From NCBI GenBank assembly GCA_028820505.1, contig JAPPIT010000007.1, forward strand, positions 1 through 64,000: a DNA stretch of 64,000 bases. The letters are read 5' to 3'. This DNA is from Defluviicoccus sp. GTDB taxonomy: Bacteria; Pseudomonadota; Alphaproteobacteria; MPNO01. Both the position numbers and the translations under genes were made by a program. Shown piece after piece: positions 1-64,000 of this stretch. Below the pieces are notes generated by a model. That model was not told the DNA's origin and ran no database searches. It worked only from the letters and a program-made list of their open reading frames with translations. Every line of letters starts with the position of its first letter. The first letter of the stretch is position 1.

Positions 1-1128
1 GGGCCGGGCGGCGGGGCGCGGCGCGGATGCGGGCTTCGGCGCGCGGCCGAACAGGTCGGGTCCCTGGGGCCAGGAGACCGGCAGGCGGGCCGGCACGGCG
101 GCGGCGATGGCGGCGAGGAGCCCGGCCGCGTCGGCGACCTTCTCGGGGACGTCGCCGATCGGGCGGTGATCGGTCTCGGCGGTGCGGTCGAGCACGGTGA
201 GCCGGGTCTCGAAGCCGGTGCCCCGCCTTGCGTAGGCGCGCCCGTCGATGGCGGTGGTGAACACCGCGCGGGCGGGCGGATCGAGCGCGGCGAAGGTGTC
301 GGACCAGTGCCGCGAGGAGGGATGGCAGTTGGACGAGGAAATCGCCACCAGCCGGCCGCCCTCCGGCAGCATCGAGGCGGCGGAGCGGATGTGGGCGAGA
401 TCGGCACCGGCGCGTCTCGCGTCGATGCCGGGGGTAATCGAGAAGGGCGGGTTCATCAGCGCGACCGTGGGGCGGACGCCCGCCAGCCGGTCGGCGATCG
501 TCTCGGCGTCGAGGGCGGTGACCGCGGCGTCGGGGAACAGGCGGACGAGGAGCCCCGCCCGGGTGCGGGCGATCTCGTTGAGGTGGAGCCTGCCGGCGGC
601 CTCGTCCCCGAGCGCGAGGCGGGCCATGACGGCGAGCATGCCGGTTCCGGCGGAGGGTTCGAGGACGGTATCGCCGGCGCCGACGCGGGCGGCCTGGAGG
701 GCGGCGTAGGCGAGCGGCAGCGGGGTGGAGAACTGCTGCAGGCGGAGCTGGTCCTCCGAGCGCCGGGTCTGGGAGGGTTCGAGCGCGGCGATCTTCTCGA
801 TCATGGCGAGCATGGCGGCCGGCCCGTCCCTGCCGGCCCCCGCCCGGCGGCGCATCGCGGTGCCGTAGCGCAGCATGAACATCGCGACCGCGGTCTCGGC
901 CGCCTCGTAGGCGTCCTTCCATGACCAGTAGCCCACGACGTCCGAGCCGCCGGCGGCGCGGGTCATGACGTCGCGCAGGAGATCGGCGTCGAGCGGCCGG
1001 CCGGCCTCGAGGACGGGGAGCAGCTCGCGGGCGGCGGCGGAGAGGGCGTCGGCGTCGGGGCCGCGTTCGAAGGCAAGGGCGGGTTGCGGCGCGGGCGCGG
1101 CGGCGGGCGCCGGGGAGGCGTCGGGCAT
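1..1128 (-). CDS. Strawberry-notch-type DNA methylase/helicase, N-terminal part (runs off window)
   Basis: The frame is open for 376 codons from an ATG and continues past the left edge of the window. A GGAG lies about 7 nt upstream of the ATG. Around residues 195-230 are a SAM-binding motif (VLEPSAGTGMLA) and the N6-adenine methylase motif NPPF, seen as LMNPPFSIT. Large plasmid and phage proteins with this N-terminal methylase normally continue into a strawberry-notch SF2 helicase. That helicase would lie outside the window, so it is inferred. The probable role is DNA modification or remodelling in the accessory element. A stand-alone adenine methylase is the main alternative. Confidence 0.75.
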   Translation of the reverse strand, partial: MPDASPAPAAAPAPQPALAFERGPDADALSAAARELLPVLEAGRPLDADLLRDVMTRAAGGSDVVGYWSWKDAYEAAETAVAMFMLRYGTAMRRRAGAGRDGPAAMLAMIEKIAALEPSQTRRSEDQLRLQQFSTPLPLAYAALQAARVGAGDTVLEPSAGTGMLAVMARLALGDEAAGRLHLNEIARTRAGLLVRLFPDAAVTALDAETIADRLAGVRPTVALMNPPFSITPGIDARRAGADLAHIRSAASMLPEGGRLVAISSSNCHPSSRHWSDTFAALDPPARAVFTTAIDGRAYARRGTGFETRLTVLDRTAETDHRPIGDVPEKVADAAGLLAAIAAAVPARLPVSWPQGPDLFGRAPKPASAPRPAARP

Positions 1129-1538
1129 GGGGAACTCCGCTGGGATGGGACGGAATGGAAACCGGGCCCCGATCCGGGGCGGCCGGAACCGGTCCGCTAC
1201 CTCCAGGCGGCGCGGGGCGCGGGCGGGGCGTGCGGAGGGGAAGGGCGGCGTGAACGCGGGAGCGGTCGGCGGGGGAGGGATTGTCCCGGAGGAGCGTTCC
1301 GGGCAGGCCGCTGGGCGGATTGGCGGAAGGGGATGCCGTCCGCGGCGAAGGTCAGGTCAGGGCCGGTCCCGACCGGGGTGTCGCCGGAACCGGTCGGCGC
1401 GGCGTCCGGGGGTTGACCGGGCGGGGGCGCCGTAGGCGAGCGGCTGGCGCCGGAACGCGCCGGTCGACGGCTTCCCCGGCTCCGTTGCCGGCTTCGTCAG
1501 GAAAGAGCGATCGCCGGACGGATGCCGGGGGGGCGCCT
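1129..1538. other. Stretch without a convincing gene
   Basis: This spacer lies between the methylase start and toxin-antitoxin remnants. Open frames exist on both strands, but they are Arg/Pro/Gly-rich compositional artefacts of very high GC, with no recognisable domain and no good ribosome site. It may be decayed DNA continuing the remnants to its right. Confidence 0.5.
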
Positions 1539-1706
1539 TCAGCCGAACTCGGGCGGCGGGCGCATCGGGGTACGCTCGGGCAGTTCGCGCTCGACGCCGC
1601 CGAGGGCGGCGAAGCGCGCGTGTATGGCGCGGCGCGGGATGTGGCGGGCGTCCTCTTCCATCGAGCGGCCGTTCGGGGTCGGTTCGTTCATTCGCTCGAT
1701 CGCCAT
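1539..1706 (-). pseudogene. FitA-like antitoxin remnant
   Basis: A 55-codon frame contains NGRSMEEDARHIPRRAI. This resembles the C-terminal half of FitA-type ribbon-helix-helix antitoxins, where HGRSMEEEAR-ILR is the typical string. The N-terminal DNA-binding strand is missing and the tail is low-complexity. No FitB-type PIN partner follows. It overlaps the truncated PIN frame in another phase, so two toxin-antitoxin relics seem to be spliced here. It is most likely non-functional. Confidence 0.4.
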
Positions 1707-1780
1707 GGCTCCGAAGGAGGATCCCTGCGCTCGTGGGCAAGGATGAGGAGGATGGGGAAGTCGGTGTCGAAATAGCGCAT
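1688..1780 (-). pseudogene. Truncated VapC-like PIN toxin
   Basis: A 30-residue frame starts 18 nt after the antitoxin stop with MRYFDTDFPILLIL. This matches the first strand of VapC PIN ribonucleases, including the first acidic residue (the D of FDT). A stop then removes the rest of the roughly 130-residue domain and the other catalytic acids. The order antitoxin then toxin fits a vapBC operon whose toxin has been lost. Confidence 0.5.
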
Positions 1781-1798
1781 CGGAATCGTCCGCCGATC

Positions 1799-2053
<255 letters not shown>

Positions 2054-2057
2054 TCAT

Positions 2058-2084
2058 GAAACCGGTCATAGGATAGCCGGTTTC
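2058..2084. promoter_or_regulatory. Inverted repeat, likely antitoxin operator
   Basis: GAAACCGG and CCGGTTTC form perfect 8-bp arms around an 11-nt centre, 20 to 46 nt upstream of the antitoxin start. The position and symmetry suit a Phd/YefM autoregulatory operator. This is inference from placement. Confidence 0.5.
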
Positions 2085-2168
2085 GGATGACCCGGAGAGC
2101 ATCGTATCGAGGCGAAACAATGCGGTTGCGGCACGACGGCGATCGTGCGAATGGGGGCCGTCTTCGGG

Positions 2169-2384
2169 TCAGGCGGCGGTGGTCGAGCGCAACGGTAGGG
2201 CCTCGGTTTCGAGAGTCGACAGATCGACGCGGCGCGAGGCATGGTCGATGTCGAATCCGATGACATTTCCCTGGGCGTCGAGATCGACATTGAGGCCATC
2301 GGATATCTCGCGGGTTTCGGCGCCGGGGCCGGACTTGAACTCGACGTAGAGGCTGTCGGTGTCGGGATAGTAGTGAAGTTTCAT
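2169..2384 (-). CDS. DUF2283 family protein
   Basis: This 71-residue protein begins MKLHYYPDTDSLYVEFK and contains a GLNVDLDAQGNVIGFDID segment, the signature of the DUF2283 family. These small proteins often pair with an upstream partner and are suspected antitoxin-like modules, but the function is not established. The start overlaps the stop of the preceding gene by 4 bp (ATGA), so the two are translated together. Confidence 0.85.
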   Translation of the reverse strand: MKLHYYPDTDSLYVEFKSGPGAETREISDGLNVDLDAQGNVIGFDIDHASRRVDLSTLETEALPLRSTTAA

Positions 2385-2632
2385 TGCCGGTCTCTCTTGA
2401 AGCCGCGGTCGAAGAAGGCGTTGTGTACGGTCTCGCCGTCGGCCAGGGTGAGGACACGGAGGATGCGCGGTTCGCGCTCGCCGGTGCCGGCGATTTCGCC
2501 CCAATATCGTATTCGGCCGTTGGGCTGAATAGCGCGACGGAGCGGAGCGGCGATGACCTGGGCGCACCATGCCGGGTCGATATAGGGGCGCTTGGGCCGT
2601 ACCCGTTCCTCGAAATAGCGTGTGGTCTTCAT
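2381..2632 (-). CDS. Small DUF4258-like protein, partner of the DUF2283 gene
   Basis: This 83-residue basic protein contains RPYIDPAWCAQVIAAP, GRIRYWGEI and RILRVLTLADGETVHNAFFDR. It has a RelE/DUF4258-like flavour (short, basic, ending in VHNAFFDRG), and pairs of this type with DUF2283 are common in bacteria. It is the first gene of a two-gene unit with a 4-bp overlap. A toxin role is plausible but not shown. The family match is from memory of the pattern. Confidence 0.6.
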   Translation of the reverse strand: MKTTRYFEERVRPKRPYIDPAWCAQVIAAPLRRAIQPNGRIRYWGEIAGTGEREPRILRVLTLADGETVHNAFFDRGFKRDRQ

Positions 2633-2778
2633 CGGGTCGAATCGTACGACGTCGTGGGGGGCGATGGCGATTGGCTGTGATTTCGTAGCCGAGCCCTGGG
2701 GCGCTTTCGGTCATTGCCGATTGCTTTGAGGTTAGAGGGGGATGGGGAGATTCGTCCAGCGTTGGAGAGAAGGGCTGC

Positions 2779-3489
2779 TCAGAGGAGCCCGTGGGCGCGG
2801 AACGAGAAGGTTGCGGACGGGGTGACGACGATGTGGTCGTGGAGCGCGACGCCGATCGTCTTCAGCGCGGCGGCGATGCGGTCGGTTGTGTCGCGGTCGG
2901 CCTTGGACGGCGTTGGGTCGTTCGAGGGGTGGTTGTGGATGGCGATCAGCGAGGCGGCGTCGGTCTCGAGCGCGCGGATGCAGATCTCGCGCGGATAGGC
3001 CGGGGTATGGGCGAGGGTTCCGCGCTGGTGCAGCTCGTCGCGGATCAGCCGGTTGCGGTGGTCGAGGAAGAGCAGGCGGAACTCCTCGGCCGGGCGGTGT
3101 CCGGAGAGCGCGCGGCAGTAGCGGATGACCTTCTCGTAGGAGTCGAGCACGGGGAGGATGCGGTCGGGCAGCGCGGCGCGGGCGAGCCCGATGCCGAGGG
3201 TCTCGGCGGCCTTGATGGCGGCGACGGAGGCCTCGCCGAGGCCGGGGACGGCGATCAGCCTCCCGGGCGGGGCGGCGAGCACGCGGGCGGGGGTGGCGAA
3301 GCGGTCCAAGAGGGCGTGGGCGAGCTGGCGGGCGCGGGTCGGCGGATGGAAGGGGGCGATGACGAGCTGGAGCAGGTCGGCGTCGTCGAGCGCCTCGCCG
3401 CCGGCGTCGAGCAGGCGGGCGGCGAGGGTCTCGGCGGGTGGCGGCCGGGCGGGATCGGAGACGCGCGGGAGCGGTTGCGATGCGTGCAT
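2779..3489 (-). CDS. radC: RadC-family JAB/MPN-domain protein
   Basis: The protein is 236 residues long. The N-terminal half has a helix-hairpin-helix-like segment (LIAVPGLGEASVAAIKAAE). The C-terminal half carries the JAMM zinc signature, with the E of EEFRLLFLDHRN followed by HNHPSNDPTPSKAD. RadC proteins are conserved on plasmids and phages and may act in DNA processing. The E. coli member has no proven repair role. The length is normal for the family. It follows the GHKL-ATPase pair in the same orientation after a 105-bp spacer. Confidence 0.9.
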   Translation of the reverse strand: MHASQPLPRVSDPARPPPAETLAARLLDAGGEALDDADLLQLVIAPFHPPTRARQLAHALLDRFATPARVLAAPPGRLIAVPGLGEASVAAIKAAETLGIGLARAALPDRILPVLDSYEKVIRYCRALSGHRPAEEFRLLFLDHRNRLIRDELHQRGTLAHTPAYPREICIRALETDAASLIAIHNHPSNDPTPSKADRDTTDRIAAALKTIGVALHDHIVVTPSATFSFRAHGLL

Positions 3490-3594
3490 GGCGAATTCCG
3501 GAACGGGGGTTGGGGACGGGTGCCGGCGGGACGCGTCCGGACCGGCCCGCCCCGCCTCGCGGCGGCGCGGAGCGGGACGGGGCGGAAATCGCGC

Positions 3595-4083
3595 TCAGGG
3601 GGCGTCCCAGCCGATGACGACGATGCGGGCGCGGCCGCCCCGGACCGAGATGTCGGGGGTGCCGTCGGAACGGCGGGAGACGGTGACGGTGGGCTTGTTG
3701 CCGGGAGGCGGGGGCGGGTCGGTGAGCTCGGTCTCGACGGCGCGTTCGGTCGTCTCGAAGCGGATGCGGAGCACGCCGCCCTCGAGCCGCATCGCGCGCG
3801 GCGGGGTGTCGGCGAACAGGGTGAGCACGGGCGGCGGGCCGTGCTCGCTGTATTCGTCGGGGACCGGGATGGGAGAGACCGGGTGCTCCCACGGCCTCCC
3901 GTCCCTGCCCTCGACGATGGCGAGCACGCAGGAATCGGAGACGTGGTCAGTCGAGCGCCAAGCCTCCCTCTCGTCGGCTTCGTCGATGGCGAGGCGGCAG
4001 GCCTCCTCGACGGTGCCGGCCTCGACCGAGACGGTGGCGCCGTAATGGAGGGCGTAGCCGAGCTGGAGCGTGTAGGCGGTCAT
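3595..4083 (-). CDS. Hypothetical plasmid protein coupled to the GHKL ATPase
   Basis: The function of this 162-residue protein is not recognised. The N-terminal half contains VSVEAGTVEEACRLAIDEAD, a pattern frequent in uncharacterised plasmid proteins. The second half is acidic and Pro-rich, with a tail of short beta strands (GRARIVVIGWD). Its ATG overlaps the TGA of the upstream ATPase by 4 bp, so it is translationally coupled and may work with that protein. There is no signal peptide or membrane segment. Confidence 0.7.
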   Translation of the reverse strand: MTAYTLQLGYALHYGATVSVEAGTVEEACRLAIDEADEREAWRSTDHVSDSCVLAIVEGRDGRPWEHPVSPIPVPDEYSEHGPPPVLTLFADTPPRAMRLEGGVLRIRFETTERAVETELTDPPPPPGNKPTVTVSRRSDGTPDISVRGGRARIVVIGWDAP

Positions 4084-5798
4084 GCCGCCTTCTCCGAGGG
4101 TGTGAACTCGACATCGATCGCGCCGCCGTCATAGACGATCGAGACCTTGCGGTCGCGTGGCACGATCCAGCCGATCTCGCGGCGCACCGCCTCGGCGATG
4201 GTGTGGCGCCGCGCCTCGTCCTCGGAGGCGAGCAGGCGGAGCGCGGCGTGCATCGCGTCCTCGTCGAAGCGGTCGCGCTGGGTCTCCCAGCTGTCGGAAT
4301 CGGCGTCGTCGGAGGGCGAGAAATAGGCCCGGCGCATGAGGACGGCGAGCTCGTGCGGCTGCACCGCGCTGCCGGCGGCGACGATCGGGTCGATGTCGCG
4401 GACGTAGCTTGAGGGCTCGCCGGCGAAGACGATATCGGTGGGGAGGGTCTCGCCGGTGACCGTGCCGTCGGCCGCGGCGATCCGGAGGGCGATGTCGATG
4501 GCGTCGGGCGCGCGCGGCAGCTCGGCGCCGTTCGCGCTGCCGCGCGGTCCCCTCGCGGCGCGCAGCGCATCGAGGGTGATGCTGGCGGAGCCGGTGGCGA
4601 TGACCGTGTCCATGTCGGTGACCCGGGCGAGCGCGTCGTACCAGGCGTAGCCCTCGAGGCGGGTGTCGGGCTCGAGCAGGCGGGCGTCGATGCCGGCGCG
4701 CTCGGCGGCGCGGTACATCGCCTGCTGGTCGGGCGGGTCGCGGTCCCAGGCGACGATGAGGTCGCCGGCGCCGACCGGGACCGGGGCCGGGGCGTCGCGC
4801 CAGTCGTCGCTGTCGGCGATGTCGGGGCGCCAGGGGCGGAGCCGGGGCTCGGGAACTGGCAAGTCGATGCCGGCCGCGGCGGCCGCGCGGTTGTCGGCGA
4901 AGGCGACCGAGACCGGCTTCTCCGCCGCTTCCATGGCGTGGAAGATCGCGCGCCTGGCGGCGTCGCGCATCTCTTCGAGGAAGGGCGTCTCGACCGGCTC
5001 CTTGCGGGCGGGCAGCACCAGCTCGAGGTCGGGGCAGGATTCGATGTCGGCGCGGACCGACCAGGTGCGGCCGTGGAGATCGTTGACGGTGGGCATCGCG
5101 GCCCGGAGGGTGAGCCCGTGGAAGTTGAGGTCGGGCTCTCCGTAGGCCGGGTAGCGCGCGTTGAAGACCCCGAAACGGACCCCGTTCCAGGGCTCGATGT
5201 GCGCCGCGCCGTCGGTGAAGGGCTGGCGCGGAAGCTCGACGCCCGCGAAGGAGACGGCGATGGGGCAGTACCGCGCGGCCTCGGACAGCGCCTGTTCGAG
5301 ACGCTCGGGGGAGGACTCGGAGACGAAGGACACCGCGGTGCCGTGTGGGCACGGCGCGCCGTCGTCGGGCAGGATCGGGGCCTCGTCGCGGCCGAGGAAG
5401 GTGTCCGGGGTGAGCTGGACGCGCCAGCCCGGGCCGCCGGTTCCGTCCGCCATGCGGGGGCGCGAGGCGACGGCGCAGCCGCGCCGCGACAGGGCGTAGA
5501 CGCCGATCCCGGCCGGGTCCTCGGCGGCGGCGACGGTCTCGTCCCAGCCGCTCTCGCCGAAGGCGAGCAGCACGGCCGGGTCGGAGATGCCGAGGCCGTT
5601 GTCGGTACAGGCGACGAACAGGCCGCCGTGCCGGAGGGGGGTGACGGCGACGTCGAAGGCGGTGGCGCCGCCGCGGCGCGCGTTCTGCAGGAGCTCGGCG
5701 AAGGCGTCGTCCTCGGTCGCGTTGAAGAACCGGGTGACGCGGTCGATCGCGCTGTCGGAGACCCGGGCGCGGATCGCGGTGGGCATGTCGGCGTGCAT
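4080..5798 (-). CDS. GHKL (HSP90-like) ATPase
   Basis: This 572-residue protein has an N-terminal GHKL fold: FAELLQNARRGGAT (N box), CTDNGLGISDP (G1 box) and a G2-like GIGVYALSRRG. HSP90, MutL and MORC-type ATPases share these motifs. The C-terminal end, EIGWIVPRDRKVSIVYDG, recurs as a free-standing 73-residue protein farther right. ATG was chosen over an upstream frame extension because GAGG lies just before it and the extension is low-complexity. The next gene overlaps by 4 bp. It may be a MORC-like DNA clamp or chaperone of the element. The substrate is unknown. Confidence 0.8.
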   Translation of the reverse strand: MHADMPTAIRARVSDSAIDRVTRFFNATEDDAFAELLQNARRGGATAFDVAVTPLRHGGLFVACTDNGLGISDPAVLLAFGESGWDETVAAAEDPAGIGVYALSRRGCAVASRPRMADGTGGPGWRVQLTPDTFLGRDEAPILPDDGAPCPHGTAVSFVSESSPERLEQALSEAARYCPIAVSFAGVELPRQPFTDGAAHIEPWNGVRFGVFNARYPAYGEPDLNFHGLTLRAAMPTVNDLHGRTWSVRADIESCPDLELVLPARKEPVETPFLEEMRDAARRAIFHAMEAAEKPVSVAFADNRAAAAAGIDLPVPEPRLRPWRPDIADSDDWRDAPAPVPVGAGDLIVAWDRDPPDQQAMYRAAERAGIDARLLEPDTRLEGYAWYDALARVTDMDTVIATGSASITLDALRAARGPRGSANGAELPRAPDAIDIALRIAAADGTVTGETLPTDIVFAGEPSSYVRDIDPIVAAGSAVQPHELAVLMRRAYFSPSDDADSDSWETQRDRFDEDAMHAALRLLASEDEARRHTIAEAVRREIGWIVPRDRKVSIVYDGGAIDVEFTPSEKAA

Positions 5799-5895
5799 GG
5801 GATCCTCGTCGTGGGGTGGAACGGAAATCGCCCCGGGCCCCCGGAGCGTGTCCGGGAGCGCCGGGGCGGCGATGCGGGAGGCGGTCCCGCGCGGG

Positions 5896-8268
5896 TCAGG
5901 TGCGGCGGAGGAACTCGGGGATGTCGAAGGCGTCGCCCGAGCCGTCATGGCCGTTGGCGTGGATGCCGGGCGCCACCGCGTCCGGGACCGGGGGCGCGTC
6001 CGGGAGGGGGTCCTCCTCCGGACCGGCCTCGTCCGCCGCCGCGCCGACCGCCTCCTCCCGGGGCTCGAATCCGGCGGTGGCGACGATGACGCGCGGCCCG
6101 CCGTCCGCGGTCGGCACCGCGTTCATGGCGTCGATCGCATCGGCGACGTCGCCGCCCGCGGGTTCGGCGCCGGCCCGGCCGTCACGGGAGGGGGTCTCCG
6201 GGGCGGTCTCGGTGGCGGCGGAGTCGCCGGTCTCGGCGTCCGCGTCCCCGATCGCGGCGGTGTCGAAGGCGCGGAAGCCGGGAAGCGTCCAGGCGAGGGC
6301 GGCGGCGCGCATGTCGGCGGTGACGCCGGCGGGCGAGGCGCCGTCGGCGGCGAAGGCGCGCTCCATGGAATCGGCCAGGACCGCCTTCTTGTCCTTCGAG
6401 TGCCCGGCGGCCCACTCGACCCCGAGCACCTCGCGCGCGGCCCGGATCGCGTGCGACTTGTTGATGCGCGACCAGTACAGGTCGGCGGTCGGCCGCACGT
6501 GGGTCTCGAACGGGATGTCGAGCCGGGCGACGGTGGCCTCGGTCTCGCCCCTGGCGCCGTGCTCGAAGGCGAGCTGGCCCTTCAGCGTGCGCGCGACCGC
6601 CGCGGCGAACAGCGCCTGCCTGTCGCTCTCCGCGAGGTGGCGGAAGAGGTTGAAGGCCTCGCCCGAATCCTCGACCGCGAGCCAGTCGAGGCGGAGATGG
6701 GAGAGGTCGGCCAGCATCGCCTCGCCGGGGTTCGGGAAGTCCTTGTCGTTCGCGCGGACGCCGGGCCGGTCGGGGGTCTCGCGGACGGCGATGTCGAGCG
6801 CGCTGTCGACATAGCCCTGGCCGAACACCGAGCGGCAGATGTCGAAGGCGGCGAGGTCGAACGCCGCCGCGAAATCGCCCGCGAGGTGCGCCTTGACCAG
6901 CGCGGTGCGGATCGAGCGCATGTCGTCGGCGAGACCGATGCCGACGCCGGCGCGCTTCCTGGCCTCGGCCGCCGGATCGGCGCGCTCGGAGCGGGACGCG
7001 AAGCGGGGCGGGTCGATGACGCCGGCCTCGGAAGCCCGGCCCGGCGCCGCGCCGGCGGCCGCGCCGGTTCCGGTGCGGGCGGGGATCCTCGCGGGGATGT
7101 CGTCCGCGCGCACCAGCCCGGGGACGGTCTCGACCTCGCCGTCGTTGCCGACGGTGACGATGCAGCCGGCGACCGCGCGGTCCTCGTCGCGCCAGGTGGC
7201 GCGCGCCGCGACGGCGGCCTCGATCACGGCGAGCCGGCTCTCGATGGCCTCGCCCTCGACCTCGAGCTCAGCCGTCCAGTCCTCCTCGTCGGTGTTGACG
7301 AGCTCGTCGTGGCGGGTGTGGAGCCGGTCGATCTCGGCCTTCTCCTCGTCGGTCGGATCGGCCGGGACGGCGTGGACGCGGCCGTAGCCGCCGAGCTCGG
7401 TCCACGAGATCTCGGGGCGCGCCTCGACCCAATTCCAGTCGCCGGCGATCGCGTCGGCGGCGGCCTGGAGCCTGTCGGCGGCGAGCTTCTCGAGCAGCGC
7501 GGGGTCGGCGAACCAGGCGCCGTCCTCGTACTGGTCCGCGAACAGGTCGCGGTCGACCTGCCCGCCGGCGGCCTCGTAGGCCTCGGCGCCGACGAAGATC
7601 GCGAGCGCGGCCGACGCCGGAACCCGGCCCTCGGTGAGCAGGCGCCGGATCTGCCACGCGGACGGGCGGTAGCCCTGTTGGGAGACCTGGTCCCACGCGG
7701 CCTGCTGGCGCGCGGCGTCGGCGGTGACGGTGAACGCCTTGAGCGTCTCGAGGTCGATCTCGCCCGCGCGGTAGGCTTCCAGCAGCGCGGGCGCGGCGTC
7801 GCCGAGGCGGAGGCGCTGCTCGACGGTGCGCTCGGAGACGCCGAAGCGGGCGGCGATCTGGGCCCCGGTCGCGCCGTTGCGCGCGAGCAGCGCGAAGGCC
7901 TCGACCTGATCGGCCGGGTGCATGGCGATCCGGACCGTGTTCTCGGCGAGCGAGATCTCGCCCGCGTCGGCGCCGGCGTCGATCGCCAGGCAGGGGATGG
8001 GCGCGTCGGGGGCGATGCTTCCCGACGCGGCGAGTTCGCGCAGCGCCGCGAGGCGGCGGCCGCCGGCGACCACGAGGAAGCGTTCGTCGGTCGCGGGATC
8101 GGGGACGACGACGAGGTTCTCGAGCAGGCCGTGCGCCTCGATCGAGGCGCGCAGCTCGGCCGCGGCGGCCTCGCCGGGGTCGGTCCTGCGCACGTTGGCC
8201 GGCGACAGGTCGAGCCGGTCGAGCGGGATCGCGCGGACGGGATCCGCGCCGGAAACGGTGGCGTTCAT
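5896..8268 (-). CDS. Large ParB/Spo0J-type protein
   Basis: The protein is 790 residues long. The N-terminal ParB nuclease/CTPase-type domain shows SPANVRRTDP, VVAGGRRLAALREL and SLAENTVRIAMHPADQVEAF. A helix-turn-helix follows (GAQIAARFGVSERTVEQR). The remaining 500 or so residues are a charged extension ending in an acidic, Pro/Ala-rich tail. Oversized ParB-like proteins of this kind are common on alphaproteobacterial plasmids and integrative elements. They are distinct from the 320-residue ParB beside parA in this window. No parA is adjacent, so a DNA-binding or regulatory role is as likely as segregation. Confidence 0.85.
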   Translation of the reverse strand: MNATVSGADPVRAIPLDRLDLSPANVRRTDPGEAAAAELRASIEAHGLLENLVVVPDPATDERFLVVAGGRRLAALRELAASGSIAPDAPIPCLAIDAGADAGEISLAENTVRIAMHPADQVEAFALLARNGATGAQIAARFGVSERTVEQRLRLGDAAPALLEAYRAGEIDLETLKAFTVTADAARQQAAWDQVSQQGYRPSAWQIRRLLTEGRVPASAALAIFVGAEAYEAAGGQVDRDLFADQYEDGAWFADPALLEKLAADRLQAAADAIAGDWNWVEARPEISWTELGGYGRVHAVPADPTDEEKAEIDRLHTRHDELVNTDEEDWTAELEVEGEAIESRLAVIEAAVAARATWRDEDRAVAGCIVTVGNDGEVETVPGLVRADDIPARIPARTGTGAAAGAAPGRASEAGVIDPPRFASRSERADPAAEARKRAGVGIGLADDMRSIRTALVKAHLAGDFAAAFDLAAFDICRSVFGQGYVDSALDIAVRETPDRPGVRANDKDFPNPGEAMLADLSHLRLDWLAVEDSGEAFNLFRHLAESDRQALFAAAVARTLKGQLAFEHGARGETEATVARLDIPFETHVRPTADLYWSRINKSHAIRAAREVLGVEWAAGHSKDKKAVLADSMERAFAADGASPAGVTADMRAAALAWTLPGFRAFDTAAIGDADAETGDSAATETAPETPSRDGRAGAEPAGGDVADAIDAMNAVPTADGGPRVIVATAGFEPREEAVGAAADEAGPEEDPLPDAPPVPDAVAPGIHANGHDGSGDAFDIPEFLRRT

Positions 8269-8511
8269 CTGTGGCTCCGTTCGGGGTGGGACAGCCGGGA
8301 CGCTGGACCCGGCCGGTTCGCCCGGCCTGCGGCCATCCCCGCTCCTCGCGGCGGATCGCGGGGGCGCGAAACGGTCGCGCGTGGGCGACGCCGGGACGGG
8401 GTCCGGCGGTGGGGGTCGGGATGCGGGAGGTTTGAGAGGCCGGGAGGGTGGGGTGGGGTTGGTAGCGGGTAGGTGAGGTTGGGGGGGTGGCCAGGGAACG
8501 CGGGAAGACGG

Positions 8512-9027
8512 TCACTCCGGCTTGGCGGTGTCCCGTACGGGAGTGAGGGTGGATGGGCAGATTTGCTCGTGAGTGAGCGGCGGGAGATTGAGCTTGTCGC
8601 GGTTGTCGTTCATCTGGACTTCGAATTTGAGGCATTGCTCAAGGCGCCGGTGGTGATGTTGGAGGTCCAGCCAAAGTCGGTCGTCATGGGCTTGTTGCGT
8701 TGCGAGCAAGGAGCGCTTGAAAGCTGAGTACTTGTTGAGGGCGGTTATGTTGGCTCCGGGTTGTGTCGCGAGCAGCAGGGCCGTGGAGAAGACGATAAGT
8801 GCGATGCCGCTGGCGAGGAGCAAGTCATTACGGGTCGTGGTTTGTTTTACAAGGACGGTGGCTGCGGCACCGCCGCCAAGAATGGAGAGGACGGCGGGAA
8901 GGACGGCGGCGAGCACGGTTGAATCGGGGCCGCTGGACCCGGTGAGATATCCGACCGTGGATCCGAGAGCGGCAAGTCCGAGGTAGATCGCGACGGAAGC
9001 GCGGGGCCGGAGCGTTTTCTCGGGCAT
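8512..9027 (-). CDS. Three-segment membrane protein with a shared C-terminal motif
   Basis: This 171-residue protein has three hydrophobic segments (roughly residues 10-30, 38-62 and 70-90). A cytoplasmic-looking tail ends HHHRRLEQCLKFEVQMNDN and then DKLNLPPLTHEQICP. The same tail pattern occurs at 22852-23013. The start is placed 4 nt after the stop of the upstream secreted-protein gene. A longer frame from 9111 overlaps that gene and is judged spurious. The function is unknown. Base composition is lower in GC than its neighbours, which suggests acquisition. Confidence 0.65.
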   Translation of the reverse strand: MPEKTLRPRASVAIYLGLAALGSTVGYLTGSSGPDSTVLAAVLPAVLSILGGGAAATVLVKQTTTRNDLLLASGIALIVFSTALLLATQPGANITALNKYSAFKRSLLATQQAHDDRLWLDLQHHHRRLEQCLKFEVQMNDNRDKLNLPPLTHEQICPSTLTPVRDTAKPE

Positions 9028-9031
9028 CGGA

Positions 9032-9366
9032 CTACCGCAGGGAGGTGCGGCTGGTGCGGTTGAAATACGAGTCAAGGAAGAAATCCGTGGCGGTCTTCTC
9101 CCATGGGCCACGAAGTTTCCATGACTCCTTGAGAGTGGGGAAACTCCTAGGCTTAAGGGGCGGGCTGCTGTAGTTCAGCGAATCGGTCATGGAATAATTG
9201 GAGGGGTAGCCGAGGCACGTCTGCCAGGAATTTCCGGCAGCGACGCACTCCCTTGGGTTAGCCGCGGGTTCGGTTCTTTGGGTGGAGTTCGTGGGGGGGG
9301 GGGCTGAGCGGCAGCGCTGGCGGCGAAGAGGAGAATGGCCGACAATGCGAGGAACGGGGTTTTCAT
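9032..9366 (-). pseudogene. Secreted protein gene interrupted at an 11-C tract
   Basis: A GGAG 8 nt upstream precedes an ATG and a clear signal peptide (MKTPFLALSAILLFAASAAA). The frame then enters eleven C residues and, as read, shifts into a short junk frame ending after 58 codons. Adding one C (or removing two) restores 81 further codons with two Cys (ECVAAGNSWQTCLGYPSNYS) and a plausible C-terminus, for 111 residues in all, ending 4 nt before the next ATG. The cause could be phase variation, a sequencing error or decay. The function is unknown. Confidence 0.55.
9293..9303. repeat. Homopolymer run of 11 G (11 C on the coding strand)
   Basis: An uninterrupted run of eleven G lies immediately after the signal-peptide codons of the leftward secreted-protein gene. 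Its length decides the reading frame of that gene. Such tracts are slippage-prone and also prone to sequencing error. Confidence 0.9.
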
Positions 9367-9370
9367 GAGC

Positions 9371-9481
9371 TTACTCCCGGGTTTGTTGGAGGCGAATGGG
9401 ACGGGGGAGATGCACGGCGGCGGGCTCGAGGGCGTGGAAGTCCCATTCGGCGCGTCGGGACCAGACGACGCGCCACCTCAC
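9371..9481 (-). pseudogene. Truncated RelE/ParE-type toxin
   Basis: A GTG start overlaps the antitoxin stop by 4 bp (GTGA). The first residues, MRWRVVWSRRAEWDFHALEP, match the N-terminus of RelE/ParE toxins (RVVWSRRAERDLRAL type). The frame ends after 36 codons, against about 90 in intact toxins, so the catalytic core is lost. Its stop overlaps the ribosome site of the following secreted-protein gene. This is a dead toxin still in its operon position. Confidence 0.6.
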
Positions 9482-9732
9482 AGGCGGTACCTGCGCATGA
9501 TTTCCTCGTGCGGAATGCCGTTGCCGGCTTCGATGTCGCGTCGGGCTTCCTCGATGGCTTCGAGGTCCTCTTCGGTCAGCGGCTCGTCGTCGATCGGAGC
9601 CGTCTCCGGGGTGTGGAGGGTGGGATATTCGCCCGCGCAGAGGCATTCGAGGAGGTGCTCGACCACGTCGATGTCCTGGTCGGGGACCTCGTCGACGAGC
9701 CGGTGAAGGCGCTCCCTGGGTTGCGGTTCCAT
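9478..9732 (-). CDS. Antitoxin-like protein of a RelE/ParE-type pair
   Basis: This 84-residue acidic protein ends EEDLEAIEEARRDIEAGNG followed by IPHEEIMRRYRL. That C-terminal pattern (acidic helix, then a short basic end) is typical of antitoxins encoded just before ParE/RelE toxins. The N-terminal half has no clear DNA-binding motif. It overlaps the downstream truncated toxin by 4 bp. With the toxin broken, it is probably an orphan. Confidence 0.6.
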   Translation of the reverse strand: MEPQPRERLHRLVDEVPDQDIDVVEHLLECLCAGEYPTLHTPETAPIDDEPLTEEDLEAIEEARRDIEAGNGIPHEEIMRRYRL

Positions 9733-9870
9733 GCGGAGTAATCCCTATGCGGTGGACATTGTGAACCTTGCCGAAGTTAGGAAGGATCCGGGGTTTCGTC
9801 CATCCGGATCGCGGCGGGATGCCGGAGCCGGTCGACGGCGACGTTCGGGATGCGGGTGGAGGAGCCGCGC

Positions 9871-10251
9871 TTATAGGAGCTTGATCGCGCCGAGAAGTAT
9901 TGCGGCGATGCCGACCTGGATACCGATCAGCCACCTGAAGCTGGTGTCTATCTTGTCGCTGAGATTGGCCCGGAGCTCGGCCATTTCGGTGCGAACCTTG
10001 GCGAACTCGGTTCGGGTTTCCTGCCGCAGCGTCTCGATTTCGCCCTTCAGCTCGGCCCGGAGTTCGGCCATTTCGCTCCGTAGGGCGGCTCCAAGGTCGT
10101 CGACGTCACGCTTGGTCGCGAAGTTCTGTTCGATCAGTCGGGCCTGTAGCCGGACATGTGCCTCGGCCTGACGTTCCGGCACGCCCGCGGTGGTCAGCTC
10201 CTGGACGGCTTCGTGCGTGTCGAAGACGATGGTGCTTTGGGCCATGGTCAT
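9871..10251 (-). CDS. DUF1640 coiled-coil membrane protein (copy 1)
   Basis: This 126-residue protein opens with STIVFDTHEAVQELTTAGVP and the following EAHVRLQARLIEQNFATK, the DUF1640 (CCDC90/MCUR1-like) signature. A long charged coiled coil and a C-terminal membrane helix (IGIQVGIAAILLGAIKLL) follow. The start lies 3 nt after the stop of the upstream 73-residue gene, so the two are coupled. Two relatives lie at 11036 and 12837. Bacterial members have no defined role; a membrane-tethered scaffold is likely. Confidence 0.8.
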   Translation of the reverse strand: MTMAQSTIVFDTHEAVQELTTAGVPERQAEAHVRLQARLIEQNFATKRDVDDLGAALRSEMAELRAELKGEIETLRQETRTEFAKVRTEMAELRANLSDKIDTSFRWLIGIQVGIAAILLGAIKLL

Positions 10252-10254
10252 AGT

Positions 10255-10476
10255 TTAGGCGCTCCGGGGCGGGTTGGGAAGAAATGGGGCAGCACCGACC
10301 GAGACGCGGATATCGTCGCCGTCGACGACGATCGTGACGGGGCGGTCCAGCGGCATCAGCCAATGAATATCGGTCCAGACGGCGCGCGCGATCGCGTGCT
10401 CGAGCGCGTCGTGGGAGCCGGTCGCGGATGCCGGGACAACGGGATTGCCGGCGGTCGGTTGCGGTGTGGGCGTCAT
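10255..10476 (-). CDS. Small protein matching the C-terminal module of the GHKL ATPase
   Basis: This 73-residue protein has AVWTDIHWLMPLDRPVTIVV and then DGDDIRV. It parallels the end of the GHKL ATPase (EIGWIVPRDRKVSIVYDG), with a shared pattern W-hydrophobic-P-x-DR-x-V-x-IV-x-DG. GGAG lies 6 nt before the ATG. It is followed after 3 nt by the DUF1640 gene. It is probably a detached copy of a small beta-rich module, with unknown binding partner. Confidence 0.65.
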   Translation of the reverse strand: MTPTPQPTAGNPVVPASATGSHDALEHAIARAVWTDIHWLMPLDRPVTIVVDGDDIRVSVGAAPFLPNPPRSA

Positions 10477-10595
10477 GGCGGTCTCCATCTGCGTGGCGGG
10501 GAGCGGCCAACCGGCCGCCCGGACTCGCCCGCGAACGGCCCCTTCCCTCCCGGCGGCGCCCCGCCGGGCGAAGGAAACGGGATCGAGGGGCGGCT

Positions 10596-10964
10596 CTATC
10601 GCGGCAGGTCGGAAATCGCGATGTCGAGGGCGTGCAGGACGGCGTCGCGGTCGCTGTCGCGGTCGTAGGTGGCGAGTCTCCGGTGATAGCAGTCGGTGAG
10701 GCTGGCGACCGTGGCGTCGATCGCGTCGAGGGCCTCGTTCCAGGCCGGCTGGGCGGCGTAGTCGCGGGTGTCGAACAGCCGGCAGACGGCGGCGTCGATC
10801 GCGCCCGGGGTCGAGAACGCGCATGCGGCGGGATCGGCCGGGTGGACGGGAATGCCGGCGGCGTCGACGGCGCGGTTGCGCGGGTTCCATGCGTCCGGCG
10901 CGGCGACGATCTCGCGCGCGGCGGCGAGCACGTCCCGCGCGGTGGGGGCGGTGGATGGGGTCAT
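10596..10964 (-). CDS. DUF6197-like protein
   Basis: This 122-residue protein contains ARDVLAAAREIVAAPDAWNP, a CAFSTPGAIDAA centre and a PAWNEALDAIDATVASLT end. That is the layout of the DUF6197 family of uncharacterised plasmid and phage proteins. There is no signal peptide or membrane helix. It lies between two DUF1640-linked units in the same orientation. The family assignment rests on pattern recall, and the function is unknown. Confidence 0.65.
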   Translation of the reverse strand: MTPSTAPTARDVLAAAREIVAAPDAWNPRNRAVDAAGIPVHPADPAACAFSTPGAIDAAVCRLFDTRDYAAQPAWNEALDAIDATVASLTDCYHRRLATYDRDSDRDAVLHALDIAISDLPR

Positions 10965-11035
10965 GGTGCTTGTCCGTCGGGGGAGGGTGGTCGATGGTCG
11001 TCTGGAGCGCGCCCGTGCGAGCCGGGGCGGGCCGG

Positions 11036-11287
11036 TCAGCCGATGAGCTTGAGGAGTCCGACGGTGAGGGCGGTCTGGGCCGCGACGACGCCGAAGGCGA
11101 TCTTGAGGATGCGGTTCTCAAGCGCGGCGAGGTCGGCCTTGGTGGCGAGGCTTTCGCGTTCCGCCCGGGCGGCGTTGGCGAGCTCGGTCGCGACGGCTTC
11201 GGCGTGGGAGCGGTCCATGCCGGCGGACTCGAGATTGCGGGAGGCCGCGAGCGTGTCGAAGGCAGTGGCGGTGCGGTCCATGTTCAC
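11036..11287 (-). CDS. DUF1640 coiled-coil membrane protein (short copy 2)
   Basis: The protein is 83 residues long. The N-terminus has ATAFDTLAASRNLESAGMD, related to the FDTHxAxxxLxxAGV motif of the other two copies. A short charged linker with LATKADLAALENRI and a C-terminal membrane helix (AFGVVAAQTALTVGLLKLI) follow. GTG is preferred because a GGAG sits 8 nt upstream. The next ATG, two codons in, would have 14-nt spacing. The coiled coil is much shorter than in its relatives. Confidence 0.7.
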   Translation of the reverse strand: MNMDRTATAFDTLAASRNLESAGMDRSHAEAVATELANAARAERESLATKADLAALENRILKIAFGVVAAQTALTVGLLKLIG

Positions 11288-11367
11288 AGGATATTCTCCG
11301 TGCACGGGGTTGTGAAGAGACGCGGTGGTTCGAGAAAATGCTACTGGAGGAGGGGCCGGGGATGAGA

Positions 11368-12270
11368 TCAGTCGATGCAGTGGCACTCGAAGGAGGGATC
11401 GTCGGTCTCGCCGGCGGGGGAAGGATCGAACAGATCGGGCGTGTCGAGCGCGGCGCGGCGGAGCTCTTCGTAGCTCTCGCCGAGGCGGAACACCTTCATG
11501 CTGTCGCAGGCGCGCCCGTCCGGCCCGGTGCGGTGGGCGACCCGCGCTTCCTGGTCGATCCACCACTCGGCGCGCTCGGGTTCGTCGCGGACGATCCTCA
11601 GCAGCTTGGCGCGCGCCTTGAGGAAGCAGAGGTCGCAGTTGCCGGCCCAGGAGGGGATCGCGAGATCGAAGGGCTGGCGCTTCCACCACTCCTGGACGTC
11701 GGCCTGGCGGATGCCGGCGTCGGCGAGCGGCAGCGCCGCGCGGCCGCCGGTGCGCGACCCGCAGTCGCGTGCGCGCATGCGCCGCACCCGGCCGGGCTCG
11801 TCGGCGCGCAGCCCGATGACGGCGTGCCAGCGCTTCAGCCCGAGCCGGTGGCGGGCGAAGGATTCGATCCGGTCGCGCTTGAGGAAGCCGGAGCAGAAGC
11901 GGATGTTGACCGAGGGGACGAACCCCTTGCGCTCGATCAGCGCGGCGTAGGGCTCGCCGCGGGTGGCGGCGCTGGCGCGGTTGACGATCCGGGTGCGGTG
12001 GGGCGCGTCCCAGTCGTATTCGACCCAGTGGATGTCGACGTTCCAGGCGGCGCCGCACGTCTCCACGAAATCCAGCGTCTCGGCGCGCTCCATGCCGGTG
12101 TTGGCGAAGACGACGTGGATTTCGCCCGGAAGCCGGCCGCCATGCGCCTCGACGATACGGGCCAGCATGTAGGCCGAGCTGCGCCCGCCCGAGAAGCTGA
12201 CGACCGCCGGGCGCGGGACGCGGAACGGATCTTCGGCGGCGGCGCGCCCGGGAAGGGAGAGGGGTGTCAT
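11368..12270 (-). CDS. PAPS-reductase-family (PP-loop) protein
   Basis: This 300-residue protein begins with the PP-loop VVSFSGGRSSAYMLARIV. It also has CSGFLKRDRI, CGSRTGGRAALPL and SWAGNCDLCFLKAR, so it is Cys-rich like Fe-S or zinc-binding phage-type PAPS reductases. Members adenylate or sulfurate substrates, and DndC and phage homologues are examples. The exact reaction here is unknown. Its ATG overlaps the stop of the upstream Cys-rich protein by 4 bp, which suggests a shared function. A DNA- or tRNA-sulfur role is inference. Confidence 0.8.
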   Translation of the reverse strand: MTPLSLPGRAAAEDPFRVPRPAVVSFSGGRSSAYMLARIVEAHGGRLPGEIHVVFANTGMERAETLDFVETCGAAWNVDIHWVEYDWDAPHRTRIVNRASAATRGEPYAALIERKGFVPSVNIRFCSGFLKRDRIESFARHRLGLKRWHAVIGLRADEPGRVRRMRARDCGSRTGGRAALPLADAGIRQADVQEWWKRQPFDLAIPSWAGNCDLCFLKARAKLLRIVRDEPERAEWWIDQEARVAHRTGPDGRACDSMKVFRLGESYEELRRAALDTPDLFDPSPAGETDDPSFECHCID

Positions 12271-12629
12271 GCGGCCTCGGCCGGGACGGGCTCGAGATCG
12301 AAGGAGCACTCGCCCTCGCAGCGGGAGCACCAGGCGTTCTTCTCGTATGTGCTGTGGAGCGCCCAGTCCTGGGCGTCGACGTCCCAGCTCGCGTAGGCGT
12401 CGGCGAGCACGTCGGTGCCGCCGCAGCGGTTGCAGACGGGCCGGAATCGGGGTCCGTTGGCCGCGGGCCGCGGAGGCTCGTTCAGCATGGCGGATGCGTT
12501 GCAGAGGGGGCATTCCCCGGCGGGCATGACGTCGCCCGGCTGGACGCGTTCCCAGGCACGCTTCAGCGGGCCGCAGAGGTCGGCCGGGCCGGTCCAGTCG
12601 CAGGCCTGGCAGGAGGCGGTGGGGATCAT
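12267..12629 (-). CDS. Cys-rich (zinc-ribbon) protein upstream of the PAPS reductase
   Basis: This 120-residue protein has four Cys pairs: CQAC, CPLC, CNRC and CSRC followed by EGEC. They suggest two zinc ribbons or rubredoxin-like knuckles. It contains no long hydrophobic stretch. It overlaps the PP-loop gene by 4 bp (ATGA), so it is probably an accessory metal or sulfur-handling partner of that protein. The family is not recognised. Confidence 0.7.
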   Translation of the reverse strand: MIPTASCQACDWTGPADLCGPLKRAWERVQPGDVMPAGECPLCNASAMLNEPPRPAANGPRFRPVCNRCGGTDVLADAYASWDVDAQDWALHSTYEKNAWCSRCEGECSFDLEPVPAEAA

Positions 12630-12649
12630 GGCGGTCTCCCGAAAGGGTT

Positions 12650-12679
12650 GGGTTCAGCCGGCGGCGATGTCGATGCGCT
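12650..12679. repeat. 30-bp direct repeat, left copy
   Basis: This copy is identical over 30 bp to 13357-13386, which includes the last codons and stop of the VWA gene (encoding RIDIAAG). Here it lies outside any gene, upstream of the zinc-ribbon protein. The two copies bracket the third DUF1640 gene. Confidence 0.9.
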
Positions 12680-12836
12680 GGACCCGGGATGGCGGCGAGC
12701 AGGACGGGGGGGGTCCCGGGAGGAGGTCGGGATGGCGGTCGTCGGGCGTTACGGCTGCCCGAGAGTTCCACGGATCGTGGCGTGAAAGGGCGGCCGGTAA
12801 CGGACGGATGGGTGAGGAGGAGCCGCGCGCGGGCGG

Positions 12837-13253
12837 TCAGAGGAGCTTGATGGCCGCGATGATGGCGAGGATGGTGCCGATCTGCATTCCGGCGGTCCAC
12901 TTGAGGGTGTCGAAGGCCCGGTCGGAGATCTCGCTCTTGAGGGCGTCGAACTTCTCGGTGATTCTGGTTTCGAGATTGGCTACCTCGGTGCGGACCTCGG
13001 CGATCTCGGTGCGGACCTTGGCGATCTCGGTGCGGACCTCCGTGCGAAGGTCGGCGATTTCGGCGCGAACCTCCGCGATCTGCTTGCCCACGGTGAGCTC
13101 GAGGTGCTGGAAGTCGGCCTTGCTGGCAACGTTTTCCTGGAACAGCCGCGCGGTCAGGCTGACATGCGCGGTGGCCTGCTGGCGCGGGACGCCCGCATCG
13201 GCGAGTTCCTCGATCGCGGCATGGGTGTCGAAGAGGATGGTGTCTCGGGCCAT
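12837..13253 (-). CDS. DUF1640 coiled-coil membrane protein (copy 3)
   Basis: This 138-residue protein opens with DTILFDTHAAIEELADAGVP and then QQATAHVSLTARLFQENVAS, the DUF1640 signature. A heptad-rich stretch (repeats of the type EVRTEIAKVRTEI) and a C-terminal membrane helix (GMQIGTILAIIAAIKLL) follow. It is closest to the copy at 9871. It sits between two copies of a 30-bp direct repeat, as if inserted or duplicated as a unit. The function is unknown. Confidence 0.8.
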   Translation of the reverse strand: MARDTILFDTHAAIEELADAGVPRQQATAHVSLTARLFQENVASKADFQHLELTVGKQIAEVRAEIADLRTEVRTEIAKVRTEIAEVRTEVANLETRITEKFDALKSEISDRAFDTLKWTAGMQIGTILAIIAAIKLL

Positions 13254-13356
13254 GTCCTTATCCTATGTTCTCGGGATGGGATTGTGAAGCTGTTCGGTCG
13301 CCATGGGGCCGGGGGTCCGCCGGTCGGCGTCTGGCTTGGCATTCCCGGGTCATGCG

Positions 13357-13386
13357 GGGTTCAGCCGGCGGCGATGTCGATGCGCT
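13357..13386. repeat. 30-bp direct repeat, right copy (end of VWA gene)
   Basis: This is the partner of the copy at 12650-12679. It covers the 3' end of the VWA-domain gene and 4 bp beyond its stop. The intergenic copy is therefore the derived one. Confidence 0.9.
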
Positions 13387-14638
13387 CGCCCCACGGCTCG
13401 CGGTTCCACTCGCCGGGCGGCGCGCCCCAGTTGACCCAGAGCACGGGGTAGGGCGGCTCCGCCTTGGGGTAGTGCGAGCATTCCAGGTCCGTGAAATAGA
13501 GGCACACGGCGGGGGCGATGCCGCGCTCGGCGATCCACTCGAACCCGGGCCGGAAATCCGTCCCGCCGCGCCCGCGTATCGCGATCTCCTGGGGGAGGTC
13601 GTAGGCGGTGTGCTCGGCGGCTTCGCGGACCTCGGTGTCGACCTGCAGGAGGAGCAGGGTCTCCGGACGAATCTCGCCGGCGATCCCGCGTATCTCGGTC
13701 CAGAACGCGGCCAGCAGGTCGGAGGGGAGGGATCCCGAGCTGTCGATCATCACCGCGATCGTCCCGGCCGCCTCGGAATGGAGCGCCGGCAGATAGAGGC
13801 CGGAGTCGATGAAGCGGCGGTTGGGCTGCGACCATGTGTAGTCGCTCTTCGCGGCGTCCGTCATGAAGCGCCGCAGGAGGGAGCGCCAGTCGAGCCGCGA
13901 GATATGCGCGCTCCGCACCGTCTCGGCGACGGCGCCGGGGAGCTTGCCCTGCGCCCTGGCCAGGTTGAGCGCCTGGTGCATGGCCTCGTCCCATGCCTGC
14001 TCCTGCTCGACGGTCGCGGGCGCCTCGGCGGAGTCGCACCCCGTCGCATCGCCGCCCGGGCTGTCCATAACCTCGCCGGTGCCGGCGGGATCGGCGCTGG
14101 GCGGGGCATCGCCGTTGCCGGGAAGGGATGGGGCATCCGCGCCGTCGTCGCCGGTGTCGGCGGCATCGTTGTCGTTCCCGGCTTCGCCGCCAGGGTCCGG
14201 ATCGCCGCCGTCGCCGGCACCCTCGCCGCTCTCCGGCCCGGGCAGCCGGTCGTAGGCCTGCTCGACGCTGATCCCGTCCCACGCTTCGGCGTCGGGCGGA
14301 AGGATGAAACCGGCGTCGCGCAGCAGCCCGTGGGTGACCAGCTGCGAGGCGTGCTGCCAGCGTGCGGGGTCGCGGTCGCCGCGCCGCGTGTGGTGCTTGA
14401 GCGCGCAGGCGAGCACCACGCGGGCGATCGCGGTCTTGACCGAATCCGCCCCGGTCTCCGCGACCCAGGCGGGATCGTAGCGGATCTCGCTTCCGTCGGA
14501 GGCGAGGGTCTCGCGGCTCGGGTCGGGCCGGATCGGCAGGCGCAGCGCGAGCGATCCGAAGAAGGGCTGCTCGGCGATGAGCGCGGTGACGCAGCGGCTC
14601 ACCCGGCGGGCCGATTCGGCGGCGGCGCGGGAAGTCAC
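13361..14638 (-). CDS. DUF2201-like VWA-domain protein, metal site degenerate
   Basis: This 425-residue protein has an N-terminal putative metallopeptidase region with ALKHHTRRGDRDPARWQHAS, matching the DUF2201 pattern. The usual HExxH is replaced by RVVLAC. An acidic Gly/Asp/Pro linker (about residues 140-200) leads to a VWA-like domain with a MIDSSGS MIDAS-type motif. GTG is chosen because it overlaps the preceding stop (GTGA). It belongs to the MoxR / DUF3150-like / VWA set, a chaperone-like complex on many plasmids. It is probably a structural adaptor and not an active peptidase. Confidence 0.8.
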   Translation of the reverse strand: MTSRAAAESARRVSRCVTALIAEQPFFGSLALRLPIRPDPSRETLASDGSEIRYDPAWVAETGADSVKTAIARVVLACALKHHTRRGDRDPARWQHASQLVTHGLLRDAGFILPPDAEAWDGISVEQAYDRLPGPESGEGAGDGGDPDPGGEAGNDNDAADTGDDGADAPSLPGNGDAPPSADPAGTGEVMDSPGGDATGCDSAEAPATVEQEQAWDEAMHQALNLARAQGKLPGAVAETVRSAHISRLDWRSLLRRFMTDAAKSDYTWSQPNRRFIDSGLYLPALHSEAAGTIAVMIDSSGSLPSDLLAAFWTEIRGIAGEIRPETLLLLQVDTEVREAAEHTAYDLPQEIAIRGRGGTDFRPGFEWIAERGIAPAVCLYFTDLECSHYPKAEPPYPVLWVNWGAPPGEWNREPWGERIDIAAG

Positions 14639-15531
14639 GCGGCGTCCCTCCCTTCGTCCGGCCCCCCGAAATACCCCGCGAACTGCTGGAGCAGCGCGTC
14701 CGCGTCTTCGCGCACGCGTTCGCGGAGCGCGGGATCGAAGCGCGGCGACGGCCTGAGCGCGGCCGGATCGACCGAGGCGATGCGGTGCTTCGCCTGCTCG
14801 CAGAGCGCCGCCAGCCGGTCGTCGCCGAAGATGTTGAGCCGGGGCGCCACGTCGACCAGGTCGCGCAGGTTCTCGATCATGGTGTCGCGGAACTTGAGCG
14901 GCTTGCCCTCGTCGTCCTCGCGGAGCCGCTCGGAGACCCGCTGGATGCACTCGCCGAAGCGCCGCCAGAGATCGGCCGCCGCCTCGTGCAGGCGCTCCTC
15001 GACGTCGCTCTCGATGTCGCGGCGGACGCGTTCGGTGTCGGCGCAGGCGAGGCGGGCCATGAAGTGGTCGGCGTCGGGCACCGGCACGATCCGGTAGCGC
15101 AGCGAGAACTTCCGCGCCAGCGCTTCCCGGGAGGGGTAGTCCTCGATGCGGAACAGCTTGCCGAGGTCGAGCCGGGCGCGGTCGATGTTGCGGTCGTAGT
15201 TCTCCATGAACTCGGTGCGCTCGCGGATCAGGTGCTCCGACAGCGCGTCCATCAGGTCGACATAGCGCTCGTAGTTGGCGACCGTCAGCAGCCGCGATCC
15301 CTGGTCGTCCCAGGGAAGGGTGTTGGCGTAATGGGTGGCGCGCGCCGCGCTCACGGTCGCGACGATGCTGGCGAAGGCGTCCTTCGGCAGCAGCAGCTTG
15401 TTGTAGCGCCCGGCGCTCGCGGCGGCGTCGTGCGCGGCGGCGACGTGGTTGGAGGCGTGGCGGTCGTGGCGCCGGCCGGACCAGGCGGCGATCCGGAGGC
15501 CGACCAGCATCGCGTCGCGGGTGAGATCCAT
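14635..15531 (-). CDS. DUF3150-like protein of the MoxR-VWA set
   Basis: This 298-residue protein is mostly helical and charged, with RDAMLVGLRIAAWSGRRHDR at the N-terminus and FRDTMIENLRDLVDVAPRLN in the second half. Proteins between MoxR ATPases and VWA proteins on plasmids commonly belong to DUF3150, and this fits in size and composition. A GGGAG precedes the ATG. It overlaps the VWA gene by 4 bp, so the two are co-translated. The activity is unknown. Confidence 0.7.
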   Translation of the reverse strand: MDLTRDAMLVGLRIAAWSGRRHDRHASNHVAAAHDAAASAGRYNKLLLPKDAFASIVATVSAARATHYANTLPWDDQGSRLLTVANYERYVDLMDALSEHLIRERTEFMENYDRNIDRARLDLGKLFRIEDYPSREALARKFSLRYRIVPVPDADHFMARLACADTERVRRDIESDVEERLHEAAADLWRRFGECIQRVSERLREDDEGKPLKFRDTMIENLRDLVDVAPRLNIFGDDRLAALCEQAKHRIASVDPAALRPSPRFDPALRERVREDADALLQQFAGYFGGPDEGRDAA

Positions 15532-15728
15532 CGGGGACTCCCTGTCGGCTGTCGGGGGATGAAAGGGGATCCGGCCGCTCCGGGCCGGATCGGACCGTCC
15601 GTGACCGCCCTCCCCGCCTCCCGGTGCTGCGCGACGCGGGGCGGCGGGCTGCGTCCGGATGGCGGCCTGGAGGAGGGATCGAGGGGGGAGCGGGAGGGCG
15701 TGCGGAGTGGAGCCGGTCCGCGAGGCGG

Positions 15729-16160
15729 TTATTCCGCGGCGACGGTGTCCGGGTCGAGCCGGCCTTCGACGCGGGACTGGCGCTCGGCCAGCCGCTGCAT
15801 CTCGCGGCGGAATTCGTCCATGCCGGCCTGGAAGGCGCGGCGGTCGGCGGCGATTTCCGCCATGGCTTTGTCGAAGCGTTCGTCGCTCCGGGCCATTACG
15901 TTGCGGAAGTGTTCATCGCTGCGGGCCGTGGCCGTGTCGGAGCGTTCGTCGCTTCGGGCCGTGGCCGTGTCGGAGCGTTCGTCGCTTCGGGCCATGGCCT
16001 TGTCGAAGCGTTCGTCGCTCCGGGCCATGGCCTTGTTGAACCTGTCCTCGGCCCGCGCGTCGCCTCTCATGATGAGTGCGGCGAGGGCGATGCCGACGCC
16101 GACGATCGAGAGGACGTTGGGGGCGACGATGGCGAGGATGTCGAGCGCGTGCATGGGCAT
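15729..16160 (-). CDS. Membrane protein with hendecad repeats
   Basis: This 143-residue protein has an N-terminal membrane helix (about residues 8-31), then six 11-residue repeats of the form ARSDERFDKAM (residues 35-100), then a charged helix. Eleven-residue periodicity predicts a right-handed coiled coil. GGAG lies about 10 nt before the start. It sits between the MoxR ATPase and the DUF3150-like gene, so it may tether that complex to the membrane. This is inference. Confidence 0.75.
   Translation of the reverse strand: MPMHALDILAIVAPNVLSIVGVGIALAALIMRGDARAEDRFNKAMARSDERFDKAMARSDERSDTATARSDERSDTATARSDEHFRNVMARSDERFDKAMAEIAADRRAFQAGMDEFRREMQRLAERQSRVEGRLDPDTVAAE
15861..16058. repeat. Six tandem 33-bp in-frame repeats
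   Basis: The repeats encode six hendecads. Units 3 and 4 are nearly identical at DNA level and the outer units are more diverged. Copy number could change by slippage or recombination without breaking the frame. Confidence 0.85.
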
Positions 16161-16245
16161 ATTTTACGGTCTCCGCGAGGGTAAGTGAAGAATCGGAGGG
16201 TCGCCGGCCAGGGCGCGGTGCGGGCGGCGGCGCCGGTTCGGGCTT

Positions 16246-17271
16246 CTATTGCGTCCTGACGGCGGCCCAGCGGATGAATGCCTCGCTGTTCTGCAGGGAG
16301 GCGTCGCGGCGGATGCAGGAGCCGACGAGGAACTCGCCGATCTCGTGCCGCAGCCTGGTGGCGTAGGAGACGATGGCGCCGATGTTGATGTCGTCGGCCA
16401 TGCGGTAGAGCGCGCCGCAGAGCGCGATCAGCGTGCTCGCGTTGTCCGGCACCGGCGCGTTCTCGGGATCGTCGATCACCGCGCGGGGGTGCGGCAGCTC
16501 GCGCCATACCTTGAGGAAGGCGGAGAACTCGACCGCGGCGGCCTCGCCCACGGTGCCGCGGAACAGCGCGCGCTCGATCGCGGGGTCGAGGGCGGCGCGG
16601 CGGTTGACGATGTTGGAGACGAACTCCCAGCTGCGCGGCGAGGCGAACGCCTTCTCCGATGAGCGCGGATCGAAATCGTGCAGCAGGTCGGGGCGCATCT
16701 GGATGAAGAACAGCACCTCGGGCGCGATCCCGGCGCCGGCCGCCCAGGCGCACCAGTCTTCCCGATCGACGCGGATCTCGAGATGGACGAAGCGGTTGGC
16801 GAGCGCGGTCGGCATGCGGTGCACGATGGCGCCGTCCTGCTCGCGGTTTGAGCAGGCGATGATGGAGGCGCCGTCCGGGAGCGCGTGCTCGCCGAGCTTC
16901 CGTTCGAGGCAGAGCTGGTAGAGCGAGGCCTGGACCATGGGGACGCAGGAGGCGAGCTCCTCGAGGTTGAGCAGGAACAGGCGCTCATCGTCGGTCGCAG
17001 GCAGGAAGACCGGCGGCGCCCAGCGGGTTCGGCCGTCCGCGTCGCGCCAGGGGATGCCGCGCAAATCGACGGGATCGAGCAGCATCGCGCGGATATCGAC
17101 ATAGATGCGGTTCAGCGCGGCGGCGACCTGGCTGGCGATCTGGCTCTTGGCCGAGCCTGGGGGACCCCACACGATACAGGGCTGGCGGGCTTCGACGAGG
17201 AGCGCGAGCGTGTCGAAGAGCTCGGAGGGCTTCAGCGTATAGTCGGCGGCGATCGCGACGGGATCGGTCAT
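16246..17271 (-). CDS. MoxR-type AAA+ ATPase
   Basis: This 341-residue protein has a Walker A at WGPPGSAKSQ near residue 36 and a variant Walker B at FLLNLEELA. The sensor-1-like IIACSNREQDG, an arginine-finger-like TALANRF and a helical lid follow. MoxR ATPases work with VWA proteins as chaperones that insert cofactors or remodel complexes. The downstream DUF3150-like and VWA genes complete the usual trio. GGAG lies 8 nt before the ATG. The absence of a canonical hhhhDE in Walker B is notable. Confidence 0.85.
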   Translation of the reverse strand: MTDPVAIAADYTLKPSELFDTLALLVEARQPCIVWGPPGSAKSQIASQVAAALNRIYVDIRAMLLDPVDLRGIPWRDADGRTRWAPPVFLPATDDERLFLLNLEELASCVPMVQASLYQLCLERKLGEHALPDGASIIACSNREQDGAIVHRMPTALANRFVHLEIRVDREDWCAWAAGAGIAPEVLFFIQMRPDLLHDFDPRSSEKAFASPRSWEFVSNIVNRRAALDPAIERALFRGTVGEAAAVEFSAFLKVWRELPHPRAVIDDPENAPVPDNASTLIALCGALYRMADDINIGAIVSYATRLRHEIGEFLVGSCIRRDASLQNSEAFIRWAAVRTQ

Positions 17272-17430
17272 CGGCGTGCTCCGGAAGGGGAAGACCGGGG
17301 GAGCGGGCCGGGAACGGGAAGGCTCCGTCCGCCCCGGACTGCATCCGGACTCTGACGCCCGTCCTCCTGCCGTCGCTCCGGAGCGGACGGCGAGGGATGG
17401 CGGGCGGGCGCTGCGGGACCTGCCCGGTCT

Positions 17431-18138
17431 TCAGCCGGCGTCGGTCTCGTATGCCTTGGCCATGGGCGTGGCGCCGATCCGCCGCGCGACGGTTTTCCAG
17501 AGCGGGCCGTGCCCCGCCTCCGGACCGGCGAGGGCGTGGGCGATCTCGTGCAGCACGGTGTCGCGGATGCTCTCGTCGGAATCCTCCAGGGCGTGGTGGC
17601 GGGCGATGCGGATAAGGCGATCGCGGAACTGGCAGTCGCCGAGGCGCCGCCGGGATTCGACGAAGGCGAGGGTCCAGTCCTCAAGCCCGTGGCTGTCCAT
17701 GCACTCTCGGGCCATTGCCGCGACGGTGCGCAGGCGGTCCGCGCCGGCCGCGCGATCGGCGGCATGGATCGGCGCGAGCATCGGGTAGGGGACGTTCCAG
17801 AGCGCCTCGCCGCAGCGCACCTGGGCGCGTTTCGGGTTCAGTTTGACGATTTCGCCGTGTATTGGCATGCCGGCGTTCTCGAAGGCGACGCGGTCGCCGA
17901 GCCGCCAGTCTGCCCGCGCCTCGTCGCGCGGCGTGAGCAATACGCGGCGGCGCGTGCCTCCGGTGGCTGTCAGCCTGGCCTCCGGGATCTTCCAGACGCG
18001 TTCCTCGGCGTCGATAACCCGTGCGAAGCGGCGCCGGCTCTGGCGTTCCAGGAGATGGCCGTGCAGGGTCAGCTGGCGGTGGACGAAACATACGGCGTCG
18101 CCGATGAGGAGTGTGCGTTCGGGGGCGGTGTCGGGCAT
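17431..18138 (-). CDS. SprT-like zinc metalloprotease
   Basis: The protein is 235 residues long. The C-terminal SprT-like domain has the zinc site VLHEIAHALAG, with a later His in GHGPLWKTVARRIG. The N-terminal half (residues 1-110) is beta-rich (GDRVAFENAGMPIHGEIVKL), like a small nucleic-acid-binding or KOW-type fold. SprT/Spartan proteases cut DNA-protein crosslinks. A similar role for this element protein is inferred. The zinc ribbon of some family members is not evident. Confidence 0.85.
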   Translation of the reverse strand: MPDTAPERTLLIGDAVCFVHRQLTLHGHLLERQSRRRFARVIDAEERVWKIPEARLTATGGTRRRVLLTPRDEARADWRLGDRVAFENAGMPIHGEIVKLNPKRAQVRCGEALWNVPYPMLAPIHAADRAAGADRLRTVAAMARECMDSHGLEDWTLAFVESRRRLGDCQFRDRLIRIARHHALEDSDESIRDTVLHEIAHALAGPEAGHGPLWKTVARRIGATPMAKAYETDAG

Positions 18139-18173
18139 TGGGGGGAATCGTCCAGACAGGTAGAGCGGAAACC

Positions 18174-18395
18174 TCAGGAGGCGTCGCGCACGGTCAGGCG
18201 GTCATGCACGGATTCGCCGGCGACCGCGCGCAGGGCGAATAGCAGGCAGGCCCGGATGTCTTCGGTTTCGAGCTCCGGATAGACCGCGATCACGGTTTCG
18301 GCCGTGTCGCGCGCGGCCAGCATGGCGAGCATGTGTTCGACGGCTATGCGCATGTCGCGGACGATCGGTTTGCCGCCGAAGATGTCGGGGCGCAC
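18174..18395 (-). CDS. DUF433 antitoxin-like protein with damaged N-terminus
   Basis: The DUF433 signature is clear: DIFGGKPIVRDMRIAVEHML and YPELETEDIRACLLFALR. Family members usually begin about 10 residues earlier with an AELLDRIT-type string. That string is present in frame up to 18428 (TSAELLDRIT), but no ATG/GTG/TTG precedes it. An ATG exists at 18442 in the adjacent frame, so a 1-nt indel probably removed the proper start. GTG at 18395 is the only usable start. The usual DUF5615 PIN-like toxin partner is absent. Confidence 0.6.
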   Translation of the reverse strand: MRPDIFGGKPIVRDMRIAVEHMLAMLAARDTAETVIAVYPELETEDIRACLLFALRAVAGESVHDRLTVRDAS

Positions 18396-18516
18396 GGTGA
18401 TGCGATCGAGCAGTTCGGCACTTGTCTTGGTGCGATTCGCATGTTGGCGTTGTCGAGGAAGATTGAATCGAACGGGACGGGAAGCGCAAGGCTTGCGCGC
18501 CGGAGGGGGATCGGGG

Positions 18517-21402
18517 TCACAGAGCCCGTCCGGGAGCCCCGGAGCGTCGGGCTGTGTCGTGCCCGATCGAACGGGTATAGCCGCAGCGGGGATAGTTCGA
18601 ACAGCCGAGGAACTCGCCCGAGCGTCCGGTCTTGGTGTGGAGCCAGCCGTCGCATTGCGGGCAGGCGGCGAGCTCGATGCCGCAGTCCCGGCATTCGAAA
18701 CCATGTTGCTGGCGGACCGGGAGGCCGGTTCCGCAGGCGGGACAGGCGGGCTGGCTGTGCTTGCATAGCGGGTAGTTCGAGCAGCCGTAGAAGGTTTCGC
18801 CGGTGCGGGGATGCTCGCGCTGCCGAAGCCGGCCGCCGGTGCACGCCGGGCATGGAGTCTCCGGCGCCGGACGGCGGCCGAAGAGAGCGATGTCGTATCC
18901 GCCATGCAGCAGCTCGGTGGCGAAGCTCGACGGGGGTCCTTCGCCCGCGATCAGGAAGACGTGGCGGCGGGCCCGGGTGAGCGCGACGTAGAGCAGCCGC
19001 CGCTCTTCGGCGTTGGGGTGGGTCTCGCGCCTGGAGAGCACCAGATCGAGCAGGGGATCGTCGGAAATGCCGGTGGGGAAGGCGAATTTGCCGCCGTTGA
19101 GTCCGAGGACGATCACGTAGTCGGCTTCGAGCCCCTTGGAGGCATGGATGGTGCGGAAGGAGAGCGACAGGCCGCGCCAGGCGTGGCTGAGCGGTCGGAG
19201 ATCGGGCTTGAGTCTGTTGTAACGGCCCAGAATCAGCACATCGGGTTTTCCCTCGAGGCGTTCGGCGTCTCGGGCGGCAAGGTTGAGCGCTTCGTGGAGC
19301 AGGGGCATGCCCGGGCGGGCTGCGAGGCCGACATGGATGCAGGGTCCGGCGGCGCGCCTGGGAGATCGCACCGTCTTGGGGATCTGGGCGGGGTTGCGCA
19401 GTACGAACCGCGTGGCGGCCTCGGCGAGCCGGTCGGGGCAGCGGAAGGTGGTTTCGAGGCGGAGCTGCGCGGCCTCCCCGAAATGCTCCTCGAAATCGCG
19501 CATGATCGAGATGTCGGAACCCGCGAATCGCGAAATCGCCTGCCAGTCGTCGCCGACCGCGAAGAGGCGGTTGCCGGGCGACTGGTCGACGAGCGCCTTG
19601 AGGAGCCGTGCCCGGGCGGGCGAGATGTCCTGAAACTCGTCGATGAGCAGATAGGTCCACTGACTGCGGTAGCGCCCTTCCTCGACCAGCCTGGCGGCGC
19701 GGTGAATCATGTCGTTGAAGTCGATCAGCCCGCGCTCGTGCAGGATGCGGCGGTAGGCTTCGGCGATCGGCCGAAAGACCGCGAGGAAGGCCTGGCCCCG
19801 TTCGCGGCCCCGCGTGGCGGCGATGCGCGCGGCGAGCTGGTCGTATGAGAGCCCGGCGCCGTTGAAGTGGTGCAGGAAGGTCGCGGCGAGCCGGATGAAG
19901 GGATCGATCCGGCCCTGCTCTTCCAGCGCGGCGAAGACCTTTTCGGTCGGGATCGGCGCCTGCGCGATGCCGCGCTTCGCGAGTTCGTTGGAAAGAACGC
20001 GCGACAGGATGCCGTTGGCGCGCTGGTGGCTGAAGGTCTCGATCAGGTCGGTGCCGTGTTTCTTGTGGAGCGCGAGCTTCCAGGCGCGCTGGCGGAGATA
20101 GGCGTCGCCGTCGAGATAGGGCGGCGGGCGCCCGTGCGCGTCGAGCCCGAAATGCTCGATATAGACGCCCGCTTCGGGGAGACGGAAATCCGGCCGGTAC
20201 TGGCGCCGTTCGGCGGTTGCCGTGTCGTGCTCGTAATGCGCCTCGTATTCGTAAGCGACGCCGTTGAGGTAGAGGAAGTTGGCGATCTCGCATTCGCCGA
20301 AGCTCTTCACCTTCTCGCCCTTGAGCGAGCGCAGGTCGAACTGGCGGATGTAGTCGTAATACTCCCCGAGATTGGCAAACTCGTGTTCGCCGCGGTCCGG
20401 CTCGAAGCGGTTCTGGAGCCAGCTCATCAGGGCGGTCGCGTGCGCCGGGTCGGCAATCAGCTCGGCGACGATCTCCTTGAGCAGGGCCATCAGCCGGGGC
20501 GGATCGTCGGCGGTGTGGGAGAGCGAGGGGGCGCGGCCGTCGACGTCGCGGAGGATCGAGAGCCCGAGCGCGTGGAAGGTCTTGACGGCGAGCCCCTCGG
20601 GCGCGGTCGCGCCGAACCGGCTCGCGATGCGGTCCTCCATCTCGCCCCTTGCATCGCGGGCGAAGGCAAGAAGGAGGATCTCCGAGGGCTGGCGGAGCCC
20701 CTTGCGGATCAGCCACGCCGCCTTGGCGACGATCACGGAGGTCTTGCCGCTGCCGGCGGACGCGATGACGAGGTTGCGTCTGCTGTCGACGACGACGGCG
20801 CGGCGCTGCTCGTCGGTGAGGGGTCGGCTCTCGATGCGGTCGAAAAGATCGCGCGCTTCACCGAGCTCGCGGGCGATGAAGCGCATGTTGGCGGCATCGA
20901 GCGCGTCCTCGGGGTTGGCCGCGAATTCGCGGACGGCCTCCAGGGAGGCGAACTCGGGCGTGTCGCGAAGTGTCTTCGGCCAGTGGCCGGAGAGGGCCTC
21001 GACGGTTGCCCTCGCGGTCGCGGCGAGCCGCGCGCCGGCGGCATCGCCGATATGCTCCGGCGGATCGTCGAGCCAGTCGAGCGAGCGGCGGAGAGTGTCG
21101 AGTGTCGGAGCCTCGGCGCCGATCGCCGCGCGCCACCAGTCCTCGCGTGCTGTTTCGATCGCCAGGGCGAGGGCGGCGGCGCGGCTTCGGGAGAGGCCGG
21201 GAAGGGTATGTGTGCTCCCGCCGGTGTGCAGTACGAGGTTGACGAAACCGGGACGTCGGCGGATTTGGACGGCTGCAATGCGGTGGTGTGGAAGGCGAAG
21301 GAGGCGGCCGCGGTAGCGGAGATGGACCGATGCCGGGGCAATGTCGAGGGACCGGGCATCGCCGGGGCGGAAGAGGCGGAAGAGGAGCGCGGGGATGGTC
21401 AC
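18517..21402 (-). CDS. helD: HelD-type UvrD/Rep helicase with embedded nuclease and zinc ribbons
   Basis: This 961-residue protein follows E. coli helicase IV in order: an N-terminal beta domain, Walker A ASAGSGKTS at about 214-222, ILLLAFARDARGEM, KTFHALG, then Walker B LLIDEFQDISPARARLL, GDDWQAISRFAGS, FRTIHASKGLEADYVIVLGL and VALTRARR. Inserted at about 366-425 is a likely PD-(D/E)XK nuclease (SFGECEIANFLYLNG, YRPDF, YIEHFG). The C-terminus has three topoisomerase-I-type C4 zinc ribbons (CSNYPLC, CSNYPRC). GTG overlaps the MpaB-like stop by 4 bp. The role is 3'-5' DNA unwinding with likely cleavage. A repair or defence role is inference. Confidence 0.9.
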   Translation of the reverse strand: MTIPALLFRLFRPGDARSLDIAPASVHLRYRGRLLRLPHHRIAAVQIRRRPGFVNLVLHTGGSTHTLPGLSRSRAAALALAIETAREDWWRAAIGAEAPTLDTLRRSLDWLDDPPEHIGDAAGARLAATARATVEALSGHWPKTLRDTPEFASLEAVREFAANPEDALDAANMRFIARELGEARDLFDRIESRPLTDEQRRAVVVDSRRNLVIASAGSGKTSVIVAKAAWLIRKGLRQPSEILLLAFARDARGEMEDRIASRFGATAPEGLAVKTFHALGLSILRDVDGRAPSLSHTADDPPRLMALLKEIVAELIADPAHATALMSWLQNRFEPDRGEHEFANLGEYYDYIRQFDLRSLKGEKVKSFGECEIANFLYLNGVAYEYEAHYEHDTATAERRQYRPDFRLPEAGVYIEHFGLDAHGRPPPYLDGDAYLRQRAWKLALHKKHGTDLIETFSHQRANGILSRVLSNELAKRGIAQAPIPTEKVFAALEEQGRIDPFIRLAATFLHHFNGAGLSYDQLAARIAATRGRERGQAFLAVFRPIAEAYRRILHERGLIDFNDMIHRAARLVEEGRYRSQWTYLLIDEFQDISPARARLLKALVDQSPGNRLFAVGDDWQAISRFAGSDISIMRDFEEHFGEAAQLRLETTFRCPDRLAEAATRFVLRNPAQIPKTVRSPRRAAGPCIHVGLAARPGMPLLHEALNLAARDAERLEGKPDVLILGRYNRLKPDLRPLSHAWRGLSLSFRTIHASKGLEADYVIVLGLNGGKFAFPTGISDDPLLDLVLSRRETHPNAEERRLLYVALTRARRHVFLIAGEGPPSSFATELLHGGYDIALFGRRPAPETPCPACTGGRLRQREHPRTGETFYGCSNYPLCKHSQPACPACGTGLPVRQQHGFECRDCGIELAACPQCDGWLHTKTGRSGEFLGCSNYPRCGYTRSIGHDTARRSGAPGRAL

Positions 21403-22637
21403 CGGGGCGGGACCGGACGGGCGAAGGGGTCGCGGTCCGCAGGGGCCGCGGCCGGCGCGATCGGTGGCAGGCGATAGGAGAGGCTCGGGAGGACGGCGTA
21501 TTCGAGCAGGAGCGCGAGGTTGCGCGATCGCACGGCCTCGCGGGAAGGCGGGTGGAGCCGGTGGACGAGGGCGCGGAGGCGCTGACGCGCGCGCCTGAGG
21601 GAAAGCGAACACGGTATCCGGTGTTGCGGAAAATCGAGAACATCCGCCGTCGTCTCGCCGAGAAGCGCGCGCATGAGGCGGTAGGTTCTCCGCACGGTAG
21701 CCGCGCGGATGCGCGGATCGGTCTGCCCGAGCAGGTCGGGGAGTATCCGGACGACCGAGTTGGCGACGGCGATGGCCTCGGCGCCGGGGCGGGGCTCGCA
21801 ATGTTCGGCGATGCGGCGGTAGAGGCGTATGCGGGCTTCGTCCCCGTCGAAGAGGAGCTCTTCGGGTACGCCGAGAAGGATGGAGACGTAGCGCCAGATC
21901 TGGATGAAGCCCTGGCGTGAGGCCGCGTCGACGGGAACGCCAAGGAGGGCGACGTAGTCGAGCAGGCCGGCGGAATAGTTGGCCGAAGCGAGCGCCAGAT
22001 GAGCGGCGCAGATCGGCGCGCCGTGCTCGTCGGGGTCCCAGCCGGACCGCGCCAGCAGGAGGCGGCGGGTGGCGGCGTGGACCAGCCGGACGTGCACGCA
22101 GATCTTCCAGCCGTCGCGGTGGGCGGCGAGCGAGCCCGGCAGCATGGTTTCGACGAGATGGTGGCTCGAATGGCGGATGCGGTCCACGCCATGGCTCGAC
22201 GGAACGGCGCCGGTGGACGCGACGGATTTGCTGACGCGGGTCGCGGCGATCCGGAGGGTCGCGGCGAAGAAGGCCTCCATGAAGACCTCGGCGTCGCCGT
22301 GAAAGGACGCCCGCGCAGCGCGGACGAGATCGGGATCCCACCAGGGCGGGGATGTTGTGGGGACGGCGGCGAAATAATCGCGCAGCGGCTCAGGCGCGGC
22401 GCGGAGTCGGGCATCGTCGCCGGAGAGGCCGGCATCGACGAGGGGGACGATCTCCGCTTCGGACAAGTGCGAGATCGCCCCGACTGCGCGGTCGGCGGCG
22501 GGATCCGCGGTCGATAGATGGCGGATGTAGAGGTCGGTCATGGCCGGGTCGATTCGCGCGGCGATCCGCCTGCCGTTCGCGTAGGCCGACGGAACGCCGG
22601 GAGGACGATCGGATCGAGAGCACGCGCGTTCGGTCAT
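21399..22637 (-). CDS. MpaB/Lcp-type (DUF2236) oxygenase-like protein
   Basis: This 412-residue protein resembles the ER-bound oxygenase MpaB / latex-clearing protein (Lcp) family: VRLVHAATRRLLLARSGWDP with a probable heme-ligand His, GAPICAAHLALASANYSAGL, and IWRYVSILLGVPEELLF. An upstream Arg-rich helix (RIRHSSHHLVETML) fits the catalytic Arg/Thr region. The family oxidises lipids or rubber using heme b. GGAG lies 8 nt before the ATG. It overlaps both neighbours by 4 bp, the helicase after it and a Cys-rich mini-protein before it. Linkage to a helicase is unusual, and the substrate is unknown. Confidence 0.7.
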   Translation of the reverse strand: MTERACSRSDRPPGVPSAYANGRRIAARIDPAMTDLYIRHLSTADPAADRAVGAISHLSEAEIVPLVDAGLSGDDARLRAAPEPLRDYFAAVPTTSPPWWDPDLVRAARASFHGDAEVFMEAFFAATLRIAATRVSKSVASTGAVPSSHGVDRIRHSSHHLVETMLPGSLAAHRDGWKICVHVRLVHAATRRLLLARSGWDPDEHGAPICAAHLALASANYSAGLLDYVALLGVPVDAASRQGFIQIWRYVSILLGVPEELLFDGDEARIRLYRRIAEHCEPRPGAEAIAVANSVVRILPDLLGQTDPRIRAATVRRTYRLMRALLGETTADVLDFPQHRIPCSLSLRRARQRLRALVHRLHPPSREAVRSRNLALLLEYAVLPSLSYRLPPIAPAAAPADRDPFARPVPPR

Positions 22638-22855
22638 GGCGGATCTCCCACGGCGGGGCGGTTCGGGCCGCGGAGAGGGCCTGGGCAGCCGGCGGGACGC
22701 GGGCAGTTGCCCGGCGCGCATCGCCGGCAGCCGGTGAGGCCGCCGGCGCATGGGCGACGCTCGGCGCGGCCGGAATAGCCGCAGCATGGGCAGTGTCCGG
22801 GCTGGAGCGGCGGGACGCGGGTTTCCGGGAGGGCGCGGCTCATCGGAGCGCTCAT
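22634..22855 (-). CDS. Cys-rich mini-protein upstream of the MpaB-like gene
   Basis: This 73-residue protein is rich in Cys, Pro and Arg, with CPCCGYSG, GCRRCAPG and CPRPAGC. It is probably a zinc knuckle. The coding call rests on 4-bp ATGA overlaps at both ends, with the preceding tail frame and with the MpaB-like ATG. It has no recognisable family. It could bind metal, heme or nucleic acid. It is too short for a catalytic role. Confidence 0.5.
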   Translation of the reverse strand: MSAPMSRALPETRVPPLQPGHCPCCGYSGRAERRPCAGGLTGCRRCAPGNCPRPAGCPGPLRGPNRPAVGDPP

Positions 22856-23013
22856 GGCCCCGACACGTCCGGGATCGGGAGAACCTGTGGAGGACAGATC
22901 TGCGCTGGAGAAAGTGGCGGGAGGTTGAGTTTCTTGCGAGTGTCGTTCAGGCGGATTTCTACATGCAGGCACTCGTCGAGACGTCGGTGATAGTCGGCAA
23001 GGTCGCGCCAGTG
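22852..23013 (-). pseudogene. C-terminal tail frame without a start codon
   Basis: This open frame encodes DYHRRLDECLHVEIRLNDTR, then KKLNLPPLSPAQICPP, closely matching the tail of the membrane protein at 8512-9027. Its stop overlaps the next ATG by 4 bp. No ATG, GTG or TTG exists in frame between 23126 and this segment. It lies in the +1 frame relative to the 83-residue coiled-coil gene just upstream. Either the two were once one gene and a frameshift split them, or a programmed shift joins them. Confidence 0.45.
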
Positions 23014-23125
23014 CTGGATTGGCGCGGCCGGGCGGTGCCGGGTGGCGTGCGAGCGCTCCGTTTTAACGGGCGCAGGGCTTATGTGCGGGGTACGTGCGGG
23101 GCCCGAAGGCGGGGAAGCCGGCTTC

Positions 23126-23377
23126 TCAGGCGGCGTCCCGGCGTCCGGTGATCGCTTCGCGGAGGCCTTCGAGGAGACCTTCGAGCTTCGCCATGCGTTC
23201 GCGGAGGCTGGCGATCTGGTCGCGCAGCTCGGAGATTTGGTCCCGGAGCTCGGAGATCTCCTTGCGCAGCTCGGCGCGGAGGGCGTTGATATCGGCGCGG
23301 GCGCTGCGCTGACCGTTGAGGGAGATGCCGGCGAGGGCGGCGCCGACGGCGAGGATGGCGATGACTTCGGGCGACAT
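23126..23377 (-). CDS. Small membrane-anchored coiled-coil protein
   Basis: This 83-residue protein has an N-terminal membrane helix (MSPEVIAILAVGAALAGISL), then strict heptads (EISELRDQISELRDQIASLR), and ends GLREAITGRRDAA. Such mini-proteins are widespread and uncharacterised. It is first in the overlapping set that leads to the MpaB-like and helicase genes. The frame just after its stop holds a conserved tail in another phase. Confidence 0.75.
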   Translation of the reverse strand: MSPEVIAILAVGAALAGISLNGQRSARADINALRAELRKEISELRDQISELRDQIASLRERMAKLEGLLEGLREAITGRRDAA

Positions 23378-23540
23378 GGCGGGTTTCCCTGTTGGAAGAC
23401 GGTTGGAAGTCTCCCGAACTTCGCGATGGTAGTTCGGGGCGGATCGAATTGTCCAGCGCGGAACCGCGAGGGATGCGGGTCGGGACGCCGCAACGACCCG
23501 GACTTCGGGAAGTCGGTACGGCGGAGTGTCGTCATTCCGT

Positions 23541-24068
23541 TCACCGCCGCAGGCAGGCGATGAAGGCGTCGCGCACCTGCCGGTTCCTGGCGTCGCTTGC
23601 GCGGTTGAAGAACGACCGGTAGCCGTTCGAGATCAGCGCGTCGGGCGTGAGCGCCGCCCTGGCGAAGGCCTCGGCGCTCCGGGGGTCCCGGATAAGCGGG
23701 CTGTGAAAACCCGACTCGGATCCGCCCCTGAGGACCGGACCGTACGCCTTCCCGCTGCCGTCCGGCAGGCGGACGGCGAGCTGGACCGGACGGCGGTCGG
23801 CGGGGAAGCCGCCGAACAGCACAGTGACCTCGGCCTTGCGGGGCCCGGTCGTGGTGCAGGAGAACGCCATGCCGAGATAGAAACCGGTGTTCCCGAGCTC
23901 GCCGCGCATGACGTAGGCGACGGTGCCGCCCCGCTTGAATTCCCGGATGACGGAAATCTCCGGCGTGGGCCAGGTCCGCTCGCGCTGGGCGAAAGCGTCC
24001 GGGATGGGGGCGATCGCGAGAAGGCCGGCGAGGGTCACGATCTGCCGGAAAGAGATGGGGACGGGCAT
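23541..24068 (-). CDS. Secreted protein of unknown function
   Basis: This 175-residue protein has a signal peptide (MPVPISFRQIVTLAGLLAIA, then PIPDAFA) cut after AFA. The mature part has VIREFKRGGTVAYVMRGELG, a two-Cys pattern (FSCTTTGP and the C-terminal ACLRR) and a RDPRSAEAFARAALTPDAL region. No family is recognised. It lies 101 bp after the membrane-protein triplet in the same direction. It is probably periplasmic. Confidence 0.7.
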   Translation of the reverse strand: MPVPISFRQIVTLAGLLAIAPIPDAFAQRERTWPTPEISVIREFKRGGTVAYVMRGELGNTGFYLGMAFSCTTTGPRKAEVTVLFGGFPADRRPVQLAVRLPDGSGKAYGPVLRGGSESGFHSPLIRDPRSAEAFARAALTPDALISNGYRSFFNRASDARNRQVRDAFIACLRR

Positions 24069-24169
24069 TGGTGGGTTCTCCGATTGAGGGGCGGGGTGCG
24101 GATCCGGGTGGGCGCTGTCGTTCGCGGCGGACGAGAATCGGCTTTCCGGCAGGGGCGGTGCGGAAGGCG

Positions 24170-24856
24170 TCATGGCTCGTCGCTCCCGATCAGGGCCGCC
24201 CGGTAACGTCGCTGTGCCTCCCGATCCCTTTTCAAGAGTTCCAGCCAGGCCCTCCAGAAGCATGTGCGTCGTCGGGCGGCGACGAGAGCGATCCAGGCGC
24301 CGTCGGAGGCGCTGCCGAGAACGAGAGCGGAGAGGGCGATCCATCCCGCGAGTCCGTCGTGTGGGGGACCGGCGGCCGTGGATAGCCCGAGCGCGACGGC
24401 GATCAGTGCGAGCCGTCCGCCGGCGGAGATGTCGACCGGCAGGTGCGCTCTTCCCTTTCGATGCTCGTGGCGGTGCACCGAGAAGGAGAGGAGCACTCCG
24501 GCGATATAGAGTGGAACGCTGCTCAACACCTGCCATGACGTCATATGCCCGGGCCGGAACAGATCGAGGGAGAGGACAACAATGGCGGCCAGAGCGGAAA
24601 TCTTGAGAGATTGCGCGCCTTGTCCGAACTGCCACCAGAGGCTGTCGAGTATTTGGGCAGGCTCGCCGTCTTCAGGGAGCTTGTTGCCGGAGCTGCTGGC
24701 GTTGCGGCGATCGGGCACCTGATGCCGTTCTTTATCCTGGCCGGCGGGCCTTGGATGGGGTGGCGTTGGGCCTTCTACGGTGCGGTGAGCATGCTCTTCC
24801 TGGCTCAGGTTCTGGGAAATGTTGTCTGAGTTTCTGGGGACTGGGGGCCTTGTCAT
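24170..24856 (-). CDS. WWQ-family membrane protein, copy 1
   Basis: This 228-residue protein has a polar, Pro-rich N-terminus (about 65 residues), then ILDSLWWQFGQGAQSLKISA, then two hydrophobic pairs, VHRHEHRKGRAHLPVDISAG, and the tail FWRAWLELLKRDREAQRRYR. It is clearly homologous to the next two genes. The start overlaps the preceding mini-ORF by 4 bp. The predicted topology is about four membrane helices with a basic cytoplasmic tail. The name is descriptive; no known family is recognised. Confidence 0.7.
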   Translation of the reverse strand: MTRPPVPRNSDNISQNLSQEEHAHRTVEGPTPPHPRPAGQDKERHQVPDRRNASSSGNKLPEDGEPAQILDSLWWQFGQGAQSLKISALAAIVVLSLDLFRPGHMTSWQVLSSVPLYIAGVLLSFSVHRHEHRKGRAHLPVDISAGGRLALIAVALGLSTAAGPPHDGLAGWIALSALVLGSASDGAWIALVAARRRTCFWRAWLELLKRDREAQRRYRAALIGSDEP

Positions 24857-24972
24857 GTTCCGTCCTCCAAGTGGGGTCGGAAGGTCTTGGCGCTGAAGCG
24901 GGCGAGGTCGTCGTTGAAATCGTGGGCGTCGTGCGCACGGGAGACTGGCCGCTGCGCTTCGGACGGACTCAT
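24853..24972 (-). pseudogene. 39-residue chimeric fragment ending like the Toprim protein
   Basis: The first residues (MSPSEAQRPVSR) resemble the N-terminus of WWQ copy 2 (VSASGTQREVSR). The rest (HDFNDDLARFSAKTFRPHLE) resembles the end of the Toprim protein (GDFNDDLERFGADAIANAFN then PHLE). It keeps 4-bp overlaps with both neighbours. It looks like a scar of the duplication that made the triplet. It could still serve to couple translation. Confidence 0.6.
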
Positions 24973-25535
24973 CGCTCGCCCTTTCCGAACAGTGCCGCCC
25001 AGCAGTGTTTCCCCGCCTCCCGCTCCCTTCGGCAAAGCTGGTACCAGGCGCGCCAGAAGCCGACCCCGCGTCGCGTCGCCACGAGAGCGATCCAGGCGCC
25101 GTCGGAGGCGCCGCCGACGAGGAGCGCGGCGAATGCCAGCCAGCCCGCGAAGCCCTCCGCGGCGGGATCGGCGGAGAAACAGAACACGAGGGCGGCCGTG
25201 ACGAGTGTGAAGCGCCCGCCTCCGGAAACGTCGAGCGGAAGACTCGCTCTTCCCTTGCGATGATTCTGGCGTTCGATGCGGAAGAAGCACAGGACGCCGG
25301 CGCAATACATTCGGAGGCTGCCGGATACCTGCCATGGTTTCATATGGCCGGGGTGGATGAGATCGGCGGCCAGAACGACGCCGAGGGCGAGACCGGAAAT
25401 CCCCAGGGATCGGGAGCCTTGTCCGAGCTGCCACCAGAAGCTGTCGAGCATCTGGGGAGGCTTGCTGTCTGGAGGGAGCTTGTTGTCCGCGCCGGGCGGC
25501 CGGGAGACTTCCCGCTGAGTTCCGGACGCGCTCAC
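24969..25535 (-). CDS. WWQ-family membrane protein, copy 2
   Basis: This 188-residue homologue of the flanking copies has MLDSFWWQLGQGSRSLGISG, IERQNHRKGRASLPLDVSGG, DGAWIALVATRRGVGFWRAW and a basic end. GTG is chosen because it overlaps the stop of copy 3 (GTGA). The N-terminus is short, lacking the long polar extension of copies 1 and 3. About four hydrophobic helices are predicted. The function is unknown. Confidence 0.7.
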   Translation of the reverse strand: MSASGTQREVSRPPGADNKLPPDSKPPQMLDSFWWQLGQGSRSLGISGLALGVVLAADLIHPGHMKPWQVSGSLRMYCAGVLCFFRIERQNHRKGRASLPLDVSGGGRFTLVTAALVFCFSADPAAEGFAGWLAFAALLVGGASDGAWIALVATRRGVGFWRAWYQLCRREREAGKHCWAALFGKGER

Positions 25536-26224
25536 CGTTCGTCCCTCCCGATCAGCGCCGACCAATAGTGTCCCTGCGCCTCGCGCTGCTTTCGTACGAG
25601 CTCGTACCAGGCGTCCCAGAAGCCGATCCGCCGCCGCGCGGAGATAATCGCGATCCAGGTACCGTCGGCCACGCTGCCGAGAAGGAGAGCGGCGAGGGCC
25701 AGCCTGCCTCCGAGTCCGTCGGTCGCCGGGTCGGGGGAGCCGCAAAGGACGATCGCCGCGAAGATCATCACGAACCGGCCGCCTCCCGAGACATCGAGCG
25801 GCAGGTTGGCTCGTCGTTTGCGATGCTCGCTGCGCTGGGTTCGGAAGGAGATGACAACGCCGACGAAGTAGAGCGGAACGATCCCGAACACGTGCCATGT
25901 CTTCATGTGGCCGGGTTCGACAAGATGGGCGATGATGACGACAGTAGCCGCCAGAACGGAAATCCCGACGGATTCCGCGCCTTGTCTGAACTGCCACCAG
26001 ACGCTCTCGATTACCTGGCGCGGCTGGCTGCCATCGGGGAGCTCGCCGCCGCCGCCGTCCGTGACGAGGCCATCGTCACCTTGACCGGTCTCGCGGCGGC
26101 GGACGGGTGGCGACGGGTCGGAATGTTCGGGAGAATCTACGCGTGCGCGAGCACGGCCCTCTTCTTCGTGGCTGTCACCCGGATTCTCGGAGTCCGAGCG
26201 CCGGCGGGTCCACGGCATCCTCAT
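25532..26224 (-). CDS. WWQ-family membrane protein, copy 3
   Basis: This 230-residue homologue has VIESVWWQFRQGAESVGISV, TQRSEHRKRRANLPLDVSGG and SARRRIGFWDAWYELVRKQR. The N-terminal 75 residues are polar and charged. The ATG overlaps the Toprim stop by 4 bp, so this is the copy directly attached to the Toprim gene. It is probably the arrangement from which the others were duplicated. It may be a membrane partner of the element's replication functions, but that is speculative. Confidence 0.7.
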   Translation of the reverse strand: MRMPWTRRRSDSENPGDSHEEEGRARARVDSPEHSDPSPPVRRRETGQGDDGLVTDGGGGELPDGSQPRQVIESVWWQFRQGAESVGISVLAATVVIIAHLVEPGHMKTWHVFGIVPLYFVGVVISFRTQRSEHRKRRANLPLDVSGGGRFVMIFAAIVLCGSPDPATDGLGGRLALAALLLGSVADGTWIAIISARRRIGFWDAWYELVRKQREAQGHYWSALIGRDER

Positions 26225-27204
26225 GACCGGCCCTCCAGGTGAGGGTTGAAGGCGTTGGCGATGGCATCGGCCCCGAACCTTTCGAGGTCGTCGTTGAAGT
26301 CGCCGAGCGTGGGCGCGACGACCGCGGCGTCGATTCCGGCCCCGCGGGCGCGGGCCGCGAGGCGGAACGCGGCGGCGGTGCCGTCCTCGCCGGCGTCGCG
26401 GGCGATCAGGAGGCGGAGGACGTCGTCGGGCGGCACGAACCCTGCGACGTGGCGGGCCGAGCCCGCGGCCGCGCCGGGGATGCCGGGAAGGGCGGTGAGG
26501 ACAGACAGCACCGTCTCGATCCCCTCGCCCACGACGAACGGCCGGGCCGGGTCCGCCGGGCCGAAGCGAATGGCGTTGCCGAGCACCGGCCCGAGCGCCT
26601 TGCGGGGATCGGGGAGCGCGGCCTTGGCGGGCCGCACGGGATCGAGCCAGGTGCGGTGGATCGCGGTGATCGCGCCCGCGTTGTCGGTCACCGCCGCGAC
26701 CATGGCGGGGAGCCGCCGGAGGGTCCCACCGTCGCGGCGGTTGAGCGCCGGGTGAAATCGGAGCGCGGGCCAGTCGCGCGGCGGGATCGCGCGGGCGCGG
26801 AGATAGGCCTCGGCGTGGGTGCCGGCGATCGGCTGGCAGAGGCGCCAGATGCGCCGCGCCGTGTCGCCGTAGCCTTCCGGCGGCGCGGCGGAGCGCGGCG
26901 GAGAGGGCGGGTGCAGCGGCAGCGACAGGAAGCGGTGGCCCTCGACGATGGCGTCGCGCAGCTCGCAGGCGTCGATGCTGATGCGGATCAGGTCGAGCAG
27001 GTCGCCGTGCTCGCCGGTGGCCTCGTCGGTCCACTTGCCCGGAAGGCCGGGCGGGGCGAGACGGACATGCATCGACTTGCCGGCCTTGCCGCGAACGTCG
27101 CCGCAGATCCAGTAGCGGCCGTTCTTCCTGCCGTTCGGCAGGTAGTGGCGGCAGACCGCCTCGGCCTGGTCGGACAGCGCTCGGGAGAGTTGGGTTGCGT
27201 TCAT
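26221..27204 (-). CDS. Plasmid-type Toprim primase/helicase-like protein
   Basis: The protein is 327 residues long. The N-terminal region has HYLPNGRKNGRYWICGD and a GKAGKSMHVRL segment, like the DUF7146/zinc-less primase N-domains. The C-terminal Toprim_3 domain shows FVVGEGIETVLSVL (catalytic Glu) and LLIARDAGEDG (acidic motif, normally DxDxxG). It ends with DFNDDLERFG. Toprim proteins of this size are common in alphaproteobacterial plasmids and may prime replication. It is coupled by ATGA to WWQ copy 3. Confidence 0.85.
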   Translation of the reverse strand: MNATQLSRALSDQAEAVCRHYLPNGRKNGRYWICGDVRGKAGKSMHVRLAPPGLPGKWTDEATGEHGDLLDLIRISIDACELRDAIVEGHRFLSLPLHPPSPPRSAAPPEGYGDTARRIWRLCQPIAGTHAEAYLRARAIPPRDWPALRFHPALNRRDGGTLRRLPAMVAAVTDNAGAITAIHRTWLDPVRPAKAALPDPRKALGPVLGNAIRFGPADPARPFVVGEGIETVLSVLTALPGIPGAAAGSARHVAGFVPPDDVLRLLIARDAGEDGTAAAFRLAARARGAGIDAAVVAPTLGDFNDDLERFGADAIANAFNPHLEGRS

Positions 27205-27259
27205 GGCGGTCCCGCGCGGCAGGAAAAGTCCGTGGAAACCGGGGACGGGGGGTGCGGGG

Positions 27260-27424
27260 TCACGCCGGCTCTCGCGGCGGACAGACCGTGCAGGGCCCGT
27301 CGACGGGACGCGGCCACTGGCATCGCTCGCAGACGGTGAGGATGCCGAGCTCGAGCTGTTCGATCTCGTGCGGGAGGAATTCGAGGGCGTTGGGCGAGGA
27401 CCGCCAGGTCTGGAAATCGGACAT
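27260..27424 (-). CDS. Small zinc-ribbon protein
   Basis: This 54-residue protein contains LGILTVCERCQWPRPVDGPC followed by TVCPP, a CxxC...CxxC-like set suggesting one zinc site. The N-terminal half is acidic (LPHEIEQLELG). It lies 55 bp upstream of the Toprim gene in the same direction and could supply the zinc ribbon that primases usually carry in cis. That role is inference. Confidence 0.55.
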   Translation of the reverse strand: MSDFQTWRSSPNALEFLPHEIEQLELGILTVCERCQWPRPVDGPCTVCPPREPA

Positions 27425-27628
27425 GGGTGAGCGTCTCCGCGAATGCGGTGGGGAGCCTGTCGGCTCCGGACCGGCCAGGTTCGTTCCGGATGGCCCGGCC
27501 CCACCTCCTCGTGGCGCGTCGCGAGACCGGGGAGGAACGGCGGTTTCGCGAAGGGATGCGTCCGATGTCGGCAGCAAGCGCGGTCGGGACGCAGGGGTCG
27601 CGGTCCGCAACGCATTGAAATCGCGTGC

Positions 27629-27663
27629 GAAAATCAAAGTGCAATTTTAGCACTTTGATTTTC
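27629..27663. repeat. 35-bp AT-rich perfect palindrome
   Basis: Arms GAAAATCAAAGTGC and GCACTTTGATTTTC (14 bp, exact) flank a 7-nt AT loop. It is strikingly AT-rich for this DNA and lies in a 258-bp gene-free spacer between the repC-like and Toprim modules. It may be a transcription terminator acting both ways, an operator or a recombination site. Confidence 0.85.
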
Positions 27664-27682
27664 AGGGCGCCGCCGGCGGAGG

Positions 27683-27970
27683 TCATTCGCAGCCCAGGCA
27701 ATCGGGCATCTCCACCACGGTGCCGCGGGTTTCGCCGGATATCCGCTCGTGGGAAGCGGGTGCCCAGAGGAGGGTGGCGACGCCCGGCGGCCAGAGAGAG
27801 CGGTCGATCTGGACCGCGAGCGTGCGAAGTTCGCGCCGGCGCGCCTCCAGCTCGGCGAGCGCGCGGTCGGGGCGATAGTCCCAGGGACCGCGGACGAGCG
27901 CATCGAAGAAGGATTCGTAGGCGCGGGCGATGTCCTGTGGCGTCGTCTGGGGGTGTTGGGCCGCGGTCAC
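27683..27970 (-). CDS. Hypothetical protein coupled to the truncated RepC
   Basis: This 95-residue protein has DIARAYESFFDALVRGPWDY then RPDRALAELEARRRELRTLA, mostly helical, and a Cys pair (CLGC) at the C-terminus. GTG overlaps the preceding stop by 4 bp (GTGA). It is not recognised as a family. Its tie to the RepC-like gene suggests a role in replication control or incompatibility. Confidence 0.6.
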   Translation of the reverse strand: MTAAQHPQTTPQDIARAYESFFDALVRGPWDYRPDRALAELEARRRELRTLAVQIDRSLWPPGVATLLWAPASHERISGETRGTVVEMPDCLGCE

Positions 27971-28500
27971 GGTCCGCGCTCCCGGGAGGTACGGTCGAGC
28001 TCGGCAGCGGCTTCGCGAAGGTGCGGGAGCAGTGCCGCGGAGGGCGACAGGTCGACGCCGAATGCGAAGACGATGTTGCCGTCCTCGTCTCGTTCTCCGA
28101 ACCGGGTGTGGTTTGCAGAATCCTTCCACGAAATGGCGCCGAGTTCGTGCATCTTTTTCTCGTTGCGGCGGATCTGCGATGCTGAAATGCCGAGCCTGCG
28201 CGAGATTTCGGGGACTGGGAGGAAGACGATGGGATGCCTCCCGGGAAGCCAGTCCTGGGGGCGGGTGAGGTCGAGAAGCAGGCAGAAATGGTGAATTACG
28301 GTAGGTCGCCAGCCCAGCCGGTGTCCTGCGATGCGGAGGAGCTCGGCAATCTCATGATGGTTTTCGCCTTCGGCCAGACCGGCGAAGGCGGCTGCCGCGT
28401 CCTCCGACGCGAAGTGCTCGGCTCCGCGAGGCCGTCGCCCTTTCGGTTTGGGACTGCGGGATATGGGTTGAGCAGAGCGGTTGTCATTGGAACGCCTCAT
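27967..28500 (-). CDS. RepC N-terminal-domain protein (truncated paralogue)
   Basis: This 177-residue protein is nearly collinear with the first third of the RepC at 32399. Both share EHFASEDAA-AFAGLAEG, LTRPQDWLPG or TRPQDWLPG, and RRNEKKMHELGAISWKDSAN or its RLHELGAISWKDSAN form. The winged-helix DNA-binding part is complete and ends at DLSPSAALLPHLREA. The central and C-terminal RepC parts are absent. It may compete with RepC for the origin or be a remnant of a second replicon. No strong ribosome site is seen. Confidence 0.75.
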   Translation of the reverse strand: MRRSNDNRSAQPISRSPKPKGRRPRGAEHFASEDAAAAFAGLAEGENHHEIAELLRIAGHRLGWRPTVIHHFCLLLDLTRPQDWLPGRHPIVFLPVPEISRRLGISASQIRRNEKKMHELGAISWKDSANHTRFGERDEDGNIVFAFGVDLSPSAALLPHLREAAAELDRTSRERGP

Positions 28501-28603
28501 GTGACTTCGGGCCTTTCTTTCGAATTGGCGATCGGGGTGGCCGGATCGCAAGAGCTGCGATCCGCGCGGCAAGAGGGGGCCGGGAAGAGGGAACGGACAG
28601 CGC

Positions 28604-29098
28604 TCATGTCGGAAACGTCGTTCGCGTGACGCCGTCGGCATCGACGCGGGAGACCTCGTGCCAGGGCCGCCACCCCTCGGGCAGGCACCAGCCCCATTCG
28701 CGAGTCCGGGGCCCGGCGACGAAGAGGGTGAGCGCCCGGCTGGCGGTAAGATCGAGCCGGTGCGCGAAGCGCGCCGGCCGCCAGGCGAGGATGCCCGGCG
28801 TGATCGCGGCTCGGCTCGGACGACCGTGGCGATCGAGACCGTGCTCGTGTAGCGAGCCCTGGAGGCAGAGCGAGAGCGACGGCCAGGGATGGTCGTGCAG
28901 CCAGGGGGCGGGGTCGTCGCCGACATAGAGATGGACGTAGCAGGACCAGGCGCGGCGTTTCGCGACGTGCCAGCGGCGCAGATAGGCGTCGCCGATGATC
29001 TCGTCGGGCGGCCGGGCCATGACCGACTCCGCGTGGACGCGGAGCCGGTGCCTGGCGGCGTGGCCGAGCAGCGGGGAGATGTCGATCGTGACGCTCAC
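28604..29098 (-). CDS. Cupin-like protein coupled to the recombinase
   Basis: This 164-residue protein has a cupin-type metal pattern: WLHDHPWPSLSLCLQGSLHE followed by HG, and RPARFAHRLDL, then LFVAGPRTREWGWCLPEGW. Related single-domain cupins occur in phages and plasmids with no known function. GTG overlaps the serine recombinase stop by 4 bp (GTGA). The N-terminal 25 residues before MARPPDE may be a weak extension, since an ATG also exists there. Metal binding is likely and the reaction unknown. Confidence 0.65.
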   Translation of the reverse strand: MSVTIDISPLLGHAARHRLRVHAESVMARPPDEIIGDAYLRRWHVAKRRAWSCYVHLYVGDDPAPWLHDHPWPSLSLCLQGSLHEHGLDRHGRPSRAAITPGILAWRPARFAHRLDLTASRALTLFVAGPRTREWGWCLPEGWRPWHEVSRVDADGVTRTTFPT

Positions 29099-30684
29099 AG
29101 GGCCGTTCCCCGGGGGTCGACCGGCGGGCCGTCTTCGAGCGCGAAGGCGACGAGCTCCGGGGTGCGCGGGCGTATCGAGATGTCGACATTGCCGCGGCCC
29201 GGGAGCGGCGAGACGTCGATGCGCTCGATCAGCTTGGCGAGGCGGAGCAGTGCGCGTCGCCGCCGGTCGGGGCACATGCCGCAAATCTCGCGGGCGAGCA
29301 GGGTGAGGCGCCGCTGGAGGCGGCGCGAGAACCCCGCCGGCGTGGCGGTCGGAAGATCGGGAAGCGACCGGAGCTCGACCTGCATGGCGGCCTGCTCGCG
29401 CTCGATGTCGAGGATGCGGCGATGGGCGGCGCCCGACCGGGTCCCGGTCTCGATCGCGTCGAGCAGGAGGGCGATGCGGCGGTGACCGTCCTGGATGGCG
29501 GCGTTCAGCTCGTCGCGGCGGAGCCGGGCGGTTCTGGCCGCTTCGTGGATGAGGTTGGCTACGTCGCCGGTGCGAATGACGTGCCGCGAGAGCAGCCAGC
29601 AGGCATCGTTCTCGATGCGGTCGACGGCGATGCTGCGGCGGTTGTCGCAGGTGCCCTGGCTGTGGCGTGCGTGGCATCTGTAGCGGTCTTTCTGGGAGAC
29701 GTTCATGCCGCCGCCGCAAACGCCGCAGTGGAGCACGCCGGTGAGGGGACGCGGGATACGGGGTCCCGAGCCGTAGCGGCGGTCGTGCCCCGCCCGGCGC
29801 CGATCCTGCACGCGCTGCCAGAGATCCGGGTCGACGATGCGGAGATCCGGCGCGTCCCTCGTGATCCATTTCGATTCGGGGTTGAGCCGGCTCTTGCGCT
29901 TCCCGGTGTCGGGGTCGCGGATGAATGTGTTGATGTTGTAGATCAGGCGGCCGTCGTAGAGGTCGTTGTTGAGGATGCCTTTCCTCGACTTCGGATTGCC
30001 GTTGATGGTGCTTTGGTTCCAGGGGCCGCCGCGGGGGCCGGGCACTTCCTCGGCGTTGAGGATCGCGGCGATGCTGCGCGCGCTGGCACCCTCGGCGTAG
30101 AGGCCGAAGATGCGCCGCACCACCGCGGCCTGTTTCGGATCGATGGCGCGTAGGCCCTTGGTCACCTGGCCGCGCTCGTCGATCTCGTTGGCGTTGCGGT
30201 AGCCGTAGGAAACCCCGTTGGGGATGCGTCCGGCGTGAATGGCCCCGATCTGGCCGCGCCGCGTCTTGGCGGCGAGGTTCTCGATGTAGGTATGGTTCAT
30301 CAGCCCGCCGATGCAGACATGGATGTTGTCGATCTCGCCCTGCTCGAGGGTGATGAGCTGCACGTTCCAGAAGCAGAGCCGCTTGTGGATTCCCGCCATG
30401 TCCTCCTGGTCGCGCGAGAGCCTGTCGAGGCTCTCGGTGAGGATGATGTCGATCCGTCCCTGTTCGGCGTCGAGCAGGAGCTCGCGCAGCGCGGGACGGA
30501 AATGGCGGGTGGTGCCGGTGGCCGCGGGGTCCTTGTGAACCCGGACAACGATGCCGTGCAATTCTTGCGCGCGCTCGTTGCAAAGCCGGACCTGGTCCTC
30601 GATCGAGGTGGGTTTCTGGAGCTTGGACGAGAAGCGCGCGTAGATCGCAACGCGGGGGGCGGCGGGGGTGTTTGCGTCAGGCAT
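29095..30684 (-). CDS. Large serine recombinase
   Basis: This 529-residue protein has an N-terminal resolvase domain with VAIYARFSSKLQKPTSIEDQ (nucleophilic Ser), then ILTESLDRLSRDQEDMAG. The recombinase domain follows (EVPGPRGGPWNQSTINGN and NNDLYDGRLIYN). A zinc ribbon (CGVCGGGM with the later CHARHSQGTC) and a coiled-coil C-terminus complete the layout. The ATG with GGAG 7 nt upstream was preferred to one 33 nt earlier. This class integrates phages and elements between att sites, so it is the probable integrase of the block. Confidence 0.9.
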   Translation of the reverse strand: MPDANTPAAPRVAIYARFSSKLQKPTSIEDQVRLCNERAQELHGIVVRVHKDPAATGTTRHFRPALRELLLDAEQGRIDIILTESLDRLSRDQEDMAGIHKRLCFWNVQLITLEQGEIDNIHVCIGGLMNHTYIENLAAKTRRGQIGAIHAGRIPNGVSYGYRNANEIDERGQVTKGLRAIDPKQAAVVRRIFGLYAEGASARSIAAILNAEEVPGPRGGPWNQSTINGNPKSRKGILNNDLYDGRLIYNINTFIRDPDTGKRKSRLNPESKWITRDAPDLRIVDPDLWQRVQDRRRAGHDRRYGSGPRIPRPLTGVLHCGVCGGGMNVSQKDRYRCHARHSQGTCDNRRSIAVDRIENDACWLLSRHVIRTGDVANLIHEAARTARLRRDELNAAIQDGHRRIALLLDAIETGTRSGAAHRRILDIEREQAAMQVELRSLPDLPTATPAGFSRRLQRRLTLLAREICGMCPDRRRRALLRLAKLIERIDVSPLPGRGNVDISIRPRTPELVAFALEDGPPVDPRGTAL

Positions 30685-30744
30685 GTAATCTCTCCATCTT
30701 TTGCGGACGGAGGCCATGCCTTGGCGATCGGCGCCGGCAGGGGG

Positions 30745-31707
30745 TCAGCCGGCATTTTCGGGGGCGCCAGTGATAGGGGGGTGGGGCTCGGAAATCCAGC
30801 CGTTTTCGTGCAACCATGAGACGAATTGCGCCTTGGCATCGGGAGGGGCGGCGGCCCAGCTCTCCTTGATCCTCTCCAGAGGGTTTGTCGGTACGGCGGT
30901 CTCCGCGGCCGCCGCGCGGTCGGAAGCGTCCGACTCGTCGAGCCCGAGGAGTTCGGCCAGCGTCTCCGGCGGTTTCTGCGCGGTTTGCAGCAGCTGCAAG
31001 GCGCGGTCGCGTTCCGAGATCGGCATTTGCGACAGGCGAAAAAGATCGCCCTCCCGCCGCGCGATGGGCGTGTCCGCGAGGGCGTCGGCGAGCGCCGGCG
31101 AAATGTTTGCGCCGATCGACGCGGCGCGCTGGACCGCCCGTGGGGACAGCCCGATGCTGGAGGCGGCGTCCTCGGCCCAGGAGAGGCCCGGGGCGGCGTT
31201 CCGGGTGTAGTCGGCGCTCTTCCGGTCGCCGCCCCGTCCGGAGTTGTGGATCTCGGAAAAGATGTGCCTGCGCCGGTGCAGGAACCGGCCGCGGTCGAGC
31301 GCGGTGAGCTTCTCGCGGATCAGGTTCTCGTCGATCTCGATCAGCTCGGTTTCGATCGTCTCCGCATCGACGATCAGGGCGTCGATAGAGGACCAGCCCA
31401 GGCGGCGTACCGCTTCGAGGCGGTGGGCGCCGGCGATGAGGATGTGCAGCGCGGGATCGTCCGGGTCGGGCCTGAGCACGACGGGGGATTGCAGTCCCAC
31501 CCGAGCGATCGAATCGGCGATTCTGTCGGCGGCTTTCTCGTCGACCTTCCTGAGGCGCCCGTCCGGGATACGGATCGAGGCGATGTCGACGGGCAGCACC
31601 GGCCGCGGGCGGGGGCCCGGAATCGGGGTGCCGTCCACGGCGCTGTCGGCAGGGGAGGGGTCAGCTGTGGCGGGTATCGCGTCGGCGAGGCTTACGCGTT
31701 TCGGCAT
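30745..31707 (-). CDS. parB: ParB/RepB-type partition protein
   Basis: The protein is 320 residues long. The ParB domain shows VGLQSPVVLRPDPDDPA, LIAGAHRLEAVRRLGW and IEIDENLIREKLTALDRG. The helix-turn-helix region has LSPRAVQRAASIGANIS. It begins inside the end of parA (16-bp overlap), so the two form one operon. ParB binds centromere sites and, with ParA, segregates low-copy replicons. The size is normal. No parS site was recognised by eye. Confidence 0.9.
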   Translation of the reverse strand: MPKRVSLADAIPATADPSPADSAVDGTPIPGPRPRPVLPVDIASIRIPDGRLRKVDEKAADRIADSIARVGLQSPVVLRPDPDDPALHILIAGAHRLEAVRRLGWSSIDALIVDAETIETELIEIDENLIREKLTALDRGRFLHRRRHIFSEIHNSGRGGDRKSADYTRNAAPGLSWAEDAASSIGLSPRAVQRAASIGANISPALADALADTPIARREGDLFRLSQMPISERDRALQLLQTAQKPPETLAELLGLDESDASDRAAAAETAVPTNPLERIKESWAAAPPDAKAQFVSWLHENGWISEPHPPITGAPENAG

Positions 31708-32339
31708 GACGTCTCCTGGTTCCGGTGGGATTGCAGGCGGAGCGCGATCTCGCGGTGGAGCGCGCGGATTTCGGCCGCGGCCTTGCTGCGCGGCTCGAAC
31801 TCGCAGGCCGCGAGGCCGGCGGTGAGCGAATGGACGAAGGCCTGGCGCTGGACCAGCCGGGTCTCGAGGACGTCGATCCCCATGGCGGCGAGCGCATCGC
31901 GCGCCTCGTCGGCCATGGGGCCGCGCGGCGGGACCGCATTGAGCAGCACCGCTGCCGGCGTTCCGGCGAGACCGGCGATGTCGACCGTGGCCGAGATCGA
32001 GTGGAAATCGAACAGCGCCGGCCGGCACGGAATGACGACCAGATCGGCGGCGCGGGCGGCCGCGAGCGCGCCGCCCTCCGCATGGGGCGCGGTGTCGATC
32101 ACCGCCAGGTCGCAGGGCGCGATCTCGGCCAGGACGATCGACAGGCGGTTGGGCGGGCAGCAACGCACTTCGGGCCGCGCCGCGGCGCGGAGATCCGACC
32201 AGGTGGCGGCGGAGGCCTGCGGGTCGAGATCGACGATCGCGGTGCCGAGGCCGGCCTGTTCGGCGGCGGCGGCGAGGTGGACGGCGACGGTGGTCTTTCC
32301 GGCGCCGCCCTTGCGGGAGGCGATGGCGACGGTGCGCAT
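31692..32339 (-). CDS. parA: ParA-type partition ATPase
   Basis: This 215-residue protein has the deviant Walker A IASRKGGAGKTTVAVHLA right at the N-terminus, and LDPQASAATW and LAVIDTAP as Walker A'/B. There is no N-terminal DNA-binding domain, so it is a type Ib-like small ParA and not the roughly 400-residue RepA of classical repABC plasmids. A GGAG lies 9 nt upstream. It is followed by parB and preceded by repC in the same direction. Confidence 0.92.
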   Translation of the reverse strand: MRTVAIASRKGGAGKTTVAVHLAAAAEQAGLGTAIVDLDPQASAATWSDLRAAARPEVRCCPPNRLSIVLAEIAPCDLAVIDTAPHAEGGALAAARAADLVVIPCRPALFDFHSISATVDIAGLAGTPAAVLLNAVPPRGPMADEARDALAAMGIDVLETRLVQRQAFVHSLTAGLAACEFEPRSKAAAEIRALHREIALRLQSHRNQETSCRNA

Positions 32340-32398
32340 GGGGGTTCGCTCCGAAAGGGTGGGGACCGCGGGGCCGGGAAGCGGGGAAGGGGAGGGGT

Positions 32399-33793
32399 TC
32401 ACTGGAGCCTCTCCCGCCCGTCCCGGGCGCCCAGCCGGTCCCGCCACCCCTCCGGGAGAAGTCCGAAGACCGATGGCCGGAGGTGAAGCTTTCCGGAGGC
32501 GTGGCGGCGCGTCATCTGCCGGAAATAGCCGCCGGGCGAGTAGACGATGCCGCGTTCGTGCTTGACGGCCACGACCGTCAGCGCGACCGCGGCCCTTTCC
32601 CGGCCGAGGTCGAGGCAGGCGTCGCCCCAGGCGTGCTGCGAAACCCCGATGCTGGCGGCGATGTCGGCCGCGGCGTCGACGATCGCGGGCCAGATGTCGC
32701 CGCGCGCCGGCACCCGGGATCGCATCTCCTCGGGCATGATCGCGAGGAAGGCGGGCACCGGCACCCCGGCCACGGTGTCGTCGCCGGTATAGTGGTAGGC
32801 AGGCGCGTCGCGGCGGGCTTCGCTACCCGCTTCCCCCTTCCGGCCGGCGCGCTGCGCTACTGTAATGTTTACACATAAAGGTTCCCTTGTAGGGTAATCA
32901 TATGGTGGCTTGCGCGGCGGGTTGCCGGGGCTGTCGTTATCTTGATCGATGGCATCCAGGTTGGGTTCGAGAACGGAGTTATCCGAGTTATCCACAGGCC
33001 CGCCGGTTTGGTCCGGCGAGCCGCCGCCGGGGCTCTCGTCGTGGGGGACGGTGGCGAGATCTCTCTTGAGCGTCGCCTCGATGGCCTGGAGACCGGAAAG
33101 CTGCTTTGTGAGGGTGGGAAGGTGTTCGTGGTCGTGATCGTGGGAGGCTTCCAGCACGAGGCGTCGCCAGGCCTCGGCCGCGGCCTTGTCGAGGCGTCCG
33201 GCTTCGAGGGCGGTCCTGACGGCGGCGAGAATGGAGCGTTTGAGCGCCTTGATGTCGTTGCGGGCGGTCTTGCGCTGTGAATGCGTTCCGGCGGCGGCGA
33301 GAGCTTCGCGCAGGCGCGGCAGGAGCGTGGCGGAGGGCGACAGGTCGATGCCGTAGGCGTTCTCGATGTTGCCGGCCTTGTCGCGCCGACCGAAGCGCCG
33401 GTGGTTGGCCGAATCCTTCCACGATATGGCGCCGAGCTCGTGGAGCCTCTTCTCGTTGCGGCGGACCTGGGATTTCGAAATCCCGAGTTCGTTGGCGGTT
33501 TCCCGCACCGAGAGCCAGACGATGGGGTGCGCGCCGGGAAGCCAGTCCTGGGGACGGGTCCATTCGAGCAGGCGCTGAAAGTGCTGGATCAGCTTGGGTT
33601 GCCAGCCGAACTCGGATCCCACCTTGTTAAGAAGGCGCCCGATTTCCTTGTGACTGTCGCCTTCGGCGAGGCCGGCGAAGGCGGAGGCGGCGTCCTCGGA
33701 GGCGAAGTGCTCCGGTCCGCGGGGCCTCTGCCCGCTCGGGTTGGGGCTGGCGGATGTGGACCGGTCAGGTCCCGTCTGATTTCGATTGGCCAT
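32399..33793 (-). CDS. repC: RepC replication initiator
   Basis: This 464-residue protein has a winged-helix N-domain (LGISKSQVRRNEKRLHELGA, ISWKDSANHRRFG, DLSPSATLLPRL), a polar AT-richer linker, and a C-domain ending SPGGYFRQMTRRHASGKLHL. This is the usual RepC form. RepC initiates plasmid replication at an origin within its own gene. In this set it stands first (repC-parA-parB), the reverse of standard repABC. The ribosome site is weak, consistent with tight control. An in-frame stop directly upstream fixes the ATG. Confidence 0.88.
   Translation of the reverse strand: MANRNQTGPDRSTSASPNPSGQRPRGPEHFASEDAASAFAGLAEGDSHKEIGRLLNKVGSEFGWQPKLIQHFQRLLEWTRPQDWLPGAHPIVWLSVRETANELGISKSQVRRNEKRLHELGAISWKDSANHRRFGRRDKAGNIENAYGIDLSPSATLLPRLREALAAAGTHSQRKTARNDIKALKRSILAAVRTALEAGRLDKAAAEAWRRLVLEASHDHDHEHLPTLTKQLSGLQAIEATLKRDLATVPHDESPGGGSPDQTGGPVDNSDNSVLEPNLDAIDQDNDSPGNPPRKPPYDYPTREPLCVNITVAQRAGRKGEAGSEARRDAPAYHYTGDDTVAGVPVPAFLAIMPEEMRSRVPARGDIWPAIVDAAADIAASIGVSQHAWGDACLDLGRERAAVALTVVAVKHERGIVYSPGGYFRQMTRRHASGKLHLRPSVFGLLPEGWRDRLGARDGRERLQ
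32859..32996. promoter_or_regulatory. Candidate replication origin inside repC
   Basis: An AT-rich stretch (about 32859-32914) contains the palindrome TGTAATGTTTACA. Some 75 bp on is an exact DnaA box TTATCCACA (32988-32996), preceded by a partial TTATCC copy. RepC-type origins lie in the AT-rich middle of repC, exactly where this is. Function is inferred from position and motif. Confidence 0.55.
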
Positions 33794-33861
33794 TTGTCAT
33801 AAAGCGAATCGCCCGTCGGCCGAATCGTCGGGAAGGTGCCCTCCTTTTCCTGAAATTCAGG

Positions 33862-33891
33862 TTGACAGGGGCCGTTGCCCGCCGGTATGTT
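33862..33891 (+). promoter_or_regulatory. Promoter-like site facing right
   Basis: TTGACA and TATGTT are separated by 18 bp, upstream of a short non-coding segment that ends in an intrinsic terminator. It faces away from repC, so a transcript would be antisense to the repC leader. Confidence 0.45.
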
Positions 33892-34000
33892 CCTTCCACT
33901 TGTTGGGGTGGATGGTCCCACGGGGGGGGGGGTGGCCCCTCTCTTCGGAGGGCACTTTCACAAAGTTAAACGGGTCCTTTCCGGGGGCCCGTTTTTCTTT
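33892..34000 (+). ncRNA. Candidate small RNA, possibly counter-transcribed to repC leader
   Basis: About 105 nt lie between the TTGACA/TATGTT promoter and a strong terminator, with no open frame of note. It includes an 11-G run and a small CCTC/GAGG hairpin. RepABC plasmids use a small antisense RNA next to repC to limit copy number, and this matches in size, strand and ending. However, no repC promoter reaching through it was identified. Confidence 0.35.
33968..34000 (+). terminator. Rho-independent terminator
   Basis: Arms AAACGGGTCC and GGGCCCGTTT pair over 10 bp (one G-T) around a 7-nt loop, followed by TTTTTCTTT. It is directional for rightward transcripts. Confidence 0.75.
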
Positions 34001-34001
34001 G

Positions 34002-34030
34002 TTGACAAGAGGGATTCCGGGTTTCTACGC
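34002..34030 (+). promoter_or_regulatory. Likely ubiG promoter
   Basis: TTGACA, a 17-bp spacer and CTACGC form an alphaproteobacterial housekeeping-type promoter 75 bp before the ubiG start and directly after the terminator. Confidence 0.5.
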
Positions 34031-34044
34031 TTCTCCCGCACGCC

Positions 34045-34059
34045 CTTGGTTGAACCAAG
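34045..34059. promoter_or_regulatory. 15-bp palindrome downstream of the ubiG promoter
   Basis: CTTGGTT-G-AACCAAG is exactly symmetrical and overlaps the expected 5' leader of ubiG. It is a plausible repressor operator, or part of an attachment site at the element boundary. Confidence 0.45.
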
Positions 34060-34104
34060 AACCCATCGGAGAAGACTGCCCGGGCGCGCATACATATACG
34101 GAAG

Positions 34105-34860
34105 ATGGGTGGCAAGCAACCGAACGCGGCGCAGGTCGATGCGGCGGAGTTGGCGAAGTTCTCCGCGATGGCCGACGCGTGGTGGGACCCCGAGGGCAGT
34201 TTCCGCCCGTTGCACAAGCTGAACCCGGTCCGGGTCGGCTATATCCGCGACGCGCTCTGCCGCGCGAACGGCCGGATGCCCGGGGAGCCGGCGCCGCTCG
34301 CCGGTCTGGACATCGTCGATATCGGCTGCGGCGGCGGGCTGTTGTGCGAGCCCCTGGCGCGGCTCGGCGCCCGGGTGACCGGGGTCGATCCGAGCGCGCG
34401 CAATATCGCGATCGCGGAAGACCACGCCGCCCGGATGGGCTTGCAAATCGCCTACCGCACCGGGACGGTCGAGGGTCTCATTGCGGAAGGCCGGGACTTC
34501 GATGCGGTGGTCGCGCTCGAGGTGGTGGAGCACGTGCCCGACCTCCGGGCGTTCGTCGCGGCTTGCGTCTCCGCGGCGAGGCCCGGCGCGAAGCTCTTCT
34601 TCGCGACGCTCAACCGGACGCCGCAATCCTTCGCACTCGGCATCGTCGCCGCCGAATACGTCCTCCGCTGGCTGCCGCGCGGCACCCATGACTGGCGCCG
34701 TTTCGTCCGACCGTCGGAATTGTCCCGCGCGCTGGACTCCTGCGGCGCGAAGCTGAGCGCCCTCGACGGGGTCGGTTACGACCTGCTGACCGACGAGTGG
34801 AAGCTCACCCGCAGCCTTTCGGTGAACTACATGGCCGTGGGCGAACGCATCGGAGCGTAA
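34105..34860 (+). CDS. ubiG: UbiG, ubiquinone biosynthesis O-methyltransferase
   Basis: This 251-residue protein has the UbiG layout: AKFSAMADAWWDPEGSFRPL with HKLNPVR near the N-terminus, SAM motif I VDIGCGGGLLCEPLARLGA, VTGVDPS, ALEVVEHVPD and a C-terminal RGTHDWRRFVRPSEL. UbiG performs both O-methylations of the quinone ring. It is the first chromosomal-type gene to the right of the accessory block and is transcribed away from it. Confidence 0.96.
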   Translation: MGGKQPNAAQVDAAELAKFSAMADAWWDPEGSFRPLHKLNPVRVGYIRDALCRANGRMPGEPAPLAGLDIVDIGCGGGLLCEPLARLGARVTGVDPSARNIAIAEDHAARMGLQIAYRTGTVEGLIAEGRDFDAVVALEVVEHVPDLRAFVAACVSAARPGAKLFFATLNRTPQSFALGIVAAEYVLRWLPRGTHDWRRFVRPSELSRALDSCGAKLSALDGVGYDLLTDEWKLTRSLSVNYMAVGERIGA

Positions 34861-34917
34861 GAGAGGCGGGCGCTAGAGCACGTCTGTTCCAGTTGGAACC
34901 GCTTCGACCGCTCTCTT

Positions 34918-34949
34918 CCGTCATGGTCGGCGAAGGCCGACCATGACGG
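34918..34949. repeat. REP-like inverted repeat downstream of ubiG
   Basis: Arms CCGTCATGGTCGGC and GCCGACCATGACGG (14 bp, exact) surround the loop GAAG. It sits between the convergent ubiG and DUF1178 genes and may end transcription from both. It shares its CCGTCATG outer arm with the repeat at 39794. Confidence 0.8.
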
Positions 34950-34994
34950 TGAGGAAGCAAAGGTAAAGGCGCTTCTATCCGAAACGGACAGGCG

Positions 34995-35423
34995 CTAGGC
35001 GTCTTCGCGGGGGACCCAGGGCACGCGGCCGAACGGGACGTCTTCCTCGATCAGGGTCTTGGTCTCGTCTTCGGTCGCTTCGCCGTAGATGTTGCGCTCG
35101 TCGGTCTCGCCCTTGTGGATCTTCAGCGCCTCGGCGGCGAAGTCGGAGCCGACATAGTCGCAATTCTCTTCGACCTGGCGCCGCATGTTCCGCAGCGCCT
35201 GGACGTACCGGCCGCGCATCTCGACCGGGTCGGGCGCATCGCCGGCGCCCTTCCTGGCGGTCCGCGACAGGCGCGGCGCCATGATCGCCTTGCCGACCCG
35301 GGCGTCGCCGCAGACCGGGCAGGCAACCTCGCCATCCGCGACCTGACGGTCGTAGGTGTCGCTGTCCTTGAACCAGGCTTCGAACTCGTGGTCGTCGGCA
35401 CAGCGCAGGTTGTACAAGATCAT
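34995..35423 (-). CDS. DUF1178 family protein
   Basis: This 142-residue protein begins MILYNLRCADDHEFEAWFKD, then CPVCGDARVGKAIMAPRLSR, and ends RQVEENCDYVGSDFAAEALK. This is the DUF1178 signature, with a likely zinc ribbon formed by the N-terminal Cys and the CPVC pair. The family is almost universal in alphaproteobacteria and has no known function. The start was placed at the conserved MILYNL, ignoring a 24-residue upstream extension. Confidence 0.93.
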   Translation of the reverse strand: MILYNLRCADDHEFEAWFKDSDTYDRQVADGEVACPVCGDARVGKAIMAPRLSRTARKGAGDAPDPVEMRGRYVQALRNMRRQVEENCDYVGSDFAAEALKIHKGETDERNIYGEATEDETKTLIEEDVPFGRVPWVPREDA

Positions 35424-35502
35424 CCGAAACCTGCAGATTGTTCCCGATGGCAGAACCGTTACCCCTAATTTGGTCGATGTCCCGAGGCGGGGCAAGCGGT
35501 CG

Positions 35503-36069
35503 ATGACACCGCACGGACACCCTGAAATTGCGTCGGACTGGGTGGTCCGGTTCGCCGCCGCGGTGCCGTCGGACGACGCCGTGCTCGACCTCGCCTGTGG
35601 GACCGGCAGGCATTGCCGGTTTTTCCTCGAACGCGGGCACCCGGTGACCGGCGTCGACCGCTACAGCGCGGGCGTGGCCGACCTCCTCGGACGCGAAGGC
35701 TTCACGCTGATCGAAGCGGACCTCGAGAGCGGCGGAGACTGGCCCCTCGGAACACGGGAATTCGCCGCGGTCGTGGTGACGAATTACCTCTTCCGCCCGA
35801 TCCTTCCGCACATCGTCGGCGCGGTTTCGGAAGGCGGCGTTCTGATCTACGAGACCTTCGCGGAGGGCAACGCGCGGTTCGGACGGCCGCGCAACCCCGA
35901 TTTCCTGTTGCGGCCGGGCGAGCTCCTGAGCGCGGTCGACGGCGCGCTCGCCGTGATCGCCTACGAGCACGGCGAAGTGGCCCGTCCCGCGCCCGCGCTG
36001 GTACAGCGGATCTGCGCCTGCCGCGGGTCCGGCTATTCCGCCGCGCGGAGGCTCGACGGCGGAGCGTAG
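35503..36069 (+). CDS. Class I SAM methyltransferase (Tehb/UbiE-like)
   Basis: This 188-residue protein has motif I VLDLACGTGRHCRFFLERGH, VTGVDRYSAG and a post-I acidic EADLESG. The C-terminal part is short (VQRICACRGSGYSAARRL), so it is at the small end for this superfamily. The substrate cannot be deduced. It is divergent from the DUF1178 gene and its 3' end overlaps that of the nitrilase gene by 37 bp in convergent arrangement. Confidence 0.85.
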   Translation: MTPHGHPEIASDWVVRFAAAVPSDDAVLDLACGTGRHCRFFLERGHPVTGVDRYSAGVADLLGREGFTLIEADLESGGDWPLGTREFAAVVVTNYLFRPILPHIVGAVSEGGVLIYETFAEGNARFGRPRNPDFLLRPGELLSAVDGALAVIAYEHGEVARPAPALVQRICACRGSGYSAARRLDGGA

Positions 36070-36878
36070 CGCCGCGCATTCTTGAGCGCGGGCAGAGCAG
36101 CCCGGGCCTCGCGGACCCTGGCGGGGTCGATCTCGGCGAGCACGAAGCCCACCTCCTCGCCGCCGTCCGCGACGATCCCGCCCCACGGCTCGACCACCAG
36201 CGAGTGTCCGTAGCTTTCGCGCCCGCCCGCATGGTCGCCGCACTGGGCGGGCGCGATGACGTAGCAGCCGGTCTCGATCGCGCGCGCCCGGAGCAGCGCA
36301 TGCCAGTGGGCACGGCCGGTTGTCCGCGTGAACGCCGACGGCACGGCGAGGAAATCCGCGCCCGCCTGCGCGAGTTTCCAGTAGAGCATCGGGAAGCGGA
36401 GATCGTAGCAGACGGTCATGCCCAGCCCGCCCCAGGGAAGTTCCGCCAGCACGGCGGTCTGCCCCGCTTCGTAGCGCTCCGACTCGCGGGAGGTCTTGCC
36501 GTCCGGAAGATCGACGTCGAAGAGGTGGATCTTGTCGTAGCGCGCGACGGTTCGGCCTCCCCGGTCGATGAGGAAGGAACGGTTCGCGAGCCGTCCGCCG
36601 CCGAGCGCGACGGTCAGCGAACCGACCAGCAGCCATGCCCCCGATGAAGACGCGAACGCCGAAAGGGCGGCAAGCGCCTCGTGCCCGTCCTCGCCCCGGG
36701 CCTGCACGACCAGCCTCGCGTGATCCGGTTCGATCAGCCCCACCACCTCCGGAAACGCGATCAGCTCCGCGCCCGCGATCCGCGCCTCGCGGGCGAGCGA
36801 GAGCGCGGCCGAGAGGTTCGCGGCGGGATCGTTGCCGGTGTTGGTCTGGATGCAGGCGACCGTGAACGGTCCCGCCAC
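36033..36878 (-). CDS. Carbon-nitrogen hydrolase (nitrilase superfamily, Nit2-like)
   Basis: This 281-residue protein has the catalytic triad: Glu in LIAFPEVVGL, Lys in RYDKIHLFDVDLPDGK and Cys in GMTVCYDLRFPMLYWKLAQA. The FDVDLP motif is typical of omega-amidase and deaminated-glutathione amidase members. Placement directly after glutaredoxin suits a glutathione-repair role. GTG overlaps the TAG of grxC by one base, which fixes the start and indicates coupling. Confidence 0.9.
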   Translation of the reverse strand: MAGPFTVACIQTNTGNDPAANLSAALSLAREARIAGAELIAFPEVVGLIEPDHARLVVQARGEDGHEALAALSAFASSSGAWLLVGSLTVALGGGRLANRSFLIDRGGRTVARYDKIHLFDVDLPDGKTSRESERYEAGQTAVLAELPWGGLGMTVCYDLRFPMLYWKLAQAGADFLAVPSAFTRTTGRAHWHALLRARAIETGCYVIAPAQCGDHAGGRESYGHSLVVEPWGGIVADGGEEVGFVLAEIDPARVREARAALPALKNARRYAPPSSLRAAE

Positions 36879-37138
36879 TATCCGATTCCGAGCAGGGCGT
36901 CGAGTTCGCCGGCGCGTTCCAGGGCCGCGAGGTCGTCCGATCCGCCGACATGGCGGCCGTCCACGAATATTTGCGGCACGGTGCGGCGCCCGCCCGCGCG
37001 CTGCATCATCTGCTGGCGCAGGTTGGGGTCGCGGTCGACGTCGATCTCGCGGTACTCGACGCCCTTGCGGTCGAGCAGCGCCTTTGCCCGGGCGCAGAAC
37101 GGGCACCAGAGGCTCGAATAGACTTCAATTCCGCTCAC
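36878..37138 (-). CDS. grxC: Glutaredoxin 3
   Basis: This 86-residue protein has the active site CPFC in VYSSLWCPFCARAKALLDRK (classical CPYC with F for Y). The TVPQIFVDGRHVGGSDDLAA segment, with its cis-Pro, completes the fold. It is a glutathione-dependent disulfide reductase. It is followed with a 1-bp overlap by the nitrilase gene and preceded by comF in the same direction, 53 bp away. Confidence 0.95.
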   Translation of the reverse strand: MSGIEVYSSLWCPFCARAKALLDRKGVEYREIDVDRDPNLRQQMMQRAGGRRTVPQIFVDGRHVGGSDDLAALERAGELDALLGIG

Positions 37139-37191
37139 TGCCCGGACCCCGTTTTCTCCTGCCTCCAGTATGCGTCTCCGCGCCGATTTTT

Positions 37192-37956
37192 CTACCCGCT
37201 ACCGGCCCCATTGAGCGCCGTCACGCGCGCGAGCGTCAATACGTCGATGCCATCCGCCCCGCCCCGGCGCAACGCGGTTGCGCAGGCTTCGGCGGTGGCG
37301 CCCGTGGTCAGCACATCGTCCACGAGGACCACGCGCCGACCGGAAACCGTTGCCCTCCCTGCCTCGGTTGCCGCGAACGCGCCGCCCACGTTGCGTCTGC
37401 GCTCCGCCGGGCTCAACCGTCCCTGCGACCGCGTTCGCCGCCGTCTCGCCAACCCGTCCGCCGACCAGTCGAGGCCCGCGATCCGGGCAAGACCCGCGCA
37501 CAGCAGAGCCGACTGGTTGTAGCGCCGGGCGAACAGCCTGGAAGGATGAAGCGGCACCGGCACCAGCAGCGGGCCGTCCTCCAGCAGGTCTCCCGCCGCG
37601 TTCGCCAGCCAGCGCGCGAAAAGCGGGGCCGAATCCGTGCGGTCGCCGTGCTTGAACGCGAGCAGGAGATTGCGCGACGCATCGTCGTAACGCAGCACCG
37701 AGCGCGCCCGGTCGTAGCGCGGCGGGCGGCGGAGGCAGTCGGCGCACACCGTGTCGCCCGGCACTTCGAAAACGAACGGAACCCCGCACAGGTCGCAGAA
37801 CGGCGCGCCGATGAAGGTGAGCGCCGGCCAGCAGGTTCCGCAGAGCGTCCCCGGTTCGGTCACCGGTATGCCGCAGGACAGGCAGCGCGGCGGCAGGATC
37901 AGGTCGATCAGCGCCCGTCCGGCGGCCGCGGCGACGGACGGGACGGCGGCGTTCAC
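37192..37956 (-). CDS. comF: ComF family phosphoribosyltransferase-like protein
   Basis: The protein is 254 residues long. The N-terminal zinc-finger region has LPPRCLSCGIP, CGTCWP, CDLCGVPF and CADCLRRP. The phosphoribosyltransferase fold carries VPVPLHPSRLFARRYNQSAL and the PRPP loop VVLVDDVLTTGAT. ComF-like proteins act in DNA uptake or purine salvage, and the precise role is uncertain. GTG overlaps the stop of the rhodanese gene by 4 bp. Confidence 0.9.
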   Translation of the reverse strand: MNAAVPSVAAAAGRALIDLILPPRCLSCGIPVTEPGTLCGTCWPALTFIGAPFCDLCGVPFVFEVPGDTVCADCLRRPPRYDRARSVLRYDDASRNLLLAFKHGDRTDSAPLFARWLANAAGDLLEDGPLLVPVPLHPSRLFARRYNQSALLCAGLARIAGLDWSADGLARRRRTRSQGRLSPAERRRNVGGAFAATEAGRATVSGRRVVLVDDVLTTGATAEACATALRRGGADGIDVLTLARVTALNGAGSG

Positions 37957-39536
37957 CCGTCGAAGCGGCGGAACCGCGCGGTGCCGTCGGCCTCGACCTG
38001 CTCGACGAGCTGAAGCTCCCATTCGAGATAGGCGTTCATCGCCTGCGCCACGTCGCCGCCCCGGTCGTACGGCCTGAGCCATACGTCGTCGGTGCCGTCG
38101 AGCATCGACTCCTCGCCCTCGGCGAGCGGCATCCCCGCCGCGGTCCAGGCCTCGGTGCCGCCCTCCAGATACGCAAACCCGCCGCCGCGCCCGGCGGCCG
38201 CGAGCCGGGCGAGGCGGCCGTCGGACGAGATCAGCACCACCGTATCCGCCGCGGGCAGCTTTTCGAGCGCTCCGTCGAGGCGGGACCTCAGCGCGAAGGC
38301 GGCGCCCGGCACGTGGCCCGCCAGATAGGCGCGGCTGCCGCCGAGATCGACCGCGGCCATCGTCCCGTCGGCGAGGCCCGCCGCCAGCTCGTCCGCCCCG
38401 ACCGACCGCGCCGCGGCCTCCTCCAGCCCCGGAACGACCGGCTCCCACGCCCCCGTCTCGATCTCGTCGGCCTCCGGATCGAGCCGGTAAACCGCGACCT
38501 CGGGCCAGCCCATCTCGACCAGCCAGGCCGCCGTCATCGTGGCGCGCACGCCGGTATCGTCGATCAGGACCGCGCGCGCGTTGCGGATGCCGATCACCGC
38601 ATCCGTCGTCTGCACCAGCTGTCCCCCCGGGATCGGGCGGGAGCCGGCGAGGTGGCCCGCCTCGTATTCGTCGACGCCGCGCACGTCGAGCAGGAACAGC
38701 GCACGGCGGTCGGCCTCCCCGCGCCAGGTGTCGAGCGTTTTCCGGTCGATCGTCTCGACGCCCCGGCTTGCCGCTACCCTGGCGGCGGACTCCTGCGCGC
38801 GGGCAAGCCCCTCGGGGGTGACCTCGGGCGGCGGGCGCTCGTTGCCGCGTTCGAGCTCGAACCCCGCGAGCTCCCAGCCCATCGTGCCGTTGCGGAGCGC
38901 CATCACCCGGTTGGGAACCCCCGCCTTGATCAGCGACTGCGCGCCGATGATGCTCCGCGTCCTACCCGCGCAGTTGACCACCACCGTGGTATCGGGCGAC
39001 GGCGCGATGTCGTGGACCCGGTAGGCGAGCTCGGCTCCCGGCACGTCGATCGCGGTCGGGATGTTCATCCGCCGGAACTCGTCCATCGGCCGGCTGTCGA
39101 GCACCACGAGATCGTCTCCCGCGTCGAGCCGCGCCTTGAGCTCCGGGGCGGTGATGTTGGGAGTATGGCAGGTCTCTTCGACATATTCGCCGAACGCCTT
39201 GCTCGGCACGTAGATGCCGCTGAACAGCACGTTGCCCTCGCGTTCCCAGGCACCGGTGCCGCCGTCGAGAACCGCGACGTCGTCGTAGCCGAAACCGGCC
39301 AGCTTCCCGGCGGCGCGTTCGGCGAGCCCGCTTCCGTCGTCGCACAGCACGATCCGCGTCCCGCGCCGCGGCACCAGCGCGTCGATGCCGAATTCGAGCC
39401 GGCTGAGCGGCAGCGAGCTCGCGAACAAGAGGTGCGATTCCGAGAACTCGCCCTCCTCGCGTACGTCGAGCAGGGCGAGCTCCCCGCCGTCGAGCAGCAT
39501 CGTCCGCAACTCTTCCGCCGTCACCGTCTTCGCCAT
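37953..39536 (-). CDS. Four-domain rhodanese sulfurtransferase
   Basis: This 527-residue protein has four tandem rhodanese domains, roughly residues 1-115, 125-240, 265-370 and 385-480. The first two keep the active-site Cys (LCDDGSG and NCAGRTRS). In the third it is Asp (LIDDTGVRA) and in the fourth Ser (LISSDGR), so these are probably structural. AGGAGG lies 10 nt upstream of the chosen ATG. An in-frame ATG 9 nt earlier is too close to it. A promoter is seen just upstream. The protein handles sulfane sulfur, with unknown acceptor. Confidence 0.9.
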   Translation of the reverse strand: MAKTVTAEELRTMLLDGGELALLDVREEGEFSESHLLFASSLPLSRLEFGIDALVPRRGTRIVLCDDGSGLAERAAGKLAGFGYDDVAVLDGGTGAWEREGNVLFSGIYVPSKAFGEYVEETCHTPNITAPELKARLDAGDDLVVLDSRPMDEFRRMNIPTAIDVPGAELAYRVHDIAPSPDTTVVVNCAGRTRSIIGAQSLIKAGVPNRVMALRNGTMGWELAGFELERGNERPPPEVTPEGLARAQESAARVAASRGVETIDRKTLDTWRGEADRRALFLLDVRGVDEYEAGHLAGSRPIPGGQLVQTTDAVIGIRNARAVLIDDTGVRATMTAAWLVEMGWPEVAVYRLDPEADEIETGAWEPVVPGLEEAAARSVGADELAAGLADGTMAAVDLGGSRAYLAGHVPGAAFALRSRLDGALEKLPAADTVVLISSDGRLARLAAAGRGGGFAYLEGGTEAWTAAGMPLAEGEESMLDGTDDVWLRPYDRGGDVAQAMNAYLEWELQLVEQVEADGTARFRRFDG

Positions 39537-39596
39537 CGTTTTCATTCCTCCTTCGTCGATCGAAACCCGGTGTCGTCCCACTGCCCGACTCTGCCA

Positions 39597-39625
39597 AATC
39601 TACCCCAAAACGCGTCCCGAGTCAA
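39597..39625 (-). promoter_or_regulatory. Promoter of the rhodanese-comF unit
   Basis: On the minus strand TTGACT, a 17-bp spacer and TAGATT form a near-consensus promoter 61 bp before the start codon. An A/T-rich run lies just upstream and may act as an UP element. Confidence 0.65.
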
Positions 39626-39793
39626 GAAAAAAATACTTGTTCAGGATAAATAAGTCTCTAAGTCCCAGAAATCGAGGTACTTTTTTTCGCTTCCGATTCC
39701 GCGCCCAGATCGGCCGCCAGACCCCTCGAATCGTCCCATGCGCGATTTCGGCCCGAACGCCCGGACCCGATCTCCACCCCCCATCGTCAACGT

Positions 39794-39840
39794 CCCCCCA
39801 CCGTCATGCCCGGACTTGTTCCGGGCATGACGGTGGGGGG
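39794..39840. repeat. REP-like inverted repeat, 21-bp arms
   Basis: The arms run from the CCCCCCACCGTCATG end to CCCGGA and back, exact over 21 bp, with loop CTTGT. GTCATGCCCGG-type palindromes of this kind are dispersed in many alphaproteobacterial chromosomes. The same outer core (CCGTCATG) occurs in the repeat after ubiG. Confidence 0.85.
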
Positions 39841-40091
39841 CAAGAGCGACGCGCACAGTCGGGCCGCGATCCGGGGCCTGCCGTCGACATAGGCATCGGG
39901 TAGACAAATCGCTACCGGGTCGACATTCGCGTTCCGCAAATGCCGAGCGGGAATGTCGACATTTGCCGACTCGACCCGCCGGTGGGCATTTCCGTCGGCA
40001 AATGCCGAACGTGCGCGCAGCGGGTGACGACGGCGGTCGCAAGCACGATCGTGTCCTCCACATGGGCGGGCGGTGAGCCCGGCAACGGAAA

Positions 40092-40119
40092 GGGGCGCCG
40101 GCATCTGCTCCGGCGCCCC
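40092..40119. terminator. GC-rich hairpin, possible terminator
   Basis: GGGGCGCCGG and CCGGCGCCCC form a perfect 10-bp stem with an 8-nt loop. On the minus strand TTTCC follows, so it could stop leftward transcripts. No long U run is present on either side. Confidence 0.5.
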
Positions 40120-40316
40120 CACTTCCCCACTATGGGAAATATGGTATCGGACGCGTCCCCGGTCAACAGAAATTTTCTTTTTTTGACCATTTTCTTACCG
40201 TTTCCGGTTTTTCGTCCGCCCCTCCCTTGTCTTGCCCGGAGGCCGGGCTCGCCTCGTCCCTCCGCGACGAAACCGACTCCATTGAGCCGGCCCCCAACCG
40301 ATGCGATAACGCCGTC

Positions 40317-41246
40317 ATGGCGGGACCCACCGAAGTCTTCGACCGCCGGACGGTCCGCCGGCGGCGGAACCGCGGCGCCCGGTCGGGCGAACCGGCGACC
40401 TTCCTGCACGACGAGATCGCCGAACGCCTCGCCGACCGGCTCGACGACATCCAGCGCGCGTTCCGCCGGGTGCTGGTGCTCGGCGCGCTCGGCGACCGCT
40501 TGTGCGCGCTTCTCGCCGGACGGGCCGGGGTGGAGCGCGTCGTCGTCTGCGACACCGCCGAAGCGCTGGTGCGGCGGCGGGCGGGGGTCGCGGTCGTCGC
40601 CGAGGAGGAAGCCATTCCTTTCGCGCCCGCGAGCTTCGACCTCGTGCTCGGCGCGCTCACGCTCCACGCCGTCAACGACCTGCCGGGGGCGCTGGCGCAG
40701 ATCCGGCGGGTGCTGGTCGAGGACGGGCTGTTCCTCGCCGCCTGCTTCGGGGGCGAGACCCTTCACGAGCTCCGCCGCGTCATGCTCGAAGCCGAGAGCG
40801 AGACGGTCGGCGGCGCGAGCCCCCGGGTCGCGCCGTTCGCCGATATTCGCGACGGCGGGGCGCTGCTTCAGCGCGCGGGGTTCGCGCTGCCCGTCGCGGA
40901 CAGCGACACTCTCAGCGTCACCTGGCCCGACGCGTTCGCCCTGATGCGGGACCTGCGCGCCATGGGAGAGGCCAACGCGCTCGCGGCACGGCGCCGGACC
41001 CCGACCCCGCGCGCGGTCTTCGCGGCGGCGGCGGCGCGGTACGAGTCGCTGTTCGGCGACGCCGAAGGGCGCATCCCCGCGACCTTCCAGGTGCTGTACC
41101 TCACCGGCTGGGCGCCCGCGGCCGGCCAGCAGCGGCCGCTCCGCCCGGGCAGCGCCGCCGCGAGACTGGCCGAGGCGCTCGGCATCGAGGAGCGATCGGC
41201 GGGCGAACGCGCCGGGCCGGGCGGGAGAGGCGCAAAGCAATCTTGA
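40317..41246 (+). CDS. BioC/NDUFAF5-like SAM methyltransferase
   Basis: This 309-residue protein begins EVFDRRTVRRRRNR, then VLVLGALGDRLCALL as a modified motif I, FDLVLGALTLHAVNDLPGAL, and FQVLYLTGWAPA near the C-terminus. This ordering is typical of the alphaproteobacterial NDUFAF5/BioC-type group that modifies respiratory complex I subunits or pimeloyl precursors. Motif I lacks the usual E/DxGxGxG, so catalysis may be altered. ATG was chosen where conservation begins. The gene runs divergently from the rhodanese unit. Confidence 0.8.
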   Translation: MAGPTEVFDRRTVRRRRNRGARSGEPATFLHDEIAERLADRLDDIQRAFRRVLVLGALGDRLCALLAGRAGVERVVVCDTAEALVRRRAGVAVVAEEEAIPFAPASFDLVLGALTLHAVNDLPGALAQIRRVLVEDGLFLAACFGGETLHELRRVMLEAESETVGGASPRVAPFADIRDGGALLQRAGFALPVADSDTLSVTWPDAFALMRDLRAMGEANALAARRRTPTPRAVFAAAAARYESLFGDAEGRIPATFQVLYLTGWAPAAGQQRPLRPGSAAARLAEALGIEERSAGERAGPGGRGAKQS

Positions 41247-41259
41247 GAGAAGTCCCGCC

Positions 41260-42504
41260 TCAGGCGGGAGCGGCGGCGGGCACGCCCATCCTGGGCCGGT
41301 TCTCGTCCGGTTCCTCGCGGACCAGGATGGCGAAGACGGCGGCGACCAGGGCGAGCCCGAGCGCGATCAGCCACACGCCTTCGTAGCGCGCGGTGAGGTC
41401 GTAGAAATAGCCGCCGAAGATCGCGCCGGCCGCGGCGCCGATCGAATGCGCGCCGAAGATCAGCCCCATCGAGAGCCCCATGATGCGGATGCCGACATGG
41501 GACGCGATCAGGCTCGCGATCGGCGCGAGGGTGGCGAAGTTGAGGATGCCGAAGGCGATCGTGAAGACGAACAGGAGCGTCAAATTCCCCGTCGTGTTGA
41601 GCAGCAGGATGAAGAGGAGTGCCCGGGCCGCGTACATCGCCGCCAGCAACCGTGCCCGGTGCATCCGGTCGGACAGCCAGCCGAACAGGATCAGCCCGAT
41701 CATGTTGCCGATCCCGTGCGCGCCGTGCGCCGCCGTCGAATCGACAAGGGGGAAGCCGCAGCTCACCGCGTAGGGGACGAAATGGACGTCGAACACGCCG
41801 GCGGTGGTGAAGCCGCAGAGCACGAACGAGCAGGACAGCAGGACGAAGGTCCGGTTGCGGGCGAGAATCCCGAGACGCGCCCACAGCGTCGCCGCGTCCG
41901 AATGGTGTCCCCCGGCGCCGCGCGGTTCGCGCCCCACCCCCTTGAGCATCAGCCAGGCCAGCGGGATCAGGACCAGCAGGCCCAGCCCGAAGCTCAGATA
42001 GGCGTTGCGCCAGCCGAGCGCGGTGACCAGCAGGGCGAGCAGGGTGAGCACCGGGAGCTGGCCCGCCGTCGAGCCCGACAGCGCGAAGCCGGTGGCGAGA
42101 CCGCTGTGGCGCCTGAGCAGCTGCGCCATCATCGTGGTCACCAGCGGCAGCGAGATCGCCCCGTGGCCGATGCCTCCGATCACGCCGAACAGGAGCAGGA
42201 ACTCCCATTCGCGCGAGATCTGCGAGCTCGCGACGATCGCCCCGCCCATGAAGACGAGCCCGCCCGCGAAGACGTGGCGCGGACCGACGCGGTCGATGAT
42301 GTCGCCCGCGATCGGCGAGATCAGCGCCATCATCACCAGCACCAGCGAGCTTCCCGTCGAGCTCAGCCCGCGCGACCAGCCGAGATCGACCTCCCATATC
42401 GGCATCAGCACGCCGACCGAGGAGCGTGCGGCGAAGGTGAGGCCGAGCGCGCAGAAGCAGAGCCCGACGATCGCCCACACCCGGAAAGCCGACGGGCCGT
42501 TCAA
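41260..42504 (-). CDS. MFS transporter
   Basis: This 414-residue protein has about twelve hydrophobic segments and MFS motif A-like loops (GDIIDRVGPRHVFAGGLVFM, and LFGWLSDRMHRARLL in the second half). It resembles monocarboxylate/oxalate-type MFS proteins. A TTG start overlapping the MutT stop (TTGA) is chosen. Longer frames run through mutT and are Pro/Arg-rich. The substrate is unknown. It is the third gene of an argJ-mutT-MFS series with overlapping ends. Confidence 0.85.
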   Translation of the reverse strand: MNGPSAFRVWAIVGLCFCALGLTFAARSSVGVLMPIWEVDLGWSRGLSSTGSSLVLVMMALISPIAGDIIDRVGPRHVFAGGLVFMGGAIVASSQISREWEFLLLFGVIGGIGHGAISLPLVTTMMAQLLRRHSGLATGFALSGSTAGQLPVLTLLALLVTALGWRNAYLSFGLGLLVLIPLAWLMLKGVGREPRGAGGHHSDAATLWARLGILARNRTFVLLSCSFVLCGFTTAGVFDVHFVPYAVSCGFPLVDSTAAHGAHGIGNMIGLILFGWLSDRMHRARLLAAMYAARALLFILLLNTTGNLTLLFVFTIAFGILNFATLAPIASLIASHVGIRIMGLSMGLIFGAHSIGAAAGAIFGGYFYDLTARYEGVWLIALGLALVAAVFAILVREEPDENRPRMGVPAAAPA

Positions 42505-42920
42505 AGCAGGTCCCGCAGCATCGCGACCAGGGGCCGGTCGGCCGGCGGCATCGGATAGTCGCCGAGGCGCATCGGGCGCACCCATTTCACGGCCTGGCCC
42601 TCCTGCGGCCGCACCGCGCCGTTCCACACCCGGCACACGTAGAGCGGCATCAGGAGGTGGAAATCGTCGTAGCGGTGCGACGCGAAGGTGAACGGGGCGA
42701 GGCAGTTCTCCGTCACGTCGATATCGAGCTCTTCGGAGAGCTCGCGGATCAGCGCCTCTTCCGGGGTCTCGCCGGGGGCCACCTTCCCGCCGGGGAACTC
42801 CCAGAGCCCCGCCATCGGCTTGCCTTCCGGGCGTTGGGCAATGAGGACCCTGCCGTCCCCATCGACCAGCGCCACCGCCGCGACCAGAAGAACCGGCCGA
42901 TCAGCTTCGGTAGTCGGCAT
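42501..42920 (-). CDS. mutT: MutT-type Nudix hydrolase
   Basis: This 139-residue protein has a Nudix box at about 40-62 (GKVAPGETPEEALIRELSEE, the final Gly replaced by Asp), preceded by GLWEFPGG. It ends with the MutT-like PMPPADRPLVAMLRDLL. It hydrolyses 8-oxo-dGTP to prevent A-C mispairs. It starts within the 3' end of argJ (20-bp overlap). An argJ-mutT order is common in alphaproteobacteria. Confidence 0.93.
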   Translation of the reverse strand: MPTTEADRPVLLVAAVALVDGDGRVLIAQRPEGKPMAGLWEFPGGKVAPGETPEEALIRELSEELDIDVTENCLAPFTFASHRYDDFHLLMPLYVCRVWNGAVRPQEGQAVKWVRPMRLGDYPMPPADRPLVAMLRDLL

Positions 42921-44130
42921 TGATGTCGATATAGCCGTGCGTGAGGTCGCACGTCCACACCGTCGCGCGGCCGTGCCCGACGCCGACATCGATGCCGATC
43001 TCGATCTCGGTCCCGGCGAGATGCGCGGCGACCGGCGTCTCGTCGTAGCCGTCGACCACCGCCTCGCCGTCCGTGATCCGGACGCCGCCCATGGAAATGG
43101 CGAGCGCGTCCACGTCGATTCGCTCGCTCGTCTTGCCGAGGGCGGCCACGATCCGGCCCCAGTTGGCGTCGCTCCCGGCGATCGCGGTCTTGACCAGCGG
43201 CGAGTTGGCGACGGTAAGGCCGATCCGCCGTGCCGCGCCTTCCGAGGCCGCGCCGGAGACGTGGATCGTCACGAACTTGGTTGCGCCCTCGCCGTCCCGG
43301 ACGATCTGCCGGGCGAGGTCGCCGCAGACCGCGCCGAGCGCCTCGCGGAACGGCCCGAGGCGGCGGTCGCGCCAATCCTCGATCGCGTCGTTGCCGGCCT
43401 TCCCGGTCGCGAAGAGGAGCGCCATGTCGCTCGTCGAGGTATCGCCGTCGACGGTGATCGAATTGAACGAGCGGTTCGCGGCCTGGCGCAGCAGCCGGTC
43501 GAGAACCCGTGCCGGAAGGTTCGCGTCGGTGAAGACGAAGGCGAGCATGGTCGCCATGTCCGGGGCGATCATGCCCGACCCCTTGGCGATGCCGCTGATG
43601 ACCACCGGGGTGCCGCCGATATGCGCCGTGGCGCCCGCGCCCTTCGCGAAGGTGTCGGTGGTGCGGATCGCGTCCGCCGCCGGTTCCCAGGCGTCGTCCG
43701 TCAGGGTCGCGGCGAGGCCCGGGATCGCATCCGCGATGCGCTCGATATTCGGCCGCACGCCGATGACGCCGGTGGACGCGATCGCGATGTCGCGCGCCCG
43801 GCGGCGAAGCGCGGCGGCCGCGGCCCTGGCGGTCGTCGACACGCAGTCCGCGCCCGAGGGACCGGTGAAGGCGTTGGCGTTGCCGGCATTGACGACGAGG
43901 GCCGAGGCGCGGCCGTCTTCCAGCATCGCGCGGGTCCAGAGGACCGGAGGCGCGGCCGTCTTCGAGCGGGTGGTGACGCCCGCCACGGTCGTCCCGCGGG
44001 CGAGATCGACCAGCAGCAGGTCGACGCGCCCGGCATAGCGTTCGCCGCTGGCGCCGGCGGCCAGCTGGACGCCCGCGACCGGATCCAGCGCCGGAAATCT
44101 CTCCGGCGCCAGGGGGGAAATATTCGCCAC
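42901..44130 (-). CDS. argJ: Glutamate N-acetyltransferase / amino-acid N-acetyltransferase
   Basis: This 409-residue protein is Arg[19 protein letters not shown] contains the Ala-Thr self-cleavage site whose Thr becomes the nucleophile. [11 protein letters not shown] and [15 protein letters not shown] are further signatures, and it ends with [11 protein letters not shown]. It recycles acetyl groups in arginine synthesis. GTG was chosen since [12 protein letters not shown] matches the family N-terminus. An ATG at 44187 would add 19 residues of no homology. Confidence 0.95.
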
Positions 44131-44243
44131 GGCTTGAGTTTCCCGATAATGGGGTTGTCGGATCGCAGGCTTATGCCCCGGCCGCACGGCGCTGTCTATC
44201 GCGCAGCGGCCCCGATCGGCGGCACCGGCGATTTCGGGCTTCG

Positions 44244-44272
44244 TTGACAGCGCCCATGGGTCCGCCTATCTG
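44244..44272 (+). promoter_or_regulatory. secA promoter
   Basis: TTGACA, a 17-bp spacer and TATCTG lie 61 bp before the secA ATG in the argJ-secA divergent spacer. Confidence 0.65.
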
Positions 44273-44333
44273 TGGAGAACTCCGGGAGCATGCCCGTCCC
44301 GATACACCCGACAGGTTGGTCCGAGGAATCTTC

Positions 44334-47144
44334 ATGTTCGGCCGTATCGCGCAAAGTCTGATGGGCAGCGCCAACGAGCGCCTGATGAAGGGCCTCGCGC
44401 GCGAAGCCGAAACGATCAACGCGCTCGAACCGGAAGTCGAGGCCCTTTCCGACGAGGCGCTGAAGGCGCGCACCGGCTGGCTGCGCGAGCGCCTGTCCGG
44501 CGGCGAGGCGCTCGACGATCTCCTCTACGACGCCTTCGCGACCGTGCGCGAGGCGGCCAAGCGCACGCTCGGGCAGCGCCACTACGACGTCCAGCTCATG
44601 GGCGGCATGGTGCTGCACCGCGGCATGATCGCCGAGATGAAGACGGGCGAGGGGAAGACGCTGGTGGCGACGCTTCCCGTCTACCTCAACGCGCTCGCGG
44701 GCGAGGGCGTCCACGTGGTGACGGTCAACGATTACCTCGCCCGGCGCGACTCCGAGTGGATGGGGCAGATCTACGAGTTTCTGGGGCTTTCCGTCGGCTG
44801 CATCGTGCACGGGCTCACCGACGCCGAACGCAAGGCGGCCTACGCCGCCGACGTGACCTACGGGACCAACAACGAGTTCGGCTTCGACTATCTGCGGGAC
44901 AACATGAAGTTCCAGATGGACGAGATGGTCCAGCGGCCCTTCCACTACGCGATCGTCGACGAGGTGGACAACATCTTCATCGACGAGGCGCGGACCCCGC
45001 TGATCATCTCGGGGCCGACCGACGATACGACGGACATGTACCGCCGGATCGACAAGCTGATCCCGAAGCTCGGCCCGGATGACTACGAAAAGGACGAGAA
45101 GCAGCGCACCGTCGCCCTCACCGAATCGGGCTCCGAGAAGATGGAAGAGCTGCTCGCCGAGGGCGACTTCCTCAAGGGCGCCGGGTTCTACGACATTTCC
45201 AACATCTCGGTGGTGCACCACGTCAACCAGGCGCTGCGGGCGCACTCCCTGTTCGAGCGCGACACCGACTACATCGTCAAGGACGGCCGCATCGTCATCA
45301 TCGACGAGTTCACCGGCCGGATGATGGAGGGGCGGCGCTTCTCGGAGGGCCTCCACCAGGCCCTCGAGGCCAAGGAGGGCGTCGAGGTTCAGGCCGAGAA
45401 CCAGACGCTCGCCTCGATAACCTTCCAGAACTATTTCCGCCTCTACCCCAAGCTCGCGGGAATGACCGGCACCGCGATGACCGAGTCGGCCGAGCTCGCC
45501 GAGATCTACGGTATCGAAGTCGCCGAGATCCCGACCAACGAGCTCTGCATCCGGGCCGACGAGGACGACGAGGTCTATCGCACGCTCGAGGAGAAGAACA
45601 AGGCGATCCTCGACATGATCGCGGACTGCCAGGCGCGCCGGCAGCCGGTGCTGGTGGGCACCGTGTCGATCGAGAAGTCCGAGCACCTCTCGGGGCTGCT
45701 CAAGGAGCGCAAGATCGAGCACAGCGTGCTCAACGCCCGCTATCACGAGCAGGAGGCCTTTATCATCGCCCAGGCGGGTCAGCCGGGCGCGATCACCATC
45801 GCCACCAACATGGCCGGGCGCGGCACCGACATCCAGCTGGGCGGCAACGCCGACATGCGGGTCGTGCAGGAGCTTGCGGCGCTCAAGTCCGACGCCGAGC
45901 GCGAGAAGAACGAGTCCGGGATCCGCACCAGGATTCAGGTCGAGGTCGAGGCCAACCGGAAGATCGTGATCGAGGCCGGCGGGCTCTGCGTGGTCGGGAC
46001 CGAGCGCCACGAGGCGCGGCGGATCGACAACCAGCTGCGCGGCCGGTCCGGCCGCCAGGGCGATCCCGGCCAATCGCGCTTTTTCCTGTCGCTCGAAGAC
46101 GATTTGATGCGGATCTTCGGTTCGGAGCGGATCGACGGCATGCTGCGGCGCCTCGGTCTCGAGGAGGGCGAGGCCATCGTCCATCCGTGGATCAACAAGG
46201 CGCTGGAAAAGGCGCAGAAGAAGGTCGAGGAACGCAACTTCGAAATCCGCAAGAACCTGCTCCGCTTCGACGACGTGATGAACGACCAGCGCAAGGTCAT
46301 CTACGACCAGCGCAAGGACCTGATGACCGCCACGGACGTGTCCGCGACGATCTCCGACATGCGCCACGAGGCGATCCGGACCGCCGTCGCGCGCTGCATC
46401 CCGGAACGCGCCTATGCCGAGCAGTGGGAGGTGGACACGCTGCACGAGGAAGGGTTGCGCCTCCTCGGCCGCGACCTGCCGGTCGCCGACTGGGCCAAGG
46501 AAGAGGGGATCGCCGACGAGGAGATCGCCGAGCGCTTGATCGCCGAGGGCGACCGGCTGATGGCGGAAAAGGCGGCCAACTACACGCCGGCGATCATGCG
46601 GCTCGCCGAAAAGAGCATTCTCCTCCAGCTGCTCGACCAGACATGGAAGGAGCATCTGCTGGGGCTCGACCACCTGCGCCAGGGCATCGGGCTGCGCGCC
46701 TATGGGCAGAAGGACCCGCTCAACGAGTACAAGCGCGAGGCGTTCGACCTGTTCAACGGGATGCTGGAGCAACTGCGCGAGACGACGACGTCGGTGATGT
46801 GCCATCTCGACCTCGAGATCCGCGACCCGGACGAGCTGGCGCCTCGCGGCGAACAGGAAGGAATGGTCGAACGCCGCGACGATCCGGCCATGGCGGGCGC
46901 CCTTGCCGGCGCGGAGCCGGACGCGCTGCACCCGGCCGCGGCGCTCGCGCAGGGCCCGGCGCATCGCGGCGCCGCGCTGGCCGGCGCGGTCGACGAGGTG
47001 CCGCCCGGCTGGACGTTCTACGAACCGCTCGGCCGCCATCTCGACCCGCAAAATCCGGAGACCTGGGGCAAGGTTCCGCGCAACGCGGCATGCCCCTGCG
47101 GGTCGGGCAGGAAATACAAGCACTGCCACGGCCGGGTCGCCTGA
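44334..47144 (+). CDS. secA: SecA preprotein translocase ATPase
   Basis: This 936-residue protein has Walker A in [49 protein letters not shown] and [19 protein letters not shown] (usual S-I-L replaced by N-I-F). [15 protein letters not shown] and [20 protein letters not shown] follow. The C-terminal zinc site is [15 protein letters not shown], which binds SecB. ATG is chosen at the conserved [12 protein letters not shown]. It drives Sec export at the inner membrane. The length is normal. Confidence 0.98.
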
Positions 47145-47156
47145 CGCCGGTTCGCC

Positions 47157-48113
47157 TCAAGAGAGCGAGGCCGCCCCCATTTCGAGGAATTTCCGGCGCC
47201 GGTGATCGAGCAGCGCGTCGGCGTCCATCCCGGCCAGCGCTTCCAGCGCGTCCGCGATCCCGTCGCCGACAAGCGCGACGGTGTCCGACGGGGCGCGATG
47301 CGCGCCGCCGAGCGGTTCCTCGATGACGGTATCGACGACGCCGAGCTCCCGCAGATCCTCCGCGGTCAGCTTGAGCGCCTCCGCCGCCTCGCGCGCATGG
47401 TCGCCGTCGCGCCAGAGAATCGACGCGCAGCCTTCGGGCGAGATGACCGAGTAGATCGAATGCTGCAGCATCAGGACCGTGTTGGCCGCCGCGATCGCGA
47501 TCGCGCCGCCCGAGCCGCCCTCGCCGATCACGACGCTCACCAGAGGCACGCGCAGCGACAGGCAGGTTTCGATCGAGCGGGCGATGGCCTCGGCCTGACC
47601 GCGCTCCTCCGCGCCGATCCCGGGATAGGCGCCGGGAGTGTCGACGAGCGTCACCACCGGCAACCCGAACCGGTCGGCGAGGCGCATCAGCCGCTGCGCC
47701 TTGCGGTAGCCCTCCGGCCGGGCCATGCCGAAATTGTGCTTCATCCGGGACTCGATCTCGGCCCCCTTCTCCTGGCCGATGACGACGACCGACCGGCCCC
47801 GGAACCGGCCGATCCCGCCGACGATCGCGGCGTCCTCGGCGTAGAGCCGGTCCCCGGCGAGCGTCCGGAACCCGTCGAACAGTTCGCGGAGATAGTCCAC
47901 GCAGTGCGGCCGCGACGGATGTCGCGCGACCTGGACGATCTGCCACGGCGTAAGCTTGCCGTATGTCTGGCGAAGCAGGCGCTCGATCCGCTGCTGCAGC
48001 CGCTGGACCTCGTCCGCGATCTCCAGATCGTTGACGTCGCCCAGATGGCGGAGCTCCTCGATCTTGCCTTCGAGTTCGGCGATGGGCCGTTCGAAATCGA
48101 GGAAGCTCGGCAT
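47157..48113 (-). CDS. accA: Acetyl-CoA carboxylase carboxyltransferase subunit alpha
   Basis: This 318-residue protein starts [20 protein letters not shown], the AccA N-terminus, followed by [40 protein letters not shown] and [20 protein letters not shown]. It ends [13 protein letters not shown] plus a short tail. It pairs with AccD to form malonyl-CoA. A GTG 15 nt upstream is possible but less conserved. The 3' end faces secA convergently, 12 bp apart. Confidence 0.97.
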
Positions 48114-48131
48114 GCCCCGGTCGGTCACCGC

Positions 48132-49049
48132 CTATTCGCCCTTCGCCAGGGGATGGTGGACCTCGACCAGCCGCTTGAGCCGCTCGTCCACCAGATGGGT
48201 ATAGATCTCGGTGGTGGCGAGATCGGCGTGGCCCAGCATTCGCTGCACGCTTCTGAGATCGGCATCGTTGGCGAGCAGATGAGTCGCGAACGCATGACGA
48301 AGTACATGCGGCGATATCCGAGTCGGGTCAAGGCCGCATTCGCCCGCCAACACCTTGAGTTCGCGGGCGAAATGGGCGCGCGAGAGGTGTCCCTCGCGGG
48401 AACGCGAAGGGAAAAGGAATTTCGATCCGCCGCCGCCCGGCACGAATTTCCGACGATGAGGCAGATAGGCCGCGACCGCGGCGCGGGCCGGTCCGCCGAT
48501 CGGGATCAGACGTTCCTTGGCCCCCTTGCCGCGGACCGAGATCAGGTTGCGGTCGCCGGCCAGCGCGCCGACCGGCAGGGAGACCAGCTCGCTGACCCTG
48601 AGCCCGCTGGCGTAGAGCAATTCCATCAGGGCGTGCAGCCGGAGCCCCCGGATACCGGAGCGCGCCTTCGCGGCGGCGAGGAGCCGTGCGACCTCGTCCT
48701 CGCTCAGCAGGGACGGGAGAGGGCGGCCGCGCCGCGGCGGGTCGATCCGCGCAAACGGGTCGTCGCCCCGCACGCCCTCCGCGATCAGGAACCCGAATAG
48801 CTGGCGAAGCGCCGCCACGCGCCGCGACACGGTCCGCGTCGAAAGCCCCCGCGCGGCAAGCGAAGCGAGGTAGAGCCGTATATGCCTGTCCTCCACGTTC
48901 GCAAGCGTCGGCCGGTCGGGGAGCGGGGCGAGGAACTGCAGCAAATGCTCCGCGTCGCGGCGATAGGCGGCGACGGTATTGCCCGCCGCGCCCCGCTCGG
49001 CCGCCATCATCTCCAGAAACGAATCGAGGTGTCGGGCTTCGCCCGCCAT
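48132..49049 (-). CDS. xerD: XerD tyrosine recombinase
   Basis: This 305-residue protein has a SAM-like N-terminal domain (HLDSFLEMMAAERGAAGNTV), then the catalytic set: Arg in LLYASGLRVSELVSL, Lys in VRGKGAKERLIPIG, HxxR in SPHVLRHAFATHLL, His in LGHADLATTEIYTHL and the nucleophilic Tyr of the same segment. XerD with XerC resolves chromosome dimers at dif. The accA neighbour supports XerD over XerC or an element integrase. Confidence 0.93.
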   Translation of the reverse strand: MAGEARHLDSFLEMMAAERGAAGNTVAAYRRDAEHLLQFLAPLPDRPTLANVEDRHIRLYLASLAARGLSTRTVSRRVAALRQLFGFLIAEGVRGDDPFARIDPPRRGRPLPSLLSEDEVARLLAAAKARSGIRGLRLHALMELLYASGLRVSELVSLPVGALAGDRNLISVRGKGAKERLIPIGGPARAAVAAYLPHRRKFVPGGGGSKFLFPSRSREGHLSRAHFARELKVLAGECGLDPTRISPHVLRHAFATHLLANDADLRSVQRMLGHADLATTEIYTHLVDERLKRLVEVHHPLAKGE

Positions 49050-49054
49050 GCGCG

Positions 49055-50935
49055 TTACAGCCCGTGGGCCACCGCGGTCTCGAGCGCCAGCGCTCTCGCC
49101 TCCGACGCGAGGCCGACCCGCCGCAGGCTTTCGACCGCCTTTCGGATCGCCGCCGGGCCGGGCGGGTCGGCGTTGGAGCCCGCGAGCCCCAGCAGCACGA
49201 TCAGGACCGTCTCCCCGACCCGTCCCGCCGCCGAAGCCTCGTCGAGCGCGCGCGCCCATGCGACGTTCGGGGCGGGGACACGGGCGGGCAGCCCTTCGGC
49301 GAGCAGCTCGCCCCACCGACCCGGACCCGGTTCGACGCCCAGGGCTTCGAGGAGCGTAAGGGCGAGCACCGTGGCCTTTCGCGCTTTCTCTCCGTCGTCC
49401 GCGTAGGTCGCGTCCCGCCACTTCCGCAAGGCCTGCTCGTCCACCGCCCGCGATTCGATATCCGGCTCGGCGAGGAGGCTGAGCGTCCACAACCGGGCTG
49501 CGCCCCGGCTCGTTTGCGGGCCGGTTTCGGTGCCGTTTCCGGTCATCCGGAGCCAGCCGCGCGCTTCCTCCACGTGCCCCGTCGCCAGCAGGGCGGACAC
49601 CGCCTCCGGCGCGAACCAGGCGAGCGTGGGATCGGGCGGAATCGATTTCAGGACCGGGGCGCTGGCGCCGGCGAGGATATCCCGGCCGCCCTTTTCCCGG
49701 GCCAGACCGAAGGCGCGGCTGAGGATGAGGGCCTTCATCGAAGGACCCTCGGCGGCCGCGGCCTCGCGCAGCAGCAGCGCGCGGCCGCGGGGTCCCCATC
49801 TCCCTTCCGCGGTCGAGACCGGATGCTTGAGCTCGGCCTCCGGCCATTGCACCGCGGCGTAGAGTTCGCCGAGTCCGTCCGCGCCGATTGCGCCGTAGAG
49901 AAAGGCCCGTTCTCCCGCTTCCAGGCGGAGGTCGAGATCGGCGTTCGGGCTCGCGACCACGGTACGCAGGACCGCCGGCCGGTCGGAGCTCAGGACGTCG
50001 GCCGGCAGGGGGATATTGGCGGCCCGCATCATCGCGAGATCGAGACCGGTGGGGTCGGGCAGGCTTTCCACCGCCGCGGGCTCGCCCCCGTTGAGCGTCT
50101 CGATCAGTTCGGAAAACAGCTCGGCGTCAGCTTCGCCGCGTTCGGCAAGGACGTCGACGATCATGTCCGCCCGCGCCCCGTCGCCCGACAGCAACAGGCA
50201 AAACGCAAACGCGCGCTGCCAGTAGGGATCCGCTGAACGGCGGACGAAATCCCGTACCCGCTGGCAGGCGCCCGCATTGTCGTTCTGCAGGAAGAGCGCC
50301 TCGACCGTGCCGCGCGCAAGCGTTTCGCCGGTACGCTCTACCGAGATCTGGTCGGCGAGCCGGCTCGCCGCATCCACCTCGCCGAGTTCCGCCATCCGGG
50401 ACACCCGCGAGGTCAGGAGGTCCGGCCCGCTCGACGCGCCTTGCGGCGCTTTCGCCCGGGTCGCAAGCAGCCTGACCGCCAGTTTGCGGGCCGCGACCGA
50501 GCGCGTCCTCGCCGGCAACTGCGAGATCAGCTTCTCGATCAGTCCGCGCTTCGACCCTTGCCAGATCGAGAGTCCCAGCCCTCCTTCCGCCGGATCGAGC
50601 AGCCCCACCGCCGCGGTATCGAGAACGTTGAGCGCGGTGGCCGTCACCCCGCCGCCATCCTGCGTCCGTCCGTCCGCCGCTGCGGCCCGCGGCGGTTCGG
50701 TCTGTTGCGCCTCCTCCGGTCGTGCGGCGCCCGGCGGTGCGCCGCCTGGCGCCACCAGCCGAACCGGCGAATTGCGCGGATCGGCCGGCGCCGCCTGGGC
50801 AAGCACGATGCGCCCATCGTCCGGGGCCGTGCGCTCGCCCGCGGCCCCGGGCGGCGCGCCGAGGGCGATACCCGCCGCCGCGACCGCGCCCGCGAGGGCG
50901 AAGCGCGTCCGGGACCTATCGGGGCAGGCGATCAT
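49055..50935 (-). CDS. Conserved exported protein of unknown function
   Basis: This 626-residue protein has a probable signal sequence (RTRFALAGAVAAAGIALGAP then PGAAGE). A Pro/Ala-rich segment (to about residue 90) and a long helical-repeat-like region (LGEVDAASRLADQISVERTG, GARADMIVDVLAERGEADAE) follow. It is probably alpha-solenoid. The gene lies between aroK and xerD, a place where many Rhodospirillales keep such a protein. It starts within the end of the 46-residue gene (20-bp overlap). The role is unknown. Confidence 0.75.
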   Translation of the reverse strand: MIACPDRSRTRFALAGAVAAAGIALGAPPGAAGERTAPDDGRIVLAQAAPADPRNSPVRLVAPGGAPPGAARPEEAQQTEPPRAAAADGRTQDGGGVTATALNVLDTAAVGLLDPAEGGLGLSIWQGSKRGLIEKLISQLPARTRSVAARKLAVRLLATRAKAPQGASSGPDLLTSRVSRMAELGEVDAASRLADQISVERTGETLARGTVEALFLQNDNAGACQRVRDFVRRSADPYWQRAFAFCLLLSGDGARADMIVDVLAERGEADAELFSELIETLNGGEPAAVESLPDPTGLDLAMMRAANIPLPADVLSSDRPAVLRTVVASPNADLDLRLEAGERAFLYGAIGADGLGELYAAVQWPEAELKHPVSTAEGRWGPRGRALLLREAAAAEGPSMKALILSRAFGLAREKGGRDILAGASAPVLKSIPPDPTLAWFAPEAVSALLATGHVEEARGWLRMTGNGTETGPQTSRGAARLWTLSLLAEPDIESRAVDEQALRKWRDATYADDGEKARKATVLALTLLEALGVEPGPGRWGELLAEGLPARVPAPNVAWARALDEASAAGRVGETVLIVLLGLAGSNADPPGPAAIRKAVESLRRVGLASEARALALETAVAHGL

Positions 50936-51056
50936 CCGGGATGACCTTCTCGACTTTTGCCAAGGGCGGAGGAATATCGGATACAGCGACGAATATCGCG
51001 CCCGCGGCAAGCACCACCAAGATGCAGACGAGCAGAACGCGGGACAACCTGGACAT
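50916..51056 (-). CDS. 46-residue single-pass membrane protein
   Basis: It encodes MSRLSRVLLVCILVVLAAGA then IFVAVSDIPPPLAKVEKVIP, ending DDRLPR: an N-terminal membrane helix and a short Pro-rich periplasmic tail. Tiny proteins with the pattern DIPPP-x-VEKVIPDD are familiar upstream of this locus in related bacteria. The overlap with the next ATG supports translation. Confidence 0.7.
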   Translation of the reverse strand: MSRLSRVLLVCILVVLAAGAIFVAVSDIPPPLAKVEKVIPDDRLPR

Positions 51057-51237
51057 CGGACGAATCGAACCTCGAAGAAAGCCGGACGGAAACCGCTACC
51101 TGCCGGATGTCGGCGACAATGACCGCGATCCATACTATAATTTCGTCGGTAATGGATGACTGTGGCAAATTTACGGCGGGCTGTCGTGCCACCGCGAAAA
51201 TTCGCTGCCTCCCCCAATTCGTCGAAGGACGGTCGTC

Positions 51238-51804
51238 GTGACCGAGCGCGAAACCCCGGAGATTCCATGCTCGATCGTCCTTGTCGGGCTGATGGGGGCC
51301 GGAAAGACCTGCATCGGTCGCGAGCTGGCGGGACGCTACCGGCTCCCTTTCGCCGACGCGGACGATGAGATCGAGGCCGCGGCCGGCTGCTCCATCGAGG
51401 ACATTTTCGCGCTCTACGGGGAGCGGGAATTCCGCAGCGGCGAGCGCCGGGTGATCGCGCGGCTTCTCGACCGGCCGAGGCAGGTGCTGGCGACCGGCGG
51501 GGGCGCGTTCATGGACCCCGACACCCGGGCCGAGATTCGCGCCAAGGCGATTTCGGTCTGGCTGCGGGCCGACCTCGACCTCCTTCTGCGCCGGGTGGCC
51601 CGGCGGAACGACCGTCCCCTGTTGAAGGCGGAGGATCCGCGCAAGGTTCTTACGCGCCTGATCGAGGAACGCTATCCCGTGTACGCGGAGGCCGATCTGG
51701 TGGTCGATACGACGGACGAAAAGCCGCGGGCGACCGCCGCACGCGTGGCCCGGGCGTTAGAGGAATTCCTCGCAGAGGAGCGGACGGCGCAGCCGGCGAT
51801 ATGA
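51238..51804 (+). CDS. aroK: Shikimate kinase
   Basis: This 188-residue protein has Walker A in LVGLMGAGKTCIGRELAGRY, then FADADDEIEAAAGCSIEDIF for shikimate binding (DxD), EREFRSGERRVIARLL, and LATGGGAFMDPDTRA. RNDRPLL is the lid. It phosphorylates shikimate. A GTG start is used, with AGGACG about 5 nt before it. Its end overlaps aroB by 4 bp (ATGA). It is divergent from the 46-residue gene. Confidence 0.96.
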   Translation: MTERETPEIPCSIVLVGLMGAGKTCIGRELAGRYRLPFADADDEIEAAAGCSIEDIFALYGEREFRSGERRVIARLLDRPRQVLATGGGAFMDPDTRAEIRAKAISVWLRADLDLLLRRVARRNDRPLLKAEDPRKVLTRLIEERYPVYAEADLVVDTTDEKPRATAARVARALEEFLAEERTAQPAI

Positions 51805-52910
51805 GCGAGACCCTTCGAGTCGATCTCGGCGATCGCTCCTATGACATCCTGATCGACGACGGGCTGATCGATGCCGCCGGCAAGCATCTGGCGCCGCTTG
51901 CAGGGACGGCGCCGCTGCTCGTCGTCACCGACGAAACCGTGGCCGGGCTCCATCTGGGGCGCCTGGAGTCCTCGCTTGTCGCCGAGGGCCTGTCCTGTCG
52001 CCGCTTCGTGCTTCCGCCCGGCGAGGGCACCAAGAACTTCGCCGAACTGCAGCGCCTGGTGGAAGCCATCCTCGAAACCGGGCCGGAACGGTCGTCCGTC
52101 CTGGTCGCCCTCGGGGGCGGCGTGGTGGGCGATATCGCGGGGGTGGCAGCAAGCCTGATCCTGCGCGGCATCGGGTTCGTCCAGATCCCGACCACCCTCC
52201 TTGCCCAGGTGGACAGCGCCGTCGGCGGCAAGACCGCGATAAACGCTCCCCACGGCAAGAACCTCATCGGCGCCTTCTACCAGCCGCGCCTCGTGCTGTC
52301 CGATACGGGGACGCTCGACACCTTGCCGGGCCGCGAACGCCGCGCCGGGTATGCCGAGATCGTCAAGTACGGGTTGATCGGCGATCCCGCGTTCTTCGAG
52401 TGGCTGGAGGAGAACGGTCGTTCGGTGATCGACGGCGACGGCGACGCGCGGAAATACGCGGTGCGAAAGAGTTGCGCCGCCAAGGCCGCCATCGTCTCGG
52501 GCGACGAGACCGAGCGGGGCGCCCGCGCCCTGCTCAATCTCGGCCACACCTTCGCCCACGCCCTGGAAGCGCGGGCGCGCTATGACGGCGCGCTGCTCCA
52601 CGGCGAGGCGGTCGCCGTGGGCCTGGTCCTCGCCTTCGCGTTGTCGGCCGAGCTGGGCCTGTGCCCGAACGACGACGCGGCCCGCGTCCGGCGCCATCTG
52701 GAGGCGGTCGGTTTGCCTGTCACGGTCGCCGATCTCGGAATAGACGCGGGCGGGGTCGACGATCTCGTCTCGGCCATGAGGCGCGACAAGAAGGTGCGCG
52801 ACGGCCGGCTCACCTTCATCCTCGCCCGCGGCATCGGCGGGGCCTTCATCACATCCGACGTCGAGCCGTCCTCCCTCGACCGGTTGCTCGCCGGAGCGCT
52901 CGCCGAATGA
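51801..52910 (+). CDS. aroB: 3-dehydroquinate synthase
   Basis: This 369-residue protein has VALGGGVVGDIAGVAASLIL, IPTTLLAQVDSAVGGKTAIN, HGKNLIGAFYQP and RAGYAEIVKYGLI. RALLNLGHTFAHALEARARY carries a metal His, with a later HGEAVAVG. It makes 3-dehydroquinate from DAHP with NAD and a divalent metal. It is coupled to aroK upstream and to the CorC-like gene downstream, each by a 4-bp overlap. Confidence 0.97.
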   Translation: MSETLRVDLGDRSYDILIDDGLIDAAGKHLAPLAGTAPLLVVTDETVAGLHLGRLESSLVAEGLSCRRFVLPPGEGTKNFAELQRLVEAILETGPERSSVLVALGGGVVGDIAGVAASLILRGIGFVQIPTTLLAQVDSAVGGKTAINAPHGKNLIGAFYQPRLVLSDTGTLDTLPGRERRAGYAEIVKYGLIGDPAFFEWLEENGRSVIDGDGDARKYAVRKSCAAKAAIVSGDETERGARALLNLGHTFAHALEARARYDGALLHGEAVAVGLVLAFALSAELGLCPNDDAARVRRHLEAVGLPVTVADLGIDAGGVDDLVSAMRRDKKVRDGRLTFILARGIGGAFITSDVEPSSLDRLLAGALAE

Positions 52911-54217
52911 CCATCGCGCTGGTCGCGACGCTTGCGGGCATCGCCATCCTCATCCTGCTCTCGGCCTTCTTCTCGGGCTCCGAGACGGCGTTGACCGCCG
53001 CGTCCCATCCCCGCATGCATCAGCTCGAACGCAAGGGGGACCGGCGCGCCGGAATCGTGAATCGGCTGCGCCAGCGCAAGGAGCGGATGATCGGCGCCAT
53101 CCTGCTGGGCAACAACCTGGTCAACATTCTCGCCTCCGCGCTGGCCACCAGCGTCCTGATCTCCGCCGTCGGCGAGGCGGGGGTGGTCTACGCGACGATC
53201 GCGATGACCCTGCTGGTCCTCATTTTCGGCGAAATCCTTCCCAAGACCTACGCGTTCCACAATCCCGACCGCGTGGCGCTCCTGTTCGCGCCGGTCTTTC
53301 GCGTGATCGTCGCGCTGCTCGGGCCGATCACCGACGGGTTCCAGATTGTGATCCGCGGCATACTCGGCGCCTTCAAGGTCTATTCGCGGGAGGGCGAGGA
53401 GCGCGCCCGGGCGCTGGAGGAGCTCCGCGGCGCGATCGAGCTTCATCCCGGCAGCGGGAGTTCCGCCGACCAGGAACGGGCGATGCTGCGCAGCATCCTC
53501 GATCTCAACGACGTCGAGGTCGAGATGGTCATGCGGCACCGCAAGGACGTGGTCGCGCTCGATGCCGACCTGCCGTCATCGGAAATCGTCGACCAGGCGC
53601 TGGGCAGTCCGCACACCCGGATCCCGCTGTGGCGCGGGAACCCGGACAACATCGTCGGCGTACTCCATGCCCGGGAACTCGCGCGCGCGGTCCGCGCGCA
53701 CGCGGGCGATCTCGATACGCTCGAAATCGACCGCATCACCGCGGCCCCCTGGTTCGTGCCCGAAACCACGACGCTGCACGATCAGCTGCAGGCCTTCCGG
53801 CGCCGTCACGAGCATTTCGCGCTGGTCGTCGACGAGTACGGGTCGCTGATGGGCATCATCACGCTCGAGGACATCATCGAGGAGATCGTCGGCGACATTT
53901 CCGACGAGCACGATATCGTCCCCATCGGGGTCCGGCGCCAGCGCGACGGTTCGTATCTGATCGACGGCGACGTGACGATCCGGGATCTCAACCGGCGCTT
54001 CGACTGGGAGCTGCCCGACCAGGACGCCGCGACCATCGCGGGTCTGGTCATTCACGAGGCCAGGATCATTCCCGAGATCGGCCGGATCTTCGTCTTTCAC
54101 GGTTTCCGTTTCGAGGTCGTGGGCCGCGAGCGGAACCAGTTGACCCGAATCCGCGTCTCGTCCGCCGAAGCAGTGCCGCAGGAGCCACCGAAGCAAAGCG
54201 CCGGTCAGGCGGGTTAG
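52907..54217 (+). CDS. CorC/HlyC-type CNNM and CBS-domain protein
   Basis: The protein is 436 residues long. The DUF21/CNNM membrane domain (1-180) has ILLSAFFSGSETALTAASHP, AILLGNNLVNILASALAT and IFGEILPKTYAF. A CBS pair follows (about 205-330; SPHTRIPLWRGNPDNIVGVL, ALVVDEYGSLMGIITLEDII). The C-terminal CorC_HlyC domain has GDVTIRDLNRRFDWELPDQD. Such proteins are Mg/Co transport or efflux factors. It is coupled by ATGA to aroB, an order common in alphaproteobacteria. Confidence 0.92.
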   Translation: MTIALVATLAGIAILILLSAFFSGSETALTAASHPRMHQLERKGDRRAGIVNRLRQRKERMIGAILLGNNLVNILASALATSVLISAVGEAGVVYATIAMTLLVLIFGEILPKTYAFHNPDRVALLFAPVFRVIVALLGPITDGFQIVIRGILGAFKVYSREGEERARALEELRGAIELHPGSGSSADQERAMLRSILDLNDVEVEMVMRHRKDVVALDADLPSSEIVDQALGSPHTRIPLWRGNPDNIVGVLHARELARAVRAHAGDLDTLEIDRITAAPWFVPETTTLHDQLQAFRRRHEHFALVVDEYGSLMGIITLEDIIEEIVGDISDEHDIVPIGVRRQRDGSYLIDGDVTIRDLNRRFDWELPDQDAATIAGLVIHEARIIPEIGRIFVFHGFRFEVVGRERNQLTRIRVSSAEAVPQEPPKQSAGQAG

Positions 54218-54224
54218 CGCCGCC

Positions 54225-54653
54225 ATGAGATTGTGGAGCCTTCATCCCCAATACCTCGATTCGCGCGGTCTCGTGGCGTTGTGGCGGGAGGCCCTGCTCG
54301 CCCAGGCGGTGCTGCTCGGCCGGACGAAGGGCTACCGGCACCATCCGCAATTGAGCCGGTTCCGGGACCGGAACGACCCGCCGGCGTCGATCGCCGCCTA
54401 TCTGACGGCCGTTTACCAGGAGGCGATAGTGCGGAGATACAATTTCGACGCGGGCAGGATCGTGTCTTCCGGCCCGGCCGGGCGGATCGACGTATCCGCC
54501 GGCCAGATCGCCTTCGAATGGGCGCATCTGATGAAGAAGCTCGCCCACCGCGCGCCCGTACTACGCCAGCGCTGGGGCTCGGTAAAGACGCCCAGCCCGC
54601 ATCCTTTGTTCCGGGTCGTCGAGGGTAAGGTCGCGGCCTGGGAACGGCCGTGA
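54225..54653 (+). CDS. Pyrimidine-dimer DNA glycosylase (T4 endonuclease V-like)
   Basis: This 142-residue protein begins MRLWSLHPQYLDSRGLVALW and REALLAQAVLLGRTKGYRHH, then PQLSRFR. This is the signature of the Pyr_excise family related to DenV. It removes UV dimers and nicks the DNA. It lies 7 bp after the CorC-like gene in the same direction. The true catalytic start may be the N-terminal amine after Met removal, though in T4 the second residue is Thr and here it is Arg. Confidence 0.87.
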   Translation: MRLWSLHPQYLDSRGLVALWREALLAQAVLLGRTKGYRHHPQLSRFRDRNDPPASIAAYLTAVYQEAIVRRYNFDAGRIVSSGPAGRIDVSAGQIAFEWAHLMKKLAHRAPVLRQRWGSVKTPSPHPLFRVVEGKVAAWERP

Positions 54654-54666
54654 CCGGGGCGCCTCG

Positions 54667-55191
54667 CTATGCCTGATCGAAGCCTTCCGGCAGGTGCCAT
54701 TCCGAATAGGAGATGGCGTCGATATCGATCGTGATGCCGTGCCCGCGCGCGGGGCCCCTGGGCAGATTGGGCGCGTCCTCGAAGCCTTCGTGGCAGAACA
54801 GTTCGATCACGTTGCCCGAGGGATCGCGGAAGAACAGCAGGGCTTCCACCCCGTGGCGGGTCCACGGGTTCGTCGTCGGAATTCCGCACCGGGCAAGCCA
54901 ATTCTGCATTGCGACGAGGGCGTCCGCGCTGCAGGCGAAACCGATGTGCGGATATTCGGTGCCCGGCTCGATGAAGGTGCAACCCGCCGAGCCGATGCCG
55001 AACCGCGCGCCGCAAATTTCGAACAATGCGAAGGCGTCTTCCCTGACCAGCATCTTGCCGCCGAGCACGTCGCGGTAGAACCGGATCCCCTCTTCGAGGT
55101 CGCGGCACGGAAAGCTGACGTGATCGATTCCGTCGAGGTGAGGCGGCCCGCCGACGCCGACGCTACGTTCGGTAATCGCGGTTTCAGCCAT
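54667..55191 (-). CDS. VOC-family (glyoxalase/dioxygenase fold) protein
   Basis: This 174-residue protein has DGIDHVSFPCRDLEEGIRFY followed by RDVLGGKML, then YPHIGFACSADALVAMQNWL and FRDPSGNVIELFCHEGF. Metal ligands appear as the first His, the mid His and the final Glu, as expected for vicinal-oxygen-chelate enzymes. The substrate is unknown. It is convergent with the glycosylase gene and is followed upstream by the DUF3891 gene in the same direction. Confidence 0.88.
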   Translation of the reverse strand: MAETAITERSVGVGGPPHLDGIDHVSFPCRDLEEGIRFYRDVLGGKMLVREDAFALFEICGARFGIGSAGCTFIEPGTEYPHIGFACSADALVAMQNWLARCGIPTTNPWTRHGVEALLFFRDPSGNVIELFCHEGFEDAPNLPRGPARGHGITIDIDAISYSEWHLPEGFDQA

Positions 55192-55267
55192 GCTAAACGT
55201 CCTTCGGTTCTCCGGGTCCGTCATCCTAAGACGATTCCCGTCGTCCAACCAAGCGGTCCCGGCAGCG

Positions 55268-56101
55268 CTACCGGGCGTGGAGGCTGTACTCGATGACGCA
55301 GCGTTCCGCCCTGTAGAAGTCGTGCAGGAACGCTTCCTGGCTGGCGTAGGGCCGGTCGGGGACGAGGCGCGCGGGGATCGGGATCCGCAGCGGGCTCCGG
55401 TCGAACGGATAGGGATCGACACGGGCGCGTTCGCCGTCCAGCACGTCCACCGTCAGCGTAACGTCGTCCCGTCCCGGGCCCACCGGAACGTGCCCGATGC
55501 TGTTGGACGGGCCGTTCTTTCGCGCCTCGCTGTCGAACGGGTAGCGGTTGCAGATGAACTGGGCCAGCTGGTCGAAAACCTCCATGAGCTTGAAGTTCCG
55601 CCAGAGCTCCCCCTCGGTGGCGAAGTCGCGATACGTCGCCGACCCGCGCAGCCGGTCGACGAGTTCCTCTCGCCTCGCTTCCCAGCGGTCGAGCGCATCG
55701 CGTACCTCCGGGATCGCCGAAAAATCCGGCATGTGCGAAATCAACCCCTTGCCCCGCGTGCACAGCCCCTCGGCGTGCATGAGGATCATGAGCCCGGCAT
55801 AGGGGTCCCGTTCCGCGACGCGCTCGATCCCGCGCCGGAAGAACTCGAGCCAGACGGAGCCGAGATTCTTGACGCTCCCGATATAGTCCATCGGGTAGCC
55901 TTCGTCGGTGAGCGTGGGCCGGGCCTCCCATTCCCACCACCCCGCGTCATGCTCCTCCGCCGCAAGCACCATCGACTCGTAGGGCGCCGGCTCGGCGAAT
56001 TCGGCGTTTCCCCAGTGCGCCGCCAGCAGCCCGGCCACCCTGGAGTGGTCCGTCTGCAGGACGAGCACGAGCCGGGAATCCCTGTGACCGCTGACCATCA
56101 T
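55268..56101 (-). CDS. DUF3891 family protein
   Basis: This 277-residue protein has VLQTDHSRVAGLLAAHWGN at the N-terminus, LAAEEHDAGWWEWEARPTL, and HAEGLCTRGKG. The conserved His/Asp residues suggest an HD-like or metal-dependent hydrolase fold, but the function is unknown. It lies in a pair with the VOC gene (76-bp gap). It is divergent from the ABC exporter genes. Confidence 0.87.
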   Translation of the reverse strand: MMVSGHRDSRLVLVLQTDHSRVAGLLAAHWGNAEFAEPAPYESMVLAAEEHDAGWWEWEARPTLTDEGYPMDYIGSVKNLGSVWLEFFRRGIERVAERDPYAGLMILMHAEGLCTRGKGLISHMPDFSAIPEVRDALDRWEARREELVDRLRGSATYRDFATEGELWRNFKLMEVFDQLAQFICNRYPFDSEARKNGPSNSIGHVPVGPGRDDVTLTVDVLDGERARVDPYPFDRSPLRIPIPARLVPDRPYASQEAFLHDFYRAERCVIEYSLHAR

Positions 56102-56206
56102 GGCGGTTGCCTCCCTGGTGTCGACATGAGCGGAGCGAGTTTACGGACCGGCGTATAATGGCATCTCACGCCGCCAAGTGTGTAGAGAAGGGGACCTGAC
56201 ACCGCG

Positions 56207-57154
56207 ATGACCTCGACCGAGTCCGATCCGCCCGTCGTTTCGATGCGGGGCGTGACCAAGCGCTACGGCGAGCGCCCGGCGGTCGACGGTCTCGACCTCG
56301 ACGTGCCGGAAGGGCAGTGCTTCGGGCTGCTCGGTCCCAACGGCGCGGGGAAGACGACCACGCTCAGAATGATCTACGGCGCCGCCCAGCCCAGCGCCGG
56401 CACGGTCTCGGTGTTCGGCCTCGCGGTCGCGCGGCGCTCGAGGGAGGTGCGCGCGCGGCTCGGCGTCACCCTGCAGGACAACGTGCTGATCGAGACCGCG
56501 ACGGCGCGCGAGAACATGCGGATCTTCGGACGGCACTACCTGCTCGACGCCGAAACCATCGCGCGCCGGGTGGACACGCTGGTCGAGTTCCTCCAGCTCG
56601 GCTCGCATGCGGACATGGTCGTGCGGCGGCTCTCCGGCGGCTTCAAGCGCCGGCTCGCGATCGCGCTCTCGCTGATGAACATGCCGGAGCTGCTGATTCT
56701 GGACGAGCCGACGACAGGCCTCGATCCCAACGTCCGGCAGGGGCTGTGGTCGCGGGTCCGCGCGCTCAGGGCTTCGGGGACGACGGTGCTGATCACCACC
56801 CATTACATGGACGAGGCGGAGCGTCTCTGCGACCGGGTGGTGATCATGGCGAAAGGGCGCGCGATCGCCGACGACGCGCCGGCCGCGCTGATCTCGACCC
56901 ATCTCGCGCGCGAGGCGATCGAGTTCGACTGCGACGAGGCCGAGGAGCGCCGGTTTCTCGCGAGTCTCGGCAACGGCGTGCCGCATCTCCGTACCGGAAA
57001 CCGGACGATGGCCTTCGCCGACGACGCAAGCCGCCTGCAGGACGCGCTCCGCGATCTCGACGGCGGCGACCGGAGGCCGATCGTCCTCCGCCCGGCCAAC
57101 CTGGAGGACGTGTTCCTCTCGCTCAGCGGAACGCGGCTCGACGAGGACGGCTGA
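56207..57154 (+). CDS. NodI-type ABC transporter ATP-binding protein
   Basis: This 315-residue protein has Walker A LLGPNGAGKTTTLRMI, signature VRRLSGGFKRRLAIALSLMN, Walker B LLILDEPTTGLDP and switch TTHYMDEAERLCDR. The 80-residue C-terminal extension is typical of NodI/DrrA exporters. It is followed by its permease. Lipo-oligosaccharide or drug export is possible. Nothing in the context says it is nodulation-related. Confidence 0.93.
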   Translation: MTSTESDPPVVSMRGVTKRYGERPAVDGLDLDVPEGQCFGLLGPNGAGKTTTLRMIYGAAQPSAGTVSVFGLAVARRSREVRARLGVTLQDNVLIETATARENMRIFGRHYLLDAETIARRVDTLVEFLQLGSHADMVVRRLSGGFKRRLAIALSLMNMPELLILDEPTTGLDPNVRQGLWSRVRALRASGTTVLITTHYMDEAERLCDRVVIMAKGRAIADDAPAALISTHLAREAIEFDCDEAEERRFLASLGNGVPHLRTGNRTMAFADDASRLQDALRDLDGGDRRPIVLRPANLEDVFLSLSGTRLDEDG

Positions 57155-57155
57155 A

Positions 57156-57923
57156 TTGGACCTGTCGTTCCGTCATGCCTGGTCGATCTGGCGGCGCAAC
57201 GCGACGCTCTACCGGCGCACCTGGAAGCTCACGATCCTGCCGAATTTCTTCGAGCCCGTCTTTTACCTGACGGCCATCGGTATCGGCGTCGGCGCCTATA
57301 TCTCCGACATCGGAGGGATGCGCTACATCGAGTTCCTGACGCCCGGGATGCTGGCGGTCGCCGCGATGCACGGCGCGAGCTTCGAGGTGACCTACAACGT
57401 CTATGTCCGGATCCATTTCGAGAAGGCCTATGACGGAATGCTGACCACGCCGGTCGGGCCGGACGACATCCTGATCGGCGAGGTGCTGTGGTCGATGACC
57501 CGTTCGCTCTTCTACGGCGGCGGGTTCTTCGTCGTCGCGATGCTGTTCGGGCTGGTGCCGTTCCCCGGAGGGCTCGCCGCGCTGGTCGTGATCCCGCTCG
57601 CGGGACTCCTGTTCGCGGCGATCGGTTTCGCCTTCACCATCCGAATTCCCACTATCGACGTGTTCAGCTTCTATTTCACCCTGTTCCTCACGCCGCTCTT
57701 CCTGTTCTCCGACGTGTTCTTCCCCATCCGGGAGCGCCTGCCGGGCGCTTGGCTGATCGTGGCCGAGGCGCTGCCGCTCCTGCACCCCGTGCGGCTCGCC
57801 CGGTCCGCCTTCCAGGGCGAGTGGGGCTGGGTCGCGCTGTGGGACGTGGGCTACATCCTCGTCGTCTCGGCGGTGCTGCTCGAACTCGCGCGCCGGGGCG
57901 TCAGGAAGCGCCTGATGAGCTGA
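57156..57923 (+). CDS. NodJ-type ABC transporter permease
   Basis: This 255-residue protein has about six membrane segments, LRYIEFLTPG-like RYIEFLTPGMLAVAAMHGAS, YDGMLTTPVGPDDILIGEVL and LFLFSDVFFPIRERLPG. These are the ABC-2 / NodJ landmarks. A TTG start one base after the ATPase stop is the only one giving the family N-terminus (RHAWSIWRRNATLYRRTWKL). It forms the channel half of the exporter with the preceding ATPase. Confidence 0.93.
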   Translation: MDLSFRHAWSIWRRNATLYRRTWKLTILPNFFEPVFYLTAIGIGVGAYISDIGGMRYIEFLTPGMLAVAAMHGASFEVTYNVYVRIHFEKAYDGMLTTPVGPDDILIGEVLWSMTRSLFYGGGFFVVAMLFGLVPFPGGLAALVVIPLAGLLFAAIGFAFTIRIPTIDVFSFYFTLFLTPLFLFSDVFFPIRERLPGAWLIVAEALPLLHPVRLARSAFQGEWGWVALWDVGYILVVSAVLLELARRGVRKRLMS

Positions 57924-57997
57924 CGCCGTCCTCCGTTTGTCGCCGGCATCGCCGGTGTGTAGCATCGCCGCGCTTCAACGCGGAGGGAGAGCGCGAC

Positions 57998-58741
57998 ATG
58001 GACGGCACCACCACCGGGATCGGCGAGAGGGTCGTCGCCCTCAGGGAGACCTGGCACACCAAGAAGCACCCGTTTTTCCAGGCGATGACCGACGGGTCCC
58101 TGCCGCTCAGGGCGCTCGGGTTCTACATGGCGAACCATTACAAGTTCGTCGAACAGGCGCTCCCCTCGTTCGGCCTCCTTTTCTATCGGGCGCCCAAGGA
58201 CGTCGGCCTGTCGCTGGTCGAGAACCTGGCCGAGGAAGAGGGGCTGATGGCCTCGCCCGGCGAGGGCAAGGAGCCGCACGATCACATGGAGATGATCTTC
58301 GACTTCTGCAACGCGGCCGGGCTGACCACCGAGGAGGTCAAGTCGCTGCAGATGGGACCGGCCTGGTGGGCGCGCACGCTCCACTACGTCCACTGCCTGC
58401 GCGACGAGCCGGTCGGCGTCGCGCTCGCCATGCAGTCGACCCAGGAGGGCCAGCAGGTCGCGCTCAACGTCGAGATCACGATCCCGTCCTTCGCGAAGCA
58501 TTACGGCTACGGGGCGGATGCGAAGGAGATCGCCTTCTTCGTCGAGCACGCCGAGGCCGACCTCGAGCATTCCAACCGCCAAATGGCGCTCTGCGAGAAA
58601 TACGTCACGCCCGACCTCGAGGAGCGCACCCTTCAGGTCTGCGAGGAGGCGGTCCGGCTGCGCTGGGCGTCGATCACCGAGATCTACCGCGAGCACGTGC
58701 TGAACGAGGCCGAGATCCTGCCGCCCGGCGTCGCCGCCTGA
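57998..58741 (+). CDS. PqqC/TenA-type oxidase-like protein
   Basis: This 247-residue protein has the PqqC/TenA helical-bundle pattern: HPFFQAMTDGSLPLRALGFY, ANHYKFVEQALPSFGLLFYR, ENLAEEEGLMASPGEGKEPH and HYGYGADAKEIAFFVEHAEA. Several Glu/His residues could bind a di-iron or PQQ-like site. No other pqq genes are present, so PQQ synthesis is not supported. An iron-dependent oxidase or thiaminase-like role is possible. It lies 74 bp after the permease gene. Confidence 0.82.
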   Translation: MDGTTTGIGERVVALRETWHTKKHPFFQAMTDGSLPLRALGFYMANHYKFVEQALPSFGLLFYRAPKDVGLSLVENLAEEEGLMASPGEGKEPHDHMEMIFDFCNAAGLTTEEVKSLQMGPAWWARTLHYVHCLRDEPVGVALAMQSTQEGQQVALNVEITIPSFAKHYGYGADAKEIAFFVEHAEADLEHSNRQMALCEKYVTPDLEERTLQVCEEAVRLRWASITEIYREHVLNEAEILPPGVAA

Positions 58742-58751
58742 CGAGCCTTCG

Positions 58752-60155
58752 TCACGGAAGGAAGTCGTCCAGGTTCACGCTGTCGAAGTTCTTCGGGATT
58801 GCGCGCTCGAAGCGGGCGCGTGCCTCCACCTGGGTCGGCGCCGGCATGGTGGCGTCGACCATCCACTTGGTGCCGATCCGGTGCAGGCTGTCCATCCCCT
58901 CGACGATGGGCGAGATGTTGTCGAGCGGGAACACCCGTGTGTTCGGAATCAGCACGACATCCTTCTCCGCATGCACCCGGGTGGTCATCGACCAGATCAC
59001 CTGGCGCAAATCGGCGGCGTCGATGTCCTCGTCCACCGCGATCGCGACCTTGGGGTGGAGATAGGGACCCGACAGGGCCGCCATCAGCGCGGTCTTGGCC
59101 TGGCCCTCGACGCGCGGGCGGATCTTCAGCACCAGCATCATCAGCCCGGCCGCGGTGACGCAGCGGATATCGCGCAAATCCAGGCCGCCCTCGACATTGC
59201 GGAGGTGCTCGCGGGTCGCGATCTCGATGCCGAGCGCGGTGGTCTGCTGGGTATCGGTGACCGGGAAGCCGCAATGGATGGCGTAAAAGATGGGATCCTT
59301 GCGCCGGGTGATCGCCTTGACCTTGAAGATCTCCGAATGGCCCTGCATGGCGTAGGTGCCGGGCACCTCGCCGAACGGTCCCTCCGGCTCCAGATGGTTG
59401 GGTAGAACCTCGCCCTCGATCACGAGCTCGGCCTCGGCGGGCACCTCCACGTCGATGGTCTCGCACTTGACCATGCGCACCGCCTCGCCGAGCAGCCCGC
59501 CGGAGAGCTCGAGCTCGTCGACCCCGAAGCGCGTGGTATAGGCCGAGCCGAAGAAGATCGCCGGATGCACGCCGAACACCATGGCGACGGGGGTCGGCTC
59601 GTTGCGCGCGCAGTACATGTCGTAGATCCGCCGCGCCTGGCGGTGCAGCATCAGGAACCCGGTCTTGTCGCGATCCATGATCTGCTGGCGGTGGATGGAC
59701 ATGTTGCGGATTCCGGTCTCGGGATCCTTGATGATCGCCATGCCGGAGGCGAGAAAGCGGCCGCCGTCCTTCTCCGAGGTGATCATCGCCGGGATGTCGT
59801 TGAGGTCGACCTCGTCGCCCTTGAGGATCACCTCCCTGACCGGCGCACCGTCGGGGTCGACGTCCTCGGTCGGGATCGGCTCGCGCAGCCGGAGCGACAT
59901 GGTCTCGAGCATCTCGTCCTCCGGGATCCCGAGCCCGATCGACCATTTGCCCCGGTCGGCGAGGATCTGGCTGCAGGCCTGCCAGCCGTCGTGCCCCTTG
60001 ATGTTGGTAAAGAGGCTGGATTTGCCGAGGTCGTTGTAGGTCTTCCACTCCACCGCCGACATGTTGGCCAGCGGATCGACCTCCTTGGTGAAGTGGATCA
60101 TCTCGCCCTGCTGCTGCAGGTTGGCGAGGAAGGTGCGGTACGATTGGTCGGGCAT
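58752..60155 (-). CDS. UbiD-family (de)carboxylase
   Basis: This 467-residue protein has the UbiD-family layout: MIHFTKEVDPLANMSAVEWK, DLNDIPAMITSEKDGGRFLA, GIRNMSIHRQQIMDRDKTGF and MVFGVHPAIFFGSAYTTRFG. The catalytic acids lie in ELVIEGEVLPNHLEPEGPFG. It binds prenylated FMN made by UbiX and decarboxylates unsaturated or aromatic acids. It is likely catabolic and not ubiquinone-specific. The downstream enoyl-CoA hydratase and ALDH support that. Confidence 0.92.
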   Translation of the reverse strand: MPDQSYRTFLANLQQQGEMIHFTKEVDPLANMSAVEWKTYNDLGKSSLFTNIKGHDGWQACSQILADRGKWSIGLGIPEDEMLETMSLRLREPIPTEDVDPDGAPVREVILKGDEVDLNDIPAMITSEKDGGRFLASGMAIIKDPETGIRNMSIHRQQIMDRDKTGFLMLHRQARRIYDMYCARNEPTPVAMVFGVHPAIFFGSAYTTRFGVDELELSGGLLGEAVRMVKCETIDVEVPAEAELVIEGEVLPNHLEPEGPFGEVPGTYAMQGHSEIFKVKAITRRKDPIFYAIHCGFPVTDTQQTTALGIEIATREHLRNVEGGLDLRDIRCVTAAGLMMLVLKIRPRVEGQAKTALMAALSGPYLHPKVAIAVDEDIDAADLRQVIWSMTTRVHAEKDVVLIPNTRVFPLDNISPIVEGMDSLHRIGTKWMVDATMPAPTQVEARARFERAIPKNFDSVNLDDFLP

Positions 60156-60238
60156 CGAATGAGACTCCGGGAAACGCGCGCCCGAACGTCTGCCTGTCCG
60201 GGCTTCGGTGTGGTTCCAGATCGGGGGCGGGGCGGGCG

Positions 60239-61072
60239 CTACTGCCCCTTGAACTTGGCCGGCCGGCGCTCGGCGAACGCCTTCAGCCCCTCCGCCCGGT
60301 CCTCCGACCAGGCGAGCATGTAGGCGAGATCCGCTTCCTGCATGAAGCCGTGCATCAGCGGCAGGTCCATGCCGCGGTCGATCGCCTGCTTGGTCATCAT
60401 GATGGCGAGCGGGCCGTTCTTCTGCATCGCCGCGACGATCTCGCGTGCCTTGGCGAGCGCCTCGCCCTTGGGCGTGACGTGGTTGACGATGCGGTACGAC
60501 TTCGCCTCCTCGGCGCCGATCCGGCGGGCGGTCCAGATCATCTCCTTGGCGAGCGCGGCGCCGATCATGCGGGGCAGGTTCTGGGTGCCGCCGGCGCCCG
60601 GGATCAGGCCGTGGCGGGATTCCGGCAGGCCGAACTGCGCGTCCTCGCCTGCGACGATCATGTCGCCGAACATGGCAAGCTCGAACCCGCCGCCGAGGCA
60701 ATATCCCTCGACGGCCGAGATCACCGGCTTGGTGTATGCCTGCATGAACTTGTAGAGGACGCGGTTCCGGCGGACGTTGTAGCGCGCGCGGTAATTGTCG
60801 TAGCGCTCGTGGATCTCGTCCTTGAACCCGCTCAAATCGGCGCCGGCGCAGAACGCGCGCTCGTTCCCCTGGAGGATCACGACGAGGATCTCGCGGTCCA
60901 GCTCGACCGCCGCCATGGCGTCCATGATCTCGTCCGCCATCGGCTCGTTGATCGCGTTCATCACCTCCGGCCGGTCGAGCGTGACTTCGAGCGCGCCGTC
61001 CCGTCTCTCCACCTCGATGGTCTCGTAGCCCCCGCTGTCTTCCGCCACGCCAGCCTCCGGCCTGTCCTGCAA
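60239..61072 (-). CDS. Enoyl-CoA hydratase/isomerase family protein
   Basis: This 277-residue protein has the oxyanion hole parts ERAFCAGADLSGF and GYCLGGGFELAMFGDMIVAG, then FGLPESRHGLIPGAGGTQNL with the catalytic Glu. It belongs to the crotonase superfamily. It is divergent from the ALDH gene (112-bp spacer) and precedes the UbiD-family gene. A role in breakdown of aromatic or branched acyl-CoA is inferred. Confidence 0.92.
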   Translation of the reverse strand: MQDRPEAGVAEDSGGYETIEVERRDGALEVTLDRPEVMNAINEPMADEIMDAMAAVELDREILVVILQGNERAFCAGADLSGFKDEIHERYDNYRARYNVRRNRVLYKFMQAYTKPVISAVEGYCLGGGFELAMFGDMIVAGEDAQFGLPESRHGLIPGAGGTQNLPRMIGAALAKEMIWTARRIGAEEAKSYRIVNHVTPKGEALAKAREIVAAMQKNGPLAIMMTKQAIDRGMDLPLMHGFMQEADLAYMLAWSEDRAEGLKAFAERRPAKFKGQ

Positions 61073-61184
61073 AGGGCGGCATTATAGCCGCGCGGCCCGG
61101 GGGTGCTATGGACCGCCCGGACAGCCCCCGCTATATCTCCGCGCGGCCCGCCGGGGGCCGTACCGGGTAAGGAGAACGGGGACG

Positions 61185-62705
61185 ATGGAGACCTATCAAC
61201 TCTATATCGACGGTGCGTTCGTCGACGCCGAGGGCGGCAGGACGCAGCCCAGCATCAACCCGTTCGACGGCGAGGCGATCGCCGACATCCCGGTGGCGAG
61301 TCCCGCCGACGCGGAGAAGGCGATCCTGGCGGCGCGCACGGCGTTCGACGAGGGTCCCTGGCCCCATATGAGCGGCGAAGAGCGCTCGGCGCTGATCGGC
61401 AAGCTCGCCGCCGCGATGAAGGAACGGCAGAAGGAGCTCGCGGCCAACGAATCCCGCGACTCCGGCGGCACCATCGCGAAATGCGGCGCCGACGCCTACC
61501 TGGCCCAGCGCCAGATGGCGTATTTCGGCGAGATGGCCAAGGGCTACAACGCCGAGGCCAGGGAGATCGAGGGCATGTCCCGGCCGGGGCGGTCGTTCAA
61601 CTACACCATCCGGGAGCCCATCGGCGTCTGCGCCTCGATCATCCCGTGGAACTTCCCGCTCCTGATGGCGGTCTGGAAGCTCGGCCCGGCGCTCGCCACC
61701 GGCAACACCATCGTGCTCAAGCCCGCCAGCGACACGCCGCTCAACGCGATGGAGCTTGCCCGGATCGCCGACGAAATCGGCTTCCCGCCGGGCGTCGTCA
61801 ACATCATCGCCGGGCCGGGCGGCAGCATCGGCGAGGTCATGACCACCAGCCCGCTGGTCGACAAGGTGGCGTTCACCGGATCGACCGAGGTCGGCCGCGA
61901 CATCATGGCCAAGGCGTCCGGCACGCTGAAGAAGGTCACGCTCGAATGCGGCGGCAAGTCGGCCAATATCGTGCTGCACGACGCCAACTGGGACATCGCC
62001 ATAGACGGCTCGATCTTCGCCTCGTTCTACCACCAGGGCCAGGTCTGCGAATCCGGCACCCGGCTGCTGCTGCCCAGGGACCGGCACGACGACTTCGTCG
62101 GGCAGATGGTCGCCAAGCTCGACGCGCTGCCGATGGGCGACCCGCTGGATCCCGCGACCAGGCTCGGGCCCGTGGTGTCCGAGCGCCACATGGAGACCGT
62201 CCTCGACTATATCGAGCTCGGCAAGAAGGAGGGCGCAACGCTCGCCTGCGGCGGCGCGCGCGCGACCGAAGGCCCGCTCGGCAAGGGCTATTTCATCGAG
62301 CCCACCGTCTTCGTCGACGTCACCAACGACATGAGGATCGCCCAGGAAGAGATTTTCGGGCCGGTGCTCTGCGTCCTCAAATACGACAGCGAGGACGAGG
62401 CGGTCGCGATTGCCAACGACTCCATCTTCGGCCTCGGCGGCGGCGTGTGGAGCGAAGACCTCGACCGCGCGCGGGAGATCGCCGCCGGGATGCGGACCGG
62501 CACCGTGTGGATCAACGACTGGCACCTGTTGAGCGAGCGGATGCCGTTCGGGGGCTACAAGCAGTCCGGCATCGGGCGCGAGTTCGGCGAGGAGGGGCTG
62601 AACGAGTACACCGAGGTCAAGGCGCTGCATGTCGACGACACCAGGACGCGCGACAACAAGCCCTGGTACGACATGCTGGTTCCGCGCGAAAAGACGGACG
62701 CCTGA
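61185..62705 (+). CDS. NAD(P)-dependent aldehyde dehydrogenase
   Basis: This 506-residue protein has PWNFPLLMAVWKLGPALATG, FTGSTEVGRDIMAKASGTLK, catalytic Glu in LECGGKSANIVL, Cys in GQVCESGTRLLL (more often GQVCxAGxR) and EEIFGPVLCVLKYDSEDEAV. It resembles the betaine/gamma-aminobutyraldehyde type. The TGA is followed 2 nt on by the GTG of the next gene. It probably oxidises an aldehyde in the same pathway as the UbiD and crotonase genes. Confidence 0.95.
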   Translation: METYQLYIDGAFVDAEGGRTQPSINPFDGEAIADIPVASPADAEKAILAARTAFDEGPWPHMSGEERSALIGKLAAAMKERQKELAANESRDSGGTIAKCGADAYLAQRQMAYFGEMAKGYNAEAREIEGMSRPGRSFNYTIREPIGVCASIIPWNFPLLMAVWKLGPALATGNTIVLKPASDTPLNAMELARIADEIGFPPGVVNIIAGPGGSIGEVMTTSPLVDKVAFTGSTEVGRDIMAKASGTLKKVTLECGGKSANIVLHDANWDIAIDGSIFASFYHQGQVCESGTRLLLPRDRHDDFVGQMVAKLDALPMGDPLDPATRLGPVVSERHMETVLDYIELGKKEGATLACGGARATEGPLGKGYFIEPTVFVDVTNDMRIAQEEIFGPVLCVLKYDSEDEAVAIANDSIFGLGGGVWSEDLDRAREIAAGMRTGTVWINDWHLLSERMPFGGYKQSGIGREFGEEGLNEYTEVKALHVDDTRTRDNKPWYDMLVPREKTDA

Positions 62706-62707
62706 CC

Positions 62708-63688
62708 GTGATCCGCGCGGCCGTCGTCGGCCTCGGCCGCTGGGGCCAGACGCTCGTCGACTCGCTCGGCGAGGGGTCCGATGCGATCCGGTTCACCCGC
62801 GCCGTCACCCGCACGCCGTCGAAGGTCGCGGACTATGCGGCGGCCAAGGGGATGGCGCTGGGGGCGGATTACGATGCGGCGCTCTGCGACCCGGAGATCG
62901 ACGCGGTCGTGCTCGCGACCCCGCACACCGTTCACTGCAGCCAGATCGTCGCGGCTGCCGCCGCCGGCAAGCATGTCTTCTGCGAAAAGCCGCTGACCCT
63001 GACCGGGGCGGACGCGGACGCTTCGATCGAGGCCGTGGACAAGGCAGGGGTGACGCTGGCGATCGGCCACAACCGGCGATTCGCGCCCAATTTCCTCGCG
63101 CTGCGGGCGATCCTGGCCGACGGCCGGCTAGGCGAAATCCTCCATCTGGAAGGGAATTTCTCGGCCGACCTGACCCGCGCGGCGGAGACGTGGCGGGCGG
63201 ATGCGGCGGAGAGTCCGGTCGGCGGCATGACCTCGCTCGGCATCCATGTCGTCGATGCCTTCATCGCGCTGGCCGGCCGGATGACATCGGTCCGCGCATC
63301 GAGCAAGCGTATCGCGCTGCCCTTCGGGGTCGACGATGCGACCTCGGTCCTGATCGACTTCGAAAGCGGCTGCACGGGCTATCTCGGCACCGTGGCGGCG
63401 ACCGCCCATCTCTATCAGGTGCGCGTGTTCGGGACCGAGGGATGGGCGCAGATCCACGCTCTCGACCGGCTGGAGGCGGATTTCCGCGACGGCACGCGCG
63501 AGGACAGGCGCTGGGACGGTTACGACTATCCCGGCTACCGCACGATCCGCGAATGCCTGGAGGCGTTCGCGGCCGCGGCGTCGGGCGGGGCCCCGTTTCC
63601 GATCCCGCCCGACGAGATCGGACATGCGGTGGGGGCGCTCGAAGCCATCGTCCGGTCGGCCGAAACGGGCGACGCTCAACCCGTCTGA
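62708..63688 (+). CDS. Gfo/Idh/MocA-family oxidoreductase
   Basis: This 326-residue protein has a Rossmann motif VVGLGRWGQTLVDSLG, the EKP motif in HVFCEKPLTLTGADAD, and the C-terminal beta domain with MTSLGIHVVDAFIALAG. It is an NAD(P) sugar- or inositol-type dehydrogenase family member with unknown substrate. A GTG start 2 nt after the ALDH stop is preferred. There is no signal peptide. Confidence 0.92.
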   Translation: MIRAAVVGLGRWGQTLVDSLGEGSDAIRFTRAVTRTPSKVADYAAAKGMALGADYDAALCDPEIDAVVLATPHTVHCSQIVAAAAAGKHVFCEKPLTLTGADADASIEAVDKAGVTLAIGHNRRFAPNFLALRAILADGRLGEILHLEGNFSADLTRAAETWRADAAESPVGGMTSLGIHVVDAFIALAGRMTSVRASSKRIALPFGVDDATSVLIDFESGCTGYLGTVAATAHLYQVRVFGTEGWAQIHALDRLEADFRDGTREDRRWDGYDYPGYRTIRECLEAFAAAASGGAPFPIPPDEIGHAVGALEAIVRSAETGDAQPV

Positions 63689-63803
63689 CCGCGCTCCGCG
63701 CATCGACGGGCTGTGCTCACCCGATTGTGAGGAGAGGCATCCTTGCGGTTGCCGGCGGGGACCCAACCTATGGGGCTGCATGTCGTTCCGGAGGAACAAG
63801 ACC

Positions 63804-64000
63804 ATGGTGCAGACGTCCAGGATTCTCGCCCGCACGCTCGCAATCGGGGGCGCCGCGGCGTTCCTCCTGCTGGCGGGACCGGCAATGGCCAAGCCGGAGT
63901 TTTGGAAACCGGCCTGGCCCAAGACGGATTTCTCCAAACATTCGGTCGCGTTCGAGGAGATCATGTCGGGCGGCCCGCCGAAGGACGGGATACCGTCGAT
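63804..64000 (+). CDS. DUF3179-like exported protein, N-terminal part (runs off window)
   Basis: The first 65 codons encode a signal peptide (LARTLAIGGAAAFLLLAGPA then MA) and WPKTDFSKHSVAFEEIMSGG followed by PPKDGIPSI. That opening (FSKxSV-x-xEIxSGGPPKDGIP) is typical of DUF3179 proteins of unknown function. A GGAGGA lies 8 nt before the ATG. The rest is outside the window. Confidence 0.7.
   Translation, partial: MVQTSRILARTLAIGGAAAFLLLAGPAMAKPEFWKPAWPKTDFSKHSVAFEEIMSGGPPKDGIPS

Follow-up and report, generated by a model that had tools for sequence, protein, structure and literature searches.

W, a rare family of membrane proteins encoded at start/stop overlaps in mobile elements of Alphaproteobacteria

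Three consecutive genes encoding similar membrane proteins lie beside a primase-like gene in a 64,000-nucleotide stretch of a Defluviicoccus sp. genome (the window). This arrangement raises the questions of what these proteins are, how the copies arose between tightly joined genes, and what they might do for the DNA that carries them.

A family of paralogous membrane proteins on an integrated element

The three genes, first picked out in a sequence-only reading, are complete and occupy exactly positions 24170-26224 of the minus strand (Table 1). As that reading had described, their products have four motifs in common: S-x-WWQ-x-x-QG, HRK-x-RA-x-LP-x-D-x-S-x-GGR, DG-x-WIA and FW-x-AW. A, B and C are paralogues with 47-56% identity (B and C against A, 47-52% in the full alignment; core identity among the three, 52-55%). 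With A as the BLASTP query, B and C were found at E values of about 1e-69, while 1,000 shuffled versions of B gave nothing below 2 (best 2.4), so the likeness is far beyond chance. A, B and C belong to a new family, here named W.

Table 1. Coordinates of the W genes and neighbouring features in the window
Feature	Position	Strand	Length and start	Description
Downstream ORF	23541..24173	minus		Overlaps C by ATGA at 24173
Gene C	24170..24856	minus	228 aa, ATG	W family
Chimeric mini-ORF	24853..24972	minus	39 aa	B-like 5' start and copy of Toprim 3' tail
Gene B	24969..25535	minus	188 aa, GTG	W family, short N-terminal arm
Gene A	25532..26224	minus	230 aa, ATG	W-family membrane protein (ORF, alignment)
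DUF7146 + Toprim_3 primase-like gene	26221..27204	minus		Upstream of A, overlapping (Pfam 4.5e-35 and 9.8e-18)
Element backbone	29095..33793	minus		Serine recombinase, ParB-like, ParA, RepC (Pfam; syntenic in G004)

Searches of Pfam, NCBIfam, PHROGs and PADLOC returned no family match to W, and Foldseek returned none at E ≤ 0.001 (best 0.5 in the PDB and 0.24 in BFVD). There is a weak likeness over the helices to DUF1275 (in 4 of 11 W members) and DUF4401 (in one). At 15-18 bits against gathering cut-offs of 25-30 (15.1 versus 25.4 for DUF1275, 17.2 versus 30.4 for DUF4401) this does not amount to a match. A profile search of the PDB yielded only a phage coat protein, judged to be a chance hit. 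The description of an unrecognised family thus holds in every library searched by profile or predicted structure, and none of them linked W to a described transporter or anchor family. An AlphaFold model built from a 14-sequence alignment (mean pLDDT 77, pTM 0.69) has four membrane helices, with a further helix at the C-terminus; an earlier model from six sequences (mean pLDDT 51) was set aside. The loop between TM2 and TM3 and the C-terminal tail are basic and the N-terminal arm is charged and variable in length, a pattern that suggests an N-in/C-in topology.

The first 34 kb of the window contains genes for RadC, an AAA protein, the Toprim protein, RepC, ParA, a ParB-like protein and a serine recombinase, and the chromosome begins at 34.1 kb (ubiG onward). 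The right boundary of the integrated element falls at 33.8-34.1 kb, adjoining ubiG. The same arrangement lies next to ubiG in G004, a genome of the same genus, and element sequence including RepC is also found at ubiG in G001; the alignment to G002 stops at 34082 and does not include the element sequence. Here the W genes are carried by a RepC/ParA/ParB/serine-recombinase element that in this assembly is integrated beside chromosomal ubiG and is no free plasmid; the plasmid setting proposed earlier is only partly apt. The element's minus strand encodes a RepC N-terminal domain twice, in a short gene (27967-28500) and in a full-length one (32399-33793), which resembles the outcome of an old partial duplication. 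A sister Toprim locus on another contig of the same genome (C212) reads Toprim-ATGA-zinc-ribbon gene-secreted gene, without W. A survey of W copy number beside plasmid Toprim genes had been proposed; 357 plasmid records, including 203 conjugative ones, contain a Toprim homologue, and W was found in no plasmid record.

Start/stop overlaps, duplication scars and divergence

All four 4-bp overlaps noted previously are present, namely ATGA between Toprim and A, GTGA between A and B, and ATGA between B and the mini-ORF and between the mini-ORF and C; the one at the end of C (Table 1) had been missed. Across the family, the 3' end lies in an ATGA or GTGA overlap in 13 of 13 genes and the 5' end in a 4-bp overlap in 11 of the 12 with a usable start, counts that come from five genomes in two genera and are not all independent. 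The 5' exception starts some 10 nt beyond PilU; a further gene, on contig C132 of genome G312, has lost its start codon. By comparison, and with a rough gene caller, such overlaps joined 19 of 52 close gene pairs on contigs with pil/tra genes and, among chromosomal pairs, 3 of 15. Four-nucleotide overlaps couple translation through termination-reinitiation (PMC10666635), so the output of W would be expected to track that of the upstream gene. W shares this overlap with other translationally coupled ATGA pairs, but differs in that one family recurs at the junctions of unrelated gene pairs and overlaps its neighbour at either end. The tails of W genes show stronger pairing with the 16S end than the ends of other genes do (mean of the others -3.9 kcal/mol); a special Shine-Dalgarno enrichment was considered and weakened, given that the tails are purine-rich and pair no better than their own shuffles.

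The ORF downstream of C encloses a secreted-type protein with a probable start at 24068 (MPVPISFRQIVTLAGLLAIAPIPDAFAQ). The window copy has no Pfam match, and relatives occur at loci L038, L010 and L072. In G004 the gene is duplicated downstream of W (L010:3857-4393 and 4422-4925, minus), and a relative is included in a pilus operon of genome G409 (L072:12782-13324).

The mini-ORF is chimeric, as first read: about 15-20 codons resemble the start of B, clearly so in the DNA, and the remainder is the Toprim C-terminal motif DFNDDL-x-RF...PHLE. The N-terminus of C resembles that of A, which follows the genuine Toprim end. Together these features indicate that an ancient tandem duplication copied a unit comprising the Toprim tail, a W gene and the start of the following gene. 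On this sequence evidence the mini-ORF is a duplication scar that has retained ATGA overlaps on both sides, and the array is old, the Toprim tail within the mini-ORF having clearly diverged. In G004 the order is Toprim-W1-W2, followed by a frame-shifted remnant of the Toprim tail and two copies of the secreted-type gene. A second mini-ORF, made of the first 25 codons of PilU and the tail of a gene X, lies between two W genes in G312 (L066:8056-8286, minus); this duplication has a like architecture with other flanking genes, and is independent of that in the window. A site-specific attachment site was rejected as the origin of the mini-ORFs: the scars involve different genes and breakpoints, and ordinary unequal recombination therefore suffices. 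The anatomy of genes, overlaps and scars set out here is held with high confidence.

Between the window's genome and G004, dN/dS of the W copies in the minus frame is 0.31-0.39, the same range as Toprim, which identifies this as the coding frame; purifying selection, judged from these ratios, holds for the full-length copies. C is nearest to W2 of G004 (63%; tree support 91/93), and A shares 58% core identity with W1. A simple orthology of A with W1 and B with W2 found no support, since the tree groups C with W2, and the tree does not settle the other orthologies. Synonymous divergence between the two genomes is 0.81-0.89 for W and 0.33-0.59 for long backbone genes. GC3 is 0.72-0.80 in W and 0.89-0.93 in Toprim and the recombinase, and weaker codon bias may be partly behind the higher dS.

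In the G312 duplicate the flanks are about 87-93% identical and W about 62% overall (interior 38-78%). The flanks have pN 0.04 and pS 0.28 (0.16-0.40), the W core pN 0.28 and pS 0.49 (0.39-0.59), and the W arm pN 0.47 and pS 0.58. Either W diverged far faster than the flanks copied with it, or unequal crossing-over joined two different alleles; the pS intervals of flanks and core just touch, so that a joining of alleles is likely rather than certain. An earlier suggestion of selection for diversity gains support from W outpacing its co-copied flanks, a pattern seen only in G312, and from the independent tandem amplification in another bacterial family.

Distribution and thin-pilus operons

Profile searches covering 97 relatives, 385 genomes at class level and 398 at phylum level, together with the relatives and order of G312, found W only in the window's genome, G004 (two copies), G002 (one fragment), G312 and G409. 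The last two belong to another alphaproteobacterial family than the window's host, and W is thus present on mobile elements in two bacterial families. The G002 fragment, of the same genus as the window's host, is decayed and fused to unrelated sequence (L011:4673-5374, minus). Weak class- and phylum-level matches (E 1e-3 to 1e-2) were taken as chance. No relatives were found in plasmid, phage and viral-contig collections. In a genome-contig collection the query A1 had no match, and a protein of G312 matched its own record alone, the metagenome-assembled genome CAR1_bin_3. W is a rare family. The genomes are drafts with an estimated contamination of 1-9%, and at least G312 is metagenome-assembled; faulty assembly is an unlikely source of paralogues that share 50-60% identity.

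In G312 and G409 the W genes stand among those of an IncI-like operon for a conjugative thin pilus, next to homologues of PilO, PilP, PilQ, X and PilU (the names PilN, PilO, PilP and PilR are assigned from position and resemblance). Pfam domains in the G312 operon are T2SSE, PilS, Shufflon_N (twice), Peptidase_A24 (weak), TcpQ and T4SS_TraI (DotC-type). The earlier placement of these genes near a replication protein is accurate for the window, where Toprim adjoins A, and does not extend to these relatives in conjugative-pilus operons. After a PilO-like gene of G312 lies a W gene with its start region in another frame (L067:1611-2302, minus), probably a pseudogene or an assembly error.

Sites filled with W in one operon are empty in others. 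X and pilU are joined directly by ATGA or GTGA, without W, in G407, G408, G410 and two operons of the window's own genome; PilP runs to the start of PilQ in G407 and G408. At these sites G312 and G409 have W. As the empty sites are joined by the same overlap, W sits exactly within the start/stop overlap. Whole-genome searches of G407, G408 and G410 found no W elsewhere. In the genus of G312 and G409, W occurs in just two of the eight genomes sampled, which would favour its gain over its loss. The two W-free operons of the window's genome are L118 (C21) and L119 (C48). By eye, the gene before PilQ in both appears to end in a thermonuclease-like domain; in G312, G407 and G408 a domain similar to it forms a separate gene after pilU.

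Possible roles of W

The reading preferred here, held at rather less than even confidence as a whole, is that W genes are accessory to mobile elements, encode membrane proteins, diversify fast and most likely have a protective role. W proteins would be inner-membrane proteins with a variable cytoplasmic N-terminal arm, four helices, both termini inside and a basic C-terminal helix, and their genes are accessory cargo. A W gene takes up the 4-bp start/stop overlap at which two backbone genes meet, and ribosomes finishing the upstream gene could thereby re-initiate on W and those finishing W could re-initiate on the next gene. Copies arise through unequal recombination whose breakpoints fall in the flanking genes, leaving chimeric mini-ORFs, and divergent copies are retained together. 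The W proteins may guard the resident element against related incoming elements, by entry exclusion or by immunity to superinfection, and the possession of several divergent copies would provide several specificities. This proposal comes from the association of W with mobile elements, its dispensability, the number and divergence of its copies and an arm that varies and is presumably cytoplasmic; placement between overlapping genes, tandem copying and fast divergence are consistent with a part in conflicts among mobile elements. Multi-specific protection itself is put forward tentatively, by analogy with known systems.

Entry exclusion proteins are inner-membrane proteins that pair with TraG or TraY (PMC7690428, PMC8923210), and the specificity determinants of Eex are reported to be cytoplasmic in a title cited in PMC7690428. 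Like TraS of F, Eex of SXT/IncC and ExcA of IncI, W would be an inner-membrane protein carried by conjugative elements and dispensable for transfer, and is predicted to be multi-pass (four helices, positive-inside loops). Unlike them, it has several tandem or interleaved copies and no sequence match in family libraries, including to any described Eex family in Pfam, NCBIfam, PHROGs and PADLOC. No T4SS partner of the TraG, TraY or TrbL type lies beside W, whose neighbours are Toprim and the secreted protein in the window and pilus genes elsewhere; W is not filed under entry exclusion proteins because this defining neighbour is absent.

Interleaving with homologues of PilP, PilQ, PilS, PilV and PilU in G312 and G409, and the enrichment of 4-nt overlaps among genes for heteromeric complexes (PMC10666635), would suit an accessory subunit of the conjugation or thin-pilus machinery, with copies forming a hetero-oligomer in proportions fixed by coupled translation. 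The G312 and G409 operons do share T2SSE, PilS, Shufflon_N, Peptidase_A24 and TcpQ with the IncI type IVb pilus operons of R64 and TP114. However, W is no constant part of such operons, being absent at the X|pilU site in five sister operons, at PilP|PilQ in G407 and G408, and from the whole genomes of G407, G408 and G410, and in the window it adjoins Toprim rather than pilus genes; a subunit role is accordingly unlikely. An effector that disrupts membranes, or a component of an anti-phage or toxin-immunity system, is rated a little less probable: the small size of W, its several membrane helices, its variable soluble arm and its location on mobile elements would suit such a role, but W has no PADLOC or Pfam match and no conserved partner gene, its neighbours varying by site.

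The precise overlaps could also make W a cheap hitchhiker of little benefit, hard to lose without harming its neighbours, as its residence at overlaps and its decay in G002 and on C132 of G312 might imply. Selection on full-length copies in the range of Toprim and the repeated retention of duplicates in two lineages speak against this, and it is considered improbable. Transport of an ordinary solute, by a small carrier or channel, would have the four helices and the sub-threshold likeness to DUF1275 and DUF4401 in its favour; with those scores far under the cut-offs, no fold match at the Foldseek threshold and a location only on mobile elements, this is very doubtful. A bolder version of the protective reading, in which the ends of W form a portable ribosome relay, so that it can settle between any two coupled genes of a mobile element and leave their expression intact, diversifies by allele exchange and provides multi-specific exclusion of rival elements, is likewise a long shot, rated on a par with the hitchhiker.

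Tight operons with overlapping genes are usually held to resist insertion. The repeated and nearly invariable residence of W inside overlaps on mobile elements would show a route for new genes into such operons. If its copies do exclude rival elements, W would add a new family to those for exclusion or immunity and would offer, from alphaproteobacteria that have had little study, a natural example of one element stacking several alleles.
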